From Clavibacter phaseoli (GTDB taxonomy: Bacteria > Actinomycetota > Actinomycetes > Actinomycetales > Microbacteriaceae): a stretch of 64,000 nucleotides of DNA. This document shows, one piece after another, positions 1 through 64,000 of the stretch (its first letter is position 1; the number at the start of each line of letters is the position of its first letter). The notes under the pieces were generated by a model. It was not told where the DNA came from, did no database searches, and saw nothing but the letters and a program-made list of their open reading frames with translations. Position numbers and translations under genes: made by a program. Where the stretch lies: positions 1,054,001-1,118,000 of the forward strand of contig NZ_CP040786.1 of the NCBI RefSeq assembly GCF_021922925.1, written 5' to 3'.

Positions 1-274
1 AGATGGGTCCGAGCTTCTCCTGGTGGTCGATCTGCGAGCGGTGCTTCACGAGGAAGCAGCTCACGCAGGTGAACTCGTCCGCCTGGGGCGGGAGCACCAC
101 CGTCTCGAGCTCGAGGTCGGAGAGGTCGGCTCCGGCGAGGTCGAAGCTCCCGGGGTTGTCGGCATCGTCGACGTCCACGACCCCGGACATGCGGTCCGGG
201 ACGCGCTCCTTCAGAGCCTCGATCGAGTCGGAGTCGTCCTCCGTCTTGCGCGGGGCGTCGTAATCAGTTGCCAT
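1..274 (-). CDS. DUF4193 family protein (C-terminus cut by window edge)
   Basis: The reading frame begins with ATG at 274 and runs off the left edge, giving 91 visible residues that start MATDYDAPRKTEDD. It is very acidic at the N-terminus and contains a CVSC pair near residue 70, followed by FLVKHRSQ. This matches the actinobacterial DUF4193 family of about 100 residues, whose conserved cysteines suggest metal binding. A short AGGA lies directly before the start. The function of the family is unknown. It is divergent from sepH. The family call rests on recalled motifs, not a search. Confidence 0.8.
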   Translation of the reverse strand, partial: MATDYDAPRKTEDDSDSIEALKERVPDRMSGVVDVDDADNPGSFDLAGADLSDLELETVVLPPQADEFTCVSCFLVKHRSQIDHQEKLGPI

Positions 275-599
275 TCCTGTCCACTTCTCGAATAACCGCC
301 GAACGGAATCGGCGGGCACAGTTTGCATGAATCGCATCCGGATAGCAAACCGTCCGGAGGCCCCTGTCGGGGGCCCTGATCGGCGGTTTGGATGCGGGGA
401 GCCGGCCCGTCCCCGGGCCGCGGATGCGGACTCACACGGTACACCGTTCGCGCACAAACAACCTGCGTCCGGGGGCCGTGATCCCGCCCTCCGGCGCTCT
501 CGTCGGACTCAAGTCGCGGCGCGCCACGCGTATTCCCCGGAAGAGGGGCCGACTCGTGCGATCGTGAATCGTCCAGTGAGCGCGAGAGGCGTGGAACAC
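275..599. other. Intergenic region with two hairpins upstream of sepH
   Basis: This 325-base stretch separates divergent genes. It holds two GC-rich inverted repeats: GGCCCC/GGGGCC at 359-375 and CGGCCCG/CGGGCCG at 403-420. GGATGCGG occurs as a direct repeat at about 389 and 421. An ATG at 327 is in frame with sepH, but the 91 codons from there have no SepH similarity, so I read them as untranslated. The hairpins may lie in a sepH leader or end an antisense transcript. No clear promoter was identified. Confidence 0.5.
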
Positions 600-1790
600 A
601 TGCAGGATCTGAAGATCGTCGGAGTCGAGGACGGCGCCCTCGTCGTCGAGACCGCGGGCGGTGACCGGCATCGCCTCGTGATGGACGACGCGTTCCGCTC
701 CGCGCTGCGTCGGCAGTCCGCCGACGGCGGCCCGACGCGGAAGGCGGCGCCGCGCATCATCCAGTCGTTCATCCGCCAGGGCATGAGCGCCGAGGACGTC
801 GCCCGGGAGACCGGCGCGTCCGTGGAGTACGTCCGCAAGTTCGAGGGGCCCGTCGTCGCCGAGCGCGAGCACGTCGTGCGCAGCGCGATGAAGGTGCCCG
901 TGCACACGGCCATCGAGGTCGATCCGATGGGCCAGGGCACGCTCTTCGGAGAGGTCATCGAGGAGCGCCTCGAGTCGCTCGGCGCCCAGGACGTGCGCTG
1001 GAGCAGCTGGAAGGAGCAGCTCGGCGGATGGGTCGTGAAGGTCGCCTTCACGAGCGAGGAGATCGACCACGACGCGCGCTGGTCCTACGACGCGAAGAAG
1101 CACGCCCTCTCCCCCGCCAACAACGAGGCGATCACCCTCTCGCAGCAGGGCGAGATCCGCGGCGCCCTCATCCCCCGCCTCCGCGCGCTGCCGCCCGAGG
1201 CGCAGGACACGCACCAGGAGGACGGCGTCACGCGCTTCGACAGCGGTGCCTTCCGCCTGCCCGAGCCGACCGCGTCCAGCACGCAGGACACCGCTCCCCA
1301 GCCGTGGGAGGCGCCCCGCCGCGACGAGGGAGCCGCCGTCTCGCACCTCGGACGACAGGGCAACCACCCCGCGGGCACGCAGCAGCCGGCGCGCGTCGCG
1401 CAGGTCGAGCTGAACGAGACCGCCGACCTGCTGGAGGCGCTCCGGCGCCGCCGCGGCGAGCGGGAGTCCGTGCCGCGCGAGGACGAGGGCGACGAGGTCG
1501 CGGACGACGCGCCCGCGCCCGCCGCCCGGCGCGACGAGCCGCTGTCCCGCCCGCGCGGCGGTCAGCGCTCGGTGCCGCCGCTGCGGTCCGCGGTGATCCC
1601 CGGCATCGGCCGCATCGACACCGGGCGCGACCGCCCGCGCGACGACGCCGAGGACGAGGGCCTGCGCACGCCCGGCTCCGGCGAGACCCGCGGCTCCGGC
1701 AAGCCGTCCGGTCGACGCGGACGCACGGCGATGCCGAGCTGGGACGAGATCGTCTTCGGCGCCCGCAGCGACGACGACCACCTGGCCTGA
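600..1790 (+). CDS. sepH: SepH, FtsZ-interacting cell division protein (DUF3071)
   Basis: The 396-residue protein starts MQDLKIVGVEDGALVV, the typical start of the DUF3071/SepH family. A helix-turn-helix-like segment lies at about residues 55-85 (GMSAEDVARETGASVEYV). The C-terminal two thirds is charged and low-complexity and ends with the conserved WDEIVFG motif. In Streptomyces and mycobacteria, SepH binds FtsZ and promotes its assembly at division sites. The ATG at 600 is preferred over the frame's upstream ATG at 327 because similarity begins exactly there and an AGAGG lies about 7 bases upstream. Confidence 0.9.
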   Translation: MQDLKIVGVEDGALVVETAGGDRHRLVMDDAFRSALRRQSADGGPTRKAAPRIIQSFIRQGMSAEDVARETGASVEYVRKFEGPVVAEREHVVRSAMKVPVHTAIEVDPMGQGTLFGEVIEERLESLGAQDVRWSSWKEQLGGWVVKVAFTSEEIDHDARWSYDAKKHALSPANNEAITLSQQGEIRGALIPRLRALPPEAQDTHQEDGVTRFDSGAFRLPEPTASSTQDTAPQPWEAPRRDEGAAVSHLGRQGNHPAGTQQPARVAQVELNETADLLEALRRRRGERESVPREDEGDEVADDAPAPAARRDEPLSRPRGGQRSVPPLRSAVIPGIGRIDTGRDRPRDDAEDEGLRTPGSGETRGSGKPSGRRGRTAMPSWDEIVFGARSDDDHLA

Positions 1791-1805
1791 TCCCTCCCGT
1801 CGTCC

Positions 1806-1834
1806 GGCCGGGTCGCCTTGAGGCGGACCCGGCC
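1806..1834. terminator. Hairpin between convergent sepH and phosphatase gene
   Basis: GGCCGGGTC at 1806-1814 pairs with GACCCGGCC at 1826-1834, with a further GCC/GGC pairing inside. It sits between two convergent genes and could terminate both strands. No T-tract follows, as is common in this GC-rich window. Confidence 0.65.
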
Positions 1835-1850
1835 GTCGACGTCGCGGCGC

Positions 1851-2990
1851 TCAGCCGCGCGCGAACGCGCCGGCGCGGATGAGGGGGACGAGGCGCTCCT
1901 CGTCCGAGAACGACCCGTGCTGGCCGACCATGCGGCGGGCGCCCTGGTCGCGCGGGCGTCCGTCGTAGTAGGCGATGAGCGAGCGCGTCGCGACGACGAC
2001 GTCGCCGATGCGCGCCGCCACGCCGGCCCGGACGGGTCCGTACCAGTCGGCGGCGATCGCCTCGGCGCGCGTCGCCACGTGGGCGCGCGTCCCCTCGGAC
2101 GAGCGCCAGGCGTCGGCGAGGGCGTCGGCGTCGACGCCCGGCTCGAGGTGCAGGTGCAGGCAGCGCGGCTCGCCCGCGACGTGGCGGACGCCCGCGACCA
2201 GCTCCGGGACGCGGTCGAACAGGACCTGGGATGCGGCGGGCACGTCGACGATGCCGTGATCGGCCGTGATCAGCGCGCCCTCGCGCGGGCCGAGGCGGTC
2301 GAGGAACGGCCCTGCCGCCTGGTCGAGCTCCTCGAGGGCACGGAGCCAGCGATCCGACTCCCAGCCGTGCGCGTGGGCGGTCTGGTCGAGCTCGGGGACG
2401 TAGAGGTAGACGAGGGCGCGCGGCTGCCGGTCCATGAGGGCGCGGGTGGTCGCGAACCGCTCCGCGATCGACTCGGCCGCGACGAAGGTCGCCCCGCGCA
2501 GCGCCGCCCGGGAGAACCCCGAGCCGGAGTAGCGGGCCGAGCCGACGACGAACGCGGGCACGCCCGCGGCGACCGCCCGCTCGAACGCGGTCGGCACCGG
2601 CTGCCACTCCTCCGGGACGCTCTGCGCATCCCACCCGGACAGCAGCTTGAGGACGCGGTCGTGCGCGGGATCCAGCGCGCTGTAGCCGACGAGGCCGTGC
2701 TCCCCGGCCCGCACGCCGGTGGTGAGCGAGGTGATGCTGGCGGCCGTCGTGGTGGGGAAGCCTACGTCCACGACGTCCTTCTTCCGCCAGCCCTGCACCA
2801 GGTGGCGCGCGTGCCCGGCGCGGGCGCGGAGGGCGGCGGAGCCGAGCCCGTCCACGAGGACGACGACGGCCCGGTCGACGGGCGGGAGGCCGGCCTCCGA
2901 CTCCTCCCCCGCGAGGGCGGCGAGGCAGCCCGGCATGACCGCGGTGAGGCTCGTCCGGCTGGATCCGGGCGCCGGTAGCATGGGGGCCAT
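1851..2990 (-). CDS. Alkaline phosphatase superfamily protein (nucleotide pyrophosphatase/phosphodiesterase type)
   Basis: The 379-residue predicted cytosolic hydrolase has an alkaline-phosphatase-fold metal site: VLVDGLG early (metal Asp), GFPTTTAAS with the Thr nucleophile, and [11 protein letters not shown] near the middle (Asp/His ligands). Such proteins cleave phosphodiester or pyrophosphate bonds, but the substrate is unknown. The start chosen is ATG 2990. A CAGACT hexamer ends 7 nt before it, resembling a leaderless -10 with a non-consensus first base. The gene is divergent from parC and convergent with sepH. A longer frame back to 3188 would overlap parC and is rejected. Confidence 0.82.
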
Positions 2991-3075
2991 CCGGCCCAGT
3001 CTGCCACAGCAGCCCGGCGCGCTCCCGCGTGACGACGCCGATCCGGCCGCGCGCCGATCCCGACCCAGAGAGTCC

Positions 3076-5622
3076 ATGAGTCCCTCCACCACGAACACCA
3101 CGCCCGACGAGCCCGCCGAGCGGATCGAGGACGTCGACGTCTCCACCGAGATGGAGAACTCGTTCCTCGAGTACGCGTACTCGGTCATCTACTCCCGGGC
3201 CCTGCCCGACGCGCGCGACGGCCTCAAGCCCGTGCAGCGCCGCATCCTCTACCAGATGAGCGAGATGGGCCTCCGTCCCGACCGCGGGCACGTGAAGTCC
3301 GCGCGCGTCACGGGCGAGGTGATGGGCAAGCTGCACCCGCACGGCGACTCCGCCATCTACGACGCGATGGTGCGCATGGCGCAGCCGTTCACGCTGCGGG
3401 TGCCGCTCATCGACGGGCACGGCAACTTCGGGTCGCTCGACGACGGCCCCGCGGCGCCCCGCTACACGGAGGCCCGGCTCGCCGCCTCCGCGCTCGCGAT
3501 GGTCGAGGGCCTCGACGAGGACGTCGTCGACTTCGTCCCGAACTACGACAACGCGTTCATGCAGCCGGCCGTGCTCCCCGCGGCGTTCCCGAACCTGCTG
3601 GTCAACGGTGCGAGCGGGATCGCGGTCGGCATGGCGACGAACATGGTGCCGCACAACCTCATCGAGGTCGTGGGCGCCGCGCGCCACCTCATCGACCACC
3701 CGGACGCCACGCTCGACGACCTCATGGCCTTCGTGCCCGGGCCCGACCTGCCCACGGGCGGCACGATCATCGGGCTCGCGGGCGTGAAGGACGCGTACCT
3801 CACGGGTCGCGGCAGCTTCAAGACGCGCGCGCGCGTCTCCGTCGAGAGCCTCACCCCGCGGAAGTCGGGGCTGGTCGTGACCGAGCTGCCGTACCTCGTC
3901 GGCCCCGAGAAGGTCATCGAGAAGATCAAGGACGGCGTCCAGAACAAGAAGCTGTCCGGCATCACCAACGTCACCGACCTCACCGACCGCACCCACGGCC
4001 TGCGGCTCGTCATCGAGATCAAGACGGGCTTCAACCCGGAGGCGGTGCTCGAGCAGCTGTACCGCTACACGCCGCTCGAGGACGGCTTCAGCATCAACAA
4101 CGTGGCGCTCGTCGACGGCAGCCCGCAGACGCTCGGGCTGAAGGAGCTGCTGCAGGTCTACGTGGCGCACCGGCTCGACGTGGTCACGCGGCGCACGCGC
4201 TACCGGCTCGCCCGCCGGCAGGAGCGGCTGCACCTCGTGCTCGGCCTCCTCATCGCGATCCTCGACATCGACGAGGTGATCCAGGTCATCCGGGGCAGCG
4301 ACGACACCGAGCAGGCGCGTGCCCGCCTCATGGACGTGTTCGACCTCTCGACGCTGCAGGCCGACTACATCCTGGAGCTCCGCCTCCGCCGGCTCACGCG
4401 GTTCAGCCGCATCGAGCTGGAGGAGGAGCGCGACCGGCTCCAGGCCGAGATCGCGGAGCTCGAGGCGATCCTCGCCGATCCCCGCCGGCTCCGCGCCCTC
4501 GTCTCGACCGAGCTGCAGGAGGTGGCCGACCGCTTCGGCACGCCGCGCCGCACCCTGCTCACCGAGGCCGCGCCGAGCGTCGCCGGGGCGTCGAGCCGCC
4601 GCGCCGCGCCCGTGCTCGAGATCGCCGACGTGCCCTGCCGGGTGCTCCTCTCGACGACGGGCCGCGCGGTCCGCGTCGACCTGCCGACGGACGCGCCGGG
4701 CACGCCCCTGCAGACGGTCCGCCGCAGCTCCCACGACGCCGTCCTCACGGCCATCGAGACCACGAGCCGCACGCGCATCGGCGCGATCACGAACACCGGC
4801 CGGCTCATCACCATGACGCCCGTCGACCTGCCCGTGGTCCCCGTCGCGAGCGTGCAGCTGGGAGCAGGCGTCCGGATCCGCGACTACCTGGGTCTCGCCG
4901 ACAAGAAGGAGCGCGTCGTCGCGCTCGTGGCGCTCGGCACCGAGGAGGCGATCGCCCTGGGCACGCGCCAGGGCGTCGTCAAGCGCATCGCCCCGTCCGC
5001 CCTGCCCGCGAAGCCCGAGTTCGAGGTCATCGCGCTCAAGAAGGGCGACGAGGTCGTCGGCGCGCGTCAGGGGGCGGAGACCGACGAGCTCGTCTTCGTC
5101 ACCAGCGAGGCGCAGCTGCTGCACTTCCCCGCGGTGTCGGTGCGGCCGCAGGGCATCCAGGCGGGTGGCGTGGCCGGCGTCAATCTCGCGGCCGGCGCGC
5201 GCGTGCTGTTCTTCTCGTCCGTCGCGCCCGAGGGCGCCCAGGTCGTGACGATCTCGGCGTCCTCCGCCACCATCGCCGGGGTGGATCCCGGCCGCGCCAA
5301 GGTGAGCGCGTTCGGCGACTTCCCGCGCAAGGGCCGCGCCACGGGCGGGGTGCGCGCGCACGCCTACCTCAAGGGCGAGGACCACCTCGCGCTGGCCTGG
5401 GTGGGCCCCGGGCCCGCTCTCGCGGTCGGGCCCGCCGGCGAGGTGCGGCAGCTGCCGCCCACCGGCATGAAGCGCGACGGATCGGGCATCCCGCTCGAGA
5501 AGGCGATCGGGAGCGTCGGCCAGGCGGTCACCCCCGCCGAGGCACCCGACGCCGCGTCGGGCGCGGCCGCGGGCGTCGTCGAGTCCCCCGCGGAGGACGG
5601 CTCGGCTCCGCTCGAGACGTAG
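3076..5622 (+). CDS. parC: DNA topoisomerase IV subunit A (ParC/GyrA family)
   Basis: The 848-residue type IIA topoisomerase A subunit has a winged-helix/tower region with [12 protein letters not shown] and the DNA-cleaving tyrosine in PRYTEARL (Tyr130), then a coiled region (about 400-500), then a beta-propeller DNA-wrapping C-terminal domain. With ParE it passes and decatenates DNA duplexes. The C-terminal domain lacks an obvious GyrA-box (QRRGG[KR]G), favouring topoisomerase IV over gyrase. The ATG at 3076 follows an AGAGAG stretch. The partner parE lies convergently downstream rather than in an operon. Confidence 0.88.
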
Positions 5623-5640
5623 GCGCGTCGGCGCCACGCA

Positions 5641-5681
5641 CGCGGACGGCCGCGGACCCTCGTGGTCCGCGGCCGTCCGCG
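5641..5681. terminator. Perfect bidirectional hairpin between parC and parE
   Basis: A near-perfect 18-bp stem (5641-5658 with 5664-5681) and a 5-base loop lie between the convergent stop codons of parC and parE. It is among the strongest hairpins in the window and is placed to terminate transcription from both sides. Confidence 0.85.
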
Positions 5682-5703
5682 CGTCCGGCTCGGGGCCCGC
5701 GCG

Positions 5704-7782
<2,079 letters not shown>

Positions 7783-7996
7783 GTGCTGTCCTCCATGTAC
7801 GTCCGGCATTCGCCGGACGCGAGCCGTCCACGATCTTAACCGCCGCCCGCCGCCTCCCCCTCCGAAACGCCCTCCGCCGCCCCGCGCCATACGCGCAGAG
7901 CGAAACGGGCGCCCGCGGTCGGGCAGTCTCCCGGGAGCACGTGGTCTACTTGATCCATTCGGCTCGACCCAGACCCGACCCGGAGGGGAGCATCAC

Positions 7997-8224
7997 ATGA
8001 CACCGACCGCGACCGAGCGTCCCGTGGACGAGCTCGACAACCACCAGCTCACCGCCAACGACCGCTGCGACAGCTGCGGCGCCCAGGCCTACATCCGCGT
8101 CGAGGTGAACAGCAGCGAGCTCCTCTTCTGCGCCCACCACGGCAAGAAGTACCAGGAGAAGCTGTCGGCCATCGCCACGAGCTGGCACGACGAGTCGAGC
8201 CGCCTGCTCGACGAGCGCGCCTAG
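7997..8224 (+). CDS. Small zinc-binding protein, DUF7455 type
   Basis: The 75-residue protein has CDSCGAQAYIRV near residue 25 and FCAHHGKKY near residue 50, a Cys2/Cys-His arrangement expected to bind one zinc ion. Such small proteins are widespread in actinobacteria next to sigma-factor and topoisomerase genes; their function is unknown. GGAGGGG lies about 8 nt before the ATG. It is transcribed alone and faces gatD, with a shared terminator between them. Confidence 0.82.
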   Translation: MTPTATERPVDELDNHQLTANDRCDSCGAQAYIRVEVNSSELLFCAHHGKKYQEKLSAIATSWHDESSRLLDERA

Positions 8225-8257
8225 GACGACCCGCCCCGGCTCCGGCCGGCGCGTGGA

Positions 8258-8290
8258 GAAGGGCGCATCCCCGGCGGGGATGCGCCCTTC
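8258..8290. terminator. Bidirectional terminator between DUF7455 gene and gatD
   Basis: A 12-bp perfect stem GGGCGCATCCCC (8261-8272) with its complement (8276-8287), extended by GAA/TTC, separates the convergent ends of the small zinc protein gene and the sigA-murT-gatD operon. Confidence 0.85.
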
Positions 8291-8326
8291 GTCATGTCCT
8301 CCGGCCCGCTCGCGAGCGGACGGCGA

Positions 8327-9061
8327 TCAGTAGTGCGCGGGTCGGGCCACGACGGTGGCGCGCGCCTCGCGCGCCCAGCCGTCGAGCCGGTCGAGCGTCC
8401 CGGAGATGTCGGCGGGCAGCTCCCGGCCGTGCCGCGCCAGGGCGGCGGACAGCAGCTCGTCCGCGAGCCTCGGGTTGAGCGCCAGGACGGGGCCGCCGAG
8501 GTGCGTTCCGATCGACGCTCCGACGCGCACGCCCTCGCCGCCGCCCTGGCCGGCGTTGCCGAAGCCCGCGCGCACCGTGCCGAGCGGATCGTGGTCGCCG
8601 ATGTCGAGGGTGGATCCGTGGTTCTCGTAGCCGACGACCTCGCCGTCTGCCGTGTCGAGCACGAGGTCGCCCACGCGCCGCTCGGTCGTGAGGGTGGTGC
8701 GAACGGGCAGCACGCCGGCGCCCACGAGCTCGCCGCCGTCGGTGAGGCGGACGGACTCCCCCAGGAGCTGGAGGCCGCCCCCCACCGCGAGGATCGGCAC
8801 GCCGGCCTCCCGGAGGGCGACGAGGCGCGGGGCGTGCGCGACGAGGTCGGGCAGGACCGCGCGTTGCGCCGTGAGCGGGCCGGACCCCACGACGACCAGG
8901 TCGGCGTCGCCCGGATCCCCGCCGCCCGGCGCGTGCCGGACGACCTCCGAGCCGATCCCGCGGATGCGCGCGCGCTCGACGAGCACCGTCACGTTCCCGC
9001 GGTCGCCGTTGATGCCGAGCTCATCGGGGTAGAGGTGCAGGATGCGCAGGGCGTGGCTCAC
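8327..9061 (-). CDS. gatD: GatD-like glutamine amidotransferase subunit, catalytic residues missing
   Basis: The 244-residue class-I glutamine amidotransferase-like (CobB/CobQ) protein is colinear with GatD from the N-terminal ILHLYPDELG to the C-terminal NPRLADELL. GatD normally hydrolyses glutamine and passes ammonia to MurT for amidation of D-Glu in lipid II. Here the nucleophile motif CGGYQ reads VGGGLQLLG, with Gly94 where S. aureus GatD has Cys94, and the LHGP motif reads LGGP, with Gly189 instead of His189. The glutaminase should therefore be inactive. The fold motifs GYENHG and the GxGN segment remain. The GTG start overlaps the murT stop (GTGA), so the two are translationally coupled. 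Orthology is clear, but the reaction as annotated is doubtful. Confidence 0.85.
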   Translation of the reverse strand: MSHALRILHLYPDELGINGDRGNVTVLVERARIRGIGSEVVRHAPGGGDPGDADLVVVGSGPLTAQRAVLPDLVAHAPRLVALREAGVPILAVGGGLQLLGESVRLTDGGELVGAGVLPVRTTLTTERRVGDLVLDTADGEVVGYENHGSTLDIGDHDPLGTVRAGFGNAGQGGGEGVRVGASIGTHLGGPVLALNPRLADELLSAALARHGRELPADISGTLDRLDGWAREARATVVARPAHY

Positions 9062-10338
9062 GCGGGTCCTCCCTCGAGGTCCGTGTACCCGAGGATGCGG
9101 CGGATCGCCATCATCTGCTCGTAGTTGACGATCATGGTCTTCACGCCGCGGGACGGCTTCTCCATCGCGAGGAACGCCTGGACGGCGCGGCGCAGGTCGG
9201 GCTCGACCCGGCCGACCTCGAGGCCCTCGTAGCCGAAGCGCACCGCCAGCTGGTAGCCCTTGGTGCCCGAGACGACGTCGGCGTGCGTGAGCGCGGAGAG
9301 GTCGGTGTCGTAGATCCACGACGGGTCGGGGGTCCCGTCGTCGACGGCGAGCAGCACCTGCTCGGGCGGGTCGCCGAGCGCGTCCAGGTTCATCTGCAGG
9401 CTCGCCGGGTTCTTCATCATGATGATCTCGATGTCCTCGTCACCCGCGCGCAGCATCTCGCCGCGCCCGTAGACGGCGGCGACGGAGCCCAGGCCCTCGG
9501 CCGCGCGGGCCGGGTCGAACAGGTCGCCGAGCACGCGGCGCGCCGTGGCGAGCGCTCCCGCGGCGTCGACCGCGTAGTGCAGGCCGCGCGAGGGCAGCGT
9601 CACCGGGAGGTCGCCGGACGCCAGTCGGAACACCGCGTCGCGACCCGAGAGGGCCACGGCCTCGACGCCCGCGTCGACGTGCACCGGGTCGGGGTCCTCG
9701 GATCCGAAGCGGGGGGCGGACGCCAGCCCGTGCTTGCTGTCGCCGAGGAGCTCCTCGGACACGCCGAACCAGTCGACGGCCGCGCGGCCGGCCCGCGCCG
9801 TGTGCGCGGCGATGGCGTTGACGTGCGCGTCGTCGCGGTTGGCGACCACCGCCTCGGTCGCCGTCGCGGCGATGCGATCGAGCATGCCGACCACGCGGTC
9901 GGGCTCGTGGAACCGGTTGAGCTGGTCGATCTGGATGTTGAGGAGCAGCACCGTGCGGGGCGTGAGCAGAGCGGAGAGCGCGACGCCGTAGGCCTCGTCG
10001 ATCTCGAGGACCGCGACGTCGGCGTCCAGGCGCCCGGAGGCGTCGGCGTCCGCGAGGACGGCGGACGCGATGCCCTGCGGCAGGTTCCCGCCGGACGGGT
10101 TCGTGAAGACGCGGAGCCCGTGCGCGCGGAGCACGGCGGTGAGCATGTGGGTGGTCGTCGACTTGCCGTTCGAGCCGGTGACGGCGACCACGCCGTGCGG
10201 CAGGTCGGCGATCGTCCGCTCGAGGAAGCGGGGCTCGAGCCGGAGGGCGACGACGCCGGGCACGGCGGAACCGCCGCCGCGGAGACGGGCGGCCCAGCGG
10301 GCGGCCCGTCCCGCGGCGACGGCGAGGCGCAGCGGCAC
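9058..10338 (-). CDS. murT: MurT-like Mur ligase, no zinc ribbon
   Basis: The 426-residue Mur ligase has a P-loop GSNGKSTT at residues 55-62, the DUF1727 C-terminal domain (MKNPASLQMNLDAL) and a PDPSWIYD motif equivalent to the family's DxSWIWD. MurT activates the alpha-carboxyl of D-Glu in lipid II with ATP. Characterised MurT proteins carry a four-cysteine zinc ribbon in the central domain; this protein contains no cysteine anywhere. The GTG start lies 3 nt after the sigA stop, and the stop overlaps the gatD start. Given the degenerate GatD, the amine donor may differ from ammonia (inference). Confidence 0.87.
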   Translation of the reverse strand: MPLRLAVAAGRAARWAARLRGGGSAVPGVVALRLEPRFLERTIADLPHGVVAVTGSNGKSTTTHMLTAVLRAHGLRVFTNPSGGNLPQGIASAVLADADASGRLDADVAVLEIDEAYGVALSALLTPRTVLLLNIQIDQLNRFHEPDRVVGMLDRIAATATEAVVANRDDAHVNAIAAHTARAGRAAVDWFGVSEELLGDSKHGLASAPRFGSEDPDPVHVDAGVEAVALSGRDAVFRLASGDLPVTLPSRGLHYAVDAAGALATARRVLGDLFDPARAAEGLGSVAAVYGRGEMLRAGDEDIEIIMMKNPASLQMNLDALGDPPEQVLLAVDDGTPDPSWIYDTDLSALTHADVVSGTKGYQLAVRFGYEGLEVGRVEPDLRRAVQAFLAMEKPSRGVKTMIVNYEQMMAIRRILGYTDLEGGPA

Positions 10339-10341
10339 GGC

Positions 10342-11784
<1,443 letters not shown>

Positions 11785-12016
11785 GCGAACACCTTTCGTC
11801 CCCACGACGACCGGTCGCGCGCTCCGCGGTGACGCTGCGGGGTGACCTGCCGGAGGTGGGTCGGGGTTGTTTTCGGACATTGCTAGGACCCATGTCAAGT
11901 CCGCTGATCGTGCACCACCGAGGTGATGCGAGATGCAGGACATGAACGGGTCCGTACCTCATTATTGCACGGATGGGCGCGGGGGCGAGCCAATCCCACC
12001 CGTGTGCGGGCCGGCG
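11785..12016. other. Intergenic leader upstream of sigA
   Basis: This region lies between the MFS stop and the sigA start, both on the minus strand. A TTGACA occurs on the minus strand at 11893-11898, but no convincing -10 follows at the usual spacing. An AT-richer stretch with AATAAT around 11963 is another promoter candidate. The sigA transcript probably begins here with a leader of more than 100 nt. Confidence 0.35.
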
Positions 12017-13339
12017 TCATGCGCGGCGTCGGCGTCGCCTGTCGAGGTAGGCAACCCAGAGGGGCCCCACCCGTATTCCCTCGTCGGCCAGCAGGCGCCT
12101 GGTCCGTCGCCGGGTCCGGACCAGCATCAGCGCCCCGAAGCCGACCACGAGGTACTGCACGGCGAAGGCGACGCGGAACGAGTCGAAGGCGTAGAGGTCG
12201 CTCGGCGCCCCTCCCGCGACCCGGATCCCGTCCTGGATGTCGAGGGCGATCCCGATGAGCAGCATCATGGTGAAGCTCGCGGTGAACCCGGCGACGTTCA
12301 CGATGCCGGACGCCGCGCCGAGGCTCCGGGGCGGGTTGAAGGTGCGCGCGAAGTCGAGCCCGACCTGCGAGCCGGGTCCGCCGATCCCGATCGCGACAAC
12401 CACGAGCAGCACGACGGCGAGCGGCGGCACGCCCGGCCACAGGAGCAAGACCGCCCAGGCGACGCCCATCATCGCGACGACGCCGAGGACGAGGTTGGAG
12501 CGACGGAAGGGGAAGCGCCCGGTGAGGATGCCGATCACGGGCCCCACCACCATCCCGGACGCCACGATCACGATGAGGAGCCCGGACGCGAGCGCCGGAC
12601 TGTAGCCCAGGCCGTCCACGAGGAACGGGAATCCCCAGAGCAGGCTGAACACCACGCCCGAGGACTGCGTGACGAAGTGCGACCAGAAGCCGAGCTGCGT
12701 CCCGGGGTGACGCAGGCTCCTGCCGAGCTCCCGCATCGAGTCGCCCCACGGCACCCGCGGAGGCGGCGCATCCCCGGAGGGCCGGTCGCGCACGGCGACG
12801 AGGACCGCGATGAACGCGACGACCGCCACGGACGCCGAGCCCAGGAACGCGGGCGTCCACCCCGCCGTGTGCAGCACGAGCGAGAGCGGGACCGCCGAGA
12901 GGACCTGCCCGAGCTGGCCCACGTTGGCGAACCACTGCGACAGCACCGGCACGCGGGGACCGGAGAACCAGGAGTTGATGAGGCGGAGGCCCGACACGAA
13001 CGTCATCGCGTCACCGGCTCCGACCAGCATGCGTCCCGGGATCGCGACCTCGAGCGACGTGGAGAGCGCCAGGGTGACCTGCCCGGCCACCATCAGGAGC
13101 GCGCCGGTCGCGAGCAGCGCGCGCGGCCCGATCCGGTCGATCAGCACGCCGACCGGGATCTGCAGCGCCGCGTAGACGACGAGCTGCGTGACGGCGAGGG
13201 TCGAGAGCAGCGACGCCGAGACGTGGAACCGCTCCCCCGCCTCGACCGAGGCGATGCCCAGCGACCCACGCTGGAGCACGGAGGAGAGGTAGGCGACCAT
13301 CGCGACGCCGAGGACGATGCGGGCGCGGCGGGTGCTCAT
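12017..13339 (-). CDS. Major facilitator superfamily transporter
   Basis: The 440-residue integral membrane protein has about 12 predicted hydrophobic segments and MFS motifs: DRIGPRALL after helix 2 (motif A-like) and GAGDAMTF in helix 4. The substrate cannot be told from sequence; sugar, drug or nitrate-type carriers share this layout. The ATG at 13339 is preferred to the in-frame GTG at 13345 because TATCCT ends exactly 7 nt before the ATG, as expected for a leaderless transcript, and no ribosome site is visible. It lies downstream of the PAC2 gene on the same strand but has its own promoter. Confidence 0.85.
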   Translation of the reverse strand: MSTRRARIVLGVAMVAYLSSVLQRGSLGIASVEAGERFHVSASLLSTLAVTQLVVYAALQIPVGVLIDRIGPRALLATGALLMVAGQVTLALSTSLEVAIPGRMLVGAGDAMTFVSGLRLINSWFSGPRVPVLSQWFANVGQLGQVLSAVPLSLVLHTAGWTPAFLGSASVAVVAFIAVLVAVRDRPSGDAPPPRVPWGDSMRELGRSLRHPGTQLGFWSHFVTQSSGVVFSLLWGFPFLVDGLGYSPALASGLLIVIVASGMVVGPVIGILTGRFPFRRSNLVLGVVAMMGVAWAVLLLWPGVPPLAVVLLVVVAIGIGGPGSQVGLDFARTFNPPRSLGAASGIVNVAGFTASFTMMLLIGIALDIQDGIRVAGGAPSDLYAFDSFRVAFAVQYLVVGFGALMLVRTRRRTRRLLADEGIRVGPLWVAYLDRRRRRRA

Positions 13340-13346
13340 CGGCACG

Positions 13347-13352
13347 AGGATA
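13347..13352 (-). promoter_or_regulatory. Leaderless -10 element for the MFS gene
   Basis: TATCCT on the minus strand ends 7 nt before the ATG at 13339; this element decides the start. Confidence 0.6.
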
Positions 13353-13414
13353 CCGGCGCCGCGTCAGGGCAGACGACAGCGCGGAGCGTGCGCGCGCGGA
13401 TCAGCTCCGGCGCG

Positions 13415-14335
13415 TCAGGCGGCGTCGCCGTCGCCGGGGCGACGACGAGCGAGGAACTTCTCCAGCTCCGCGGCGATCTCGTCCGCCGTCGGCAGGGCGC
13501 CGTCCTCGTCGGTGAGCGGCGACTTGAGGGGCGTGTCCTCCATGTAGCTGTCGTAGCGCTCCTCGAGCGTCGTGACGAGGCGCGCCAGCTCCTGGTTGCC
13601 CGCGACCTGCTCGTCGATGCGGCCCACGAAGTCGCGGCCCTCCTCGCGCAGCCGGTCGGTGGGGAAGATCAGTCCCGTGGCGGCGCTGATGCTCTCCAGC
13701 GCGGCGACCGCGGCGAGGGGGAACTCCGTGTCCGCGAGGTAGTGCGGGACGAGGAGCACGAAGCCCGCGACAGGGTGGCCCGCGTCGTGCAGGCGGTGCT
13801 CCACCAGGTGCAGCGCGTTGGCGGGGACCTGGGTGTGCGGCTTCCACACGCTGAGCGCCTCGATGAGCTCGGTGCGGTTGCCGCTCACGGTGACGTTGAT
13901 GTCGCGCGTGTGCGGCACCGGCATGGGGATGGCGTGCACCCACGTGGTCGTCGACACGCGGTAGCGGTCGACGATCCCGAGGACGGCCGCCGTGAACGCC
14001 TCCCAGCGGAAGTCGGGCTCGAACCCGGTGAGGAGAAGGAACGGCTGCCCGATCTCGTCATGCGCCAGGTACAGGGCGAGCCGGGCCGGACGGTAGTCGG
14101 CGAGGTGGTCCTGGTCGAAGTAGATGGTGGGACGCCGGGCGCGGTAGTCGAGCAGCGTGTCGGTGTCGAAGCGCAGCACGTCGCGGTGGCTGAGGGTGCT
14201 CAGCAGGTACTCGCTGACCTGCGACACGCCGGATCCCGCGTCGGAGAACCCGGTGAGCCCGGCGACCAGGGGCAGGCCGGTCGGGACCTCGCCGATGTCG
14301 GTGTCGATCTCGTACAGTCCGTCCGCATCTGCCAT
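13415..14335 (-). CDS. PAC2 family protein (proteasome assembly chaperone-like)
   Basis: The 306-residue soluble protein starts MADADGLYEIDTDIGEV and shows the PAC2-family core: GLTGFSDAGSGVSQVSEYL, a DYRARRPTIYFDQ segment and LLTGFEPDFRWEAF. Bacterial PAC2 proteins are common in actinobacteria and resemble the eukaryotic 20S assembly chaperone. Their bacterial role is unproven, and Microbacteriaceae generally lack a 20S proteasome. The gene is divergent from pepA, and both have leaderless -10 elements. The C-terminus is Arg-rich. Confidence 0.82.
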   Translation of the reverse strand: MADADGLYEIDTDIGEVPTGLPLVAGLTGFSDAGSGVSQVSEYLLSTLSHRDVLRFDTDTLLDYRARRPTIYFDQDHLADYRPARLALYLAHDEIGQPFLLLTGFEPDFRWEAFTAAVLGIVDRYRVSTTTWVHAIPMPVPHTRDINVTVSGNRTELIEALSVWKPHTQVPANALHLVEHRLHDAGHPVAGFVLLVPHYLADTEFPLAAVAALESISAATGLIFPTDRLREEGRDFVGRIDEQVAGNQELARLVTTLEERYDSYMEDTPLKSPLTDEDGALPTADEIAAELEKFLARRRPGDGDAA

Positions 14336-14341
14336 GGATCC

Positions 14342-14347
14342 ACTCTA
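14342..14347 (-). promoter_or_regulatory. Leaderless -10 element for the PAC2 gene
   Basis: TAGAGT on the minus strand ends 6 nt before the ATG at 14335; no ribosome binding site is present. Confidence 0.6.
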
Positions 14348-14490
14348 AGCCGCGCCTCCGACGGCCCCTCCCCGGCGGGGCGTCGTGCGTGCCGCCGAGA
14401 GCGAACACGGTCGGCGCGGGCTCCGGGACGCGCCCCTCCGCCCGCGTGTCGGGGTCCCGCGCCCCGACCGGGGACGCCTGCGCGCGTGGG

Positions 14491-14496
14491 TAGGCT
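14491..14496 (+). promoter_or_regulatory. Leaderless -10 element for pepA
   Basis: TAGGCT is followed by 8 nt and the ATG at 14505; no Shine-Dalgarno sequence is present. Confidence 0.6.
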
Positions 14497-14504
14497 CGTC
14501 GCCC

Positions 14505-16013
14505 ATGACCCTCCCCCAGCTCTCCGTGTCCTCCGACCGCGCCGTCGACGTGGAGGCCGACGCGCTCGTCGTCGCCGTCTCCAGCGGGAAGGAGGGGATC
14601 CGGGTGCACGCGCCCGAGGGCCTCGAGCTCGACGTGGACGGCCTGTCCGCGATCGGCGTCACAGGAGGCCGCGACGAGGTCGTCCGCGTCGCCGGGACGG
14701 GCACCGCCGCCCGCACCGTCGCGCTGGTGGGCGTGGGCTCGGGGCCCCTGGACGCCGTCGCGCTCCGCTACGCCGTCGGCAGCGCGACCCGGCAGCTCCG
14801 CGGCGTGGAGCGGGTGGCCGTCGCGGTCCCCGTGACCTCGCTCGTCGAGCTCACCGCCGTGCTCGAGGGCGCTGCCCTCGGGGTCTACTCCTTCGACTCC
14901 TACCGCAGGGACTCGCTCGCCGGCCAGAAGCCGCGCGCGTCGTCCGTCACCGTCATCGCCCAGGGGGACTCCTGGACCGCCGAGGACGCCGACGAGGCCG
15001 TGGCGCGCGCCGTCGCGGTCGCGGGCGCCGTGGCGGGCACCAGGGACCTCGTCAACACCCCGCCCCTCGACCTCTACCCCGCCACGTTCGTCGACGCCGT
15101 GCGGGTGCGCACGAGCGGGCTGCCCGTGGACGTCCGCGTGTGGGACGAGGAGGCGCTCGCGGCCGACGGCTTCGGCGGGATCCTCGGCGTCGGCCAGGGC
15201 TCGACGCGCCCGCCCCGCCTCGTGAAGGTCGCCTACTCCCCCGCCGGCGCTACGCGGCACCTCGCGCTCGTGGGCAAGGGCATCACCTACGACACCGGCG
15301 GCATCTCCCTGAAGCCGGCGGTGCCGATGATCGGCATGAAGTACGACATGACCGGCGCCGCCACGATCCTCGAGGTCGTGGTCGCCGCGGCGCGGCTCGA
15401 GCTGCCCGTCCGCCTCACGGCGTGGCTGTGCATCGCCGAGAACATGCCCTCCGGCTCCGCCATCCGCCCGGACGACGTGCTGCGCATGCGCGGGGGCACG
15501 ACGGTTGAGGTCCTGAACACGGACGCCGAGGGGCGCCTCGTGATGGCGGACGGCATCGTCGCCGCGAGCGAGGAGCACCCGGACGCCATCGTCGACATCG
15601 CGACGCTGACGGGTGCGCAGGTCGTGGCGCTCGGCGAGCGGTACTCCGCCGTCATGGGCGAGGACGCGCTCGTCGCCCGCCTGCTCGAGGCGGCCCGCGA
15701 GCAGGGCGAGAGCATGTGGGGCATGCCGCTCCCCGAGGAGATGCGCGCGCTCCTCAACTCCGACATCGCGGACATCGCCAACGTCAAGCCCGGCAACCCC
15801 GCCGGCGGCATGCTCGTCGCGGGCGTGTTCCTCAAGGAGTTCGTCGGTCGGACGGGCGACGCCGACGACGCTCCCCGGATCCCGTGGGCGCACATCGACA
15901 TCGCGGGCCCGTCGCACAACAAGGGCGGCGGTCACGGCTTCACGGGGAAGGGCCCGACGGGCGTCGCGGTCCGCACGCTCCTGGCCCTGGCCGCCGGGTT
16001 TTCGCGGGCGTAG
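14505..16013 (+). CDS. pepA: Leucyl aminopeptidase (M17)
   Basis: The 502-residue cytosolic M17 metallopeptidase removes N-terminal residues, preferably leucine. The C-terminal catalytic domain shows VGKGITYDTGG (metal/active-site Lys and Asp), GAATILEVV, IAENMPSG and the family signature NTDAEGRL, with a second conserved block DIATLTGAQ. The length is typical. The N-terminal macrodomain-like half is more variable. The start at 14505 is set by a TAGGCT hexamer 8 nt upstream. It is followed on the same strand by lpdA, which has its own leader. Confidence 0.93.
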   Translation: MTLPQLSVSSDRAVDVEADALVVAVSSGKEGIRVHAPEGLELDVDGLSAIGVTGGRDEVVRVAGTGTAARTVALVGVGSGPLDAVALRYAVGSATRQLRGVERVAVAVPVTSLVELTAVLEGAALGVYSFDSYRRDSLAGQKPRASSVTVIAQGDSWTAEDADEAVARAVAVAGAVAGTRDLVNTPPLDLYPATFVDAVRVRTSGLPVDVRVWDEEALAADGFGGILGVGQGSTRPPRLVKVAYSPAGATRHLALVGKGITYDTGGISLKPAVPMIGMKYDMTGAATILEVVVAAARLELPVRLTAWLCIAENMPSGSAIRPDDVLRMRGGTTVEVLNTDAEGRLVMADGIVAASEEHPDAIVDIATLTGAQVVALGERYSAVMGEDALVARLLEAAREQGESMWGMPLPEEMRALLNSDIADIANVKPGNPAGGMLVAGVFLKEFVGRTGDADDAPRIPWAHIDIAGPSHNKGGGHGFTGKGPTGVAVRTLLALAAGFSRA

Positions 16014-16019
16014 TAGGCT
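16014..16019 (+). promoter_or_regulatory. Possible -10 element for lpdA
   Basis: TAGGCT begins one base after the pepA stop. Initiation about 7 nt downstream would give a leader of about 80 nt before the lpdA GTG, which contains a short GC-rich inverted repeat. Confidence 0.4.
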
Positions 16020-16104
16020 CGGAGAGGCCTCCTGAGGGGGTCCCGCGCCTGCCCGGTCGGGCGGTCGCATGAGACGACCTTGATGCATACGAGGGAGATC
16101 CTGG

Positions 16105-17478
16105 GTGTCGGAACAGAACTTTGACGTGGTGGTGCTCGGCGGCGGGAGCGGCGGCTACGCGGCAGCGCTCCGTGCGGTGCAGCTGGGCAAGACCGTGGGC
16201 CTCGTGGAGAAGGGCAAGCTGGGCGGCACGTGCCTGCACCGCGGCTGCATCCCGACCAAGGCCCTCCTGCACTCGGCCGAGGTGGCCGACGTCTCGCGGG
16301 AGTCGGAGAAGTACGGCGTCAACGTCACGTTCGACGGGGTCGACATCGCCCGCGTCAACGCGTACCGCGAGGCCATCGTCGCCAGCAAGTACAAGGGCCT
16401 CCAGGGCCTCATCAAGGCCCGCGGCATCACCGTCATCGAGGGCGAGGGCCGCCTGGCCTCCGGCACGACCGTGCAGGTCGGCGATCGGACCATCACCGGG
16501 AAGAGCGTCGTCCTCGCGACCGGCTCCTACTCCCGGACGCTCCCCGGCCTCGAGATCGGCGGCCGCGTCATCACGAGCGAGCAGGCGCTCGAGCTCGACT
16601 ACATCCCCAAGAAGGTCGCGATCCTCGGCGGCGGCGTCATCGGCGTCGAGTTCGCCTCCGTCTGGCGCTCCTTCGGCGTCGACGTGCAGATCATCGAGGC
16701 CCTCCCCCACCTCGTCCCCAACGAGGAGGAGTCGATCAGCAAGCAGTTCGAGCGCGCCTTCCGCAAGCGCGGCATCGCGTTCTCGCTCGGCGTGCGCTTC
16801 AAGTCGGTCACGCAGGACGACCAGGGCGTCCAGGTCGCCCTCGAGGACGGGACCACCTACGACGCCGACCTCCTGCTCGTCGCCGTGGGCCGTGGCCCGG
16901 CGACCCAGGGCCTCGGCTTCGAGGAGGCGGGCGTCAAGACCGACCGCGGCTTCGTGCTGACCGACGAGCGGCTCCAGACCAGCGTCCCCGGCGTCTACGC
17001 CGTCGGAGACATCGTCCCCGGCCTGCAGCTCGCGCACCGCGGGTTCCAGCAGGGCATCTTCGTGGCGGAGGAGATCGCGGGCAACAAGCCCGTGGTCGTC
17101 GAGGACATCAACATCCCCAAGGTCACGTACTCCGACCCCGAGGTCGCGAGCGTCGGCTACAGCGAGGCTAAGGCCGCCGAGAAGTTCGGCGCCGACAAGG
17201 TCTCGAGCTACGAGTACAACCTCGGCGGCAACGGCAAGAGCTCCATCCTCGGCACGGCCGGTTCCATCAAGGTGGTCCGCGTGCAGGACGGTCCCGTGGT
17301 CGGCATCCACATGATCGGCGCCCGCGTCGGCGAGCTCATCGGCGAGGGCCAGCTCATCGTGAACTGGGAGGCCTACCCCGAGGACGTCGCCAGCCTGGTG
17401 CACGCCCACCCCACTCAGAACGAGGCGCTCGGCGAGGCCCACCTGGCACTCGCCGGGACCCCTCTGCACGCCCTGTAG
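16105..17478 (+). CDS. lpdA: Dihydrolipoyl dehydrogenase (E3)
   Basis: The 457-residue flavoprotein disulfide reductase has the FAD-binding motif GGGSGGYAAAL near the N-terminus, the redox pair in GGTCLHRGCIPTK (about residues 37-49), an NAD-binding GGGVIGVEFAS, a second FAD segment VYAVGDIVPG, and a C-terminal HAHPTQNEAL with the active-site His-Glu. It reoxidises lipoyl groups of the pyruvate and 2-oxoglutarate dehydrogenase complexes. The GTG start follows a GGGAGA. It lies directly upstream of the E2 gene sucB, with 60 nt between. Confidence 0.95.
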   Translation: MSEQNFDVVVLGGGSGGYAAALRAVQLGKTVGLVEKGKLGGTCLHRGCIPTKALLHSAEVADVSRESEKYGVNVTFDGVDIARVNAYREAIVASKYKGLQGLIKARGITVIEGEGRLASGTTVQVGDRTITGKSVVLATGSYSRTLPGLEIGGRVITSEQALELDYIPKKVAILGGGVIGVEFASVWRSFGVDVQIIEALPHLVPNEEESISKQFERAFRKRGIAFSLGVRFKSVTQDDQGVQVALEDGTTYDADLLLVAVGRGPATQGLGFEEAGVKTDRGFVLTDERLQTSVPGVYAVGDIVPGLQLAHRGFQQGIFVAEEIAGNKPVVVEDINIPKVTYSDPEVASVGYSEAKAAEKFGADKVSSYEYNLGGNGKSSILGTAGSIKVVRVQDGPVVGIHMIGARVGELIGEGQLIVNWEAYPEDVASLVHAHPTQNEALGEAHLALAGTPLHAL

Positions 17479-17538
17479 CACCCCGCCAACACCGACACAC
17501 AAGCCGGGTCCGGAGTCGGGCCTGAAGGAGACAACCCC

Positions 17539-19002
17539 ATGAGCGAATCCGTCAACCTCCCCGCACTCGGCGAGAGCGTCACCGAGGGCACGGTGACCCG
17601 CTGGCTCAAGAACGTCGGCGACCACGTCGAGGTCGACGAGCCCCTGCTCGAGGTCTCGACCGACAAGGTCGACACCGAGATCCCGTCGCCGGTCGCCGGC
17701 GTCATCGAGGAGATCCTCGTCCAGGAGGACGAGACCGTCGAGGTCGGCGCCGTGCTGGTGCGGATCGGCGACGGCTCGGGTGGCGGCGACGCCCCCGCCG
17801 AGGAGCCCGCCGCCGAGGAGCCCGCCGCCGAGGCAGCGGAGCCCGCGCCCGCGGCCGAGGATGCCGTCGAGGACACCGTGATCCCCTCCACCGAGGCGGA
17901 CGACGAGGCCGAGGCGCCCGCCCCCGTGGAGCCCGAGCCCGCGCCCGCCGCCGAGCAGGACGCGCCCGCGCCCGAGGCGACCCCGGCTCCTGCCCCCGCA
18001 GCTCCCGCGCCCGCCGCCGCGGCCTCGGCCCCGGCACCCGCCGCGGCTCCCGCGCCCGCCGCCGCTCCGGCTCCTGCAGCCTCCGGCAACGCCGGCTACG
18101 TGACGCCGCTCGTCCGCAAGCTCGCGAACGAGCGCGGCGTGGACATCGGCTCGGTCGTCGGCACCGGCGTGGGAGGACGCATCCGCAAGGAGGACGTGCT
18201 CGCCGCCGCCGAGGCCGCCGCGTCGAAGAGCGCCCCGACGGCATCCGCTCCGGCCGCTCCCGCAGCCGCGCCCCTCGAGACGTCGCCGCTCCGCGGCACC
18301 ACCGCGAAGATGTCGCGCATGCGCAAGCTCATCGCCGACCGCGCGGTCGTGTCGATGCAGTCCACCGCGCAGCTCACCTCGGTGGTCGAGGTCGACGTCA
18401 CGAAGGTGGCCCGGTTCCGCGACCGCGTGAAGGGCGACTTCCTGGAGAAGACCGGCGTCAAGCTGTCGTTCCTGCCCTTCTTCGCCCTCGCGGCCGCGGA
18501 GGCGCTCAAGGCCTACCCGGTCGTCAACGCGACGGTCGACGGCGACAGCATCGTCTACCCCGACCACGAGAACATCAGCATCGCGGTCGACACGGAGCGC
18601 GGCCTGCTCACCCCCGTCGTGAAGAACGCCGAGGGCAAGAACCTCGCGCAGTTCGCGTCGGAGATCGCCGACCTCGCCGCCCGGACGCGCGACAACAAGC
18701 TGTCCCCGGACGAGCTGGCCGGCGGCACGTTCACGCTGACCAACACCGGATCCCGCGGCGCGCTGTTCGACACCCCCGTGGTGTTCCTGCCGCAGTCCGC
18801 GATCCTCGGCACCGGCATCGTCACCAAGCGACCCGTGGTCATCACTGCGGACGGGCAGGACACCATCGCCATCCGCTCGACGGTCTACCTCGCGCTCTCC
18901 TACGACCACCGGATCGTCGACGGGGCCGACGCCTCGCGCTTCCTCGTGGCCGTGAAGAACCGCCTCGAGGCGGGTGCGTTCGACGCCGACCTGGGCATCT
19001 AG
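17539..19002 (+). CDS. sucB: Dihydrolipoamide acyltransferase (2-oxoglutarate dehydrogenase E2 type)
   Basis: The 487-residue E2 has one lipoyl domain (lipoylated Lys in STDKVDTE near residue 43), a long Ala/Pro/Glu-rich linker (about 80-185), an E3-binding domain ([16 protein letters not shown]) and a catalytic domain ending [15 protein letters not shown] with the active-site His. Actinobacterial proteins of this type serve the pyruvate and/or 2-oxoglutarate complexes; no separate aceF is in view, while aceE is encoded at 37.8 kb. AAGGAGA lies 8 nt before the ATG. It forms a likely operon with lpdA. Confidence 0.9.
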
Positions 19003-19028
19003 GTCCTCTCCGGACCCGACGGCGACCC

Positions 19029-20717
19029 TCACCGGTCGTCCATCAGGTCCCTGATCCGCCACCCGGCCTCCCCCCTGACGATCAGGAGGGAGGCCGGTCG
19101 GCGTCCGGGCGCCGGCGTCTCCGATCCGGGCTCGACCTCGGGACGCAGACCGATGAGCGCGCTGTCACCGAGACGCTGAGCAGGGCCGAGGGCATCCGCG
19201 ACGTGGAGCGCGGCGTCGTCCAGAGCGGGAGCCGCGTCGGACGCGACGGCGCTGCGATCGGCGTCCTCCACCGCGGAGCCGGCCTCGTCCACCCCGCCCA
19301 GGCAGCCGACGTCGGCGCGATGGAGGCAGGAGGCGCGGAGCCGGAGGAGCGCGGGGGCGGCGACATCCGGATCCGGCGAGGCCGCCGCCTCGACGTCGAG
19401 ATCCGGTGCGGTCGATGGTGCGCCGTCCCCGCTGGCCGACGCGGACGCTGACGGGGTCGGCGCGCTCGTCGGCGCTACCGTCTCGCCGCGAGCGGGGCCG
19501 GTGAGGAGGGGCACCGTGACGGCGCCCGCGAGCAGGAGCAGGAGAGCGGATGCGCCGAGCGCCCAGACACGGGGGCGCACCGCCGCGAGCTGGCTCGTGA
19601 CCCGCGCCCCGACCGCCGTGCCCCAGGATCTCGCTCCGTCCGCTCGCCGGTCACCGACCGCACGATGCCGACGATGACCGCCCCGCCGCCCACGCGCGGA
19701 GGGCCGCATCAGTCGCCGGGTCCCGTCCGTCCGCGCGTCGCGGGCGTCGCGTGGACGCGGATCCACGTCGCCGAGCGCCGCACCGGGCGACAGGATGCGA
19801 TCGTCGTCGCAGGAGCGCGGGGATGCGCCCGCATCGGCCAAGGGGGCCGCGTCCGCGACGTCGAGCAGCCGGTCGGCGAGATCGTGCGCGGTGAGGTCCG
19901 TCTCCCCGTGGATCGCGGAGTCGAGGAGCGCCAGCCACTCGTCCCACCTGTCCTCGGAGGCGCGTCCGCGAGCGTCCGCCGGGTCGAGCAGCGCCTGGAC
20001 GATCCGCGACACACGTCCCAGGTCCTGTCCGACGGGATCGGTCCCCGGGAGGCCGTCCGCCCCCGCCCCTCCGGCGATGACGCGGGCGGAGCCGAGCCCG
20101 CCCAGCAACGGACGCCCGGTGGCGTCGAGGACCACGTGGGTCAGGTCGACCGCGCCATGCGCGATGCCCGCCTCGTGGAGGTCCCCCAGCCCTCGCAGCA
20201 CGGAGGCCACCAGGGTCACGGTCTCGCCGGGGGTGATGCTGCCGCGTCGGCCGAGCAGGTCCGACGCCGTCCCGCGTCGGCCGAGCGACTGCACGATGCA
20301 CAGGCTGCCGTCGGCGAGGGTCGCGACGTCCCGCAGCGCGACGACGTGGTCGGAGCGCACCGCCTGCAGGGAGACGATCTCCGCCTCCCCGCGGCTGCGC
20401 TCGGTCGCCGGGACGATCTTCACCGCGACGTTGTCGGCGGGACCGCTCGCGGGATCCGCTGAGCGACGCGGTCGGGCGAGATGCACCTCGCACCGGGCAC
20501 CCCGCCCGATGAGCCGCACCAGCCGATACCCCGCGACGACGCTCCCGGAGCCGGACAGCGCGGCGGGGTCCGGGCCCGGCCCGCTCCTCCGCCTCCGCGG
20601 CGCTCGGCCCGCCGTGGCGGCCGATCGCCCCGGGACGGTCGCCCCGTCGTACGAGCCGTTGCCTCGGTCCCGACCCGTGACCCGTCCGTCGTGCGCTCGA
20701 GCGCGTCCGTCCGCCAT
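19029..20717 (-). CDS. Membrane-anchored protein kinase-like protein, probable pseudokinase
   Basis: The 562-residue protein has a kinase-like domain (about residues 65-310), one predicted transmembrane helix (about 383-405, ASALLLLLAGAVTVPLL) and a roughly 155-residue exterior tail, Ser/Thr/Pro-rich and then carrying two cysteines 8 residues apart. The Gly loop GRGARCEV and the Lys of NVAVKIV are present. The HRDLKPxN loop reads HGAVDLTHV and the DFG site reads GGLGSA, so both the catalytic and the metal-binding Asp are absent. The ATG at 20717 has GAGGA about 9 nt upstream; longer frames would overlap the divergent DUF4191 gene. It could bind nucleotide or act as a scaffold or sensor. The ligand is unknown. 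Confidence 0.75.
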   Translation of the reverse strand: MADGRARAHDGRVTGRDRGNGSYDGATVPGRSAATAGRAPRRRRSGPGPDPAALSGSGSVVAGYRLVRLIGRGARCEVHLARPRRSADPASGPADNVAVKIVPATERSRGEAEIVSLQAVRSDHVVALRDVATLADGSLCIVQSLGRRGTASDLLGRRGSITPGETVTLVASVLRGLGDLHEAGIAHGAVDLTHVVLDATGRPLLGGLGSARVIAGGAGADGLPGTDPVGQDLGRVSRIVQALLDPADARGRASEDRWDEWLALLDSAIHGETDLTAHDLADRLLDVADAAPLADAGASPRSCDDDRILSPGAALGDVDPRPRDARDARTDGTRRLMRPSARGRRGGHRRHRAVGDRRADGARSWGTAVGARVTSQLAAVRPRVWALGASALLLLLAGAVTVPLLTGPARGETVAPTSAPTPSASASASGDGAPSTAPDLDVEAAASPDPDVAAPALLRLRASCLHRADVGCLGGVDEAGSAVEDADRSAVASDAAPALDDAALHVADALGPAQRLGDSALIGLRPEVEPGSETPAPGRRPASLLIVRGEAGWRIRDLMDDR

Positions 20718-20913
20718 CGCCCCACGTCCTCTCGTCGCCCCGGTTCCGTCCGCGCCCACCGGCCGGGACGTCCGTCGCCGCGAGTGTGCCGGCGGGTGGG
20801 ACGGGTGGGCACGCACCCGGACGGCCGCGGGGCATCTCGTCGGCATCGAGCGCCTGTGAGGGACGGGACGGGGCCTCGGCCAGCGGCCGTTCCGGCAGCC
20901 GCCCGCGCACCGG

Positions 20914-20919
20914 TATCCT
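20914..20919 (+). promoter_or_regulatory. Leaderless -10 element for the DUF4191 gene
   Basis: TATCCT ends 7 nt before the ATG at 20927; no ribosome site is visible. Confidence 0.6.
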
Positions 20920-20926
20920 GGGCACC

Positions 20927-21637
20927 ATGGCCCGCAAGACAGCCTCGAAGAAGGCACCCAAGGAACCCGGCCGCATCAAGCAGATGTGGCAGGTCTTCCA
21001 GATGACCCGGCGCTACGACAAGAGCTCGGTCTGGTGGATGCTCCTGGCGCTGCTGGCCCCCATCGTCGTGGGCGTCCTGCTGGCGGTCTTCGCGACCGGC
21101 GGGAACTGGCTGACCGCCATCCTCTTCGTCATCGCCGGCGTCTTCGCGGGCATCCTCGCCTTCCTCATCGTCCTCGGACGCAAGGCGGAGCGCGCCGCGT
21201 ACCTGCAGATCAAGGGCCAGCCCGGAGCCGTCGGCGTGGTCCTCCGCAGCTCGCTGAAGCGCGGATGGGTCGGCAGCGAGATGCCGGTCGCCGTGAACGG
21301 CAAGTCGCAGGACGCCGTGTACCGCGCCGTCGGGCGCCCCGGCGTCGCCCTCATCGGCGAGGGCCCGAAGAGCCGCACGACGCGCATGCTCGAGGACGAG
21401 CGCCGCAAGATCGCCCGCGTGCTCCCGAACGTCCCCGTGCACTTCGTGTTCGTCGGCCCCGACGCCGACTCGGTCGAGCTCCACAAGCTGGCCGGTCGCC
21501 TGCAGCGGTTCCCCCGCACCATCACCAAGGCGGAGGTCCTGGCCGTGAACAACCGCCTCACCTCCCTCGGGCAGAACAGCATGCCCATCCCCAAGGGCGT
21601 CGACCCGTTCAAGGTCCGCCCCTCCCGGGCACGCTGA
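20927..21637 (+). CDS. DUF4191 membrane protein
   Basis: The 236-residue protein has a Lys-rich N-terminus (MARKTASKKAPKEPGR), two hydrophobic helices (about residues 38-85: WWMLLALLAPIVVGVLLAV and ILFVIAGVFAGILAFLIVL) and a basic cytosolic C-terminal domain with VGRPGVALIGEG and a terminal KGVDPFKVRP. This matches DUF4191, found across actinobacteria near glnA, lipoate and RDD genes. Its function is unknown. The gene order DUF4191-(extra gene)-RDD-glnA is the typical order interrupted by one J-domain-like gene. Confidence 0.85.
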   Translation: MARKTASKKAPKEPGRIKQMWQVFQMTRRYDKSSVWWMLLALLAPIVVGVLLAVFATGGNWLTAILFVIAGVFAGILAFLIVLGRKAERAAYLQIKGQPGAVGVVLRSSLKRGWVGSEMPVAVNGKSQDAVYRAVGRPGVALIGEGPKSRTTRMLEDERRKIARVLPNVPVHFVFVGPDADSVELHKLAGRLQRFPRTITKAEVLAVNNRLTSLGQNSMPIPKGVDPFKVRPSRAR

Positions 21638-21691
21638 TCCGGCCGTCGCCGGTCGTTTGCGCGGGCACCGTGCCCGGCGCAGACTGAGCCC

Positions 21692-22417
21692 ATGGACCCG
21701 TCCTCCGCTGCGGCGCTGCTCGGCGTCGACGCGGACGCCGACCGCCCGACCATCAGCCGCGCGTACCTCCGACGGGCGCGCGAGACGCATCCCGACCGGC
21801 TTCCCGGCGCGTCGCCGCAGCAGCTGAGGACCGCGCACGAGCGCTTCGTTCAGCTGACGCTCGCGAGGGACGTGCTCATGCTCCGACGGCACGCGACGAC
21901 GGGACACTCGGCTCCTCCCGCGACGGGCCAGGGGTCGGCGCACCGGGGACGGACGCCGCCGAGCCCGCCCCGGCCGCATCCGACATCGGAGCGGCTGTCG
22001 CCCTACGGCCGTTCGCGACGCGAGCGGGCCCGACGCGGTCTCGGGCCGTCCATCGCCGCGGTGTGCGCGCTGGCCGGCGTCCTGGTCGTCGTGGTCAGCT
22101 TCCAGGACTCGACCCGGGCGCGCTTCACGACGGTCGGGGCGGACCTCACCCAGGGCGCGACCGTCGTCACCGTCGAGGATCCGGCGACCCGGGCGAGCGA
22201 GTGCGTGGACACGAGCTCGTGCACGCTCCTCGACATGACCGCGCCGGAGGACTGCAGCGCGGCGCTCGTCCGCTTCGAGGTGACCACCGGACGATCGGAC
22301 GACGGGCGCGAGACCGAGAGCCGCGAGCTCGGCGCCGTCCGCGCGGGATCCCCCGCCCGCGTCGTGCTCGGCGGGGTCGATCCGGAGCTCGTGTACCTCG
22401 GGTGCGAGCCCGGTTGA
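21692..22417 (+). CDS. Membrane-anchored J-domain-like protein
   Basis: The 241-residue protein has an N-terminal segment (1-65) shaped like a J domain: AAALLGVDADADRPTISRAY, then ARETHPDRL with the HPD tripeptide at 33-35, then a third helix. A Pro/Arg-rich linker follows, then one transmembrane helix (118-137) and an exterior domain of about 100 residues with four cysteines (SECVDTSSC, EDCSAA, LGCEPG). The J part would face the cytosol and could recruit DnaK to the membrane (inference). A CAGACT ends 6 nt before the ATG, so it may be leaderless. I do not recognise the exterior domain. Confidence 0.65.
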   Translation: MDPSSAAALLGVDADADRPTISRAYLRRARETHPDRLPGASPQQLRTAHERFVQLTLARDVLMLRRHATTGHSAPPATGQGSAHRGRTPPSPPRPHPTSERLSPYGRSRRERARRGLGPSIAAVCALAGVLVVVVSFQDSTRARFTTVGADLTQGATVVTVEDPATRASECVDTSSCTLLDMTAPEDCSAALVRFEVTTGRSDDGRETESRELGAVRAGSPARVVLGGVDPELVYLGCEPG

Positions 22418-22427
22418 CGCTCCCCGG

Positions 22428-22445
22428 ACCGCGGCGCCGCGGTCA
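22428..22445. terminator. Palindromic terminator overlapping the RDD gene stop
   Basis: An 18-bp perfect palindrome (GACCGCGG, then its complement) lies between the convergent J-domain-like and RDD genes and contains the RDD stop codon. The short loop makes it a moderate terminator candidate for both strands. Confidence 0.5.
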
Positions 22446-22871
22446 GGAGGTGCGGACCAGCACCGTCCCGGAGAACACGTCGTGGAGGCCCCGTTGGTCG
22501 GCGTTCCACACGACCGCGGGGACGACCAGGCACAGCAGCACGGTGCGCAGGGCCGGCCGCCAGAGCGACACGTACCCGCCCGCGAGCGGTCGCACGCGCA
22601 TGCCGAGCACGACGTGGCCCACGCTCCCGCCGAGGGTGACGATGAGGACGTACTGCATGACGGCGAAGATCACGAGCGTGGCCGTCGGGTCGTAGGCGAA
22701 GAAGGCCCAGGAGACCAGCACGGCGAGGGCCCAGTCGATGCAGACCCCGACGATGCGCCGGCCGGCGCGGGCGACGGACCCGCGCCCGCGCTCCGGGAGC
22801 CCGAGGCGATCCCCCGGCCAGCGGTTGCGGCCGGGATCGCCGAGGTCGGGGTTCGTGGGAGTCGCGGGCAC
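22443..22871 (-). CDS. RDD family membrane protein
   Basis: The 142-residue protein has the RDD signature: RRIVGVCIDWALA at the first helix, then two or three more hydrophobic segments (FAVMQYVLIVTLGGSVGHVVLGMRV) and RPALRTVLLCLVVP. RDD proteins are small multi-pass membrane proteins, some implicated in ion exchange; most have no assigned role. The start is GTG at 22871, set by TAGGAT ending 6 nt upstream. It is divergent from glnA, a common actinobacterial arrangement. Confidence 0.85.
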   Translation of the reverse strand: MPATPTNPDLGDPGRNRWPGDRLGLPERGRGSVARAGRRIVGVCIDWALAVLVSWAFFAYDPTATLVIFAVMQYVLIVTLGGSVGHVVLGMRVRPLAGGYVSLWRPALRTVLLCLVVPAVVWNADQRGLHDVFSGTVLVRTS

Positions 22872-22877
22872 CTGCCG

Positions 22878-22883
22878 ATCCTA
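22878..22883 (-). promoter_or_regulatory. Leaderless -10 element for the RDD gene
   Basis: TAGGAT on the minus strand ends 6 nt before the GTG at 22871. Confidence 0.6.
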
Positions 22884-22954
22884 GGCGCGCGTGCCGAGGA
22901 TCCCCCGATCCGCGGGCCCTGGGAGCGCCCGCCGACGCGCCCGGGCGGGGGTGC

Positions 22955-22992
22955 GTAACATCGCGGAAACACGGCGGTTATGGCGAGGTAAC
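22955..22992 (+). promoter_or_regulatory. GlnR-type operator with four boxes upstream of glnA
   Basis: GTAAC (22955), GAAAC (22966), GTTAT (22977) and GTAAC (22988) follow each other at exactly 6-nt gaps. The actinobacterial GlnR consensus is gTnAC-n6-GaAAC in repeats. The array ends 10 nt before a TAGGGT -10 element, so a bound regulator would sit at and above the -35 position, which fits activation of glnA under nitrogen limitation. The regulator gene is not in this window. Confidence 0.8.
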
Positions 22993-23002
22993 CCCTTCCC
23001 CC

Positions 23003-23008
23003 TAGGGT
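23003..23008 (+). promoter_or_regulatory. -10 element of the glnA promoter
   Basis: TAGGGT lies directly downstream of the GlnR-type boxes. The predicted leader is about 50 nt and carries the ribosome site before the ATG at 23065. Confidence 0.6.
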
Positions 23009-23064
23009 CGGAGAGGCTGAAACCGTCAGTCTCATCCGCTCCGGCCCCCTTTTGGAGACACCAC

Positions 23065-24489
23065 ATGTTCAGAGACTCATCCGAGGTGCTCGCGTTCATC
23101 AAGGACACCGACGTCAAGTTCCTCGATATCCGGTTCACCGACCTGCCCGGGGTGCAGCAGCACTTCAACATCCCCGCGTCCACCGTCGACGAGGAGTTCT
23201 TCTCCGTCGGACAGCTCTTCGACGGCTCGTCCATCCGCGGCTTCGCGAGCATCCACGAGTCGGACATGCAGCTCATCCCCGACGTGACGACGGCGTACAT
23301 CGACCCGTTCCGCATCGAGCGCACCCTCATCATGGTGTTCGACATCTACAACCCCCGCAACGGCGAGATCTACGCCCGCGACCCGCGCCAGGTGGCCAAG
23401 AAGGCCGAGAAGTTCCTCGCCGCGTCCGGCATCGCCGACACCGCGTTCTTCGCGCCCGAGGCCGAGTTCTACATCTTCGACGACGTCCGCTACGAGGTGA
23501 ACCAGCACACGAGCTTCTACTCGGTCGACTCCGAGGAGGGCGCCTGGAACTCGGGACGCGAGGAGGAGGGCGGCAACCTCGGCAACAAGACGCCGTACAA
23601 GGGCGGCTACTTCCCCGTCAGCCCCGTCGACAAGCAGGCCGACCTCCGCGACGACATCAGCCTCAAGCTGATCGACGCCGGCCTCATCCTCGAGCGCGCG
23701 CACCACGAGGTGGGCACGGGCGGCCAGGCCGAGATCAACTACCGCTTCGACACGATGGTGCACGCGGCGGACGACATCCTGAAGTTCAAGTACATCGTCA
23801 AGAACACGGCCGAGCAGTGGGGCAAGACGGCCACGTTCATGCCGAAGCCGCTGTTCGGCGACAACGGCTCGGGCATGCACACGCACCAGTCGCTCTGGAA
23901 CGACGGCAAGCCGCTGTTCTACGACGAGGCCGGCTACGGCGGCCTGTCGGACGTCGCGCGCTGGTACATCGGCGGCATCCTCAAGCACGCGCCCGCGATC
24001 CTCGCCTTCACGAACCCGACGGTGAACTCATACCACCGCCTCGTGCCCGGCTTCGAGGCGCCCGTCAACCTCGTCTACTCGGCGGGCAACCGCTCGGCGT
24101 CGATCCGCATCCCGATCACGGGCACGAACCCGAAGGCGAAGCGCATCGAGTTCCGCGCGCCCGACGCGTCGAGCAACCCGTACCTCGCGTTCGCGGCCCA
24201 GCTGATGGCCGGCATCGACGGCATCAAGAACCGCATCGAGCCGCACGAGCCCGTCGACAAGGACCTCTACGAGCTCCCGCCCGAGGAGGCGAAGGGCATC
24301 CCGCAGGTCCCCGCGTCGCTCGGCGCCGCCCTCGAGGCGCTCGAGGCCGACCACGAGTTCCTCACCGCCGGCAACGTGTTCACGCCCGACCTCATCGAGA
24401 CGTGGATCGAGTACAAGCGCGAGATGGAGATCAAGCCCCTCGCGCAGCGCCCGCACCCGTTCGAGTTCGAGCTGTACTACGGCGTCTGA
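23065..24489 (+). CDS. glnA: Glutamine synthetase type I (GlnA1)
   Basis: The 474-residue dodecameric glutamine synthetase condenses ammonia and glutamate with ATP. Signatures are FDGSSIRGF near residue 55, the catalytic-domain run with [18 protein letters not shown], and [13 protein letters not shown]. The adenylylation loop [10 protein letters not shown] keeps the target tyrosine, matching the nearby adenylyltransferase gene glnE. GGAGA precedes the ATG by 6 nt. A four-box GlnR-type operator precedes the promoter, so both transcriptional and covalent control are expected. Confidence 0.96.
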
Positions 24490-24521
24490 TCCCGCCGGCG
24501 CCCGCACCGGGTGCATGACGC

Positions 24522-24553
24522 ACGGGCCGTCCTCCTCCGGGAGGGCGGCCCGT
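24522..24553. terminator. Bidirectional terminator between glnA and glnE
   Basis: ACGGGCCG (24522-24529) pairs with CGGCCCGT (24546-24553) with an inner CCTCC/GGAGG stem, between the convergent ends of glnA and glnE. Confidence 0.8.
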
Positions 24554-24582
24554 CGTCGTCCGCGCCGCCGGATGGAGCGGCG

Positions 24583-27500
24583 TCAGGCGCCGCGCGGATC
24601 CGGCTGCTCGTCGACCCCGTAAAAGAGGCGCTCGAAGACCGCGCGGGCGCGGCGGGTCACGCCGAGGTACTCCTCCTCGAGCACGGACGCGGAGCCGGGC
24701 GGGTACTCGAGGAGCCGGGCGATGGCGTCGAGCGCGGCGCGGTCGGCCGGCAGGACGTCCGCCGTGCGGTTGGTCCAGAGGGTCATGGCGGAGCGGACGC
24801 GGGACGCGAGGAGCCAGGCGTCCCGGAGGCGCGCGGCGTCCCCCTCGGCCACGAGGCGCGACCCCACGGCCGCGTCGAGCGCCCCGAGCGTCGTCGGCGT
24901 CCGCAGGGCGGGGTGCGCGTGGGCGTGCTGCAGCTGGATCAGCTGCACCAGCCACTCCACGTCGCTGAGCGACCCGCGCCCGAGCTTCAGGTGCCGCGTG
25001 GGATCCGCGCCCTGCGGGAGCCGCTCGTTCTCCACACGCGCCTTGATGCGCTTGATCTCGCGCACCTCCGCGTCGCCGATGGCGTCCGGGTAGCGGTAGC
25101 CGTCGGCGAGGGCCGTGAAGTCCGCGATGAGCCCGCTGTCGCCGACGACTCCGCGGGCGCGGAGCAGCGCCTGCGCCTCCCACGTCAGGGACCAGCGCTC
25201 GTAGTAGGCGCGGTAGGAGGCGAACGAGCGCACCACGGGCCCGTTGCGTCCTTCGGGCCGCAGGCCCGTGTCGAGGTCGAGCGGCAGGCGCGAGTCCTCC
25301 GTGAGGCGCGTCAGCTCCGAGACGATGAGCTGGGCGCGGCGCTGGGCGAGCTCGGGATCCATGCCGGCGATCGGGCGGAACACGTACATGACGTCGGCGT
25401 CGGATCCGAAGCCGAGCTCGGCGCCGCCGTAGCGTCCCATGGCGACCACGGCGAACTCGGGCCATGGGCCGTCCTCGCGGCGGATGGCGCGCATCACCCC
25501 GCGGAGGGTCGCCGTGGTGATGTCGGCCAGCGACGGTCCGAGCGTCTCGACGTGCGTGACCCCCACGATCGCGCCGATGGCGAGGCGCAGGACCTCACGG
25601 CGGCGGAGGGTGCGGAGCGCGGCGGCGGCGGCGTCGGCGGTGGGATGCCGGTTGACCGTGGCGACGGCCTCCTCCTCGAGTGCCGCCCAGGTGCGGGGGC
25701 GCAGGTCCTCGTCGCGCGCGAGCCACGCCGCGGTCTCGGGGACGCGGTCGAGCAGCTCCGACACGAAGCGGGATCCCGAGAGCACCTGGGCGAGGCGCTG
25801 CGCGGCACCCGCCGAGTCACGGAGCATCCGGAGGAACCAGTTCGACTCCCCCAGCGCCTCGCTGAGCCGCCGGAACGCGAGCAGGCCGTGGTCGGGATCC
25901 GGGCCGTCGGCGAACCACTGCAGGAGCACGGGCAGCAGGTGGCGCTGGATCGCCGAGCTGCGCGACACCCCCTGCGTGAGCGCGCGGATGTGCGCGAGCG
26001 CCCCGCGCGCGTCGACGAAGCCGATGGCCGAGAGGCGCGCGGCGGCCTGGTCGCTGGTGAGCGCGAGCGACTCCTCGGGGAGCGATGCCACCGCCGCGAG
26101 GAGCGGCCGGTAGAAGAGGCGCTCGTGCAGCGTGCGGACGGCGGTCTTCGTGGCGGTCCACCGGGCCGTCAGCTCCTCCGCCCGCGCGTCGAGGCCCGTG
26201 CTGCGCGCGAGGATGCGCAGGCGCTCCTCGTCGGTCGGCATCAGGTGCGTGCGCCGCAGCTGGTCCAGCTGCAGCCGGTGCTCGAGCAGGCGGAGGTAGC
26301 GGTAGTCCTTCGCGAACTCACCGGCCTCCGTGCGGCCGATGTAGCCCGCGTCCGCGAGGGCAACGAGCGCGGCCAGCGTGCTGCGGTCCCGGACGGTCTC
26401 GTCACCCTGCCCGTGCACGAGCTGCAGGAGCTGCACGGTGAACTCGATGTCGCGGATCCCGCCCGGCCCGAGCTTGATCTGCTGGTGCAGCTGGTCGGCG
26501 GGGATGTTGTCGGTGACGCGCGTGCGCATCCGCTGCACCTGCCCGACGAAGCCCTCTCGCGACGCGCTCGACCAGACGAGCGGCGCGACGGCTTCGGCGT
26601 ACCGTCCTCCGAGCTCCGCGTCGCCCGCGAGCGGACGGGCCTTGAGCAGCGCCTGGAACTCCCAGTCCTTCGCCCACCGCTCGTAGTACGCGAGGTGCGA
26701 GTCGAGCGTGCGGACGAGCGCGCCGGCCTTCCCCTCGGGCCGGAGGTTGGCGTCGACCTCCCAGAGGGCCGGTTCGATCTCGTGCTCGTCGATGCCGCGC
26801 ATGGTGAGCACGGCGAGGCGGGTCGCGAGCTCGACCGCGCGCGACGGCTCGATGACCGGATCCCCGTCCGCGTCGGTCGCGGCCTCGGCGACGAAGATCA
26901 CGTCGACGTCGCTGACGTAGTTGAGCTCCCGGGCGCCGGCCTTGCCCATGCCGATGACCGCCAGGCGCGTGGCGGCGATCTCCTCGGGCCGCGCGCGGCC
27001 GAACGTCCCGGGGACCGACAGCTCCGCCCGCGCGACGGCGAGCGACGCCTCGAGGGCCGCGCCCGCGAGGTCGGCCAGGGCGGCGGTGACGGGCCGCACG
27101 GCCGCGAGCGGATCCGGGTGGACGAGGTCCCACGCCGCGACGCGCGCCACCAGCGCGCGGTAGCGGACCCGCAGCGCGGTGCGCGCGGCCGGACCGGTGA
27201 TACCCGCCACGCCGTCGACCGCGTCCACCGCGTCGAGGAGGCGGTCGCGGACGTCGGCGGGGGTCGGCACGCCCTCCAGCGGACGGGCGAAGGCGTCGAG
27301 CTCCGACGTGTGGCGCGTGAGGAACTCGGCGAGCCCGCGCGAGGATCCGAGCACCCGCGCCAGCCGGTGGCGGGCGTCGGGGTCGGCGAGCACGGCGCGC
27401 GTGCGCTCGGGATCCTCCCGGAGCAGCCGCACGAGGGCGTCGAGGGCGCCGTCCGGATCCGCGCTGGAGTGCAGCGCCTCCACCAGGTCGGCCTCCGCCC

Positions 27501-27603
27501 ATCCGGACAGCGCCGCGGCCTCCTCGAGGGCCTCGCCGACCTCGCTCAGCCGCGCGAAGCCGGCGCGCGCCAACGCGCCGAGCAGCGTCTGTCCACGTCT
27601 CAT
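24583..27603 (-). CDS. glnE: Bifunctional glutamine synthetase adenylyltransferase/deadenylase
   Basis: The 1006-residue two-headed enzyme controls GlnA by adding or removing AMP on its loop tyrosine. Two nucleotidyltransferase-fold halves are visible: NYVSDVDVIFVAE in the N-terminal half (deadenylylase) and GFGSDADVMYVF in the C-terminal half (adenylyltransferase), each followed by DLRPEGK or GLRPEGR-type motifs and a helical domain. The length is typical for actinobacteria. It lies 58 nt downstream of glnA2 on the same strand, a conserved glnA2-glnE arrangement. PII input (glnB) is not in the window. Confidence 0.94.
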   Translation of the reverse strand: MRRGQTLLGALARAGFARLSEVGEALEEAAALSGWAEADLVEALHSSADPDGALDALVRLLREDPERTRAVLADPDARHRLARVLGSSRGLAEFLTRHTSELDAFARPLEGVPTPADVRDRLLDAVDAVDGVAGITGPAARTALRVRYRALVARVAAWDLVHPDPLAAVRPVTAALADLAGAALEASLAVARAELSVPGTFGRARPEEIAATRLAVIGMGKAGARELNYVSDVDVIFVAEAATDADGDPVIEPSRAVELATRLAVLTMRGIDEHEIEPALWEVDANLRPEGKAGALVRTLDSHLAYYERWAKDWEFQALLKARPLAGDAELGGRYAEAVAPLVWSSASREGFVGQVQRMRTRVTDNIPADQLHQQIKLGPGGIRDIEFTVQLLQLVHGQGDETVRDRSTLAALVALADAGYIGRTEAGEFAKDYRYLRLLEHRLQLDQLRRTHLMPTDEERLRILARSTGLDARAEELTARWTATKTAVRTLHERLFYRPLLAAVASLPEESLALTSDQAAARLSAIGFVDARGALAHIRALTQGVSRSSAIQRHLLPVLLQWFADGPDPDHGLLAFRRLSEALGESNWFLRMLRDSAGAAQRLAQVLSGSRFVSELLDRVPETAAWLARDEDLRPRTWAALEEEAVATVNRHPTADAAAAALRTLRRREVLRLAIGAIVGVTHVETLGPSLADITTATLRGVMRAIRREDGPWPEFAVVAMGRYGGAELGFGSDADVMYVFRPIAGMDPELAQRRAQLIVSELTRLTEDSRLPLDLDTGLRPEGRNGPVVRSFASYRAYYERWSLTWEAQALLRARGVVGDSGLIADFTALADGYRYPDAIGDAEVREIKRIKARVENERLPQGADPTRHLKLGRGSLSDVEWLVQLIQLQHAHAHPALRTPTTLGALDAAVGSRLVAEGDAARLRDAWLLASRVRSAMTLWTNRTADVLPADRAALDAIARLLEYPPGSASVLEEEYLGVTRRARAVFERLFYGVDEQPDPRGA

Positions 27604-27661
27604 GGCTCGCTCCGGCCTCGTCGTCGGATGTCGGTCGCGGTGCTCGTGCCGGGGGTCCGGC

Positions 27662-28999
27662 TCAGAGCATCTCGAGGTTGGAGCGCAGCTCGTACGGCGT
27701 CACCTGGGCGCGGTAGTCGCGCCACTCCTGCCGCTTGTTGAGCAGTACGTAGTTGAACACCTGCTCCCCCAGCGTCTCGGCGACGAGCTCCGAGCGCTCC
27801 ATGAGCTGGATCGCGTGGTCGAGGCTCGACGGCAGCGGCGCGTACCCGAGGGCGCGTCGCTCCGCGTCGCTCAGGCTCCACACGTTGTCCTCGGCCTCGG
27901 CCGGGAGCTCGTAGCCCTCCTCGATGCCCTTGAGGCCCGCGGCCAGCATGAGCGAGAAGGACAGGTACGGGTTCGCCGCCGAGTCGATGGCGCGGTACTC
28001 GACGCGCGAGCTGTTGCCCTTGTTGGGCTTGTAGAGCGGCACCCGCACGAGGGCGGACCGGTTGTTGTGCCCCCACGTGACGAAGCTCGGGGCCTCGCCG
28101 CCGCCCCAGAGCCGCTTGTAGGAGTTGACGAACTGGTTCGTCACCGCGGTGATCTCGGGCGCGTGCTTGAGCAGCCCCGCGATGAACTGGCGGCCGATCG
28201 TGGAGAGCTGGTACTCGGCCCCGGACGCGTAGAACGCGTTGACGTCGCCCTCGAAGAGCGACATGTGCGTGTGCATCCCGCTGCCGGGCTGGTGCGCGAG
28301 GGGCTTCGGCATGAACGTCGCGTAGACGCCCTGCTCGATGGCCACCTCCTTGATGACCGTGCGGAACGTCATGATGTTGTCCGCCGTGGTGAGCGCGTCC
28401 GCGTAGCGGAGGTCGATCTCGTTCTGGCCGGGTCCCGCCTCGTGGTGGCTGAACTCGACGGAGATGCCGAGGTCCTCGAGCATGCGCACCGAGCGGCGGC
28501 GGAAGTCGTGCGCGGTGCCGCCGGGGACGTTGTCGAAGTAGCCGGCCGCGTCCACGGGCTCCGGGCCGTCGACGCCGAACTCGCTCGACTTGAGCAGGTA
28601 GAACTCGATCTCGGGATGCGTGTAGAAGGTGAAGCCGCGGTCGGCCGCCTTCTCGAGCGTGCGCTTGAGGACGTTGCGGGGATCCGCGATCGCCGGCTGC
28701 CCGTCGGGTGTCGAGATGTCGCAGAACATGCGCGCGGTGGGGTCGATCTCGCCGCGCCACGGGAGGATCTGGAACGTCGTCGGATCGGGGTGGGCCAGCA
28801 TGTCGGCCTCGTAGGAGCGGGTGAGGCCCTCGATGGCCGAGCCGTCGAACCCGAGGCCCTCCGCGAACGCGCCCTCGACCTCGGCCGGGGCGATCGCCAC
28901 CGACTTCAGGGTGCCGGTCACGTCGGTGAACCACAGGCGCACGAACTTGATCCCGCGCTCCTCGATCGTCCGCAGGACGAAGTCACGCTGCTTGTCCAT
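27662..28999 (-). CDS. glnA2: Glutamine synthetase-like protein GlnA2
   Basis: The 445-residue GlnA family member has [18 protein letters not shown], the [18 protein letters not shown] metal/ATP site and [10 protein letters not shown]. The adenylylation tyrosine is absent: the equivalent loop reads [14 protein letters not shown], so GlnE should not modify it. Related actinobacterial GlnA2 proteins are either a second glutamine synthetase or glutamate-amine ligases; the substrate cannot be settled here. GAGGGTGG precedes the ATG. It is probably co-transcribed with glnE. Confidence 0.92.
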
Positions 29000-29022
29000 C
29001 CACCACCCTCTCGTCGGTGTCC

Positions 29023-29028
29023 AACCTA
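29023..29028 (-). promoter_or_regulatory. -10 element of the glnA2-glnE promoter
   Basis: TAGGTT on the minus strand, 23 nt upstream of the glnA2 ATG, leaves a short leader containing GAGGGTGG. Confidence 0.5.
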
Positions 29029-29072
29029 CCGGCTGACCAGGGGTGGGGGCGGCTCGCGCGCGGGGCCCGCCG

Positions 29073-29078
29073 TAGACT
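29073..29078 (+). promoter_or_regulatory. Leaderless -10 element for panB
   Basis: TAGACT ends 7 nt before the ATG at 29086. A GAGG in the gap is too close to the start to act as a ribosome site. Confidence 0.6.
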
Positions 29079-29085
29079 CCGAGGC

Positions 29086-29955
29086 ATGCAGAGCCCCGAC
29101 GCTGCCGTCACCCCGCCCGAGCCCGCCCGCCTCCCGACCGAGCCGGCCGGGCCGCCCAAGCGGGTGCGGATCCGCCACTTCGCGCGGGCGAAGGAGCAGG
29201 GCCTCAAGATCACGGGCCTCACGAGCTACGACATGCTCACGGCCGGCATCTTCGACGAGGCCGGAATCGACTTCCTGCTCGTCGGCGACTCCGCCGGCAA
29301 CACGGTCCTCGGCTACGACACCACCGTGCCCGTCACGGTGGACGAGCTGATCCCGCTCGCGCGCGCCGTCGCGGGCGCCGCCCAGCGCGCGCTCGTCGTG
29401 GCCGACCTGCCGTTCGGGTCCTACGAGTCGGGACCGGACCAGGCGCTCGCCACCTCCGTGCGCTTCATGAAGGAGGCGCGCGCCCACGCCGTGAAGCTCG
29501 AGGGCGGCGTGCGCAGCGCGGAGCAGATCCGCCGCGTCGTGAGCTCGGGCATCCCGGTGATGGGGCACGTCGGCTTCACGCCGCAGAGCGAGCACGGGCT
29601 GGGCGGGCACATCATCCAGGGGCGCGGGGACGCGGCCGAGGCGCTGCTCGCCGACGCGCGCGCCGTCCAGGACGCGGGCGCGTTCGCCGTGGTGCTCGAG
29701 ATGGTGCCGCAGGAGATCGCGCGCCGCGTGAGCGTGGGGCTGCGCATCCCCACCATCGGCATCGGCGCCGGGAACGGGACGGACGGTCAGATCCTCGTCT
29801 GGACCGACTTCGCGGGCCTCACGAGCGGCCGCGTGCCGCGCTTCGTGCGGCGCTACGCGGACATGCGCCAGGTGCTCCTCGACGCCGCGTCCAGGTACCG
29901 GGACGACGTGGTCTCGGGCGCGTTCCCGGCCGAGGCGGAGAGCTACTCCGACTGA
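29086..29955 (+). CDS. panB: 3-methyl-2-oxobutanoate hydroxymethyltransferase
   Basis: The 289-residue enzyme makes ketopantoate from ketoisovalerate and methylene-tetrahydrofolate, the first step of pantothenate synthesis. Conserved blocks are [34 protein letters not shown] (metal ligands), PFGSYE, KLEGG and [11 protein letters not shown]. An N-terminal Pro-rich extension of about 25 residues precedes the core. The next enzyme of the pathway, ketopantoate reductase, may be the truncated gene at the far end of the window. Confidence 0.94.
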
Positions 29956-29969
29956 TCCACGGGATCAGT
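29951..29969. terminator. Compact terminator containing both convergent stop codons
   Basis: ACTGATCC (29951-29958) and GGATCAGT (29962-29969) form an 8-bp stem with a 3-base loop. The panB stop and the stop of the SPOR-like gene both lie within the stem, an unusually economical bidirectional terminator. Confidence 0.65.
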
Positions 29970-30147
29970 CGTCGTCGCGGTCCTCCGCGGCCCACCGCTC
30001 CGCGCGCTCGCGCAGCCGCTGGGGTGCCTTCGCGGCCTCCTCCGCGGTCGCGAACGGACCGATCCGATGGGCGGCCGGGGACAGCATCCCCTTCTCCACC
30101 TCGCCCGTGCGGTCGTCGTACCAGTACTGCTCGTCGCTGTCGCTCAT
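29965..30147 (-). CDS. Small SPOR-like protein
   Basis: The 60-residue protein reads YWYDDRTGEVEKGMLSP, then IGPFATAEEAAKAPQRLRERAERW. This pattern of a YWY/TGEVE strand followed by GPF-TAEEA resembles a minimal SPOR-type repeat seen in small actinobacterial proteins of unknown function. No signal peptide is present, so a peptidoglycan-binding role is uncertain. The ATG at 30147 is fixed by TAGCAT ending 7 nt upstream. It is divergent from ppgK. Confidence 0.75.
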   Translation of the reverse strand: MSDSDEQYWYDDRTGEVEKGMLSPAAHRIGPFATAEEAAKAPQRLRERAERWAAEDRDDD

Positions 30148-30154
30148 GCTGCCG

Positions 30155-30160
30155 ATGCTA
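30155..30160 (-). promoter_or_regulatory. Leaderless -10 element for the SPOR-like gene
   Basis: TAGCAT on the minus strand ends 7 nt before the ATG at 30147. Confidence 0.6.
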
Positions 30161-30208
30161 GGCCCGTCCGCCCCGCGTGCGGCGGCCGGTCGGGGGCGGA
30201 CGAGCCGG

Positions 30209-30214
30209 TAGGGT
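30209..30214 (+). promoter_or_regulatory. Leaderless -10 element for ppgK
   Basis: TAGGGT ends 7 nt before the ATG at 30222; no ribosome site is present. Confidence 0.6.
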
Positions 30215-30221
30215 CGGTCCC

Positions 30222-31043
30222 ATGAGCGACGACGCGACGACCGCAATCGGCATCGACATCGGCGGGACCGGCATCAAGGGCGCCATCGTGGACGTCGCGA
30301 CCGGCGAGCTGCGCAGCGAGCGCGTCAAGCTGCCGACGCCCCAGGGCGGCGAGCCGGACGACATCGTCGCGACCGTGAAGCAGATCATCGACGCGCTCGG
30401 CGAGGTCCCCGCGGGCACGCCCCTCGGCGTGTGCTTCCCGGCCGCGATCGTCCACGGCATGACGATGTCGGCCGCCAACGTCTCCCCCAGCTGGATCGGC
30501 CTCGAGGCCGAGAAGCTCTTCGAGGAGCGCCTGGGCCTCGAGATCACCTTCGTCAACGACGCCGACGCGGCCGGCTACGCGGAGGCCCGATACGGTGCCG
30601 CCAAGGACGTGCGCGGCCTCGTCATCATGACCACGCTCGGCACGGGCATCGGCACGGCCCTGATCCACGACGGCGTCCTCATCCCGAATGCCGAGCTCGG
30701 CCACATGGACGTCGCGGGCCGCCGCGACTTCGAGCGCCGCGCCTCGTACGCCGCCAAGGAGCGCGCGCACCTCAACTGGAAGCGCTGGGCCGCGCGGCTG
30801 CAGGTGTACTACGGCCAGCTCGAGAAGCTGATGTGGCCGGAGCTGTTCATCGTCGGCGGCGGCGTGTCCAAGAACCACAAGCACTTCCTGCCGCTGCTGC
30901 GCCTGCGCACCCCGATCGTGCCGGCGGAGCTGCGGAACAACGCGGGCATCATGGGCGCGGCGGCCCTCGCCGCGCACGCGGTCGGCGCCAGCACGCACGC
31001 ACCCGCGGCGGATCTCGTCGACAAGACGAAGCCCGAGGACTGA
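30222..31043 (+). CDS. ppgK: Polyphosphate glucokinase
   Basis: The 273-residue ROK-family kinase phosphorylates glucose using polyphosphate or ATP. Visible motifs are the phosphate loop IGIDIGGTGIKGA at the N-terminus, the catalytic Asp in FVNDADAAG, TTLGTGIGTALI and the glucose-binding ELGHMD. It lacks the CxCG-type zinc cluster of many ROK proteins, as is usual for PpgK. The C-terminus is Ala/Lys-rich. It is transcribed alone and ends at a large bidirectional terminator facing rnpB. Confidence 0.92.
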   Translation: MSDDATTAIGIDIGGTGIKGAIVDVATGELRSERVKLPTPQGGEPDDIVATVKQIIDALGEVPAGTPLGVCFPAAIVHGMTMSAANVSPSWIGLEAEKLFEERLGLEITFVNDADAAGYAEARYGAAKDVRGLVIMTTLGTGIGTALIHDGVLIPNAELGHMDVAGRRDFERRASYAAKERAHLNWKRWAARLQVYYGQLEKLMWPELFIVGGGVSKNHKHFLPLLRLRTPIVPAELRNNAGIMGAAALAAHAVGASTHAPAADLVDKTKPED

Positions 31044-31055
31044 GCGCCGCACCCG

Positions 31056-31104
31056 GCACGACGAAGAGGCCGGATCCCGAGGGGATCCGGCCGCTTCGTC
31101 GTGC
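31056..31104. terminator. Large bidirectional terminator between ppgK and rnpB
   Basis: GCACGACGAAG (31056-31066) pairs with CTTCGTCGTGC (31094-31104) and GGCCGGATCC (31068-31077) with GGATCCGGCC (31083-31092). It separates the convergent ends of ppgK and the RNase P RNA gene. Confidence 0.9.
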
Positions 31105-31109
31105 GGGGT

Positions 31110-31496
31110 GCGGATGGGCCGGCTGATACGCCGGGTTCTGTCCCGGTGCCCACGGCACCATGGACGGCCATCTATCTCGGAGCTGCGTCACCGCAGCCCT
31201 CCAGCGGTCTACCCGGGGACTGGACGAGCAGCCTGTGCGTCCCCTGTTCGACCTTGCTCCGGGCGAGGTTTGCATAGCCGACCCGATCACTCGGGCCGCT
31301 GGTGGTCTCTTACACCGCCGTTTCACCCTCACTCGCCGCTTCCGCGACGGGCGGTCTGCTCTCTGTTGCACTGTCTCGCGGGTCGCCCCGGGTGGGTGTT
31401 ACCCACCGCCCTGCTCTACGGAGCCCGGACGTTCCTCGACGCGGTCTCCCCCTCTCGGGTTCCTCCGCGGCGCGACCGTCTTGCCGACCCATCCGC
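31110..31496 (-). ncRNA. rnpB: RNase P RNA (bacterial type A)
   Basis: On the minus strand, universal RNase P elements are present: GAGGAACGTCCGGGCTCC (P4 5' part), GTGAAACGGCGGTGTAAG, the GAGATAGATGGCC conserved block and ACAGAACCCGGC near the 3' end. The ends are set by helix P1: GCGGATGGGTCGGC (5' end, 31496 downward) pairs with GCCGGCCCATCCGC (3' end, to 31110). A TAGACT -10 element ends exactly 7 nt before 31496, supporting that 5' end. The length is about 387 nt. It follows the nif3-like/coiled-coil genes, a common actinobacterial neighbourhood. Confidence 0.93.
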
Positions 31497-31503
31497 GGGG
31501 ACG

Positions 31504-31509
31504 AGTCTA
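31504..31509 (-). promoter_or_regulatory. -10 element of rnpB
   Basis: TAGACT on the minus strand lies 7 nt upstream of the 5' end predicted from helix P1. No good -35 match is visible. Confidence 0.6.
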
Positions 31510-31534
31510 GGGCAGCCGGTGGGCCGGCCTCCCG

Positions 31535-32269
31535 CTAGAGCCCGGACTCGTCCGTCCGCACGAGGATGGCGTTGCTCTCGGGGTCGATGACGACGTCGTC
31601 GGGCGCGCGCTTGCGGAGCGCGTCGAGATCGCTCTGGTGCAGCGCGATGTTGCTGCCGAGGGAGATCCCGCGATGCAGCATCGCCGCGCCCACGCCGTAG
31701 CGGGCGCGCTGCTTCTCGTAGAGCGCGAGCAGGTCCTCGGGGAACCGCGGCGCGAGCGCGTCCCGGTCCTTCCTCGCGTGCTCGGCCTGGGCCCGCAGCT
31801 CGACCGCCGCGGCGTCGCGCTCGGCCTCGACCGCGGCCAGCCGCTCCGCGAGGGCGTCGCGCTCGACGACCACCTCGGCCTGCGCCGCCTGCGCCTCCTC
31901 GAGCTTCTGCATCACCTCGAGCTCGACCTCCTCGAGGGTGTGGCGGCGACGCAGCAGCGACTCCAGCTCGCGTTCCAGCGCCTGCACGTCCTTCGAGCTG
32001 CCGCCCGCCTCGATCCGGGCGCGGTCGCGGTCCATGCGCGCCTGCACGACGGCCACGTCCGACTCGATGCGCGTGAGCTCGGTCTGGGCGTCCTCGACGA
32101 TGCCGGTCCGCTCCCCGAGCCGGCGGCGGACGAGCTCCATCTCGCGCTGCAGCGCGTCGATCTCCTTCAGCTGCGGGAGCTGCGCGAGCTGCCGCGTGAG
32201 GTGCGTGAGCCGGGTGTCGATCTCCTGCAGGTCGAGGAGCTCCTTCTGGATGCTCGGATCGGCTTTCAT
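31535..32269 (-). CDS. CT398-like coiled-coil protein with lost zinc ribbon
   Basis: The 244-residue protein begins with MKADPSIQKELLDLQEIDTR and forms a long antiparallel coiled coil (about 5-170), as in the DUF164/CT398 family. The family normally ends in a C4 zinc ribbon (CxxC ... CxxCGRILVR). Here the same region reads GISLGSN ... DPESNAILVR, so the fold outline is kept but all four cysteines are gone; the protein has no cysteine. GAGGGAG precedes the ATG. It follows the nif3-like gene by 91 nt, the usual pairing. Its role is unknown. Confidence 0.85.
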   Translation of the reverse strand: MKADPSIQKELLDLQEIDTRLTHLTRQLAQLPQLKEIDALQREMELVRRRLGERTGIVEDAQTELTRIESDVAVVQARMDRDRARIEAGGSSKDVQALERELESLLRRRHTLEEVELEVMQKLEEAQAAQAEVVVERDALAERLAAVEAERDAAAVELRAQAEHARKDRDALAPRFPEDLLALYEKQRARYGVGAAMLHRGISLGSNIALHQSDLDALRKRAPDDVVIDPESNAILVRTDESGL

Positions 32270-32360
32270 GCTCTCCCTCTCGTGGTGCGGCTCCGCCTGT
32301 TGGTGAGGCGTGCACGCGATGCGTGTCGTGGATGCGCGGGTCGGTCCGCGCAGCGGGCGG

Positions 32361-33188
32361 TCACTGCGTGACGGCGAAGTCCCAGGGGTCCGTGCGGATG
32401 TCGCTGACGGTGACCTCGACGTCGGGCAGGGCCGATCGCAGCGTGTCGGAGGCCTGGTCGAGCCACAGCCACTCGCTCGCCCAGTGGGACGTGTCGATGA
32501 GGTAGGGGGTGCCGCCGCGGAGGGCGGCGGACTCGCGGGCCTCGCTCGCCGGGTGGTGGCGGAGGTCGGAGGTGATGTAGACGTCCGCGCCGACCACCTC
32601 GGGCGCGGAGAGCAGCGAGTCGCCGGCTCCCCCGCAGAGGGCCACGCGGGTGACGGGAGCGTCGTAGGGGCCCGCGACGCGGATCCCCGTGGCCGTGGGC
32701 GGCAGGATCCGGGCGAGCTCCCCCGCGAGGCGGCCGAGCGTCGTCGGCGCGGGAAGGACGCCGACGCGGCCGATGCCGCGCACGCCGCCCGCGGCGGGAT
32801 CGAGCGGTCGGATGGTCTCGGGCACCAGGCCGAGGAGCGCCGCGAGCCGGCCCGACGTGCCCTCCTCGACGACGTCGGCGGTGGTGTGCGCGGCGTGCAG
32901 GGCGCAGCCGGCGCGCACGAGGTCGGCGAGGAGCGCGCCCTTGTATCCGGTCTCGGCGATGGTGGTGACGCCGCGGAGCAGGAGCGGGTGGTGCACCAGC
33001 AGCAGGTCGGCGTCGGCGGCGACCGCCTCGTCCACCGTCGCGCGGACGGCGTCGACGGCCAGGTGGATGCGGCGGACCGAGCGGCGCGGATCCCCCGAGA
33101 CGAGGCCGGAGGCGTCCCAGTCGGACGCGCCCGCGGGTGGCCAGGCGTCCTCGACGACACGGACGACGTCGGCGAGGGTGGGGATCAC
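32361..33188 (-). CDS. Nif3-like dinuclear metal center protein
   Basis: The 275-residue protein of the NIF3/YbgI (DUF34) family has the metal-binding motif LLLVHHPLLLRG, SDWDASGLVSGDP at the N-terminus, CGGAGDSLL in the second half and the C-terminal SDLRHHPASEA and LIDTSHWASEW His ligands. Family members bind two metal ions; GTP cyclohydrolase-like and other hydrolase roles have been proposed but not settled. The GTG start at 33188 is set by TACGAT ending 6 nt upstream. Confidence 0.88.
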   Translation of the reverse strand: MIPTLADVVRVVEDAWPPAGASDWDASGLVSGDPRRSVRRIHLAVDAVRATVDEAVAADADLLLVHHPLLLRGVTTIAETGYKGALLADLVRAGCALHAAHTTADVVEEGTSGRLAALLGLVPETIRPLDPAAGGVRGIGRVGVLPAPTTLGRLAGELARILPPTATGIRVAGPYDAPVTRVALCGGAGDSLLSAPEVVGADVYITSDLRHHPASEARESAALRGGTPYLIDTSHWASEWLWLDQASDTLRSALPDVEVTVSDIRTDPWDFAVTQ

Positions 33189-33194
33189 GTTGCC

Positions 33195-33200
33195 ATCGTA
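33195..33200 (-). promoter_or_regulatory. Leaderless -10 element for the nif3-like gene
   Basis: TACGAT on the minus strand ends 6 nt before the GTG at 33188. Confidence 0.55.
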
Positions 33201-33240
33201 ACGAAGGGGCGGCCGCGGCCCGTGACGGGCCGTGCGTCGA

Positions 33241-33432
33241 TCAGCCCCGGCGGGCAGCGCGGCGGGAGCGTGCCTCGTCCCGCGGCCCGTCGGGCGCGAC
33301 GCCCGGCGACGGCACGAGGGGTTCGAGCGGCCAGATGCTCCGCTGGGCCGATCCACGGTGGGTGCTGGACCCGTGCGTGGCGGCGTCGACGACCGACCAG
33401 GCGTCGGCGCCATCGGCCGTGTCGGAGCTCAT
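33241..33432 (-). CDS. Small basic protein of unknown function
   Basis: The 63-residue frame starts MSSDTADGADAWSVVDAA, continues GSSTHRGSAQRSIWPLEPLVPSPG and ends in an Arg-rich tail (EARSRRAARRG). I do not recognise it. That it is a gene is supported by TAGCAT ending 6 nt before the ATG, the same leaderless pattern seen at confirmed genes here, and by its fit between nif3-like and bioN on the same strand. The Trp residues and Pro-rich middle suggest a short structured segment. No membrane helix is predicted. Confidence 0.55.
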   Translation of the reverse strand: MSSDTADGADAWSVVDAATHGSSTHRGSAQRSIWPLEPLVPSPGVAPDGPRDEARSRRAARRG

Positions 33433-33438
33433 GGGTGG

Positions 33439-33444
33439 ATGCTA
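33439..33444 (-). promoter_or_regulatory. Leaderless -10 element for the small basic protein gene
   Basis: TAGCAT on the minus strand ends 6 nt before the ATG at 33432. Confidence 0.5.
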
Positions 33445-33533
33445 CCGCGACACGCCCGCGGCGACACGGCACGCGCGGCCCGCGGACATGGCGATCCCGG
33501 CGTCGCCGACCCGGCCGTCACGTATCCCGGCCG

Positions 33534-34151
33534 TCACCTGACCCCGCGGGCGGTGAGCGCGTCGCCGAGCTGGTCCGCGTGCTTGAGTGCGACCACGAGG
33601 AAGGGGACGACGAACGTCCCGAGCCCCGGGCGCGCACCCCGTGCCCGCTGCGCCTCGCGGACGTCGCCGGCCAGGCGCCCGAGGACCGGGATGGTGCCAG
33701 CGGTGACCGTGAGCAGCAGCGAGATCCGCTCCGTGTCGACGCCGAGGCCCCGCAGGGGACCCAGGCCGCGCTCGATGCTGTCGAGGAGCGCGGTCGTGGA
33801 CGTCGTGAGGACGAGCAGGCCGGCGATGGCGATCGCCGCCGTGACGCGCGCCGTGTTCGCCACCGCGGGCTCGGGCCCCAGCAGCACGAGCTGGCTGACG
33901 AGCGTGAACAGCATCACCCAGCGCACGGCGCGCACCTGCCCGGCGAGGCGGCGCATGCCGAGGAGGCCGTCGCCCAGCTGGGCGGCCGCGTAGGCGGCGA
34001 CCGCGACGGCGACCGCGGTGCCCGCCGCCCACCACGTGGAGGGCAGGAGCGAGACCCCGAGCACGACGACCATGAGCGCGATCAGCTCGGGTCCGGCGGG
34101 CATCCGCTCGAGGCGGCCGGGTCGACGCGGCGCCGTCGGCGTCGGCGTCAC
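33534..34151 (-). CDS. bioN: ECF transporter transmembrane subunit T (BioN)
   Basis: The 205-residue membrane protein has about five hydrophobic helices and the cytosolic coupling helices of EcfT proteins, including Arg-containing ARG motifs in AQRARGARPG and LTARGVR. It couples the ATPase to the substrate-binding BioY. The GTG start overlaps the bioM stop by 4 nt. It is the last gene of bioY-bioM-bioN. Confidence 0.88.
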   Translation of the reverse strand: MTPTPTAPRRPGRLERMPAGPELIALMVVVLGVSLLPSTWWAAGTAVAVAVAAYAAAQLGDGLLGMRRLAGQVRAVRWVMLFTLVSQLVLLGPEPAVANTARVTAAIAIAGLLVLTTSTTALLDSIERGLGPLRGLGVDTERISLLLTVTAGTIPVLGRLAGDVREAQRARGARPGLGTFVVPFLVVALKHADQLGDALTARGVR

Positions 34152-34852
34152 GCGAGCGTCGCCTCGTACTCGGCGATGACGGCAGCGGGACCCCCGACGC
34201 GGACCAGCCGTCCGCCGGCGAACAGGGCGGCGGCGTCGCAGCGGGCGGCGGCGGCGAGGTCGTGGGTGACGAGCACGAGCCGGTGCCCGTCCTCGAAGAG
34301 GTGGTCCGCCACCGCGCGGGCGTTCCGGGCGTCGAGGTAGGCGGTCGGCTCGTCCGCGATGACGAGCTCGGGGCGCCGGACGAAGGCCCCCGCCAGCGCG
34401 AGCAGCTGCTTCTGCCCGCCGGACAGCTCGTGCGAGGAGCGCTCGGCGAGATCCTGGATGCGGAACCGGCGGAGGGCCTCGGCGACCCGCGCGTCCGACT
34501 CGGCGCGGGGCAGGCGCTCCGGCCGCAGCGAGAAGGCGACGTCCTCCGCGACGGTCGGCATGACGATCTGGGCGTCCGGGTTGCTGAACACGAGGGCCAC
34601 GCGTCGCCGCAGCTCGCGGGATCCGCGGTCCGGGTCGATCCCCAGCACGCCCAGCTCCCCCGCGGTGCGCGCGACGAGCCCCCCGACGAGCCGGGCGAAG
34701 GTGCTCTTGCCCGAGCCGTTCTCGCCGATCACGGCGAGGGTGCGCGCGTCGACGTCCAGCGTGACGTCGCGGAGCGCCTCGACGTCGCCGAGGCGGACGC
34801 CGACGCCCGCGAGGTGCAGGGCCGAGGCGCCGGATCCGTCCGCCGGGGTCAC
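34148..34852 (-). CDS. bioM: ECF transporter ATPase (BioM)
   Basis: The 234-residue ABC ATPase has Walker A GENGSGKST, the Q-loop in FSNPDAQIVMPTV, the signature LSGGQKQLLALA and Walker B LVIADEPTAYLD, then the His switch LVTHD. ECF-type ATPases drive vitamin uptake with EcfT and an S component. The GTG start overlaps the bioY stop (GTGA), so translation is coupled. There is only one ATPase gene in the cassette, as in other BioMNY systems. Confidence 0.92.
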   Translation of the reverse strand: MTPADGSGASALHLAGVGVRLGDVEALRDVTLDVDARTLAVIGENGSGKSTFARLVGGLVARTAGELGVLGIDPDRGSRELRRRVALVFSNPDAQIVMPTVAEDVAFSLRPERLPRAESDARVAEALRRFRIQDLAERSSHELSGGQKQLLALAGAFVRRPELVIADEPTAYLDARNARAVADHLFEDGHRLVLVTHDLAAAARCDAAALFAGGRLVRVGGPAAVIAEYEATLA

Positions 34853-35490
34853 CTGGTGGTCGCCGCCGCGTCGTCCTGGCGTGCCGTCGTCCACCCGGAC
34901 GGCCGACGGAAGGCCCGCGGGTAGCCGCGCACCAGCGTCATCACGATCGCGGTGGCGATGGCCGCCTTGATCAGGTCGCCGGGGAGGAAGACGAGGCTGG
35001 TGTACGCGGTCTCGGCGAGAGGCAGGCGCGTCACGAGGCTCTGCACGGGGATCCCCACTGCGTAGATGACGACGATTCCGCCGAGCACCATGGCGGCCGC
35101 CGTGCGCGACGCGGTGGGCCGGCGACCGCCGAGGTGGACGACGAGGCCGACCACGGCGGCTCCGGCGATCCAGCCCACGAGGTATCCGGCGGACGGGCCG
35201 AGGAAGACGCCGAGACCGCCGGTGCCCCCGGACAGCAGCGGCAGCCCGACGGCGACGAGCGCGAGGAGGACGGCGAGGGCGAGGGCCCCGAGGCGGGGCC
35301 CGAGGACGGCGCCCGCGAGCATGACCCCGAGCGTCTGGGCGGTGATGGGGACGCCGCCGATGACGCTGATGCTGCCCGGGAGCCCGAGCACGGCGACGAC
35401 CGCCGCGAGCACGGCGACCCGCGCGAGGTCGGTGGCGTCGAGCCGCGCGCGGCGCTCGGCGCGGAGGGGCAGGGAGCGGGACGGGGTCAT
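34849..35490 (-). CDS. bioY: Biotin-specific ECF transporter S component BioY
   Basis: The 213-residue membrane protein with six hydrophobic helices has BioY hallmarks: GVPITAQTLGVMLAGAVLGPRLGALA and GLGVFLGPSAGYLVGW, the biotin-binding region. AAGGAAG precedes the ATG. The promoter region is shared with a divergent TetR-type regulator and contains two operators of the BioQ type, so the importer is probably repressed when biotin is plentiful. No biotin synthesis gene is in the window. Confidence 0.94.
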   Translation of the reverse strand: MTPSRSLPLRAERRARLDATDLARVAVLAAVVAVLGLPGSISVIGGVPITAQTLGVMLAGAVLGPRLGALALAVLLALVAVGLPLLSGGTGGLGVFLGPSAGYLVGWIAGAAVVGLVVHLGGRRPTASRTAAAMVLGGIVVIYAVGIPVQSLVTRLPLAETAYTSLVFLPGDLIKAAIATAIVMTLVRGYPRAFRRPSGWTTARQDDAAATTR

Positions 35491-35525
35491 GGGCTTCCTT
35501 CTGCTGGATGCGGCCGCGGGCGACC

Positions 35526-35538
35526 TGAACGGCGTTCA
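35526..35538. promoter_or_regulatory. BioQ-type operator 1
   Basis: The 13-bp palindrome TGAACGGCGTTCA lies between bioY and the tetR-type gene. It resembles the Corynebacterium BioQ site TGAAC-N3-GTTAC. Confidence 0.75.
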
Positions 35539-35540
35539 CC

Positions 35541-35553
35541 TGAACGGCGTTCA
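35541..35553. promoter_or_regulatory. BioQ-type operator 2
   Basis: This is a second identical palindrome, TGAACGGCGTTCA, 15 bp on from the first. It ends one base before the TATAGT -10 of the regulator gene, so occupancy would block initiation and give autorepression. Confidence 0.75.
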
Positions 35554-35554
35554 C

Positions 35555-35560
35555 TATAGT
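35555..35560 (+). promoter_or_regulatory. Leaderless -10 element for the bioQ-like gene
   Basis: TATAGT ends 6 nt before the ATG at 35567 and directly follows operator 2. Confidence 0.65.
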
Positions 35561-35566
35561 GGCGGC

Positions 35567-36154
35567 ATGGCACGGGCGCATGCGGCGGGGCGGCACACCC
35601 GCGACGACGTGGCCCGCACGGCCCTGCGGATCCTCGACGAGCACGGCCTCCCGGACTTCACGATGCGCCGCCTCGGCGCCGCCCTGGACGTGCAGCCGAG
35701 CGCCCTCTACTGGCACTTCCCGGACAAGCAGAGCCTCCTGGCGGAGCTGGCCGACCGCATCGTCGCCGAGGCGGCGCCCGCGACGACCGTCGGAGGTGGC
35801 GCCGACTGGCGAGACCGGGTCCGGCGTGCGGCGGAGGGTCTCCGCGGTGCGCTGCTCGCCCACCGCGACGGCGCCGAGGTCGTGGCCAGCACGACCGCGA
35901 TGGGGCTCGGGGCGCGGGCGGCACGCGACATGCTGTCCGCGGCCGTCGCCACCGGCGGGTTCGGGGACGCCGAGTGCGCTCGCGCGGCGTCGGCCCTCCT
36001 GCACTTCGTGCTCGGCCACGTGGCGCACGAGCAGGAGCGCATCCAGCTCGACCGCCTCGGCCTGCTGCCCGTCGCCGCCGGCGAGGAGGAGCCCGCGCGG
36101 GACTTCGCCTTCGGGGTGGACCTGCTCGTGCGGGGCCTCGGGACGCTCGCCTGA
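35567..36154 (+). CDS. bioQ: TetR family regulator of biotin uptake (BioQ-like)
   Basis: The 195-residue regulator has an N-terminal TetR helix-turn-helix (TRDDVARTALRILDEHG ... LDVQPSALYWHFPDKQ, about residues 10-55) and a helical ligand or dimer domain. The HTH region and C-terminal domain resemble TetR_C/TetR-class repressors. Assignment as BioQ rests on its divergent position to bioY and on two copies of a BioQ-like palindrome between them. The ATG is leaderless. Expected action: repress itself and bioYMN, possibly sensing biotin status through BirA or a metabolite (unknown). Confidence 0.82.
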   Translation: MARAHAAGRHTRDDVARTALRILDEHGLPDFTMRRLGAALDVQPSALYWHFPDKQSLLAELADRIVAEAAPATTVGGGADWRDRVRRAAEGLRGALLAHRDGAEVVASTTAMGLGARAARDMLSAAVATGGFGDAECARAASALLHFVLGHVAHEQERIQLDRLGLLPVAAGEEEPARDFAFGVDLLVRGLGTLA

Positions 36155-36196
36155 TCGCACGCGAGGAGAGGGATCGGGTCGACGCCCTCGGGAGGG

Positions 36197-36269
36197 TGGG
36201 CCCTGCCGGGCTCGAACCGACGACATCCACGGTGTAAACGTGGCGCTCTACCAACTGAGCTAAAGGCCC
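36197..36269 (-). tRNA. tRNA-Val (anticodon TAC)
   Basis: The minus strand folds as a full cloverleaf: acceptor GGGCCTT/AGGGCCC, D arm GCTC-GAGC, anticodon stem CCACG/CGTGG with loop TTTACAC (anticodon TAC), and T arm GTCGG-TTCGAGC-CCGGC. The discriminator base is A. The 3' CCA is not encoded. It lies alone between bioQ and a membrane protein gene. Confidence 0.95.
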
Positions 36270-36347
36270 CCGCGTCCGCTCGGCGGGCGCCCGGCCATGC
36301 TAGCCGACCGCGTCGGCGCGTCCCGGCCGCACCGACGGCGCGCGCCG

Positions 36348-36353
36348 TAGCCT
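36348..36353 (+). promoter_or_regulatory. Leaderless -10 element for the DUF1345-like gene
   Basis: TAGCCT ends 7 nt before the GTG at 36361. Confidence 0.6.
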
Positions 36354-36360
36354 CTCCCCC

Positions 36361-37050
36361 GTGCCCATCCACCCCTCCCGCCGGACGATCGCGGAGCCCC
36401 GCTGGCCCGCCGCCGTCGGGCTCGTCGTGGCCGTCGCCCTCTACGGGGTCGCGCCGACCGCCGTCCCCGCGGGCGTCCGCGTCGCGGTGGTGGCGATCGC
36501 CGTCGCCCTGCTCGTGCCGCTGGTCGCGCTGAACCCCCGCCGCTTCGTGCGCGAGACGCCGTGGTCATGCGGGCTGGGCCTCGCGCTCGGCGGCCTCCTC
36601 GTGGTCGCCAACCAGGTCAGCCTCGTCGTCCTGGTCGTCGAGCTGGTCGACGCCTCCGAGGCGGGACCCGAGCTGCTGCTCACGGCGCTGCAGGTGTGGG
36701 TGACCAACGTGCTGGCCTTCGCGCTCGTCTTCTGGGAGCTGGACCGCGGCGGACCGGTGGCCAGGCGGACGCACGCCCGCGCTGCGCTCGCGCCCGCGGA
36801 CTTCCGCTTCCCGCAGGACGAGGACTCCGGCGCGGTGTCGGAGGTCGCGCGCCGCTCGTCGGAGCACGCGGACTGGGTGCCGGGCTTCGTCGACTACGCG
36901 TACTTCTCGCTCACGAACTCGATGGCCTACAGCCCCACGGACGTCATGCCGCTGTCCCACCGCGCCAAGGCGCTCATGGCGCTCGAGGCCTTCGCCGGGT
37001 TCGTGATCCTCGCGCTGGTCATCGCCCGCGCGGTGAACATCCTGAGCTGA
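36361..37050 (+). CDS. DUF1345-like multi-pass membrane protein
   Basis: The 229-residue protein has five likely helices: two adjacent (about 20-60), two in the middle (about 78-125) and one at the C-terminus (FAGFVILALVIARAV). A re-entrant-like segment YFSLTNSMAYSPTDVMPLSHRAK precedes the last helix and resembles the pore region of two-helix ion channels, as in DUF1345 proteins. The GTG start is set by TAGCCT 7 nt upstream. Function is unknown; a channel role is only inference. Confidence 0.65.
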   Translation: MPIHPSRRTIAEPRWPAAVGLVVAVALYGVAPTAVPAGVRVAVVAIAVALLVPLVALNPRRFVRETPWSCGLGLALGGLLVVANQVSLVVLVVELVDASEAGPELLLTALQVWVTNVLAFALVFWELDRGGPVARRTHARAALAPADFRFPQDEDSGAVSEVARRSSEHADWVPGFVDYAYFSLTNSMAYSPTDVMPLSHRAKALMALEAFAGFVILALVIARAVNILS

Positions 37051-37086
37051 CGCCCGGCGATCTCACCCGCGGGCGACCGGAGCCGA

Positions 37087-37560
37087 TCAGGCCGGGACGA
37101 GCGCCAGGTCGCGGATCGCGGTGCGGTACGCCTCGAGCTCGCGCGCCTCGCCGGGTGCCGTGATGAAGCTGCCGCGGATGATGCCGCGCGTGTCGATGAG
37201 GAAGGTGGCCCGGTTCGCGAACCCCTTCTCCTCGAGGAACACACCGTACTCCTTCGCGACCTGCCCGTGGGGCCAGAAGTCGGCGAGGAGCTGGAAGTCG
37301 ATGCCCTGCTGCTGGGCCCAGGCGCGCAGCGTGTGCTTGCTGTCGACGCTGATGCCGATGAGCTCCACGCGGCTGTCGGCGAAGAGGCCGAGGTTCTCCT
37401 CGAGCTGGCACATCTCGCCCGTGCAGGTCCCGGAGAAGGCGAGGGGGAAGAAGACGAGGGCGACCGCGCGGTGTCCGCGGTACTCGCTCAACCGGACGCG
37501 CTCGCCGAACTGGTTGGCGAGCTCGAAGTCGGGAGCCTGTGTGTCGTTGGCCAGGGCCAT
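37087..37560 (-). CDS. Peroxiredoxin, AhpE-like
   Basis: The 157-residue thioredoxin-fold peroxidase has FELANQFGERVRLSEYRG, then FFPLAFSGTCTGEMCQLE with the peroxidatic cysteine in the PxxxTxxC-type loop (FPLAFSGTC). This loop form is typical of the AhpE subgroup rather than BCP. A second cysteine four residues later is unusual. It reduces hydroperoxides in the cytosol. GGAAGGA is about 10 nt before the ATG. It is divergent from aceE. Confidence 0.87.
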   Translation of the reverse strand: MALANDTQAPDFELANQFGERVRLSEYRGHRAVALVFFPLAFSGTCTGEMCQLEENLGLFADSRVELIGISVDSKHTLRAWAQQQGIDFQLLADFWPHGQVAKEYGVFLEEKGFANRATFLIDTRGIIRGSFITAPGEARELEAYRTAIRDLALVPA

Positions 37561-37613
37561 GGGGTGCGGATCCTTCCGTGCCGGCAGATGTCCCCTGTCT
37601 GGCACGAGGGTCG

Positions 37614-37619
37614 AGCTTA
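37614..37619 (-). promoter_or_regulatory. -10 element for the peroxiredoxin gene
   Basis: TAAGCT on the minus strand, about 53 nt upstream of the ATG, leaves a short leader with a ribosome site. Confidence 0.45.
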
Positions 37620-37710
37620 CGCCGGGGATCCGCGATGTCCAGCCCCGCGGGGCCGCGGCGGGCCCGGCGGGACGCGCCGCCCGCCGTCCGTGACCGTCGG
37701 TCGGCATGGG

Positions 37711-37716
37711 TAGGCT
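37711..37716 (+). promoter_or_regulatory. -10 element for aceE
   Basis: TAGGCT lies 85 nt upstream of the aceE GTG. The intervening leader ends in AGGAAGAGG. Confidence 0.45.
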
Positions 37717-37801
37717 GGCCCTCGGCGTACGCGCGGTCTCGCACCCTTCGAGCCCCGTGGCACCGAAGACGATGTCTGCACACCACAGGAAGAGGTCGAG
37801 G

Positions 37802-40528
37802 GTGACTGTCAACGACCAGGATCCGTACTCGGTGAACCACACCGACCAGGATCCGGAAGAGACCGCCGAATGGAACGAGTCCCTCGACGGGCTCGTCGAG
37901 ACGCAGGGCCGGGGTCGCGCGCGCGACGTCATGCTCAGCCTCCTCAAGCGCTCGAAGGAGCTGCACCTCGGCGTGCCGATGGTCCCGACCACGGACTACA
38001 TCAACACCATCGCGCCGGAGAACGAGCCCGACTTCCCCGGCGACGAGGACCTCGAGCGCCGCTACCGCGCGTGGATCCGCTGGAACGCGGCCGTCACGGT
38101 GCACCGGGCCCAGCGCCCCGGCATCGCGGTCGGCGGGCACATCGCCACGTACGCCTCCTCGGCCGCCCTCTACGAGGTCGGCTACAACCACTTCTTCCGC
38201 GGCCAGGACCACCCCGGCGGCGGCGACCAGGTCTTCGTGCAGGGCCACGCCTCCCCCGGCACCTACGCCCGCGCCTTCCTCGAGGGACGCCTGAGCGAGC
38301 ACCAGCTCGACGGCTTCCGCCAGGAGAAGAGCCACGCCGGCGGCGGCCTCTCGTCGTACCCGCACCCCCGCCTCATGCCGGAGTTCTGGCAGTTCCCGAC
38401 CGTGTCGATGGGCCTCGGCCCGATCAACGCGATCTACCAGGCGCAGGCGAACAAGTACCTCACCAACCGCGGCATCAAGGACGCGTCCGACCAGCAGGTC
38501 TGGGCGTTCCTCGGCGACGGCGAGATGGACGAGGTCGAGAGCCGCGGCCAGCTGCAGGTGGCGGCGAACGAGAAGCTCGACAACCTCAACTTCGTCATCA
38601 ACTGCAACCTGCAGCGCCTCGACGGCCCGGTCCGCGGCAACGGCAAGATCATCCAGGAGCTCGAGAGCTTCTTCCGCGGCGCCGGCTGGAACGTCATCAA
38701 GGTCGTCTGGGGCCGCGAGTGGGACGACCTGCTCGCCCGCGACACCGAGGGCGCGCTCCTCGACCTCATGAACCGCACGCCGGACGGCGACTACCAGACC
38801 TACAAGGCCGAGAGCGGCGCCTACATCCGCGAGAACTTCTTCGGGCGCGACGAGCGCACCGCGAAGCTCGTCGAGGGCTACACGGACGACCAGATCTGGA
38901 ACCTCAAGCGCGGCGGCCACGACTACCGCAAGGTGTACGCGGCATTCAAGGCGGCGAGCGAGCACACGGGCCAGCCCACGGTCATCCTCGCCAAGACGGT
39001 CAAGGGCTACGGCCTCGGCCCGAGCTTCGAGGGCCGCAACGCAACCCACCAGATGAAGAAGCTGACGCTGGACAACCTCAAGCAGTTCCGCGACGAGATG
39101 CGCGTGCCGATCACGGACGCCCAGCTCGAGGCGGACCCGTACCTGCCGCCGTACTACCACCCCGGCCAGGACGACGAGGCCATCCAGTACATGCAGGAGC
39201 GCCGCCGCGCGCTCGGCGGGTACTCGCCCGAGCGCCGCGCCAAGCACACGGCGATAACCCTCCCGGACGACTCCGCGTACCGCATCTCCAAGAAGGGATC
39301 CGGCACGCAGGAGATCGCCACGACCATGGCGTTCGTCCGCCTGCTGAAGGACCTCATCCGCTCGAAGGACTTCGGCAACCGCGTCGTCCCGATCATCCCG
39401 GACGAGGCCCGCACGTTCGGCATCGACGCCTTCTTCCCGACGGCGAAGATCTACAACCCGAACGGCCAGCACTACACGTCGGTCGACCGCGAGCTGCTGC
39501 TGTCCTACAAGGAGAGCCCGCAGGGCCAGATCGTGCACGTGGGCATCAACGAGGCGGGCGCCCTGGCGGCGTTCACCAACCTCGGCACCACGTACTCGAC
39601 GCAGGGCGAGCCGCTCATCCCGATCTACGTCTTCTACTCGATGTTCGGGTTCCAGCGCACGGGCGACGCGATCTGGGCGGCCGGCGACCAGATGGCGCGC
39701 GGCTTCCTCATCGGCGCCACCGCGGGACGCACCACGCTCACCGGCGAGGGCCTCCAGCACGCTGACGGCCACTCGCTCGTCCTCTCGCAGACGAACCCGG
39801 CGATCGTGTCCTACGACCCGGCGTACGCCTACGAGATCGGGCACATCGTGCGGTCCGGCCTCGAGCGCATGTACGGCGGGGACCACGAGGACCCGAACGT
39901 CATGTACTACCTCACGGTCTACAACGAGCCGATCATCCACCCGAGCGAGCCCGAGGGCGTGGACGTGGACGGCATCGTCCGCGGCGTCTACAAGCTCAAG
40001 GACGGCTGGGTCGACGGACCCAAGGCGCAGCTCATGGCGTCCGGCGTCGCGGTCCCGTGGGCCCTGGAGGCGCAGCAGCTGCTGGCCGAGGACTGGGGCG
40101 TCTCCGCCGACGTGTGGTCCGTCACCTCGTGGGGCGAGCTGCGCCGCGACGGCCTGGCCACGGAGGAGCACAACATGCTCCACCCGCACTCCGAGACCCG
40201 GGTCCCGTACCTGGAGGAGAAGCTGCGTCACGCCGAGGGCCCGTTCGTCGCGGTCACCGACTTCTCGCACGCGGTCCCCGACCAGATCCGCCAGTTCGTC
40301 CCCGGGGACTACTCGACGCTCGGCGCCGACGGCTTCGGCTTCTCGGACACGCGTCCGGCTGCCCGCCGCTTCTTCGCGATCGACGGTCCGTCGATGGTCG
40401 TGAAGACGCTGCAGCGGCTCGCGAAGCAGGGCAAGGTCGACCAGGACGCGCCGAAGTGGGCGATCGACAAGTACCGTCTGCTCGACGTGAACGCCGGCAC
40501 GACCGGATCGGCGGGCGGCGAGGCGTGA
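37802..40528 (+). CDS. aceE: Pyruvate dehydrogenase E1 component (homodimeric)
   Basis: The 908-residue E1 decarboxylates pyruvate with thiamine diphosphate and passes the acetyl group to E2. Signatures are [20 protein letters not shown], the TPP motif [12 protein letters not shown] ... [22 protein letters not shown], and the transketolase-like third domain with [14 protein letters not shown]. The GTG at 37802 follows AGGAAGAGG and fits the family start. It is followed after 16 nt by the FAS-II regulator gene, so acetyl-CoA supply and lipid synthesis appear linked. Confidence 0.95.
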
Positions 40529-40544
40529 GCTGCGCCGACCTGAC

Positions 40545-41819
40545 GTGACACCCAGCGACCGGCACGACACCGACGTGGAGACCGGGGAGACGAAGGCGGA
40601 GACGCTGACGTGGCTCCGGTCCCTGTCGGGCGAGCTCGCGAGCGCGACGCTCAAGCGGCTGGAGGACACGCTGCCCTGGTACGGCGAGATGCCGCCCGGG
40701 CGGCGGTCCGCCGTCGGTCTGGTCGCGCAGGCGGGCATCACGTCCTTCATCCACTGGTATGACGACCCCGACTCCACCCCGTGGATCGCGGCGGACGTGT
40801 TCGGCGCGGCACCCCGCGAGCTCCTGCGCTCCGTGAGCCTGCAGCAGACGCTGCAGCTCATCCGCGTCACGGTGGAGGTCGTCGAGGACCGCGTACGTGA
40901 CCGGCACCGCACGGTGCGCGACGCGATCCTCCTGTACTCGCGGGAGATCGCGTTCGCCGCGGCCGACGTCTACGCGCGCGCCGCCGAGGCCCGCGGCCTC
41001 TGGGACGCCCGGCTCGAGGCGCTCGTCGTCGACAGCATCCTGTCCGGCGAGTACGACGACGAGCTGCCCTCGCGGATCGCAGCGCTCGGCTGGCACGGGC
41101 ACGGCGAGGTCTCCGTGCTCGTGGGCACGGCGCCCGCGGTGCTCGACGTCGACCAGCTGCGGCGCACGGCGCGGCACCTCGAGGCCGACGTGCTCATCGG
41201 GGTCCAGGGCAGCCGCCTGGTCCTCGTCATCGGACGCGCATCCCCCGCCGTCGTCGACCCGGACGCCGCGGCGCCGGAGACGGCCCCCGTGTCCTTCCTC
41301 GAGATCGCCACGCAGCTCGAGCCCGGCTTCGGATCCGGCCACCTGGTGCTCGGCCACGAGGTGCCGAGCCTCGTGGAGGCGTCGCGGAGCGCGCGGGCCG
41401 CGCTGGCCGGCTTCGCCGTCGCCCGGTCGTGGCGGAACGCGCCGCGGCCCACGCTCGCCGACGACCTGCTGCCCGAGCGCGCCCTCGCCGGCGACCCGCT
41501 CGCCCGGTCGACGCTCATCAACCGGATCTACAAGCCGCTGCAGGCGCACTCGACCGAGCTGCTCGCGACGCTGTGGTGCTACCTCGACACGGGCCGCTCG
41601 CTCGAGGCGACCGCGCGGGAGCTGTTCGTGCACCCCAACACGGTGCGCTACCGCCTCAAGCGCGTCTCCGACGTGATCGGCTGGGACGCCACGGGCGCGC
41701 GCGAGGCCCTCATCCTGCAGGCGGCGCTCATCATCGGGAGCATCGCCGAGGCGGGCACCACGGTCCCCAAGCAGCAGGGGTCGGGTCGCGCCCGCCCGAA
41801 GCGCCAGGCGGCACGATGA
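40545..41819 (+). CDS. fasR: PucR/CdaR-type regulator of fatty acid synthesis (FasR)
   Basis: The 424-residue protein has an N-terminal helical domain (RRSAVGLVAQAGITSFIHWYDD), a GGDEF-like middle domain and a C-terminal PucR helix-turn-helix (LWCYLDTGRSLEATARELFVHPNTVRYRLKRV). Streptomyces FasR has the same architecture, lies directly upstream of fabD-fabH-acpP-fabF, and activates that operon. Here the order is the same. The GTG start lies 16 nt after the aceE stop with only a weak ribosome site. A lipid or acyl ligand is likely (inference). Confidence 0.85.
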   Translation: MTPSDRHDTDVETGETKAETLTWLRSLSGELASATLKRLEDTLPWYGEMPPGRRSAVGLVAQAGITSFIHWYDDPDSTPWIAADVFGAAPRELLRSVSLQQTLQLIRVTVEVVEDRVRDRHRTVRDAILLYSREIAFAAADVYARAAEARGLWDARLEALVVDSILSGEYDDELPSRIAALGWHGHGEVSVLVGTAPAVLDVDQLRRTARHLEADVLIGVQGSRLVLVIGRASPAVVDPDAAAPETAPVSFLEIATQLEPGFGSGHLVLGHEVPSLVEASRSARAALAGFAVARSWRNAPRPTLADDLLPERALAGDPLARSTLINRIYKPLQAHSTELLATLWCYLDTGRSLEATARELFVHPNTVRYRLKRVSDVIGWDATGAREALILQAALIIGSIAEAGTTVPKQQGSGRARPKRQAAR

Positions 41820-41913
41820 CGCGCCTTCCTCGTGGCATCGTCACAATGTCCCGGCGGATCCTCTGTAGGACGCCGACTCCGACGCGCCCCGCGGCGGGCG
41901 GGAGGATGGACGG

Positions 41914-42834
41914 ATGATCATCGTCGTCTGCCCGGGCCAGGGCTCCCAGAAGCCCGGCTTCCTCTCCCCCTGGCTCGAGCACCCCGAGCACGCGCGACGA
42001 CTGGGCGAGCTGGGCGACGCGGCGGGACTCGACCTCGTCACCCACGGCACCACGTCCGACGCCGACACCATCCGCGACACCGCCGTCGCGCAGCCGCTCA
42101 TCGTGGCCGCCGGCATCGTCGCCCTGCACGCCCTCCTCGCCGACGGCCGTGACGCCTACGTCGCCGGCATCGCGGGCCACTCGGTCGGCGAGATCACGGC
42201 GGCCGCGGGCGCCGGCATCCTGACGGACGACGAGGCGATGCGCGTGGTGCGCACCCGCGGCGACGCGATGGCCGAGGCCGCCGCGACCACCCGCACGGGC
42301 ATGAGCGCCGTCGTCGGCGGCGACCAGGACGCCGTACTCGCGCGCCTCGCCGAGCTCGACCTCGAGCCCGCCAACTTCAACGGCGGCGGCCAGATCGTCG
42401 TCGCCGGCGCCCCCGACGCCCTCGCCGCGCTCCAGGCCGAGCCCCTCCGCGGCACGCGCGTCATCCCGCTCCAGGTCGCCGGGGCGTTCCACACGCACCA
42501 CATGGCGCCCGCGGTCGACGCCCTCCGCGCCGCCGTCGCGCCCCTCGCGCCCCGCGACCCGCGCTTCCCCGTCTGGACCAACCGCGACGGCAGCCGGGTC
42601 GAGTCCGGCGCCGCCTACCTCGACCTCATCGTGGGCCAGGTCGCGAGCCCGGTCCGCTGGGACCTCTGCATGGAGGCCTTCGCCGCCGCGGGCGTCACCG
42701 GCCTCATCGAGGTCGCCCCCGCCGGAGCGCTCACCGGCCTCGCCAAGCGCGGCCTCAAGGGCCTCCCGACGCTCGCGCTCTCCACGCCCGACGACCTCCC
42801 GGCGGCCATCGACATGCTCGACGCGCACGCCTGA
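41914..42834 (+). CDS. fabD: Malonyl-CoA:ACP transacylase
   Basis: The 306-residue transferase loads malonyl groups onto ACP for FAS-II. It shows the oxyanion motif CPGQGSQKPGFLSPW, the active-site Ser in GHSVGEITAA and the catalytic His in FHTHHMAPA. The start ATG at 41914 follows GGGAGG at about 11 nt. A possible extended -10 (TGTAGGAC) at about 41864 may give it a promoter of its own, responsive to FasR. Confidence 0.93.
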   Translation: MIIVVCPGQGSQKPGFLSPWLEHPEHARRLGELGDAAGLDLVTHGTTSDADTIRDTAVAQPLIVAAGIVALHALLADGRDAYVAGIAGHSVGEITAAAGAGILTDDEAMRVVRTRGDAMAEAAATTRTGMSAVVGGDQDAVLARLAELDLEPANFNGGGQIVVAGAPDALAALQAEPLRGTRVIPLQVAGAFHTHHMAPAVDALRAAVAPLAPRDPRFPVWTNRDGSRVESGAAYLDLIVGQVASPVRWDLCMEAFAAAGVTGLIEVAPAGALTGLAKRGLKGLPTLALSTPDDLPAAIDMLDAHA

Positions 42835-42864
42835 TCCCGCCTCACCGACACCGAACAGGCACCC

Positions 42865-43878
42865 ATGACCGACCAGCCCCGCCCCACCATCCAGACCGCG
42901 CCCGTGGTCGAGCGCTTCACCCGCATCTGGGGCCTCGGCGCCGCGCGTGGCGAGCTCGACGTCCCGAACGACGACCTCGTCGGCCCGATCGACTCGTCCG
43001 ACGAGTGGATCCGCCAGCGCACCGGCATCATCACGCGCAAGCGCGCGGGTGCCGACGTCGACGCGGTCGACCTCGCGACCACGGCGTCGCTCGAGGCCAT
43101 CGCGAAGGCGGGCATCCGGCCCGAGCAGATCGGCATCGTCCTCGTCAGCACCGTGAGCAACACCGTGCAGACGCCGTCGATGGCGGCGCTCCTCGCCGAC
43201 CGCATCGGCGCGAACCCCGCGCCGGCCTACGACATCTCGGCCGCGTGCGCCGGGTACACCTACGGCATCGCGCAGGCCGACTCCTTCATCCGCTCGGGCC
43301 TCGCGGAGTACGTCCTCGTGGTCGGCGCGGAGAAGCTGTCCGACATCGTCGACCCGACCGACCGCTCCATCTCGTTCCTGCTCGGCGACGGCGCGGGCGC
43401 CGCGATCGTCGGCCCGAGCGACACCCCCGGCATCTCGCCGACCGTGTGGGGCTCGGACGGCTCCAACTGGGACGCCGTCGGCATGACCGGCACCCTGAAG
43501 AGCATGCGCGACGGATCCGCGTGGCCCACCCTCCGCCAGGACGGCCAGAAGGTCTTCCGCTGGGCCGTCTGGGAGATGGTCAAGGTCGCCAAGGAGGCGC
43601 TCGACCGCGCGGGGGTGGCGCCCGAGCAGCTCGCCGCCTTCATCCCCCACCAGGCCAACATGCGCATCGTCGACGAGTTCGCGAAGCAGCTCGGCCTCCC
43701 CGAGTCCGTCGCCATCGCGCGCGACATCGCCACCACGGGCAACACCTCCGCCGCGTCGATCCCGCTCGCCACGCACCGCCTGCTCGAGGAGGACCCGTCG
43801 CTGTCCGGCGGCCTCGCCCTGCAGATCGGGTTCGGCGCGGGACTCGTCTTCGGCGCGCAGGTCGTCGTCCTGCCCTGA
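42865..43878 (+). CDS. fabH: Beta-ketoacyl-ACP synthase III
   Basis: The 337-residue enzyme condenses acyl-CoA starter units with malonyl-ACP. The triad is visible: Cys in ISAACAGYTYG, His in IPHQANMRI and Asn in TGNTSAASIP. The N-terminus has GAARGELDVPNDDL in place of the usual GxGxxxP start, and SDEWIRQRTGI follows as expected. In Gram-positive bacteria FabH selects branched starters, setting iso/anteiso membrane lipids. It lies 30 nt after fabD. Confidence 0.94.
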   Translation: MTDQPRPTIQTAPVVERFTRIWGLGAARGELDVPNDDLVGPIDSSDEWIRQRTGIITRKRAGADVDAVDLATTASLEAIAKAGIRPEQIGIVLVSTVSNTVQTPSMAALLADRIGANPAPAYDISAACAGYTYGIAQADSFIRSGLAEYVLVVGAEKLSDIVDPTDRSISFLLGDGAGAAIVGPSDTPGISPTVWGSDGSNWDAVGMTGTLKSMRDGSAWPTLRQDGQKVFRWAVWEMVKVAKEALDRAGVAPEQLAAFIPHQANMRIVDEFAKQLGLPESVAIARDIATTGNTSAASIPLATHRLLEEDPSLSGGLALQIGFGAGLVFGAQVVVLP

Positions 43879-43892
43879 GCCCCACCGCCCCA

Positions 43893-43898
43893 TAAGCT
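43893..43898 (+). promoter_or_regulatory. Possible internal promoter for acpP
   Basis: TAAGCT lies just after the fabH stop and 33 nt before the acpP ATG. With AGGAG 7 nt before the start it could give extra expression of the abundant carrier protein. Confidence 0.4.
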
Positions 43899-43931
43899 GT
43901 TCCGGTCATCACGAACCACGAGGAGATACAC

Positions 43932-44180
43932 ATGGCACTGTCCACCGAAGAAGTCCTGGCCGGCCTGGCCGAGCTCGTCAACGACGAGACCGGGATCGCC
44001 ACCGACACCGTCGAGATGGACAAGTCGTTCACCGACGACCTGGACATCGACTCGATCTCGATGATGACGATCGTCGTCAACGCCGAGGAGAAGTTCGACG
44101 TCAAGATCCCGGACGAGGAAGTCAAGAACCTCAAGACCGTCGGCGACGCGGTCACGTTCATCACCAACGCGCAGTCCTGA
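43932..44180 (+). CDS. acpP: Acyl carrier protein
   Basis: The 82-residue acidic four-helix carrier has the phosphopantetheine serine in DLDIDSISMM (a variant of DSLD). It carries growing acyl chains between FAS-II enzymes. AGGAG is 7 nt before the ATG, one of the best ribosome sites in the window, which suits a very abundant protein. A hairpin directly downstream may reduce read-through into fabF. Confidence 0.95.
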   Translation: MALSTEEVLAGLAELVNDETGIATDTVEMDKSFTDDLDIDSISMMTIVVNAEEKFDVKIPDEEVKNLKTVGDAVTFITNAQS

Positions 44181-44191
44181 TCGCGCGGAGC

Positions 44192-44221
44192 ATGGCCGGT
44201 CCCGCATCCGGGGCCGGCCAT
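44192..44221 (+). terminator. Hairpin between acpP and fabF, probable partial terminator
   Basis: ATGGCCGG (44192-44199) pairs with CCGGCCAT (44214-44221), with CCC/GGG inside. It lies within an operon, 38 nt before fabF. It could attenuate read-through or protect the 3' end of the acpP message. Confidence 0.55.
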
Positions 44222-44259
44222 CTCCTTCCCCCGTTCCCGACGTCGAGGAGACGCCACGC

Positions 44260-45501
44260 ATGACCACCCCCAAGAAGATCGTCGTCACCGGCATCGGCGC
44301 GACGTCTCCGCTCGGCGGCACCGCCGAGGACACCTGGCAGGCGCTCCTCCGCGGCGAGTCGGGCATCAGCACCCTCGAGCAGGACTGGGTCGCCAAGTGG
44401 GAGATCCCCGTCACCTTCGCCGGGCAGGCCAAGGTGCCGTCCTCCGAGGTCATGCAGCGCATCGAGACCAAGCGGCTCGACCCGTCGAGCCAGTTCGCGC
44501 TCACGGCCGCACGTGAGGCCTGGGCCGACGCAGGATCCCCCGAGGTCGACCCCCTGCGCTTCGCCGTCGACTGGGCGACCGGCATCGGCGGCGTGTGGAC
44601 GCTGCTCGACGCGTGGGACACGCTCCGCGAGAAGGGCCCGCGCCGCGTCCTGCCGATGACCGTCCCCATGCTCATGCCGAACGGCCCCGCGGCCGCGGTC
44701 GGCATGGACCTCGGCGCGCGCGCCGGCATCCAGACCGTCGTGTCGGCCTGCGCCTCCAGCACCGAGTCGATCGCGAGCGCCTACGAGCACCTCCAGGCCG
44801 GCCGCGCGGACATCATCGTCGCCGGCGGCTCCGAGGCCTCCATCCACCCGCTCCCCATCGCGTCGTTCGCCGCGATGCAGGCGCTGTCGAAGCGCAACGA
44901 CGACCCGCAGCGCGCGTCGCGTCCGTACGACATCGCACGCGACGGCTTCGTCCTCGGCGAGGGCGGCGCCGCCCTCGTCCTCGAGACCGAGGAGCACGCC
45001 AAGGCCCGCGGCGCCCGCATCTACGCCGAGCTCGTGGGCGGCGCGGTCACGAGCGACGCGTTCCACATCACGGCGCCGGACCCCGAGGGCACGGCCGCCG
45101 CGCGCGCGATGATCCAGAGCATCGAGGGCGCGGGCTACTCGCGCTCCGACGTCTCGCACATCAACGTGCACGCGACGAGCACGCCGGTCGGCGACATCGC
45201 CGAGTACAAGGCGCTCGAGCGCGTCTTCGGCGACGCCGTCCACGGGATCCCCGTGAGCGCCACGAAGGCGTCGACGGGGCACCTCCTCGGCGGGGCGGGG
45301 GCCATCGAGGCCGTCTTCACCGTCAAGGCGCTGGCGGAGCGCACCGCTCCCCCGACGATCAACCTCACGGAGCAGGATCCCGACATCCCGCTCGACGTGG
45401 TCACGTCGCCGCGGTCGCTGGGCGACGGCGACCTGCTCGCGATCAGCAACTCGTTCGGCTTCGGCGGGCACAACGCCGTCATCGCGTTCCGCAGCGTCTA
45501 G
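44260..45501 (+). CDS. fabF: Beta-ketoacyl-ACP synthase II
   Basis: The 413-residue elongating condensing enzyme has the active-site Cys in VSACASSTESIASAY, His in NVHATSTPVGD and a second His in TKASTGHLLGG, with the C-terminal NSFGFGGHNAVI. The ribosome site is GAGGAGA. It is the last gene of the aceE-fasR-fabD-fabH-acpP-fabF run and ends at a strong bidirectional terminator. Confidence 0.95.
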   Translation: MTTPKKIVVTGIGATSPLGGTAEDTWQALLRGESGISTLEQDWVAKWEIPVTFAGQAKVPSSEVMQRIETKRLDPSSQFALTAAREAWADAGSPEVDPLRFAVDWATGIGGVWTLLDAWDTLREKGPRRVLPMTVPMLMPNGPAAAVGMDLGARAGIQTVVSACASSTESIASAYEHLQAGRADIIVAGGSEASIHPLPIASFAAMQALSKRNDDPQRASRPYDIARDGFVLGEGGAALVLETEEHAKARGARIYAELVGGAVTSDAFHITAPDPEGTAAARAMIQSIEGAGYSRSDVSHINVHATSTPVGDIAEYKALERVFGDAVHGIPVSATKASTGHLLGGAGAIEAVFTVKALAERTAPPTINLTEQDPDIPLDVVTSPRSLGDGDLLAISNSFGFGGHNAVIAFRSV

Positions 45502-45511
45502 CCGGACGCAC

Positions 45512-45549
45512 GACGAGAGGCCCCGACCGGACGGTCGGGGCCTCTCGTC
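45512..45549. terminator. Bidirectional terminator between fabF and the DUF3145 gene
   Basis: A perfect 17-bp stem (45512-45528 with 45533-45549) with a 4-base loop separates the two convergent genes. Confidence 0.9.
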
Positions 45550-45595
45550 ATGTGCGGGCGGGCGGGGAGGAGCCGCGCGCCGGGTGCCGCTCGGG

Positions 45596-46114
45596 TCAGC
45601 CGACCTTGTGCAGCCAGACGACCGGGCTGAAGTCGCTCGCGTGGCGGAACGCCTCCAGCTCGTCGTCCCAGGCCTGGCCCATGGCCAGGCGGAGCTCCCG
45701 GTGCAGCTCGAGCGTGTTGGAGCCGGCGACGTCGAGGGCGTAGCGGATGCGGTCCTCGGGGATCACGGTGTTCCCGGCGGTGTCGGTCTGCGCGAAGAAG
45801 ACGCCGAGGTCGGGGGTGTGCATCCAGCGACCGCCGTCGCGGCCGGGGCCGGCGTCCTCGGTGACCTCGTAGCGGAGGTGCTCCCAGCCGCGGAGGCCGC
45901 TGGCGATGGCGGCGCCGGATCCCTCCGGACCCTCCCAGTAGTACTCGGCGCGCATGGCGCCCTTCAGCACCGGCTGCGGGTCCCACGTGAAGTTCACGGC
46001 GTGACCCAGCGCACGACCGGCGGCCCATTCGACATGGGGGCAGAGCGCGCGAGGGGAGGAGTGCACGTAGAGCACTCCTCGAGCCGGTCTTGAGTTGGCG
46101 ACGGGTGCTTCCAT
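45596..46114 (-). CDS. DUF3145 protein
   Basis: The 172-residue soluble protein starts MEAPVANSRPARGVLYVHSSPRAL and has CPHVEWAAGRALG, MRAEYYWEG, and a C-terminal AMGQAWDDELEAFRHA. This family is restricted to actinobacteria and regularly sits at the end of the FAS-II gene cluster, as here, suggesting a lipid-linked role that has not been shown. The ATG at 46114 has AGGAG 5 nt upstream; the longer frame to 46249 lacks support. Confidence 0.87.
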   Translation of the reverse strand: MEAPVANSRPARGVLYVHSSPRALCPHVEWAAGRALGHAVNFTWDPQPVLKGAMRAEYYWEGPEGSGAAIASGLRGWEHLRYEVTEDAGPGRDGGRWMHTPDLGVFFAQTDTAGNTVIPEDRIRYALDVAGSNTLELHRELRLAMGQAWDDELEAFRHASDFSPVVWLHKVG

Positions 46115-46331
46115 GGGTCTCCTCCATCCGATCAGATGCGTCTTCCCCAACGATCTGCGTGCGATGGACGAGCTCCACACCTGCCGGTGCGGCCGGCGCG
46201 AGCGCCGACAGGTCTCATCATGGCGGGTGATCCTGTGCGCGGGCAACATGCGGGTCGCGACGCGCCGCAGCGGGACGCCGCGCGCTCCCGGGTCAGCGGC
46301 GGGTCCCGCCGGGATGCATGCCGGGAATGCC

Positions 46332-46337
46332 TAGGCT
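46332..46337 (+). promoter_or_regulatory. -10 element for the padR-type gene
   Basis: TAGGCT lies 38 nt upstream of the ATG at 46376. An imperfect inverted repeat (GCAT-n7-ATGC) sits immediately before it and might be an operator. Confidence 0.4.
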
Positions 46338-46375
46338 CCTGGTGTCGGCCCGCCGGGCCGGGAGACGGGGCGGGC

Positions 46376-46978
46376 ATGTCGGTGCGGCACGCTCTCCTCG
46401 CGGTCCTCACCGAGGGCACCTGCTACGGCTACCAGCTGCGGACCGAGTTCTCGCGACGCACCGGGACCGAGGCCCCGCTCAACGTCGGCCAGATCTACAA
46501 CACGCTCGACCGGCTCGAGCGCGACGGATTCGTCGTCAAGGGCGCGATGGACGACGCGGGGCACGTGCCGTACACGATCACCGCGGCGGGCACGGCGGAG
46601 GTCGAGGCGTGGCTCAGGGCGAGCGTGGGCGAGGTCGGGGCCCGCGACGAGCTGGTGGTGAAGGTCACGCTGGCGCTGTCGCTCCCCGACGCGGACGCGC
46701 GCGAGGTCGTGCGGATCCAGCGTGAGGCGTCGCTGGCCGAGGCGGCCGCGCTCACCCGGGCCCGGGAGCGGCTCGAGGCGGAGGCCGGGGATCCCGCGCT
46801 GGCGCGCCTCCTGTCCGTGGAGGCCCAGGAGGCGCAGGTGCACGCGCGGCTGGCGTGGCTCGACGCGGCCGAGCGACGGATCGGGGCAGCACGCGCGACG
46901 GGCACGCGACCCGCGGGACTCGCCGCCGCTCCCCGCCGGGGGCGTCCCGCGCGCGCTCCGGGCGGATCCGCCGACTGA
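46376..46978 (+). CDS. PadR family transcriptional regulator
   Basis: The 200-residue regulator has a winged helix at the N-terminus: SVRHALLAVLTEGTCYGYQLRTEF, then LNVGQIYNTLDRLERDGFV, the classic PadR core. A helical C-terminal dimer domain (Vir-like, about 90-170) and an Arg/Pro tail follow. The ligand and target are unknown; the convergent DUF1684 gene is not an obvious target. GGGAGA is about 10 nt before the ATG. An upstream frame from 46136 is rejected. Confidence 0.87.
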   Translation: MSVRHALLAVLTEGTCYGYQLRTEFSRRTGTEAPLNVGQIYNTLDRLERDGFVVKGAMDDAGHVPYTITAAGTAEVEAWLRASVGEVGARDELVVKVTLALSLPDADAREVVRIQREASLAEAAALTRARERLEAEAGDPALARLLSVEAQEAQVHARLAWLDAAERRIGAARATGTRPAGLAAAPRRGRPARAPGGSAD

Positions 46979-46979
46979 C

Positions 46980-47831
46980 CTAGTGCAGCAGCCCGCCGTC
47001 CTTGGCGAGCACGTTCTTCTCCCCCGCCTCGATGGGCACGGCGAAGCGGTTCTGCTTCGGCGGCATCGGGCAGTTGAAGTTGTAGCTGAAGGCGCACGGG
47101 GGCAGGTAGGCGCGGTTGAAGTCCAGCGTGATCGTCCCGTCGGGCGACGGCGCGACCATGAGGAAGCGGCCGACGCCATACGTGGACTCGCCGCTCGTGG
47201 CGTCCGAGAAGACCAGCAGGAGCGCGCGCCCCTCGCGGAAGGCGGCCAGCGAGTAGTCCACGCCGTCCTTGGTGAAGGTGATCTCGCCGGGCACGATCTT
47301 GTCCTTGGTCGCGCCGTCGTCCTTGAGGTGCTCGAAGCCCATCGCCCGGCCTCCCTCGATGGGCGTGAAGTCGGCCTTCACGACCCACTCCTCCGAGTAC
47401 GGGAACGCGTCGATGCCGCCGAAGTCGCGGATGGCGTCGGACCGCGCGTCCCAGACGCGGAGCGCGTACGCGCCCTCCTCGCTCGCGATGACGAACGCCG
47501 ACACGGTGTCGCTGGCCACGACGGACGAGGGCTGCGGGTCGTCGCGGCCGCGCACGATGGCCTCGCCGTCGACGAGGACGCCGTCGACGCGGAGCCCGTC
47601 CGCCGCGGTCCCCTGGACCCGCAGGCCGGAGGCGCCGGGCTCGAGGGGCGACCACGTCCCGGGTATCCCGTAGACGGGCTGGGGAGCGGCGTCCGCGGAG
47701 ATCCACTGCGTGTTGACGAGGGCCAGGTTGCCCTGGGGCAGGACCACCATCTGCTCGCGACGCGAGCGGTAGACGGCGAGCACCTCCGCCGGATCGGTGG
47801 GAGCGGGGGCGGCGGGTGCGGGATCGGTCAT
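46980..47831 (-). CDS. DUF1684 protein
   Basis: The 283-residue soluble protein has the family's C-terminal signature: YLPPCAFSYNFNCPMPPKQNRF, with two cysteines, and a mid-region DFGGIDAFPYSEEWVVKADF. DUF1684 proteins are common in actinobacteria and have no established function. The N-terminal 12 residues are Ala/Pro-rich. Its stop lies one base from the end of the padR stop, so the two genes meet tail to tail. Confidence 0.87.
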   Translation of the reverse strand: MTDPAPAAPAPTDPAEVLAVYRSRREQMVVLPQGNLALVNTQWISADAAPQPVYGIPGTWSPLEPGASGLRVQGTAADGLRVDGVLVDGEAIVRGRDDPQPSSVVASDTVSAFVIASEEGAYALRVWDARSDAIRDFGGIDAFPYSEEWVVKADFTPIEGGRAMGFEHLKDDGATKDKIVPGEITFTKDGVDYSLAAFREGRALLLVFSDATSGESTYGVGRFLMVAPSPDGTITLDFNRAYLPPCAFSYNFNCPMPPKQNRFAVPIEAGEKNVLAKDGGLLH

Positions 47832-47914
47832 GGTCCCATCCTCGCCGCACGCGCGGTCCCGGCCAAGTCGGCCGCGCGTCCGCCGTCGGGGTTCCCCGCG
47901 GAGCAGCGCGAGCG

Positions 47915-47920
47915 TACGGT
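47915..47920 (+). promoter_or_regulatory. Leaderless -10 element for the small acidic protein gene
   Basis: TACGGT ends 6 nt before the ATG at 47927. Confidence 0.55.
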
Positions 47921-47926
47921 CGGACC

Positions 47927-48112
47927 ATGAGCACAGATCACGAGAGCACCTCGACCGACGACGACGGCACGACGACGCACACCGAGGAGCACGTCGAGAC
48001 CTCCTCCTCGGTCACCACAGAGAGCGGCTCGGACGATGCGACCGCCGACGGCTCCGGCAGCAACTCGGGCGACGGCGACGACCACACGGGTGACGTCGCC
48101 TCCGGCGGCTGA
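47927..48112 (+). CDS. Small acidic low-complexity protein
   Basis: The 61-residue protein is built almost only of Ser, Thr, Asp, Glu, Gly and His (MSTDHESTSTDDDGTTTH and onward), with no hydrophobic core, and is probably disordered. I do not recognise it. Support for its being a gene is the leaderless TACGGT 6 nt before the ATG and a strong terminator hairpin 18 nt after the stop, which together define a tight single-gene unit. Confidence 0.6.
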   Translation: MSTDHESTSTDDDGTTTHTEEHVETSSSVTTESGSDDATADGSGSNSGDGDDHTGDVASGG

Positions 48113-48129
48113 TCCTCCCCACGGCATCG

Positions 48130-48161
48130 CGACGCCCGGCCCCGCGAGGGGCCGGGCGTCG
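48130..48161. terminator. Terminator between the small acidic gene and the polymerase gene
   Basis: A 14-bp perfect stem (48130-48143 with 48148-48161) with loop GCGA separates the two convergent genes. Confidence 0.9.
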
Positions 48162-48179
48162 TCGCGTCCGGGCCCGGTG

Positions 48180-49850
48180 TCACTTGGCCTGCGCGTAGTC
48201 GTCGACCACCGCGATCGTGACGGGGAAGTCGACCGGCGCGTCGCCGAACAGCAGGCGGCCGGCCTCCGCGGCGGCCTCGGCCACGGCGCGGCTGACCTCC
48301 CCGACGCGGTCGTCCGGCGCGTGCACCATCACCTCGTCGTGCAGGAAGAAGACGAGGTGCGGGCGTGATCCGGGCCGCTCCATCGCGGCGAGCCGGCGCC
48401 GGAGGCCGGCCAGCCAGCAGAGCGCCCACTCGGCGGCGCTGCCCTGGACGACGAAGTTGCGGGTGAAGCGGCCCTGGTCGCGCGCGGACGTGCGCGCGCG
48501 GGCGGCGTCCGCCGCGGACGCCTCGCCCGCGCGACCGATCTGCTGCACGTCGACCCAGGCGTCGCCGGGCGGCGGGGACGACCGTCCGAGCCGCGTGCTC
48601 ACGACGCCCCCGCTCTCCCCCGCCCGTGCCGCGCGCTCCACGTAGCCCGTCGCCCGCGGGTACGCCCGGACGAGCCGGGGCATCAGGCGACCGCTCTCGC
48701 CGGAGGTGGCGCCGTACATGGCGCCGAGCATCGCGACCTTGGCGTGCGCGCGGGTGTCCACGACCCCGGAGTCGACGAGGCCCTGGTAGAGGTCGGTCCC
48801 CCGGCCCGCGTCGGCCATGGCGCGGTCCTCGGCAAGCGCGGCGAGGACGCGCGGCTCGAGCTGCGCGGCGTCGGCGACGACGAGCCGCCAGCCGGGATCC
48901 GCGCGGACGGCCGACCGGATCTGGCGGGGCAGCTGCAGCGCGCCCCCTCCGCTGGCGGCCCAGCGCCCCGTGACCACGCCGCCGGGCACGTACTCGGGGT
49001 GGAAGCGGCCGTCGCGGATCCACGTCTCCATCCACGTCCACCCGTTGGCGGTGAGGAGGCGGGACAGCTTCTTGTGCTCCAGCAGCGGCGCGATGACCGG
49101 GTGGTCGATCTCCTGCAGCTCCCACTGGCGCGTGCTCGACGCGTCGATGCCGGCGCGGCGCAGGGCGCGCAGCACGTCCGGCGGGCTGTCGACGTTGAGG
49201 TCGGGGGCGGCGAGGATCTCCCGGATCCGCGCGGCGAGCCGCACCAGCGCGGGAGGCGCGCCCCCGTGCGCGGGCCGTCCGCCGAGCAGGTCGAGCAGGA
49301 GCGCGTCGTGCACGGCCGTGTCCCACGGCAGCCCGTCGGCCGACATCTCGGCGGCGACGAGGGCTCCCGCCGACTCGGCCGCCAGGAGGAGGCGGAGGCG
49401 GCCGGGCTCGGCGCTGCCCGCGACCGCCTCGAGCTGCAGCCGGAGCTCGGCGACCAGCTCGTCGGGCGACCGGCCCTCGGGTGCGTCGAGGTCGTCGAAG
49501 AGGGTCGCGGACGCCGACGGCTCCCGTCCGACCGGCGCTGCGCGGTCCCAGGGGCTGGGCGGCAGCTGGGCTAGCGCGCTGTCGGCGGTCTGCGTGGACA
49601 GCCGCAGGATGGCGTGGCAGAGCCGCAGGTCGTGGACGCGGGCGACGCGGACGCCCGCGGCGATCAGCGGGCGCGCCCAGACCGCGGTGTCGTCCCACAC
49701 CCATCGCGGCGCGGGGACGGACCGCTCGCGCGCGGCGGCGACCGCGGGCCACTCGGCGGACGGGACGTCGCGCGTGGCCGTGACGGCGCCGGTCCCGTCG
49801 AGGTCGACGAGACGCACGCCGGAGGGCGTCCGCGCGACCAGGATGTGCAT
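48180..49850 (-). CDS. Family-A DNA polymerase-like protein (annotated in relatives as 3'-5' exonuclease/polymerase)
   Basis: The 556-residue protein has a C-terminal polymerase-I domain: motif [12 protein letters not shown] (keeps the metal Asp, but Tyr of DYSQIE is Ala), motif [15 protein letters not shown] (Arg, Lys and Tyr kept, the usual Phe is Leu) and motif C FLHDEVM. The first 200 residues correspond to an exonuclease fold, but I see no DxE active-site motif. It is shorter than PolA and lacks a 5' nuclease. Probably an accessory polymerase; its role is unknown. The ATG follows GAGGGG closely. Confidence 0.8.
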
Positions 49851-49981
49851 CCCCTCATCATCCCGTGCGCGTCCGACGTCGGACGGCCCCCGCCGGTGCC
49901 CGCCGCTCCCCCGCAGGCGTCACGGAGGGAAACACCGGACGAGAATGTGCCCGCATCCCCCGCTGGCGCGGTTTCACCCGC

Positions 49982-49987
49982 TAGGGT
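49982..49987 (+). promoter_or_regulatory. Possible -10 element for cspA with long leader
   Basis: TAGGGT would start a transcript with about 112 nt of leader before the cspA ATG. Long structured leaders are typical of cold-shock genes. Confidence 0.45.
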
Positions 49988-50106
49988 TGGTAACAAGTCG
50001 TCAGGTCCTCACGATCCGCCCGGTCCGCCGGAGGGGTCACGAGGGGCAGGCGACCCGCGGTCCCGGGTCCCGGGATCGATGCATCTCTTTTGAAGGAAAT
50101 TTCGTC

Positions 50107-50310
50107 ATGGCAACAGGCACCGTCAAGTGGTTCAACGCTGAAAAGGGCTTCGGCTTCATCGCTCCCGACAACGGAACCGCGGATGTGTTCGCTCACTACT
50201 CCGCGATCGCGACGGGCGGCTACAAGTCGCTCGACGAGAACCAGAAGGTCGAGTTCGAGGTCGCCCAGGGCCCCAAGGGTCCCCAGGCTGAGAACATCCG
50301 CCCGCTCTAA
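50107..50310 (+). CDS. cspA: Cold-shock protein
   Basis: The 67-residue single cold-shock domain has RNP1 KGFGFI and RNP2 DVFAHY, starting [16 protein letters not shown]. It binds single-stranded RNA/DNA and acts as an RNA chaperone. GAAGGAAAT precedes the ATG. The coding region and leader are visibly less GC-rich than neighbours, as expected for a highly expressed short gene. It ends at a strong hairpin terminator. Confidence 0.96.
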
Positions 50311-50353
50311 TGCCACCCGCTCGCCTCTGGTGAGCGCAGCACGCTGAGCTTCC

Positions 50354-50389
50354 GAGGACGGCTCCGACCACGTGGTCGGGGCCGTCCTC
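50354..50389 (+). terminator. cspA terminator
   Basis: GAGGACGGC (50354-50362) pairs with GCCGTCCTC (50381-50389), with inner CCGACCA/TGGTCGG, followed by CATTTAA. Confidence 0.85.
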
Positions 50390-50426
50390 CATTTAACGCG
50401 AGCCTCCGGGTGCGGCACCATGGAGC

Positions 50427-50714
50427 GTGCCCTCCTACCGCATCACCATGACCGTCGGCGCGCTGCGACCGGGCGCCGACCCCGCCGCCGTCCTGCCGGC
50501 CGCCGCCGCCGAGGCGGCCCGCGTCGCGACGCTCGAGGCGAATGACCTGCAGGTCGTCCGCGGCGAGCCCCGGCTCACGGTGCGCTTCACCGCGGAGGAC
50601 GACGCGGCGGCCGAGCGCGTCGCCGCGGCGGTGCGCGCACGGACCGCGGAGCTCGTCGAAGTTGTACGCGGATCGATCACGCGGCGTGACGGGGGAGATT
50701 GGACGCGGATCTGA
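50427..50714 (+). CDS. Hypothetical small protein
   Basis: The 95-residue frame starts at GTG (PSYRITMTVGALRPGADPA). Alternating strand and helix patterns (SYRITMTVG, LQVVRGEPRLTVRFTA, AERVAAAVRART) suggest a small ferredoxin-like alpha/beta domain. I do not recognise a family. The codon pattern matches neighbours and it fills the gap between cspA and the polysaccharide locus. The start is uncertain, with a GGAG very close to the GTG. Confidence 0.6.
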   Translation: MPSYRITMTVGALRPGADPAAVLPAAAAEAARVATLEANDLQVVRGEPRLTVRFTAEDDAAAERVAAAVRARTAELVEVVRGSITRRDGGDWTRI

Positions 50715-50829
50715 CGTCCCCGAGGCGCTGCGCCGCGGCTCCCGCCGCCAGCCTGAGCCGGACGTGTCCTCCCACGACATATCACGTCGATCGCGTCCAT
50801 GGGACGTCAGGAACGCTGGGGTGGCGCTG

Positions 50830-50835
50830 TAGTCT
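50830..50835 (+). promoter_or_regulatory. -10 element of the exopolysaccharide operon
   Basis: TAGTCT, preceded by TG (extended -10 form TGTAGTCT), lies about 55 nt before the first gene. The leader contains a G-rich ribosome site region. Confidence 0.5.
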
Positions 50836-50890
50836 CGACTCCAAGAGCCGACGGTGACTCAGGGGGACGCACCATCGGCTTGGGGGGACG

Positions 50891-52456
50891 ATGATCGAAC
50901 AGCAGGCGACGCACGACGACGCACGAAGGGCAGCCGCTGCGCGAGGACGCGGGCGAGACAGATCCGCGAACGGCCGCGCCGGCGCATCGGGGCCGGAGAG
51001 CGAGCTCAGCGACGCGAGGGCCCATGAGTGGCGACGGACCTACGCGTTCGGTCTCGTCATCACCGACCTGCTGGTGCTGATCTGGGTCGTCTTCGGAGTC
51101 CAGATCGCCTGGTTCGGGTTCGAGACGTCGGACGTCGCCTTCAACGGCGACGTCGAGGGCGTCGCGGTCAGCTACTCCCTCATCTCCGTCATCATCATCG
51201 CCAGCTGGATGATCGCCCTCGGCCTCTACGGGACCCGCAGCTACCGCGTGCTCGGCACCGGCCCGCAGGAGTACCGCCTCATCCTCAGCGCCACCGTGCG
51301 CCTGTTCGGCCTGGTCGCCATCGTCGCGTTCCTCGGCCGCATCGACTTCGCTCGCGGCTACATCATCATCGCGCTGCCCCTCGGACTCGTGACGCTCCTC
51401 GTGAGCCGCTGGATGTGGCGGCAGTGGCTCAACGTCCAGCGCGCGAAGGGCCGGTACTCCTCGCGCGTGCTCCTCATCGGATCCGAGGCGTCCACGGGCT
51501 TCCTCGCCCGCGAGCTCGCGCGCCAGCCCTTCGCGGGCTACCTGGTGGTGGGGGCCTGCATCCCCTCCGGCGTGATCGCCGCGACGCTCCCCGGCACGGG
51601 CATCCCCGTCCTCGGCAAGCTCGATGACCTGCAGGCCGCCATGCGCGCCGTCGACGCGGACACGATCGTCATCGCCAGCAACGATGAGCTGTCGCCCGAG
51701 CGGATCCGCGAGCTGAGCTGGTCGCTCGAGCCGGGCCGCCAGCACCTCGTGGTCGCGCCGAGCCTCACGGACATCGGCGGGCCGCGCATCCACACCCGCC
51801 CGGTCGCCGGCCTTCCCCTCATCCACGTGGAGACGCCCCGCTATGAGGGCACGAAGCTCTTCGCGAAGCGCACCTTCGACATCATCGCGAGCACGCTCAT
51901 CCTCATCGTGGCGTCGCCGCTGTTCCTCGCCATCGCGATGACGATCCGCCTGAGCACCCCGGGTCCGGTCGTGTTCCGCCAGGAGCGCGTGGGCATCAAC
52001 GGACGCACGTTCCCCATGCTCAAGTTCCGCACGATGGTGACGGACGCGGAGGCGCGCCTGCTCGACCTGCAGCAGCAGAGCAGGGACGCGGGGAACTCGG
52101 TCCTGTTCAAGATGAAGGACGATCCGCGGGTCACCACCGTCGGTCGATTCCTCCGTCGCTACAGCCTCGACGAGCTCATGCAGCTGGTGAACGTGCTCAA
52201 CGGCACCATGTCCCTGGTCGGCCCCCGACCGCCGCTCGCCCGCGAGGTCGAGGCCTACGAGACGAAGGTGCACCGTCGCTTCCTCGTGAAGCCGGGGATC
52301 ACCGGGCTCTGGCAGGTGAGCGGTCGCTCAAACCTCTCGTGGGAGGACAGCGTGCGGCTCGACCTCTATTACGTGGAGAACTGGTCGATCATGGGGGATC
52401 TGGTGATCCTGTGGCGGACGGCGAAGGCCGTCCTGGCGCGAGAGGGGGCGTATTGA
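50891..52456 (+). CDS. Polyprenyl-phosphate sugar phosphotransferase (WcaJ/WbaP type)
   Basis: The 521-residue initiating enzyme of exopolysaccharide synthesis moves a hexose-1-phosphate from a nucleotide sugar to undecaprenyl phosphate. It has four N-terminal helices (about 50-170), a Rossmann-like CoA_binding_3 domain (RVLLIGSEASTGFLARELA), a further helix, and the C-terminal Bac_transf domain (FAKRTFDIIAS, KFRTMVTDAEARL, SLVGPRPPLAREVEAY, KPGITGLWQVSGRSNL). It is the first gene of the locus, followed by a flippase whose start overlaps its stop. The sugar (glucose or galactose) cannot be told. Confidence 0.92.
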   Translation: MIEQQATHDDARRAAAARGRGRDRSANGRAGASGPESELSDARAHEWRRTYAFGLVITDLLVLIWVVFGVQIAWFGFETSDVAFNGDVEGVAVSYSLISVIIIASWMIALGLYGTRSYRVLGTGPQEYRLILSATVRLFGLVAIVAFLGRIDFARGYIIIALPLGLVTLLVSRWMWRQWLNVQRAKGRYSSRVLLIGSEASTGFLARELARQPFAGYLVVGACIPSGVIAATLPGTGIPVLGKLDDLQAAMRAVDADTIVIASNDELSPERIRELSWSLEPGRQHLVVAPSLTDIGGPRIHTRPVAGLPLIHVETPRYEGTKLFAKRTFDIIASTLILIVASPLFLAIAMTIRLSTPGPVVFRQERVGINGRTFPMLKFRTMVTDAEARLLDLQQQSRDAGNSVLFKMKDDPRVTTVGRFLRRYSLDELMQLVNVLNGTMSLVGPRPPLAREVEAYETKVHRRFLVKPGITGLWQVSGRSNLSWEDSVRLDLYYVENWSIMGDLVILWRTAKAVLAREGAY

Positions 52457-53790
52457 GCGGCCAGACTCCGCCGCTGTCATCCTCAGCCGGTCCCCCGACC
52501 GTGTCATCGGATGCGGCGCCCGATGAGTCCGCGGAGCGATCAGAAGGCCTTAGGACGGACGTGCCCGTGAACGACGGTCGCCGGATACGCTCCCAGTTCG
52601 CGTGGATCTCCGTCGGTCGGATCGTCGCAGCGCTGCTGCAGGCAGCGACCATGCTGCTCCTCGTCCGCTCGCTCCCACCTGAGCAGTTCGGGTTCTTCGC
52701 GGCCGTGCTGGGACTGCTCGCCGTACCGCAAGTGCTGTTCGACCTGGGGCTGCCGACGCTGGTGATCCGAGAACGCGCACGGGATCGTCTCGATGGGTCC
52801 GTCACCGCGGCGCTGCGCCTGAACACGGGCCTCGCCATCACCCTGGCGACGTGCCTAGGCGCGCTCGGCGTCGCGCTCGCCCTGCTCGTCGACGCGCGCT
52901 ACTGGTCCCTTCTGCCGCTGGCCGTGTGGGCCGCCGCCGAACGCAGCGCCGACACCTGGCTCGGGGTGGTCCTGGCTGACGGTGACGCGCGGATCAACAC
53001 CACCAACCTCGTCGTCAGGCGCGTGGCGACCATGGGCCTGTTCCTCGCGTCGACCATCGTGCCGATCCTCGAGCCCATGCTGGCGTACTCCGTCGCCGTC
53101 GCGGCCTCCGCGGTCGGCTCCCTGGTCTTCGCGTACGTCTACGTGGCGCGGAGGCTGGCTCCCTCCGACGGCTCCAGGATGCGGGTGCTCCTCTCCCGCT
53201 CCTACCCATACTGGATCAACTCGGTCGCGGCCCAGGCGCAGAATCTGGACGCGGCCATCACCAGCGCTCTCGCGGGTCCGCTGCAGGCCGGGTTCTACGC
53301 GACGTCCGCGCGCCTGACCAACCCCTTGCGGATACTTCCCGCATCCCTGGCGACCGTCCTCCTCCCCGTGGCCGCGAAGAAGACCTCGAGGACCCTCCGT
53401 GGCGTCCTCTTGCTCATCTCCGGAGCCAGCGGGCTGTTCGCCCTCCTGTACCTGCTCCTCTTCGCCGCGGTCCCGTTCCTCGTCCCGTTCGCGCTCGGCT
53501 CGGCGTACCAGGGGGCAGTCGTGCCCCTCCAGATCACCGCGATCGGGCTGGTCTTCGCCTCCTGCGCTGCGCTGCTGGGCGCTGTGCTGCAGGGCGTCGG
53601 CAAGAAGAACTTCGTGGCGACGATCAGCGTCCTCTCCACCATGATCTGCCTGGCAGGCGTGGCGCTGGGCGCCGTGACGAACGGGGCGACCGGCGCCGCG
53701 CTGGGCCTGGCGAGCGCGTACCTGGTCCAATGCGTCGCATTGCTGATCCGGCTGAGCCGCTTCGTCCGCCGGAAGGAAGACAACGCCTAG
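52453..53790 (+). CDS. Polysaccharide flippase (Wzx-like, MOP superfamily)
   Basis: The 445-residue membrane protein has about 12-14 hydrophobic segments and starts its core at RIRSQFAWISVGRIVAALLQAATM, typical of oligosaccharide flippases that move lipid-linked repeats across the membrane. I take TTG at 52453 because it overlaps the preceding stop (TTGA) and has AGAGGGGG 4 nt upstream. A GTG at 52561 with AGGA upstream is an alternative that would omit 36 residues of low-complexity sequence. Confidence 0.82.
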   Translation: MSGQTPPLSSSAGPPTVSSDAAPDESAERSEGLRTDVPVNDGRRIRSQFAWISVGRIVAALLQAATMLLLVRSLPPEQFGFFAAVLGLLAVPQVLFDLGLPTLVIRERARDRLDGSVTAALRLNTGLAITLATCLGALGVALALLVDARYWSLLPLAVWAAAERSADTWLGVVLADGDARINTTNLVVRRVATMGLFLASTIVPILEPMLAYSVAVAASAVGSLVFAYVYVARRLAPSDGSRMRVLLSRSYPYWINSVAAQAQNLDAAITSALAGPLQAGFYATSARLTNPLRILPASLATVLLPVAAKKTSRTLRGVLLLISGASGLFALLYLLLFAAVPFLVPFALGSAYQGAVVPLQITAIGLVFASCAALLGAVLQGVGKKNFVATISVLSTMICLAGVALGAVTNGATGAALGLASAYLVQCVALLIRLSRFVRRKEDNA

Positions 53791-53894
53791 TGCCCCACGC
53801 GCCGATCCGCCGGCGTCTCGCGCGCGGCCGCGCATCACGATGGCGCGGGACCGAACTGCCCGCATGACACCTCGACACGACAGGAGGCAAGCGA

Positions 53895-55016
53895 ATGACG
53901 CAGAGAGTCGCCATCACGCAGCCATACGTACCCGGCTACCGCGAACGTCTATGGGAGCTGGTCATCCAGGAGCTCGGTGAAGCTCGAGTGGAGTGCCGCG
54001 TGTTCTACGGAGGCGATCGGAGCCAGCACGAGGAGATCGCCGTCCGAGGGGATGGCATCGAGCCGCGCTGGGCCAGCAGGGTGCGTGCGTGGACGTTCCG
54101 ACCTTCGCGAAGGATCCCCAAGTTCATGTTCCGACGGATCCCCGCATCCTGGTCCGGCGCGGACGTGCTGCTCGTGACGGAGATGCAGGGGACCAACCTC
54201 AACGCCTGGCAGCGCCTGGCGCTCCGCCGTCCGTACATCACGTTGGGCCACGGCCTGTCCGAGACCACGACCCAGTCGCAGCTCGCGGATCTGGTGGAGA
54301 ACCGCCTCAACCAGCATGCCTCCCACGTGCTGACCTACACCGAGTCGGGTCGACGACACGTCCTCCGCTCCACACGACTCGACCCCGCTCGCGTGACGGC
54401 CTTCCGCAACTCCACGGACACGTCGCGACTGGAGCGCGCGATGGCGGCGGTCGATCCTGCGAGGGCGCGCGCCTTCCGGGAGAGTCACGGCATCCCCGAC
54501 GATGCATCCGTCGCGCTCTTCCTGGGCGCCTTGAACGAGTACAAGAAGATCGATCTCCTGGTCGATGCCGCACGGATAGCCATGGAGGCGGATCCGTCGG
54601 TCTGGCTGGTCGTCGCAGGGGACGGGACGATGCGCGCGTCCGTCGACGCCCTCGCCGTCGACACCGGCAGGGTCGTCATGCTCGGACACTCGACTCCCGA
54701 GGACTACGCGCCGGCTGCGTCCGTCTCCCGCCTGCTCCTCAATCCCGGCCGGGTCGGATTGGTGGCGGTCGATGCCCTGGTCATGGGACTGCCTGTGCTC
54801 ACGAGCTCGGGCGCGGCGCACGCCCCGGAGTACGAGTACCTGACCCGAGGCCTGAACGTCTTCGAGGCGGAGACCACCCCCGAGGCGTACGCGCGGGCTT
54901 GGGTGGAGACCAGCCTGTATGGGGCGGCGGCGGAAGTGGGACATCCCACGATCGAGGCAGCGGCCCAGGCCATCAGCGGAGCCATCCTCGGTGTCATCTC
55001 GAGGTCGGAGAGGTGA
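53895..55016 (+). CDS. Glycosyltransferase, GT4-like
   Basis: The 373-residue GT-B fold protein has N-terminal QPYVPGYRERLWELV, an acceptor region with TLGHGLSETTTQSQ, and the C-terminal donor site ALFLGALNEYKKIDLLVDAA ... VVAGDGTMR ... LLLNPGRVGLVAVDALVMGLPVLTS. The usual E-x7-E pair is degenerate (GRVGLVAVDA), so it is an atypical member. It presumably adds one sugar of the repeat. AGGAGG lies 8 nt before the ATG. The third position is less GC-rich than in housekeeping neighbours. Confidence 0.82.
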   Translation: MTQRVAITQPYVPGYRERLWELVIQELGEARVECRVFYGGDRSQHEEIAVRGDGIEPRWASRVRAWTFRPSRRIPKFMFRRIPASWSGADVLLVTEMQGTNLNAWQRLALRRPYITLGHGLSETTTQSQLADLVENRLNQHASHVLTYTESGRRHVLRSTRLDPARVTAFRNSTDTSRLERAMAAVDPARARAFRESHGIPDDASVALFLGALNEYKKIDLLVDAARIAMEADPSVWLVVAGDGTMRASVDALAVDTGRVVMLGHSTPEDYAPAASVSRLLLNPGRVGLVAVDALVMGLPVLTSSGAAHAPEYEYLTRGLNVFEAETTPEAYARAWVETSLYGAAAEVGHPTIEAAAQAISGAILGVISRSER

Positions 55017-55149
55017 TCGAGGTCCTCGAGCCCTGCCACGGGTGACGGCAGACGAGGCATGACGGCCGATCTCCCCGCGGTCCCCTCATGTCCTCTCCCG
55101 CGCGCACGGCCGCGACGACGGCGGTCCATGCCGGGCGTGGGTTGCGACC

Positions 55150-55644
55150 ATGAGCCGCCGCAGCCTCCGAGTGGACCTCCTCCGCAGCTTGTCATCCATG
55201 GAGTTGCTTCCGCACAGGTTCCGTCCCGTCCTGCTGAGGTGGGCGGGAGTCACAACCGGTCCCCGCGTGCACGTCCTTATCGGGCTCCAGCTCAGCGGGC
55301 ATGCCGACGTGGTGCTGGGCGAAGGGGTGTTCGTCAACGTCGACTGCTTCATCGACGCGCAGGCCGATGTCACCATCGGCGACCACGTGAGCCTCGGCGA
55401 CCATGTGAGGTTGATCACCTCGACCCATCAGGACGGTTCGTCGCGGAAGCGCGCAGGCGCTCTCACGGGACGGCCTGTGTCCATCGGCTCCGGCACGTGG
55501 ATCGGATCGGGCACGACCGTGCTGCCCGGCGTCAACGTTGGTGTCGGATGCGTCATCGCCGCCGGCTCCATGGTGACGGAGGACTGCGAGCGGGACAGCC
55601 TGTACGCGGGCGTCCCCGCACGCCTCAAGCGACGCCTGACCTGA
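55150..55644 (+). CDS. Hexapeptide-repeat acyltransferase
   Basis: The 164-residue left-handed beta-helix protein has repeats such as VTIGDHVSLGDHVRLI, GRPVSIGSGTWIGSGTTVLPGVNVGVGCVIAAGSMV and a C-terminal YAGVPARLKRRL, the pattern of maltose/chloramphenicol-type O-acetyltransferases. It probably acetylates a sugar of the polysaccharide. The catalytic His lies in ITSTHQDG. It is the last plus-strand gene before a run of minus-strand genes. Confidence 0.87.
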   Translation: MSRRSLRVDLLRSLSSMELLPHRFRPVLLRWAGVTTGPRVHVLIGLQLSGHADVVLGEGVFVNVDCFIDAQADVTIGDHVSLGDHVRLITSTHQDGSSRKRAGALTGRPVSIGSGTWIGSGTTVLPGVNVGVGCVIAAGSMVTEDCERDSLYAGVPARLKRRLT

Positions 55645-55749
55645 ACTGGTGCCGGCTATTTGCCGACGGCACGGCCCGTGGTGGGGCCTGCGGCCGTCCC
55701 GTCACTCGAATCCTCCTGCGGGTCTTCTGCGGCCGGTGGCGATCGACTC

Positions 55750-56613
55750 CTAAAGGTCGGTGATCCGTCCGGGGGTGATGCGTCCTCTCATGAGGTCGCC
55801 CACGCCGAGGAGGTTCCCCCGGAGACGCGCTCTCCTCCAGTCGATGCCCCGTAAGGAGCCGAGGACGTTCGCGAGGAGGGGTTTTACGACCAGTGCCCCG
55901 GCGTGGCGCGCCGTTATGCTCCGCTTCTTCACGAGGTGGATGGGGTTGGACATCTGGGAGTAGCCGAAGCGCCTGTGCTGCTGGCGTCCGCCTGACTTCG
56001 CTCCCAGGTGCACGGCCACGCAGGCTTCGCTCCTCATGAGTCGCCCGAGCGTCGCGAGGCGTCGCGAGTAGTCGAGGTCCTCGAGCCACGAGTACAAGGG
56101 CAGGGCCTCGTCGAACCGCAGGTCTCGAGCAGCGCTCCATCTCACGGCCGCGTTGCAGCCATACAGGCCTCGGACCTCCGCGAGGGCGTGTCCGCCGCTC
56201 TCGCTCGCGGAGAGCGCGCGCATGGCGTCCTCCGGCGAGACCGGTGATCCCTCTGCGGCTCCGTCTCGGAGCAGCGTGCCCGTGAGGCCGACGACGTCCA
56301 GGTGCGCGCCAAATGCGATGGCCGCCTGCTCGAGGTAGTCCTCGCGCGTGACCGCGTCATCGTCCAGGAACACGACCATGTCGCAGTCCGGTGCGACGGC
56401 GTCGAGTCCCGCGTTCCTCTGAGCGGACGCCCCCTTCGAGCCGATCAGCACTTGCACGAAGGGTGCCAGTCCCTGCACCCCGATCACGTCCTCCTGTGCG
56501 GGTGCGGAGACGATCAGCTGGGATGGGCGAATGGTCTGCTGGAGCATGGATGCGGTCAGCGCGGCGACGTTCTCCGGCCTGCCGATCGTGGCGACGACGA
56601 CAGCTATCTTCAT
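55750..56613 (-). CDS. Glycosyltransferase family 2 protein
   Basis: The 287-residue GT-A protein starts MKIAVVVATIGRPENVAALTASML, with the nucleotide-sugar metal motif in VVFLDDDAV (DDD) and an acceptor-side LPLYSWLEDLDYSRRL (ED/DY). It lacks transmembrane helices and acts at the inner face of the membrane. It faces the acyltransferase gene and lies downstream of the polymerase gene on the same strand (76 nt). The donor sugar is unknown. Confidence 0.87.
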   Translation of the reverse strand: MKIAVVVATIGRPENVAALTASMLQQTIRPSQLIVSAPAQEDVIGVQGLAPFVQVLIGSKGASAQRNAGLDAVAPDCDMVVFLDDDAVTREDYLEQAAIAFGAHLDVVGLTGTLLRDGAAEGSPVSPEDAMRALSASESGGHALAEVRGLYGCNAAVRWSAARDLRFDEALPLYSWLEDLDYSRRLATLGRLMRSEACVAVHLGAKSGGRQQHRRFGYSQMSNPIHLVKKRSITARHAGALVVKPLLANVLGSLRGIDWRRARLRGNLLGVGDLMRGRITPGRITDL

Positions 56614-56689
56614 GGGTTCTCCGTGATCTCCGACATGCGCGATGGGTGTTGTCTCGATGGTGGGGCTCGGAGCGGTCCGGCCCTCTTCG

Positions 56690-57895
56690 TCAGGGGGTCG
56701 GGCTCCATGGCTCCCGTTCCGGGAGGAGGTCCTCGGTGGATCGCATGTAGAAGTAGGCGATCAGAGCCGGCCAGAATGCCGCGCGTTCGAGGATCACGGG
56801 ATTGGACAGACCGAAGGCGACGAGCATGGCGAGCGACAGCAGACCCGTCGTCGCCAAGTGGTCTCCGCGTCGTCTCCAGAGGGCCGGCACGGGGCGGAGC
56901 ACGTAGGTGTAGTACCCGAGCAGGAGGACGATGCCACCGGTGGAGATAAGTTGGAGGGGGACCGCGACTCCTCCAAGAGCCTCGAACCCACCGCCGAGGA
57001 CGGGATTGTCGAAGAACTCCTGCAGGGCTGTGGAATTGATGCTGGAGCGCGCCGCGTCGCTGAGGGGGGCTCCCGTGAGGAGCCTCGACCCCGCTAGGAG
57101 CGCCGGCAGCTGCACTACCGCCAGGCTCCCCGCGAGCAGGAGCACGGGCGCGGCCAAGACGCGACCTCGAGTGGAACGGATGGCGAGGACGATGGAGAGT
57201 CCGAGCGACGTCGCTCCCACGAGCAGTCCGGAGCGGGAGTCGCTCAAGAAGAGGGCGCCGAGATTGATCACGAGAGCGGCGAGCCAGAGGAGCTTGACCT
57301 TTGCTGTGGCTGAACGCAGGAAGTAGATCAACGCAGGGAACACGATCGTGATCGAGAACGCCAGGCCGTTGGGGTGCGCGGCCAGGCCGCTGAGGCGTTC
57401 CCCGGTCGCCTGCGTGAGGACGCCTTGCAGCGAGATCGCGCCGCTCGCGACCAGAGCTGCGGTCGCGGAGCTCAGCGTGATGCCCACGGCCCACCAGGCG
57501 AGGAGGTCGATGAGCAGCTTCCTGGTGTTCGCGATCGCGAGCGTCTGGATGAGGACCGCCACGAGGGTCGTGGCGAGGAGCACGCGGAGGACCATCACGG
57601 ACGCGAACGCGTCGCTGCGGCCGGAGATGACGGCGAGCGTCTCGATCACGATCGCGCCGAAGAACGGGATGATCATCCAGAAGGAGATGTACACCGGCCG
57701 CCGATGGGCTATCCGCGCGATCAACGTGAGCAGCAGGCTGCCGGAGAGCAGCCAGTCCACGACGTTGACGCCGCCTATGGAGACCGCGCTCCAGGAGGAG
57801 GACAGGGCCGCTACGCACAGCGTCAGGTCCGTGATGCGCGCGCGAGTGGGGCGCGGCGTGGGAGCCGCGGTCGGAAGACGCATCGTGGTCGTCAT
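56690..57895 (-). CDS. O-antigen polymerase/ligase-like membrane protein (Wzy-like)
   Basis: The 401-residue protein has 10-12 predicted helices and a large loop with the characteristic HPNGLAFSITI and LSDSRSGLLVGATSLGLS motifs of the O-antigen ligase/polymerase family. In a Wzx/Wzy system it would join repeat units on the outer face of the membrane. The ATG is at 57895. It lies between two glycosyltransferase genes on the minus strand. It could equally be a ligase to a wall polymer. Confidence 0.82.
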   Translation of the reverse strand: MTTTMRLPTAAPTPRPTRARITDLTLCVAALSSSWSAVSIGGVNVVDWLLSGSLLLTLIARIAHRRPVYISFWMIIPFFGAIVIETLAVISGRSDAFASVMVLRVLLATTLVAVLIQTLAIANTRKLLIDLLAWWAVGITLSSATAALVASGAISLQGVLTQATGERLSGLAAHPNGLAFSITIVFPALIYFLRSATAKVKLLWLAALVINLGALFLSDSRSGLLVGATSLGLSIVLAIRSTRGRVLAAPVLLLAGSLAVVQLPALLAGSRLLTGAPLSDAARSSINSTALQEFFDNPVLGGGFEALGGVAVPLQLISTGGIVLLLGYYTYVLRPVPALWRRRGDHLATTGLLSLAMLVAFGLSNPVILERAAFWPALIAYFYMRSTEDLLPEREPWSPTP

Positions 57896-58040
57896 CGGAT
57901 GGACCTCGTTCTCTCGATCTGACTCCTGGTCGGCGCGACGCGTGCGTCTCGACGCGGTCCGCGCACGCGGTCGTCGATGACGCCCCTCCGGCCGTGGGCG
58001 CGCATCCGGGCTCCGTCTGGGCGGAGGTCGCGGTGGGGGG

Positions 58041-59192
58041 TCATGTGGTCCGCCGTCGGCTCCGACCGCGCGAGGGCGCCGTCGGAGCGGGACGCATCCC
58101 TTCGAGCCATCGCCCTGCCACCGAAGGCCAGTCGAAGTCGCTCGCGGCGACCCTGACGGCCTCCTGCCTGGCGGCCTGGAACGGCTCCACCTCCGCGAGA
58201 CGGCGCACCGCGTCGGCGAGGAGGTCCGCGGACGGTCTCGGGATCACACGACCGGCGTCGCCCGTGATGCTGGACGCGGCCGCGACCGCCGCGGTGGCCA
58301 CCACCGGGACGCCGTGGGCCAGAGCCTCGGCGACTCCGATCCCGAAGTTCTCGTCATCGCTGGGGAGCAGGAAGATGTCGCTGCCCTCGTAGAGGTCCTT
58401 CTTGTCCGTGCCCGTCACGGAGCCGGCGAAGTCCACGGCATCCGTGATCCGCAACTCGTCCGCGAGGCCCTTGAGCGCCTGCTCGTAGTCCGGTCTCCCG
58501 GTCCCCGCGATCGTCAACCGGACGTTCTCCCCCGCATCGAGCAGAGTGCGCACGGCGCGCAGCATCACCTCGACGTTCTTCTTAGGCGCTATTCGCGACA
58601 CGGAGAGGAGGCGGAGCGGTGAGTGGGTGTCATCGCCGATCCGAGGTCTGTCCGGGAGCGCGGTCCCTACGCCTCCGACGAATGTCGAGACCTGCGGGAG
58701 GAGCTCGTGGATCTGCTCCTGCTCGATCCTCGATTGCACGACGATGCGGGTGATAGCCCACCGCAGGGATCTTCCGACCACGGCTTCGTATATCCGCTTG
58801 CGCTTCACCGACACCTTCTGCTGATACGGGGTCAGCGAACCGTGAGGCGTGAGATGGACGTCCGCTCCCAAGATGCGCGCCACGACGGCGGCGACGGGTA
58901 GCCACGGGTAGAAGTACCCGTGGATGACGACCGCGTCGGCCGACCGGATAATGCGGAGCAACCCGATGAGCGACAGCGCGTCCTCGCGACCTCGGAGCCA
59001 ACGCGGTCGCTGCCGAGTGATCGCTGAGGGATCAGCGGCGGCGACAACCGAATCCGCTCGCCTTCCCTTCACGCTCACGAGTTGCGACGTCACGTGAGGG
59101 AGGCCGTTGAGGGCGGCGTCCAGTTCGAAGGCGAATCTCGGAGGACCGCCATCGGCCACGTCCAGCGAGTTGATGATTTGAACGATTCGCAC
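58041..59192 (-). CDS. Glycosyltransferase family 4 protein
   Basis: The 383-residue GT-B enzyme starts RIVQIINSLDVADGGPPRFAFEL, the usual GT4 glycine-rich start, with LTPHGSLTPYQQKVSVKRKRIYE, LLSVSRIAPKKNVEVML and the E-x7-E motif in DDENFGIGVAEALAHGVPVVAT. It resembles WcaK/WbnK-type transferases by pattern. The start is GTG at 59192. Gene composition is a little less GC-rich than the flanking housekeeping genes. Confidence 0.87.
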   Translation of the reverse strand: MRIVQIINSLDVADGGPPRFAFELDAALNGLPHVTSQLVSVKGRRADSVVAAADPSAITRQRPRWLRGREDALSLIGLLRIIRSADAVVIHGYFYPWLPVAAVVARILGADVHLTPHGSLTPYQQKVSVKRKRIYEAVVGRSLRWAITRIVVQSRIEQEQIHELLPQVSTFVGGVGTALPDRPRIGDDTHSPLRLLSVSRIAPKKNVEVMLRAVRTLLDAGENVRLTIAGTGRPDYEQALKGLADELRITDAVDFAGSVTGTDKKDLYEGSDIFLLPSDDENFGIGVAEALAHGVPVVATAAVAAASSITGDAGRVIPRPSADLLADAVRRLAEVEPFQAARQEAVRVAASDFDWPSVAGRWLEGMRPAPTAPSRGRSRRRTT

Positions 59193-59274
59193 TGGAGGCA
59201 GAACCCTTTCGAGGTGGACTCGGTCGCGCCGGGGCGACTGCGTCTGATGAGTGTCGTGGGAGCGAGGGGCGCGT

Positions 59275-59850
59275 CTACGGGAACCGTGCGCCGACGACGG
59301 TGCAGTCGGGACCCGACACGATCGCGCCCGCGGGCACGTCGCCCGCGACCACGGTCATCGGCCGGGCGAGCGCTGATCGGCCCACGTGCGCGCCGCCGAG
59401 GACCAGGCAGCGCGAGGTGATCCATGCGCCCGGCTCGATGACGATGGGGCGCGTGATCAGGGCCATGTCGCGCCGGTGCGCGTGGCTGCCCGTGGTGAGC
59501 ATCGTCTCCTGGGAGAGGACGACGTCGTGGCCCACGCTGATGAGGTCCTGGTTGTGGAACCAGACGCCCTCGCCGATCCAGGAGCGGTCGCCGATGCGCA
59601 GCTTCCACGGGAACTTGACCCGCGTGCGCGGCCGGAACACCACGCCGTCGCCGATCTCGGCGCCGAACGCCCGGAGCGCGCGGACGCGGAGCGACGAGCT
59701 GATCTGCCACGGGTTCGTGACGAGGAGCAGCTCGACGGCGGCCCACAGGTAGACCGTGCGCTTCGGCCGGTCCCACGCCTGGTGCTCGCCGGGAGCCTGC
59801 GACAGGTCGATCACCGGGACGTCGACCGCGGGGTCGGGCGCGGCCGTCAC
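59275..59850 (-). CDS. Hexapeptide acetyltransferase, WcaF-like
   Basis: The 191-residue beta-helix protein has WCAF hallmarks: LWAAVELLLVTNPWQISSSLRVRALRAFGAEIG, then VVFRPRTRVKFPWKLRIGDRSWIGEGVW and HNQDLISVGHDVVLSQ, ETMLTTGSHAHRRDM. Colanic-acid-type WcaF proteins O-acetylate a fucose residue, which fits the gmd-fcl genes nearby. The GTG start overlaps the stop of the upstream glycosyltransferase (GTGA). Confidence 0.88.
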   Translation of the reverse strand: MTAAPDPAVDVPVIDLSQAPGEHQAWDRPKRTVYLWAAVELLLVTNPWQISSSLRVRALRAFGAEIGDGVVFRPRTRVKFPWKLRIGDRSWIGEGVWFHNQDLISVGHDVVLSQETMLTTGSHAHRRDMALITRPIVIEPGAWITSRCLVLGGAHVGRSALARPMTVVAGDVPAGAIVSGPDCTVVGARFP

Positions 59851-61136
59851 GCGCGCACCCCGGCGCCCAGGGCGGCCAGCGCCTGCGCGAAGCGCACGTA
59901 CCTGGCGTGCGCGCTGACGGGCGAGTAGCGGTTCTGGAACATCCGCTGGGCGGCGGTGGTGAGGGCCGCCGCGCCCTCGGTGTCGCAGCGCAGGTCCTGG
60001 GCCGCCTGGAGCAGCCGCTCGGGGTCGCCCGGCGGGATGATCGCCGCCGCTCCGTGCTCGCGCACGACGCTCTCGGTGATGCCGCCGTCCTCGACCGCGG
60101 CGATGATCGGGCGTCGGCTGCTCGTGTACGACGTGAGCTTCGAGGGCATGCTCATCTCGCGCACGCCCGGCTTCTCGTTGAGCAGGAGCGCGTCGGCCGC
60201 GGCCAGCGCGTAGGGGTAGTCGTCGCCGTCGAGCGGCGGCACGAAGCGGAGCGAGCGGATCCCGGCGCCCTGCGCCTCGAGCGCGGCCCGCTGGTTGCCG
60301 TCGCCCACGAGGACGAACTCGATCCCGAGGTCGCGCGTGTCGGACAGGCGCGCGGCCTCCACGACCGACTCGAGCCCCTGCTTCATGCCCATGTTGCCGG
60401 TGTGGACCACCGTGAACGCGTCGCGGGTCCACCCGAGGCGCGTGCGCGCCGCGGCGGTGGAGACGTCGACCGGCGTGATGTGCGTGAAGTTCGGCAGCCC
60501 GGAGATGGATCCGTCGGGCAGCCCCTGCTGGACGAGCAGGTCGCCGAAGCGCGGCGTGATGACCCCGATGCGGTCGGCCCGGCGGAGGAGCGCGTACTCC
60601 CCCGACGCGATGAGCCGGGAGGCCCTGCCGCCCGTGGTGCCGGACTCGCCCGCGGCGTTGCCCGTGAGGTCCTGCACCAGCACCCCCAGCGGACGGCGGC
60701 CGTGCCCGAGGGCCCCTGCGGCGAGGCCGGCGAGGGACGGCGTGACCGCGATGACGATGTCGCTCGTGTCCCGTCGCACCTCGCGGAGCGCGCCGCGCAG
60801 GAAGCTCGCCTCGAGCTTGGCGCGGCCGGCGAGGTCCGGCGTCTTCGGGATGGTGTGGCGGACGCGGGTGATGCGGACGCCGTCGCGCATCTCCTCCCAG
60901 CGCTTCCCGTCGGCGTAGCGCTCGTCCTGCAGCTTCCACTGCGGGTAGTGCGGGATGCCCGTGACGACGTGGACGCTCGCCCCCGCGTCGGTCAGCGCCT
61001 CGGCCATCGCGGTCGTGTAGGGCGCGATGCCCGTGGTCTCCGGCCAGTAGTTGATGCCGACCAGGCAGACCGTCAGGCCCCCCAGGTCCGGCGCCGTCTG
61101 CATGCGCGCAGCGTCGGTCGTACGTAGATCCCCCAT
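59847..61136 (-). CDS. Glycosyltransferase, WcaI-like (GT4)
   Basis: The 429-residue GT-B enzyme has LTVCLVGINYWPETTGIAPYT, GIPHYPQW and FTVVHTGNMGMKQGLESV, with MSMPSKLTSYTSSRRPIIAAV at the donor site, all typical of colanic-acid WcaI. It is probably a fucosyltransferase of the repeat unit. The ATG at 61136 is used; a CAGAAT hexamer ends 6 nt before it, a possible leaderless promoter. ATG 61103 is an alternative. It is coupled to the WcaF-like gene by a 4-nt overlap and divergent from gmd. Confidence 0.87.
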   Translation of the reverse strand: MGDLRTTDAARMQTAPDLGGLTVCLVGINYWPETTGIAPYTTAMAEALTDAGASVHVVTGIPHYPQWKLQDERYADGKRWEEMRDGVRITRVRHTIPKTPDLAGRAKLEASFLRGALREVRRDTSDIVIAVTPSLAGLAAGALGHGRRPLGVLVQDLTGNAAGESGTTGGRASRLIASGEYALLRRADRIGVITPRFGDLLVQQGLPDGSISGLPNFTHITPVDVSTAAARTRLGWTRDAFTVVHTGNMGMKQGLESVVEAARLSDTRDLGIEFVLVGDGNQRAALEAQGAGIRSLRFVPPLDGDDYPYALAAADALLLNEKPGVREMSMPSKLTSYTSSRRPIIAAVEDGGITESVVREHGAAAIIPPGDPERLLQAAQDLRCDTEGAAALTTAAQRMFQNRYSPVSAHARYVRFAQALAALGAGVRA

Positions 61137-61224
61137 GGGCCCATTCTGGGGCCTCGAGGTTTCGATGTCGTTAACGCACCGCGCGGCGCCGTACCCCGAT
61201 TGCCGCCGGACGTCGCCCTCACGT

Positions 61225-61230
61225 TAGATT
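61225..61230 (+). promoter_or_regulatory. -10 element of the gmd-fcl operon
   Basis: TAGATT gives a leader of about 73 nt with GGGGGG four bases before the ATG at 61310. Confidence 0.5.
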
Positions 61231-61309
61231 CGAGCGGACGGCCGGACGGCCGCGCCGGGCGACTGCCCCGCCGCCGACGCGTCGCACGCATGAGAATCTG
61301 GGGGGATCC

Positions 61310-62362
61310 ATGGCCAAGAAGGCCTTCATCACGGGCATCACCGGGCAGGACGGCTCGTACCTGGCGGAGCTGCTGCTCGCCAAGGGGTACGAGGTCCACG
61401 GCCTCATCCGCCGCTCGTCGACGTTCAACACGTCCCGCATCGACCACCTGTACCAGGACCCGCACGAGGACGGCGCGAAGCTCTTCCTCCACTACGGCGA
61501 CCTGAGCGACGGCTCGCGCCTCACGACGCTGATGATGCAGATCCAGCCCGACGAGGTCTACAACCTCGCCGCGCAGTCGCACGTGCGCGTCTCGTTCGAC
61601 GAGCCCGAGCACACCGCGGACACCACGGGCACCGGCACGATCCGCCTGCTCGAGGCCGTGCGCCTGTCCGGCATCGAGACCCGCTTCTACCAGGCCTCCT
61701 CGAGCGAGCTGTACGGGGCCACTCCCCCGCCGCAGAGCGAGACCACGCCGTTCTACCCGCGGTCGCCGTACGGGGCCGCGAAGCTCTACAGCTTCTGGAT
61801 CACCAAGAACTACCGCGAGGCGTACGACATGTTCGCGGTGAACGGGATCCTCTTCAACCACGAGTCCCCGCGCCGCGGCGAGACGTTCGTGACGCGCAAG
61901 ATCACGCGCGCGGTCGCCGCCATCAAGGCCGGCACGCAGGACCACGTCTACCTCGGCAACCTCGACAGCATCCGCGACTGGGGCTACGCCGCCGAGTACG
62001 TCGAGGGCATGTGGCGGATGCTGCAGGCCGACGAGCCCGACGACTTCGTGCTCGCGACCGGCGGGAACTTCACCGTGCGCGACTTCCTCGAGACCGCGTT
62101 CTCGCACGCAGGCCTCGACTGGTCCGAGCACGTCCGGTTCGACCCGCGCTACCTGCGCCCGACCGAGGTCGACGCCCTGGTGGGCGACGCCACGAAGGCG
62201 GAGGAGAAGCTGGGCTGGAAGGCCACGGTCGACACCACGATGCTGGCCCGGATCATGGTCGACGCGGACATCGCCGCTCTCGAGGCCGAGGGGCGGCCGT
62301 GGATCGACACCGTGCAGCTCGCGAGCTGGGGCACGGCCGAGGCGACCGCGGTCGAGGCGTGA
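61310..62362 (+). CDS. gmd: GDP-mannose 4,6-dehydratase
   Basis: The 350-residue short-chain dehydrogenase converts GDP-mannose to GDP-4-keto-6-deoxymannose. Motifs are [15 protein letters not shown] (NAD-binding Gly-rich loop), QASSSELYG, and [15 protein letters not shown] with the catalytic Tyr and Lys, plus [16 protein letters not shown] and [11 protein letters not shown]. It is translationally coupled to fcl, whose GTG overlaps its stop. It is the first of two steps to GDP-L-fucose. Confidence 0.96.
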
Positions 62363-63363
62363 GCGCGGCGCCCGCGTCCGCCGCCGACGAGCGCGACGCC
62401 GTCGCGTTCACGCCTGCGCCGCTCGACCGCTCGGCCCGCGTCTACGTGGCGGGCCACCGGGGGCTCGTCGGCTCGGCGATCGTCCGGCGGCTCGAGGCCG
62501 AGGGCTTCACCGACGTCATCGGCCGCACCTCCGCCGAGCTCGACCTCAAGGACCGCGACGCGGTCTTCGCGTTCTTCGCCGAGGCGAAGCCGGCGCACGT
62601 GGTCCTCGCGGCCGCGAAGGTCGGCGGGATCCTGGCGAACAGCACGTACCCGGTCGACTTCCTCAGCGACAACCTGCGCATCCAGGTCAACGTGCTCGAC
62701 GCCGCGCTCGCGCACGGCGTCGACCGCCTGCTGTTCCTCGGCTCCTCCTGCATCTACCCGAAGCTCGCGCCGCAGCCGATCACGGAGGACAGCCTCCTCA
62801 CCGGCCACCTCGAGCCGACCAACGACGCCTACGCGATCGCGAAGATCGCGGGGATCATGCAGATCCAGGCCGTGCGCCGCCAGTACGGGCTGCCGTGGAT
62901 CTCCGCCATGCCGACGAACCTCTACGGCCCCGGCGACAACTTCTCGCCGCAGGGCTCGCACGTGCTGCCCGCGCTCATCCGCCGCTACGACGAGGCGCGC
63001 GCGTCCGGCGCGGAGTCGGTGACGAACTGGGGCACCGGCACGCCGCGCCGCGAGTTCCTGCACGTCGACGACATGGCCGCCGCGTGCCTCCACCTGCTCG
63101 AGCACTACGACGGGCCCGAGCAGGTCAACGTGGGCACGGGCAGCGACGTCACCATCCGCGAGATCGCGGAGACCATCGCGCGCGTCGTCGGCTACGAGGG
63201 CCGAACGGAGTGGGACACGTCGAAGCCGGACGGGACGCCGCAGAAGCTGCTGGACGTATCCAAGCTCGCCGACGCCGGGTGGACCTCCTCCATCGGGCTC
63301 GACGAGGGGCTGCGCTCCACGGTCGAGTGGTACCGGGAGCACATCACGACGCTGCGCGAGTAG
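62359..63363 (+). CDS. fcl: GDP-L-fucose synthase
   Basis: The 334-residue bifunctional epimerase-reductase makes GDP-L-fucose. It shows [16 protein letters not shown], the [18 protein letters not shown] motif, [15 protein letters not shown], and the catalytic [11 protein letters not shown] (Tyr/Lys). The N-terminus has an extension of about 25 residues before the Rossmann fold. The GTG start overlaps the gmd stop by 4 nt. L-fucose is a known constituent of Clavibacter exopolysaccharide, consistent with its place in this locus. Confidence 0.95.
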
Positions 63364-63379
63364 ACGCTCCCGCCCGATC

Positions 63380-63413
63380 CGACGGCCGTCGCGCATGCGC
63401 GCGGCGGCCGTCG
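63380..63413. terminator. Bidirectional terminator between fcl and the panE-like gene
   Basis: CGACGGCCG (63380-63388) pairs with CGGCCGTCG (63405-63413), with a GC-rich inner GCGC stem, between two convergent genes. Confidence 0.7.
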
Positions 63414-63421
63414 TCGCGTGC

Positions 63422-64000
63422 TCAGCCCCGCGCGGGAGCGGCGCCGGCGGGCAGGGCCGCGACGCGCGCCGCCAGCTCATCGAGGTTGGCGACCTCGCAC
63501 GTGCGGCGGCCCTCCTCGATGTCGTGGATCATCTCGACGATCATGTCGAAGACCGGCCCCTGGATGTCGCGGTGCACCTGGTCGACCTCGGTCTTGCGCC
63601 GGCGCACCATGAGGTCGCGGTAGATGCCGCTGTGGGTCTTGGCGCTCCGGCGGTTGAACGCCGCCAGCCGGTCGAGCGATCCCTCCAGGTCGTCCGGCTC
63701 GAAGCCGTCGAAGCCCTCCACCCGCACGGGCGCCTGCGCCAGCACCTCGCGGGCGAGCGCGATCATCAGCGGCCGGTAGGCGTCGCGGTCGAGGGTGTCG
63801 GCGATGGGGAGGTCCGAGACGGCGCCCGCCCAGAGCATCGCGCCGTAGACCTCCTTGCCCCAGAGGTACCCGAGCACGTTGTCCGTGGCACGGGCGTACG
63901 GGAGCGCCTCGACCATCTCGCGCACGCGCGGGGTGATCTCCCCGCCCGCCAGCTCGCCGACGTGGAACGCGGCGACGTTGCCCTGCAGGATCCGGCCGGG
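63422..64000 (-). CDS. Ketopantoate reductase family protein (N-terminus beyond window)
   Basis: The C-terminal 192 residues of an ApbA/PanE-type oxidoreductase are visible. Reading from the edge: GRILQGNVAAFHVGEL, GGEITPR, then the helical C-terminal domain with LPYARATDNVLGYLWGKEVYGAMLWAG and RSAKTHSGIYRDLMVRRRKTEVDQ. The GN...GE...TPR and K...N-type positions match this family, although a Trp-Gly-Lys replaces the usual WxKL and the Asn pair is altered. It may therefore be a paralogue rather than PanE itself. The open frame continues to the last base. Confidence 0.75.
   Translation of the reverse strand, partial: PGRILQGNVAAFHVGELAGGEITPRVREMVEALPYARATDNVLGYLWGKEVYGAMLWAGAVSDLPIADTLDRDAYRPLMIALAREVLAQAPVRVEGFDGFEPDDLEGSLDRLAAFNRRSAKTHSGIYRDLMVRRRKTEVDQVHRDIQGPVFDMIVEMIHDIEEGRRTCEVANLDELAARVAALPAGAAPARG

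What the first reader, a model, noticed from the sequence alone, without database searches (positions are those of the whole stretch)
9058..10338. Cysteine-free MurT paired with inactive GatD: candidate ligase for the group-B peptidoglycan bridge
MurT contains no cysteine, so the Cys4 zinc ribbon of characterised MurT enzymes is absent, while the P-loop and C-terminal catalytic motifs remain. Microbacteriaceae are known for group-B peptidoglycan, in which the alpha-carboxyl of D-Glu carries a cross-bridging amino acid rather than an amide. A MurT that still activates this carboxyl but no longer receives ammonia would be a logical enzyme to attach that amino acid. I know of no assigned enzyme for this step.
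Basis: inference. Interest (0 to 1): 0.88.

Follow-up and report, generated by a model that had tools for sequence, protein, structure and literature searches.

The report
Dead amidase repurposed for wall bridges
A two-part enzyme that normally caps a cell-wall building block with ammonia has lost its ammonia-making half in a family of soil and plant bacteria, and comparative genomics suggests it now attaches the amino acid that cross-links their unusual walls, a step for which I found no assigned enzyme.

Summary
Confirmed: MurT (9058-10338, minus) has no cysteine; its partner GatD (8327-9061, minus) has Gly at both glutaminase positions, Cys94 and His189. The MurT cysteines are uninformative: most canonical actinobacterial MurTs read also lack the zinc ribbon. 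The dead GatD is the signal. Its nucleophile is gone in 66 of 66 non-canonical GatDs read from the window's family and kept in all 40 read from sister families. Separately, 20 of 20 divergent GatDs read in the order of Erysipelothrix (Bacillota) lost it.

At the same spot between rpoD and parE, other Microbacteriaceae carry an F420-ligase-like (CofE-like) gene. Genome-wide the two exclude each other (86 and 16 of 120 genomes, overlap 0; one further genome has a weak copy beside a MurT). The CofE-like gene's nearest relatives outside the family, among those examined, are in Erysipelothrix, group B (recalled) and without MurT. Racemase genes adjoin both.

Best reading: MurT*/GatD* is an ATP-dependent ligase joining the bridge amino acid (D-diaminobutyrate in Clavibacter) to the D-Glu alpha-carboxyl, with GatD kept as structural partner. 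Inferred, not shown.

Against: Leucobacter, reported type B, has the intact pair and no cassette; six of 120 genomes have neither gene; D-Glu amidation is reported in C. michiganensis.

The parts
9058..10338 (-). murT* : Mur-ligase-fold ATP-dependent carboxylate ligase, 426 aa, no cysteine
   Evidence: AlphaFold2 model pLDDT 90, MurT chains rank first in the PDB fold search
8327..9061 (-). gatD* : class-I amidotransferase-fold partner with dead glutaminase site, 244 aa, 4-nt overlap with murT*
   Evidence: AlphaFold2 model pLDDT 94, TM 0.89 to S. aureus GatD
8780..8782 (-). Gly codon at the position of the nucleophile Cys94
   Evidence: alignment to S. aureus and streptococcal GatD, coordinates
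8495..8497 (-). Gly codon at the position of catalytic His189
   Evidence: alignment, coordinates
10159..10176 (-). P-loop GSNGKS
   Evidence: Gly55, Gly58, Lys59 in 56 of 56 MurT*
9913..9939 (-). NIQIDQLNR: the Arg conserved in canonical MurT (xxxRDQ) is Ile here (residue 137)
9301..9321 (-). SWIYDTD: Asp344 = the MurT Asp that completes the GatD triad (role recalled); kept here but in only 52% of MurT*
10342..11784 (-). rpoD (principal sigma factor, name recalled; start from my gene caller), conserved left boundary of the locus
8024..8224 (+). small gene between gatD* and parE, found in many relatives (label DUF7455 recalled, not from a call)
5704..7782 (-). parE-type topoisomerase subunit (name recalled; start from my gene caller), conserved right boundary of the locus

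Best explanation
MurT*/GatD* is a MurT/GatD complex converted from a glutamine-dependent amidotransferase into an amino-acid ligase. MurT* activates the alpha-carboxyl of D-Glu in the wall precursor with ATP (inferred from its conserved nucleotide and metal residues). Instead of ammonia from GatD, the amine of the bridge amino acid attacks. In Clavibacter this would be D-diaminobutyrate (D-DAB), giving the D-Glu-D-DAB-D-Ala (2-to-4) link of its B2gamma wall. GatD* makes no ammonia and is kept because MurT needs it as a subunit, and perhaps to shape the amine site. The gene pair occupies a group-B bridge slot between rpoD and parE in which a CofE-like ligase, or a second dead-GatD MurT pair of Bacillota type, can take its place. 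Shown: sequences, losses, synteny, mutual exclusion, phylogeny. Inferred: the reaction, the substrate and the role of GatD*.
For: (1) Nucleophile Cys lost in 66/66 family GatDs of this type read, kept in 14/14 canonical and 40/40 sister-family GatDs read. (2) MurT* is one clade (25 rows, SH-aLRT 99). It keeps Gly55, Gly58, Lys59, Glu112, Asp114, Glu115, Asn134, Arg142, Asp170 and Arg292 at 96-100%, but 29 of the 61 columns conserved in canonical MurTs changed, among them Arg137. (3) A separate MurT clade of the Erysipelothrix order has lost the GatD Cys, 20/20 read; seven Microbacteriaceae loci belong to that clade, and in both of the two intervals read they sit in the rpoD-parE slot. (4) A CofE-like gene takes that slot in 7 of the 8 no-MurT genomes whose interval was fetched and excludes non-canonical MurT genome-wide: 86 and 16 of 120 genomes, overlap 0, Fisher p 7e-11 (1e-9 if G053 counts as both). 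In 148 genomes of the Erysipelothrix order, 76 have MurT_C and 18 CofE-like, overlap 0, p 7e-7. Four genera hold both states in different species. CofE (recalled) joins an amino acid, not ammonia, to a carboxylate. (5) The CofE-like gene's closest relatives outside Microbacteriaceae, in a tree of 51 rows, are those of Erysipelothrix and kin, whose 3 named genomes have no MurT_C. (6) Alr-like racemase genes lie in 14 of 41 MurT* and 5 of 7 CofE-like stretches, a diaminobutyrate aminotransferase relative in 2 of 7. (7) S. aureus precedent: GatD C94G, the window's own substitution, stops glutamine use but not ammonia-dependent activity at pH 8.5; MurT without GatD is inactive; MurT can form UDP-MurNAc-Ala-Glu-Lys in vitro (data not shown there) (PMC3266927). 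(8) C. michiganensis wall: D-DAB bridges D-Glu to D-Ala, B2gamma (PMC9603630).
Against: No activity is shown. Leucobacter species are reported as cross-link type B with DAB (PMC4804768); the two Leucobacter genomes here, G014 and G096, have canonical MurT/GatD and lack MurT*, a strong CofE-like gene and any cassette in the interval. Their own walls were not looked up. Ten more family genomes are canonical-only and unnamed; six have neither gene and no MurT. D-Glu amidation is reported among C. michiganensis muropeptides (PMC9603630), which fits an ammonia-using MurT*. One genome (G053) has a weak CofE-like gene next to a dead-GatD MurT pair. Erysipelothrix as group B is recalled; the passage seen says only that its murein chemistry is distinctive (PMC7203096). 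CofE-like relatives (104-288 bits) occur in 21 Actinomycetota genomes outside the class, wall types unknown. Fisher tests ignore shared ancestry.
Confidence: 0.68

Rival explanations
1. MurT*/GatD* still amidates D-Glu, using free ammonia instead of glutamine; the bridge is attached by an unknown enzyme.
For: S. aureus MurT with GatD C94G keeps ammonia-dependent amidation at pH 8.5 (PMC3266927); D-Glu amidation is listed among C. michiganensis muropeptide modifications (PMC9603630).
Against: The exclusive counterpart is CofE-like, a family of amino-acid ligases (recalled); wild-type S. aureus GatD/MurT did not use ammonia at pH 7.5; the D-Glu alpha-carboxyl is the bridge site in this wall, so amidating it would block cross-links; racemase-like genes lie near the pair in 14 of 41 stretches. 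Two GatD losses, both in groups known for bridge-type walls (recalled for Erysipelotrichaceae), would be coincidence.
Confidence: 0.14
2. MurT*/GatD* ligates an amino acid at another step of the same wall, for example the second bridge residue or stem position 3, rather than the first residue on D-Glu.
For: MurT can act like MurE in vitro (PMC3266927); in G018 an ATP-grasp gene shared with the CofE-like cassette lies beside MurT*/GatD*, so bridges may need two ligases.
Against: Eight of nine no-MurT genomes examined have just five Mur-type proteins, which fits MurC-F and FolC, so position 3 is probably covered by MurE; known MurTs act on the D-Glu alpha-carboxyl; Clavibacter has a one-residue bridge.
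Confidence: 0.1
3. The pair is a decaying remnant or has a regulatory role unrelated to the bridge; exclusion of MurT* and CofE-like reflects lineage history only.
For: Asp344 is kept in only 52% of MurT*; Leucobacter and six other genomes manage without it; two family genomes have a MurT* match with an in-frame stop.
Against: P-loop Gly55, Gly58 and Lys59 are invariant in 56 MurT*; the pair persists in a 0.93 Mb genome (G015); four genera are mixed, which needs repeated replacement; of 42 MurT* stretches fetched 41 hold rpoD and parE within 10.5 kb.
Confidence: 0.08

Closest known systems
MurT/GatD lipid II isoglutaminyl synthase (S. aureus, S. pneumoniae, S. pyogenes)
   Same: Gene pair, folds, ATP and metal site, MurT_C and GATase_3 domains
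   Different: No glutaminase nucleophile or histidine; no Cys4 ribbon; NCBIfam equivalog scores 105 of 800 for MurT and 115 of 450 and 84 of 400 for GatD; changed RDQ, NPxG and triad regions
MurE/MurF amino-acid ligases
   Same: Same fold; ATP-driven joining of an amino acid to a carboxylate of the stem; MurF, MurC and MurE chains are among the next fold matches
   Different: MurT_C domain and closest sequence relatives place the protein with MurT, not MurE/F; needs (inferred) a GatD partner; alpha- rather than gamma-carboxyl of D-Glu (inferred)
CofE, coenzyme F420-0:L-glutamate ligase family (PF01996)
   Same: A CofE-like member takes the same locus and excludes MurT*
   Different: Unrelated protein; the L164 member scores 30 of 181 bits against the CofE equivalog, and the profile of eight has no PDB relative at E 0.001
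FemABX, D-Asp ligase and other bridge enzymes of group-A walls (recalled)
   Same: Supply inter-peptide bridge residues
   Different: They acylate an amine of residue 3; group B needs activation of the D-Glu carboxyl (recalled)

Membership tests
MurT/GatD isoglutaminyl synthase | Mur-ligase-fold MurT with MurT_C domain next to a GATase_3 GatD | tested here: met
MurT/GatD isoglutaminyl synthase | GatD nucleophile Cys (S. aureus Cys94) | tested here: not met
   Gly94
MurT/GatD isoglutaminyl synthase | GatD catalytic His (His189) | tested here: not met
   Gly189 in the window; 35 of 66 non-canonical GatDs keep a His there
MurT/GatD isoglutaminyl synthase | MurT nucleotide and metal residues | tested here: met
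MurT/GatD isoglutaminyl synthase | Cys4 zinc ribbon in MurT | tested here: not met
   0 Cys; but not a general feature of the family: two or more CxxC in only 8 of 54 canonical actinobacterial MurTs
MurT/GatD isoglutaminyl synthase | NCBIfam equivalog cut-off | tested here: not met
MurT/GatD isoglutaminyl synthase | Glutamine-dependent amidation of lipid II | not testable with these tools
   needs purified proteins; C94G alone abolishes it in S. aureus
MurE amino-acid ligase | MurE model score above cut-off | tested here: not met
   TIGR01085 24.7 of 257 bits
CofE (for the replacing gene, not the window) | F420-0:L-glutamate ligase equivalog score | tested here: not met
   L164 protein 30.3 of 180.65 bits, though PF01996 is above its cut-off

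The most novel reading that the evidence does not exclude
The rpoD-parE interval of Microbacteriaceae is a modular group-B bridge locus in which three unrelated or separately derived ligases (MurT*/GatD*, an Erysipelotrichales-type dead-GatD MurT pair, a CofE-like enzyme) are interchangeable for joining the first bridge amino acid to D-Glu, with an ATP-grasp ligase for a second residue and a two-subunit split racemase for D-ornithine or D-diaminobutyrate. The same ligase kinds were shared with, or arose in parallel in, the Erysipelothrix order of another phylum.
Probability: 0.5. Interest if true: 0.94.

Novelty: new variant of a known kind. Interest (0 to 1): 0.88.

Why it matters
Group-B peptidoglycan has been used in taxonomy for half a century (recalled), yet I found no paper assigning an enzyme to the step that defines it (searches of open-licence PMC texts; I saw the listings and opened passages of some, not of every listed paper). 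This gives concrete candidates in two phyla, shows that a database name for the dead subunit (isoglutaminyl synthase) is unsupported, and turns an old chemical classification into a testable gene trait. It would also be a clear natural case of an amidotransferase becoming an amino-acid ligase by losing its ammonia source.

Tried and rejected
Rejected: cysteine loss in MurT as the marker of group B. Rejected: MurT* as the sole bridge ligase of Microbacteriaceae; 22 of 120 genomes have no MurT. Rejected: an extra Mur ligase in those genomes; of nine examined, eight have only five Mur-type proteins and G020 has seven. Considered: bridge length decides which ligase is used; not testable here, most genomes have no known wall type.

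Led nowhere: a 16S primer scan for Erysipelothrix found nothing; the CofE-like profile has no PDB match at E 0.001; literature searches for an assigned enzyme. Errors of mine: the RpoD query was out of frame; the stretches found with it do hold rpoD (gene; tblastn with the in-frame protein). G022 gave no hit, so its interval was not seen. First extraction script timed out. Genome sorting was typed by hand; the overlap in the Erysipelothrix order was compared by handle lists by eye.
Full report
What is there. The window belongs to Clavibacter or a close relative: its GatD is 83-88% identical over its length to GatDs that NCBI names Clavibacter. On the minus strand it encodes rpoD, murT*, gatD* and parE, with a small gene on the other strand between the last two. 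MurT* (9058-10338) has no cysteine; GatD* (8327-9061) has Gly at positions 94 and 189, where S. aureus GatD has its catalytic Cys and His. The genome has one MurT_C match. Models of both are confident (GatD* pLDDT 94, MurT* 90); GatD* superposes on S. aureus GatD with TM 0.89, and MurT chains rank first for MurT*, followed by MurF, MurC and MurE chains among others (TM only about 0.5-0.7, so domain positions differ). The star marks the window's divergent type in this report.

Which observation matters. In 121 loci from same-family and same-order genomes I read MurT, and GatD in 120 (one locus, L098, gave no GatD). GatD keeps Cys and His in 14 of 14 canonical copies of the family and in 40 of 40 copies read from other families (40 of the 47 found). 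In the 66 non-canonical copies read (of 67 loci), Cys is never there, replaced by Gly, Ala, Ser, Thr, Asn or His; a His stays at the second site in 35. Canonical and non-canonical were first separated by the MurT_C score, not by GatD. MurT cysteines do not follow this: 12 of 14 and 29 of 40 canonical MurTs have fewer than four Cys, while 19 of 20 divergent Erysipelotrichales MurTs with dead GatD have four or more. A cysteine-free MurT of this length has a chance of about 0.18 at the canonical rate.

Distribution in the family. I scored 120 genomes of the window's family with a MurT* profile (A1) and sorted them by hand: 86 with a non-canonical MurT (77 window type, some fragmentary or lower-scoring; 7 of a type I call THN after its motif; 2 others, G053 and G005), 14 canonical (two of these, G054 and G066, beside a MurT*), 22 with none. 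I fetched the region after rpoD in eight of the 22: seven carry a CofE-like protein (F420_ligase family, about 233 aa) there, mostly with a sugar-transfer-type ATP-grasp protein and alanine-racemase-like genes, and in two a diaminobutyrate aminotransferase relative (the one run against NCBIfam passes the cut-off); G049 has only transporters. A CofE-like profile over the same 120 genomes hits 16 strongly (366-436 bits), each among the 22 without MurT; G053 has a weak one (142 bits) next to its own MurT/GatD. Overlap with non-canonical MurT is 0 (Fisher p 7e-11; 1e-9 if G053 counts as both). The test ignores ancestry, but genera g7, g9, g13 and g85 each hold MurT* in one species and CofE-like in another, so the exchange has happened repeatedly.

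The slot. I fetched 42 stretches around MurT* genes and searched them by tblastn: 41 hold both rpoD and parE; of these, racemase-like genes occur in 14, ATP-grasp in 1, CofE-like in 0. Of the 7 CofE-like stretches all hold rpoD and parE; ATP-grasp in 6, racemase in 5, aminotransferase in 2, MurT in 0. The THN type sits there in the 2 intervals read. In the 12 canonical-only genomes, and in 4 of the 6 genomes with neither gene (G022 and G119 not seen), the stretch holds none of these. Among 77 named CofE-like loci outside Erysipelothrix, my gene caller found the gene in 71; rpoD was called in those 71, ATP-grasp in 66, racemase in 50.

A second phylum. In the tree of 51 rows the Microbacteriaceae branch and the Erysipelothrix branch form one clade (SH-aLRT 97; the two branches 90 and 88). 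Sixteen of these named genomes, three of them Erysipelothrix, have no MurT_C (0 of 16). In 148 genomes of the Erysipelothrix order, 18 have a CofE-like gene and 76 a MurT_C, overlap 0 (p 7e-7). MurT_C matches there fall into 53 canonical (102-139 bits) and 27 divergent places (47-93 bits). I read 30 of the former (GatD Cys and His kept in each) and 20 of the latter (Cys and His lost in each; two have a Cys one residue away). Named hits to one such GatD are Erysipelotrichaceae bacterium MAGs. In the MurT tree of 94 rows (short search, midpoint root) MurT* is a single clade (99) among actinobacterial MurTs, whereas the THN type and the two odd Microbacteriaceae MurTs (one on a very long branch) fall with the divergent Erysipelotrichales ones (99). 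So GatD died at least twice, and the second kind appears to have crossed phyla, in two of two intervals read into the same slot.

Mechanism. Of 61 columns at least 90% identical in canonical MurTs of both phyla, 19 are kept in both dead-GatD types and 20 changed in both (changed = other residue, or below 90%). Kept: P-loop Gly55, Gly58 and Lys59, Glu112, Asp114, Glu115, Asn134, Asp138, Arg142, Asp170, Arg292. Changed in MurT*: Arg137 of the RDQ motif, residues 141 and 145, Gly313, and Asp344 in half of them. This is what a retained carboxyl-activating site with a new amine side would look like; it is inference. S. aureus supplies the chemistry: GatD C94G, the very change seen here, abolishes glutamine use but leaves ammonia-dependent activity at pH 8.5; MurT without GatD does nothing with any donor tested; and MurT made UDP-MurNAc-Ala-Glu-Lys in vitro, reported as data not shown (PMC3266927: passages and part of the discussion). 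So a dead GatD can be needed as a partner, and MurT can take an amino acid. In C. michiganensis the stem is Gly-D-Glu-L-DAB-D-Ala and D-DAB links D-Glu to D-Ala (PMC9603630: passages and one section). CofE enzymes join an amino acid to a carboxylate (recalled), so what MurT* and the CofE-like gene have in common is amino-acid ligation, not amidation.

Against. Either it attaches the bridge by another enzyme or the link needs re-examination. Six genomes (G019, G022, G049, G051, G062, G119) have neither. D-Glu amidation is listed in C. michiganensis. Twenty-one genomes of other classes of the phylum have weaker CofE-like proteins (104-288 bits); their walls are unknown. The other two of the 23 hits in that draw of 396 were Microbacteriaceae, none another family of the order or class, but how many such genomes were drawn is only partly listed. 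Wall types are known for few named taxa: Clavibacter, Microbacterium galbinum D-ornithine (CofE-like locus L248; PMC10757982 passages), Salinibacterium type B (PMC7033078 table). Erysipelothrix as B1 is recalled.

Judgement. Nothing biochemical is shown.

Noticed in passing
L164:2841-4444, L183, L184, L189, L190, L171:2877-5134 and the named CofE-like loci: A split alanine-racemase-like pair: one subunit has the PLP-lysine motif KxxAYxHG in 61 of 66 calls, the other in 0 of 61 and is mostly called as a C-terminal domain only; in the 24 examples printed, the SYG tyrosine motif is in 10 of 11 of the second kind and 1 of 13 of the first (starts from my own gene caller). Probably a heterodimer making a D-diamino acid.
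   Followed up: partly
L175:8604-11402 (G053): CofE-like, MurT and GatD genes overlapping head to tail; GatD is dead and the MurT is very long-branched. Its rpoD-parE stretch holds racemase-like genes but no ligase.
   Followed up: partly
G020 (L122, L132, L142): Seven Mur-ligase-type proteins instead of the five seen in eight other no-MurT genomes, two of them MurE-like by eye and away from the wall cluster.
   Followed up: no
L282: A record titled Stenotrophomonas maltophilia P13 holds a Microbacteriaceae-like rpoD, CofE-like, ATP-grasp, parE stretch: probably a contaminated assembly.
   Followed up: no
G015 (L103, L214): A 0.93 Mb genome of the family (46% GC in the stretch fetched; perhaps Tropheryma, inferred) keeps MurT*/GatD* and a racemase-like gene nearby despite extreme reduction.
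   Followed up: no
G068 and G101: MurT* matches with an in-frame TGA; sequencing error or decay not distinguished.
   Followed up: no
Public databases: UniRef names three of the listed dead GatD relatives (P0009, P0010, P0076) 'Lipid II isoglutaminyl synthase' (names cut in the listing), which the sequence class does not support.
   Followed up: no
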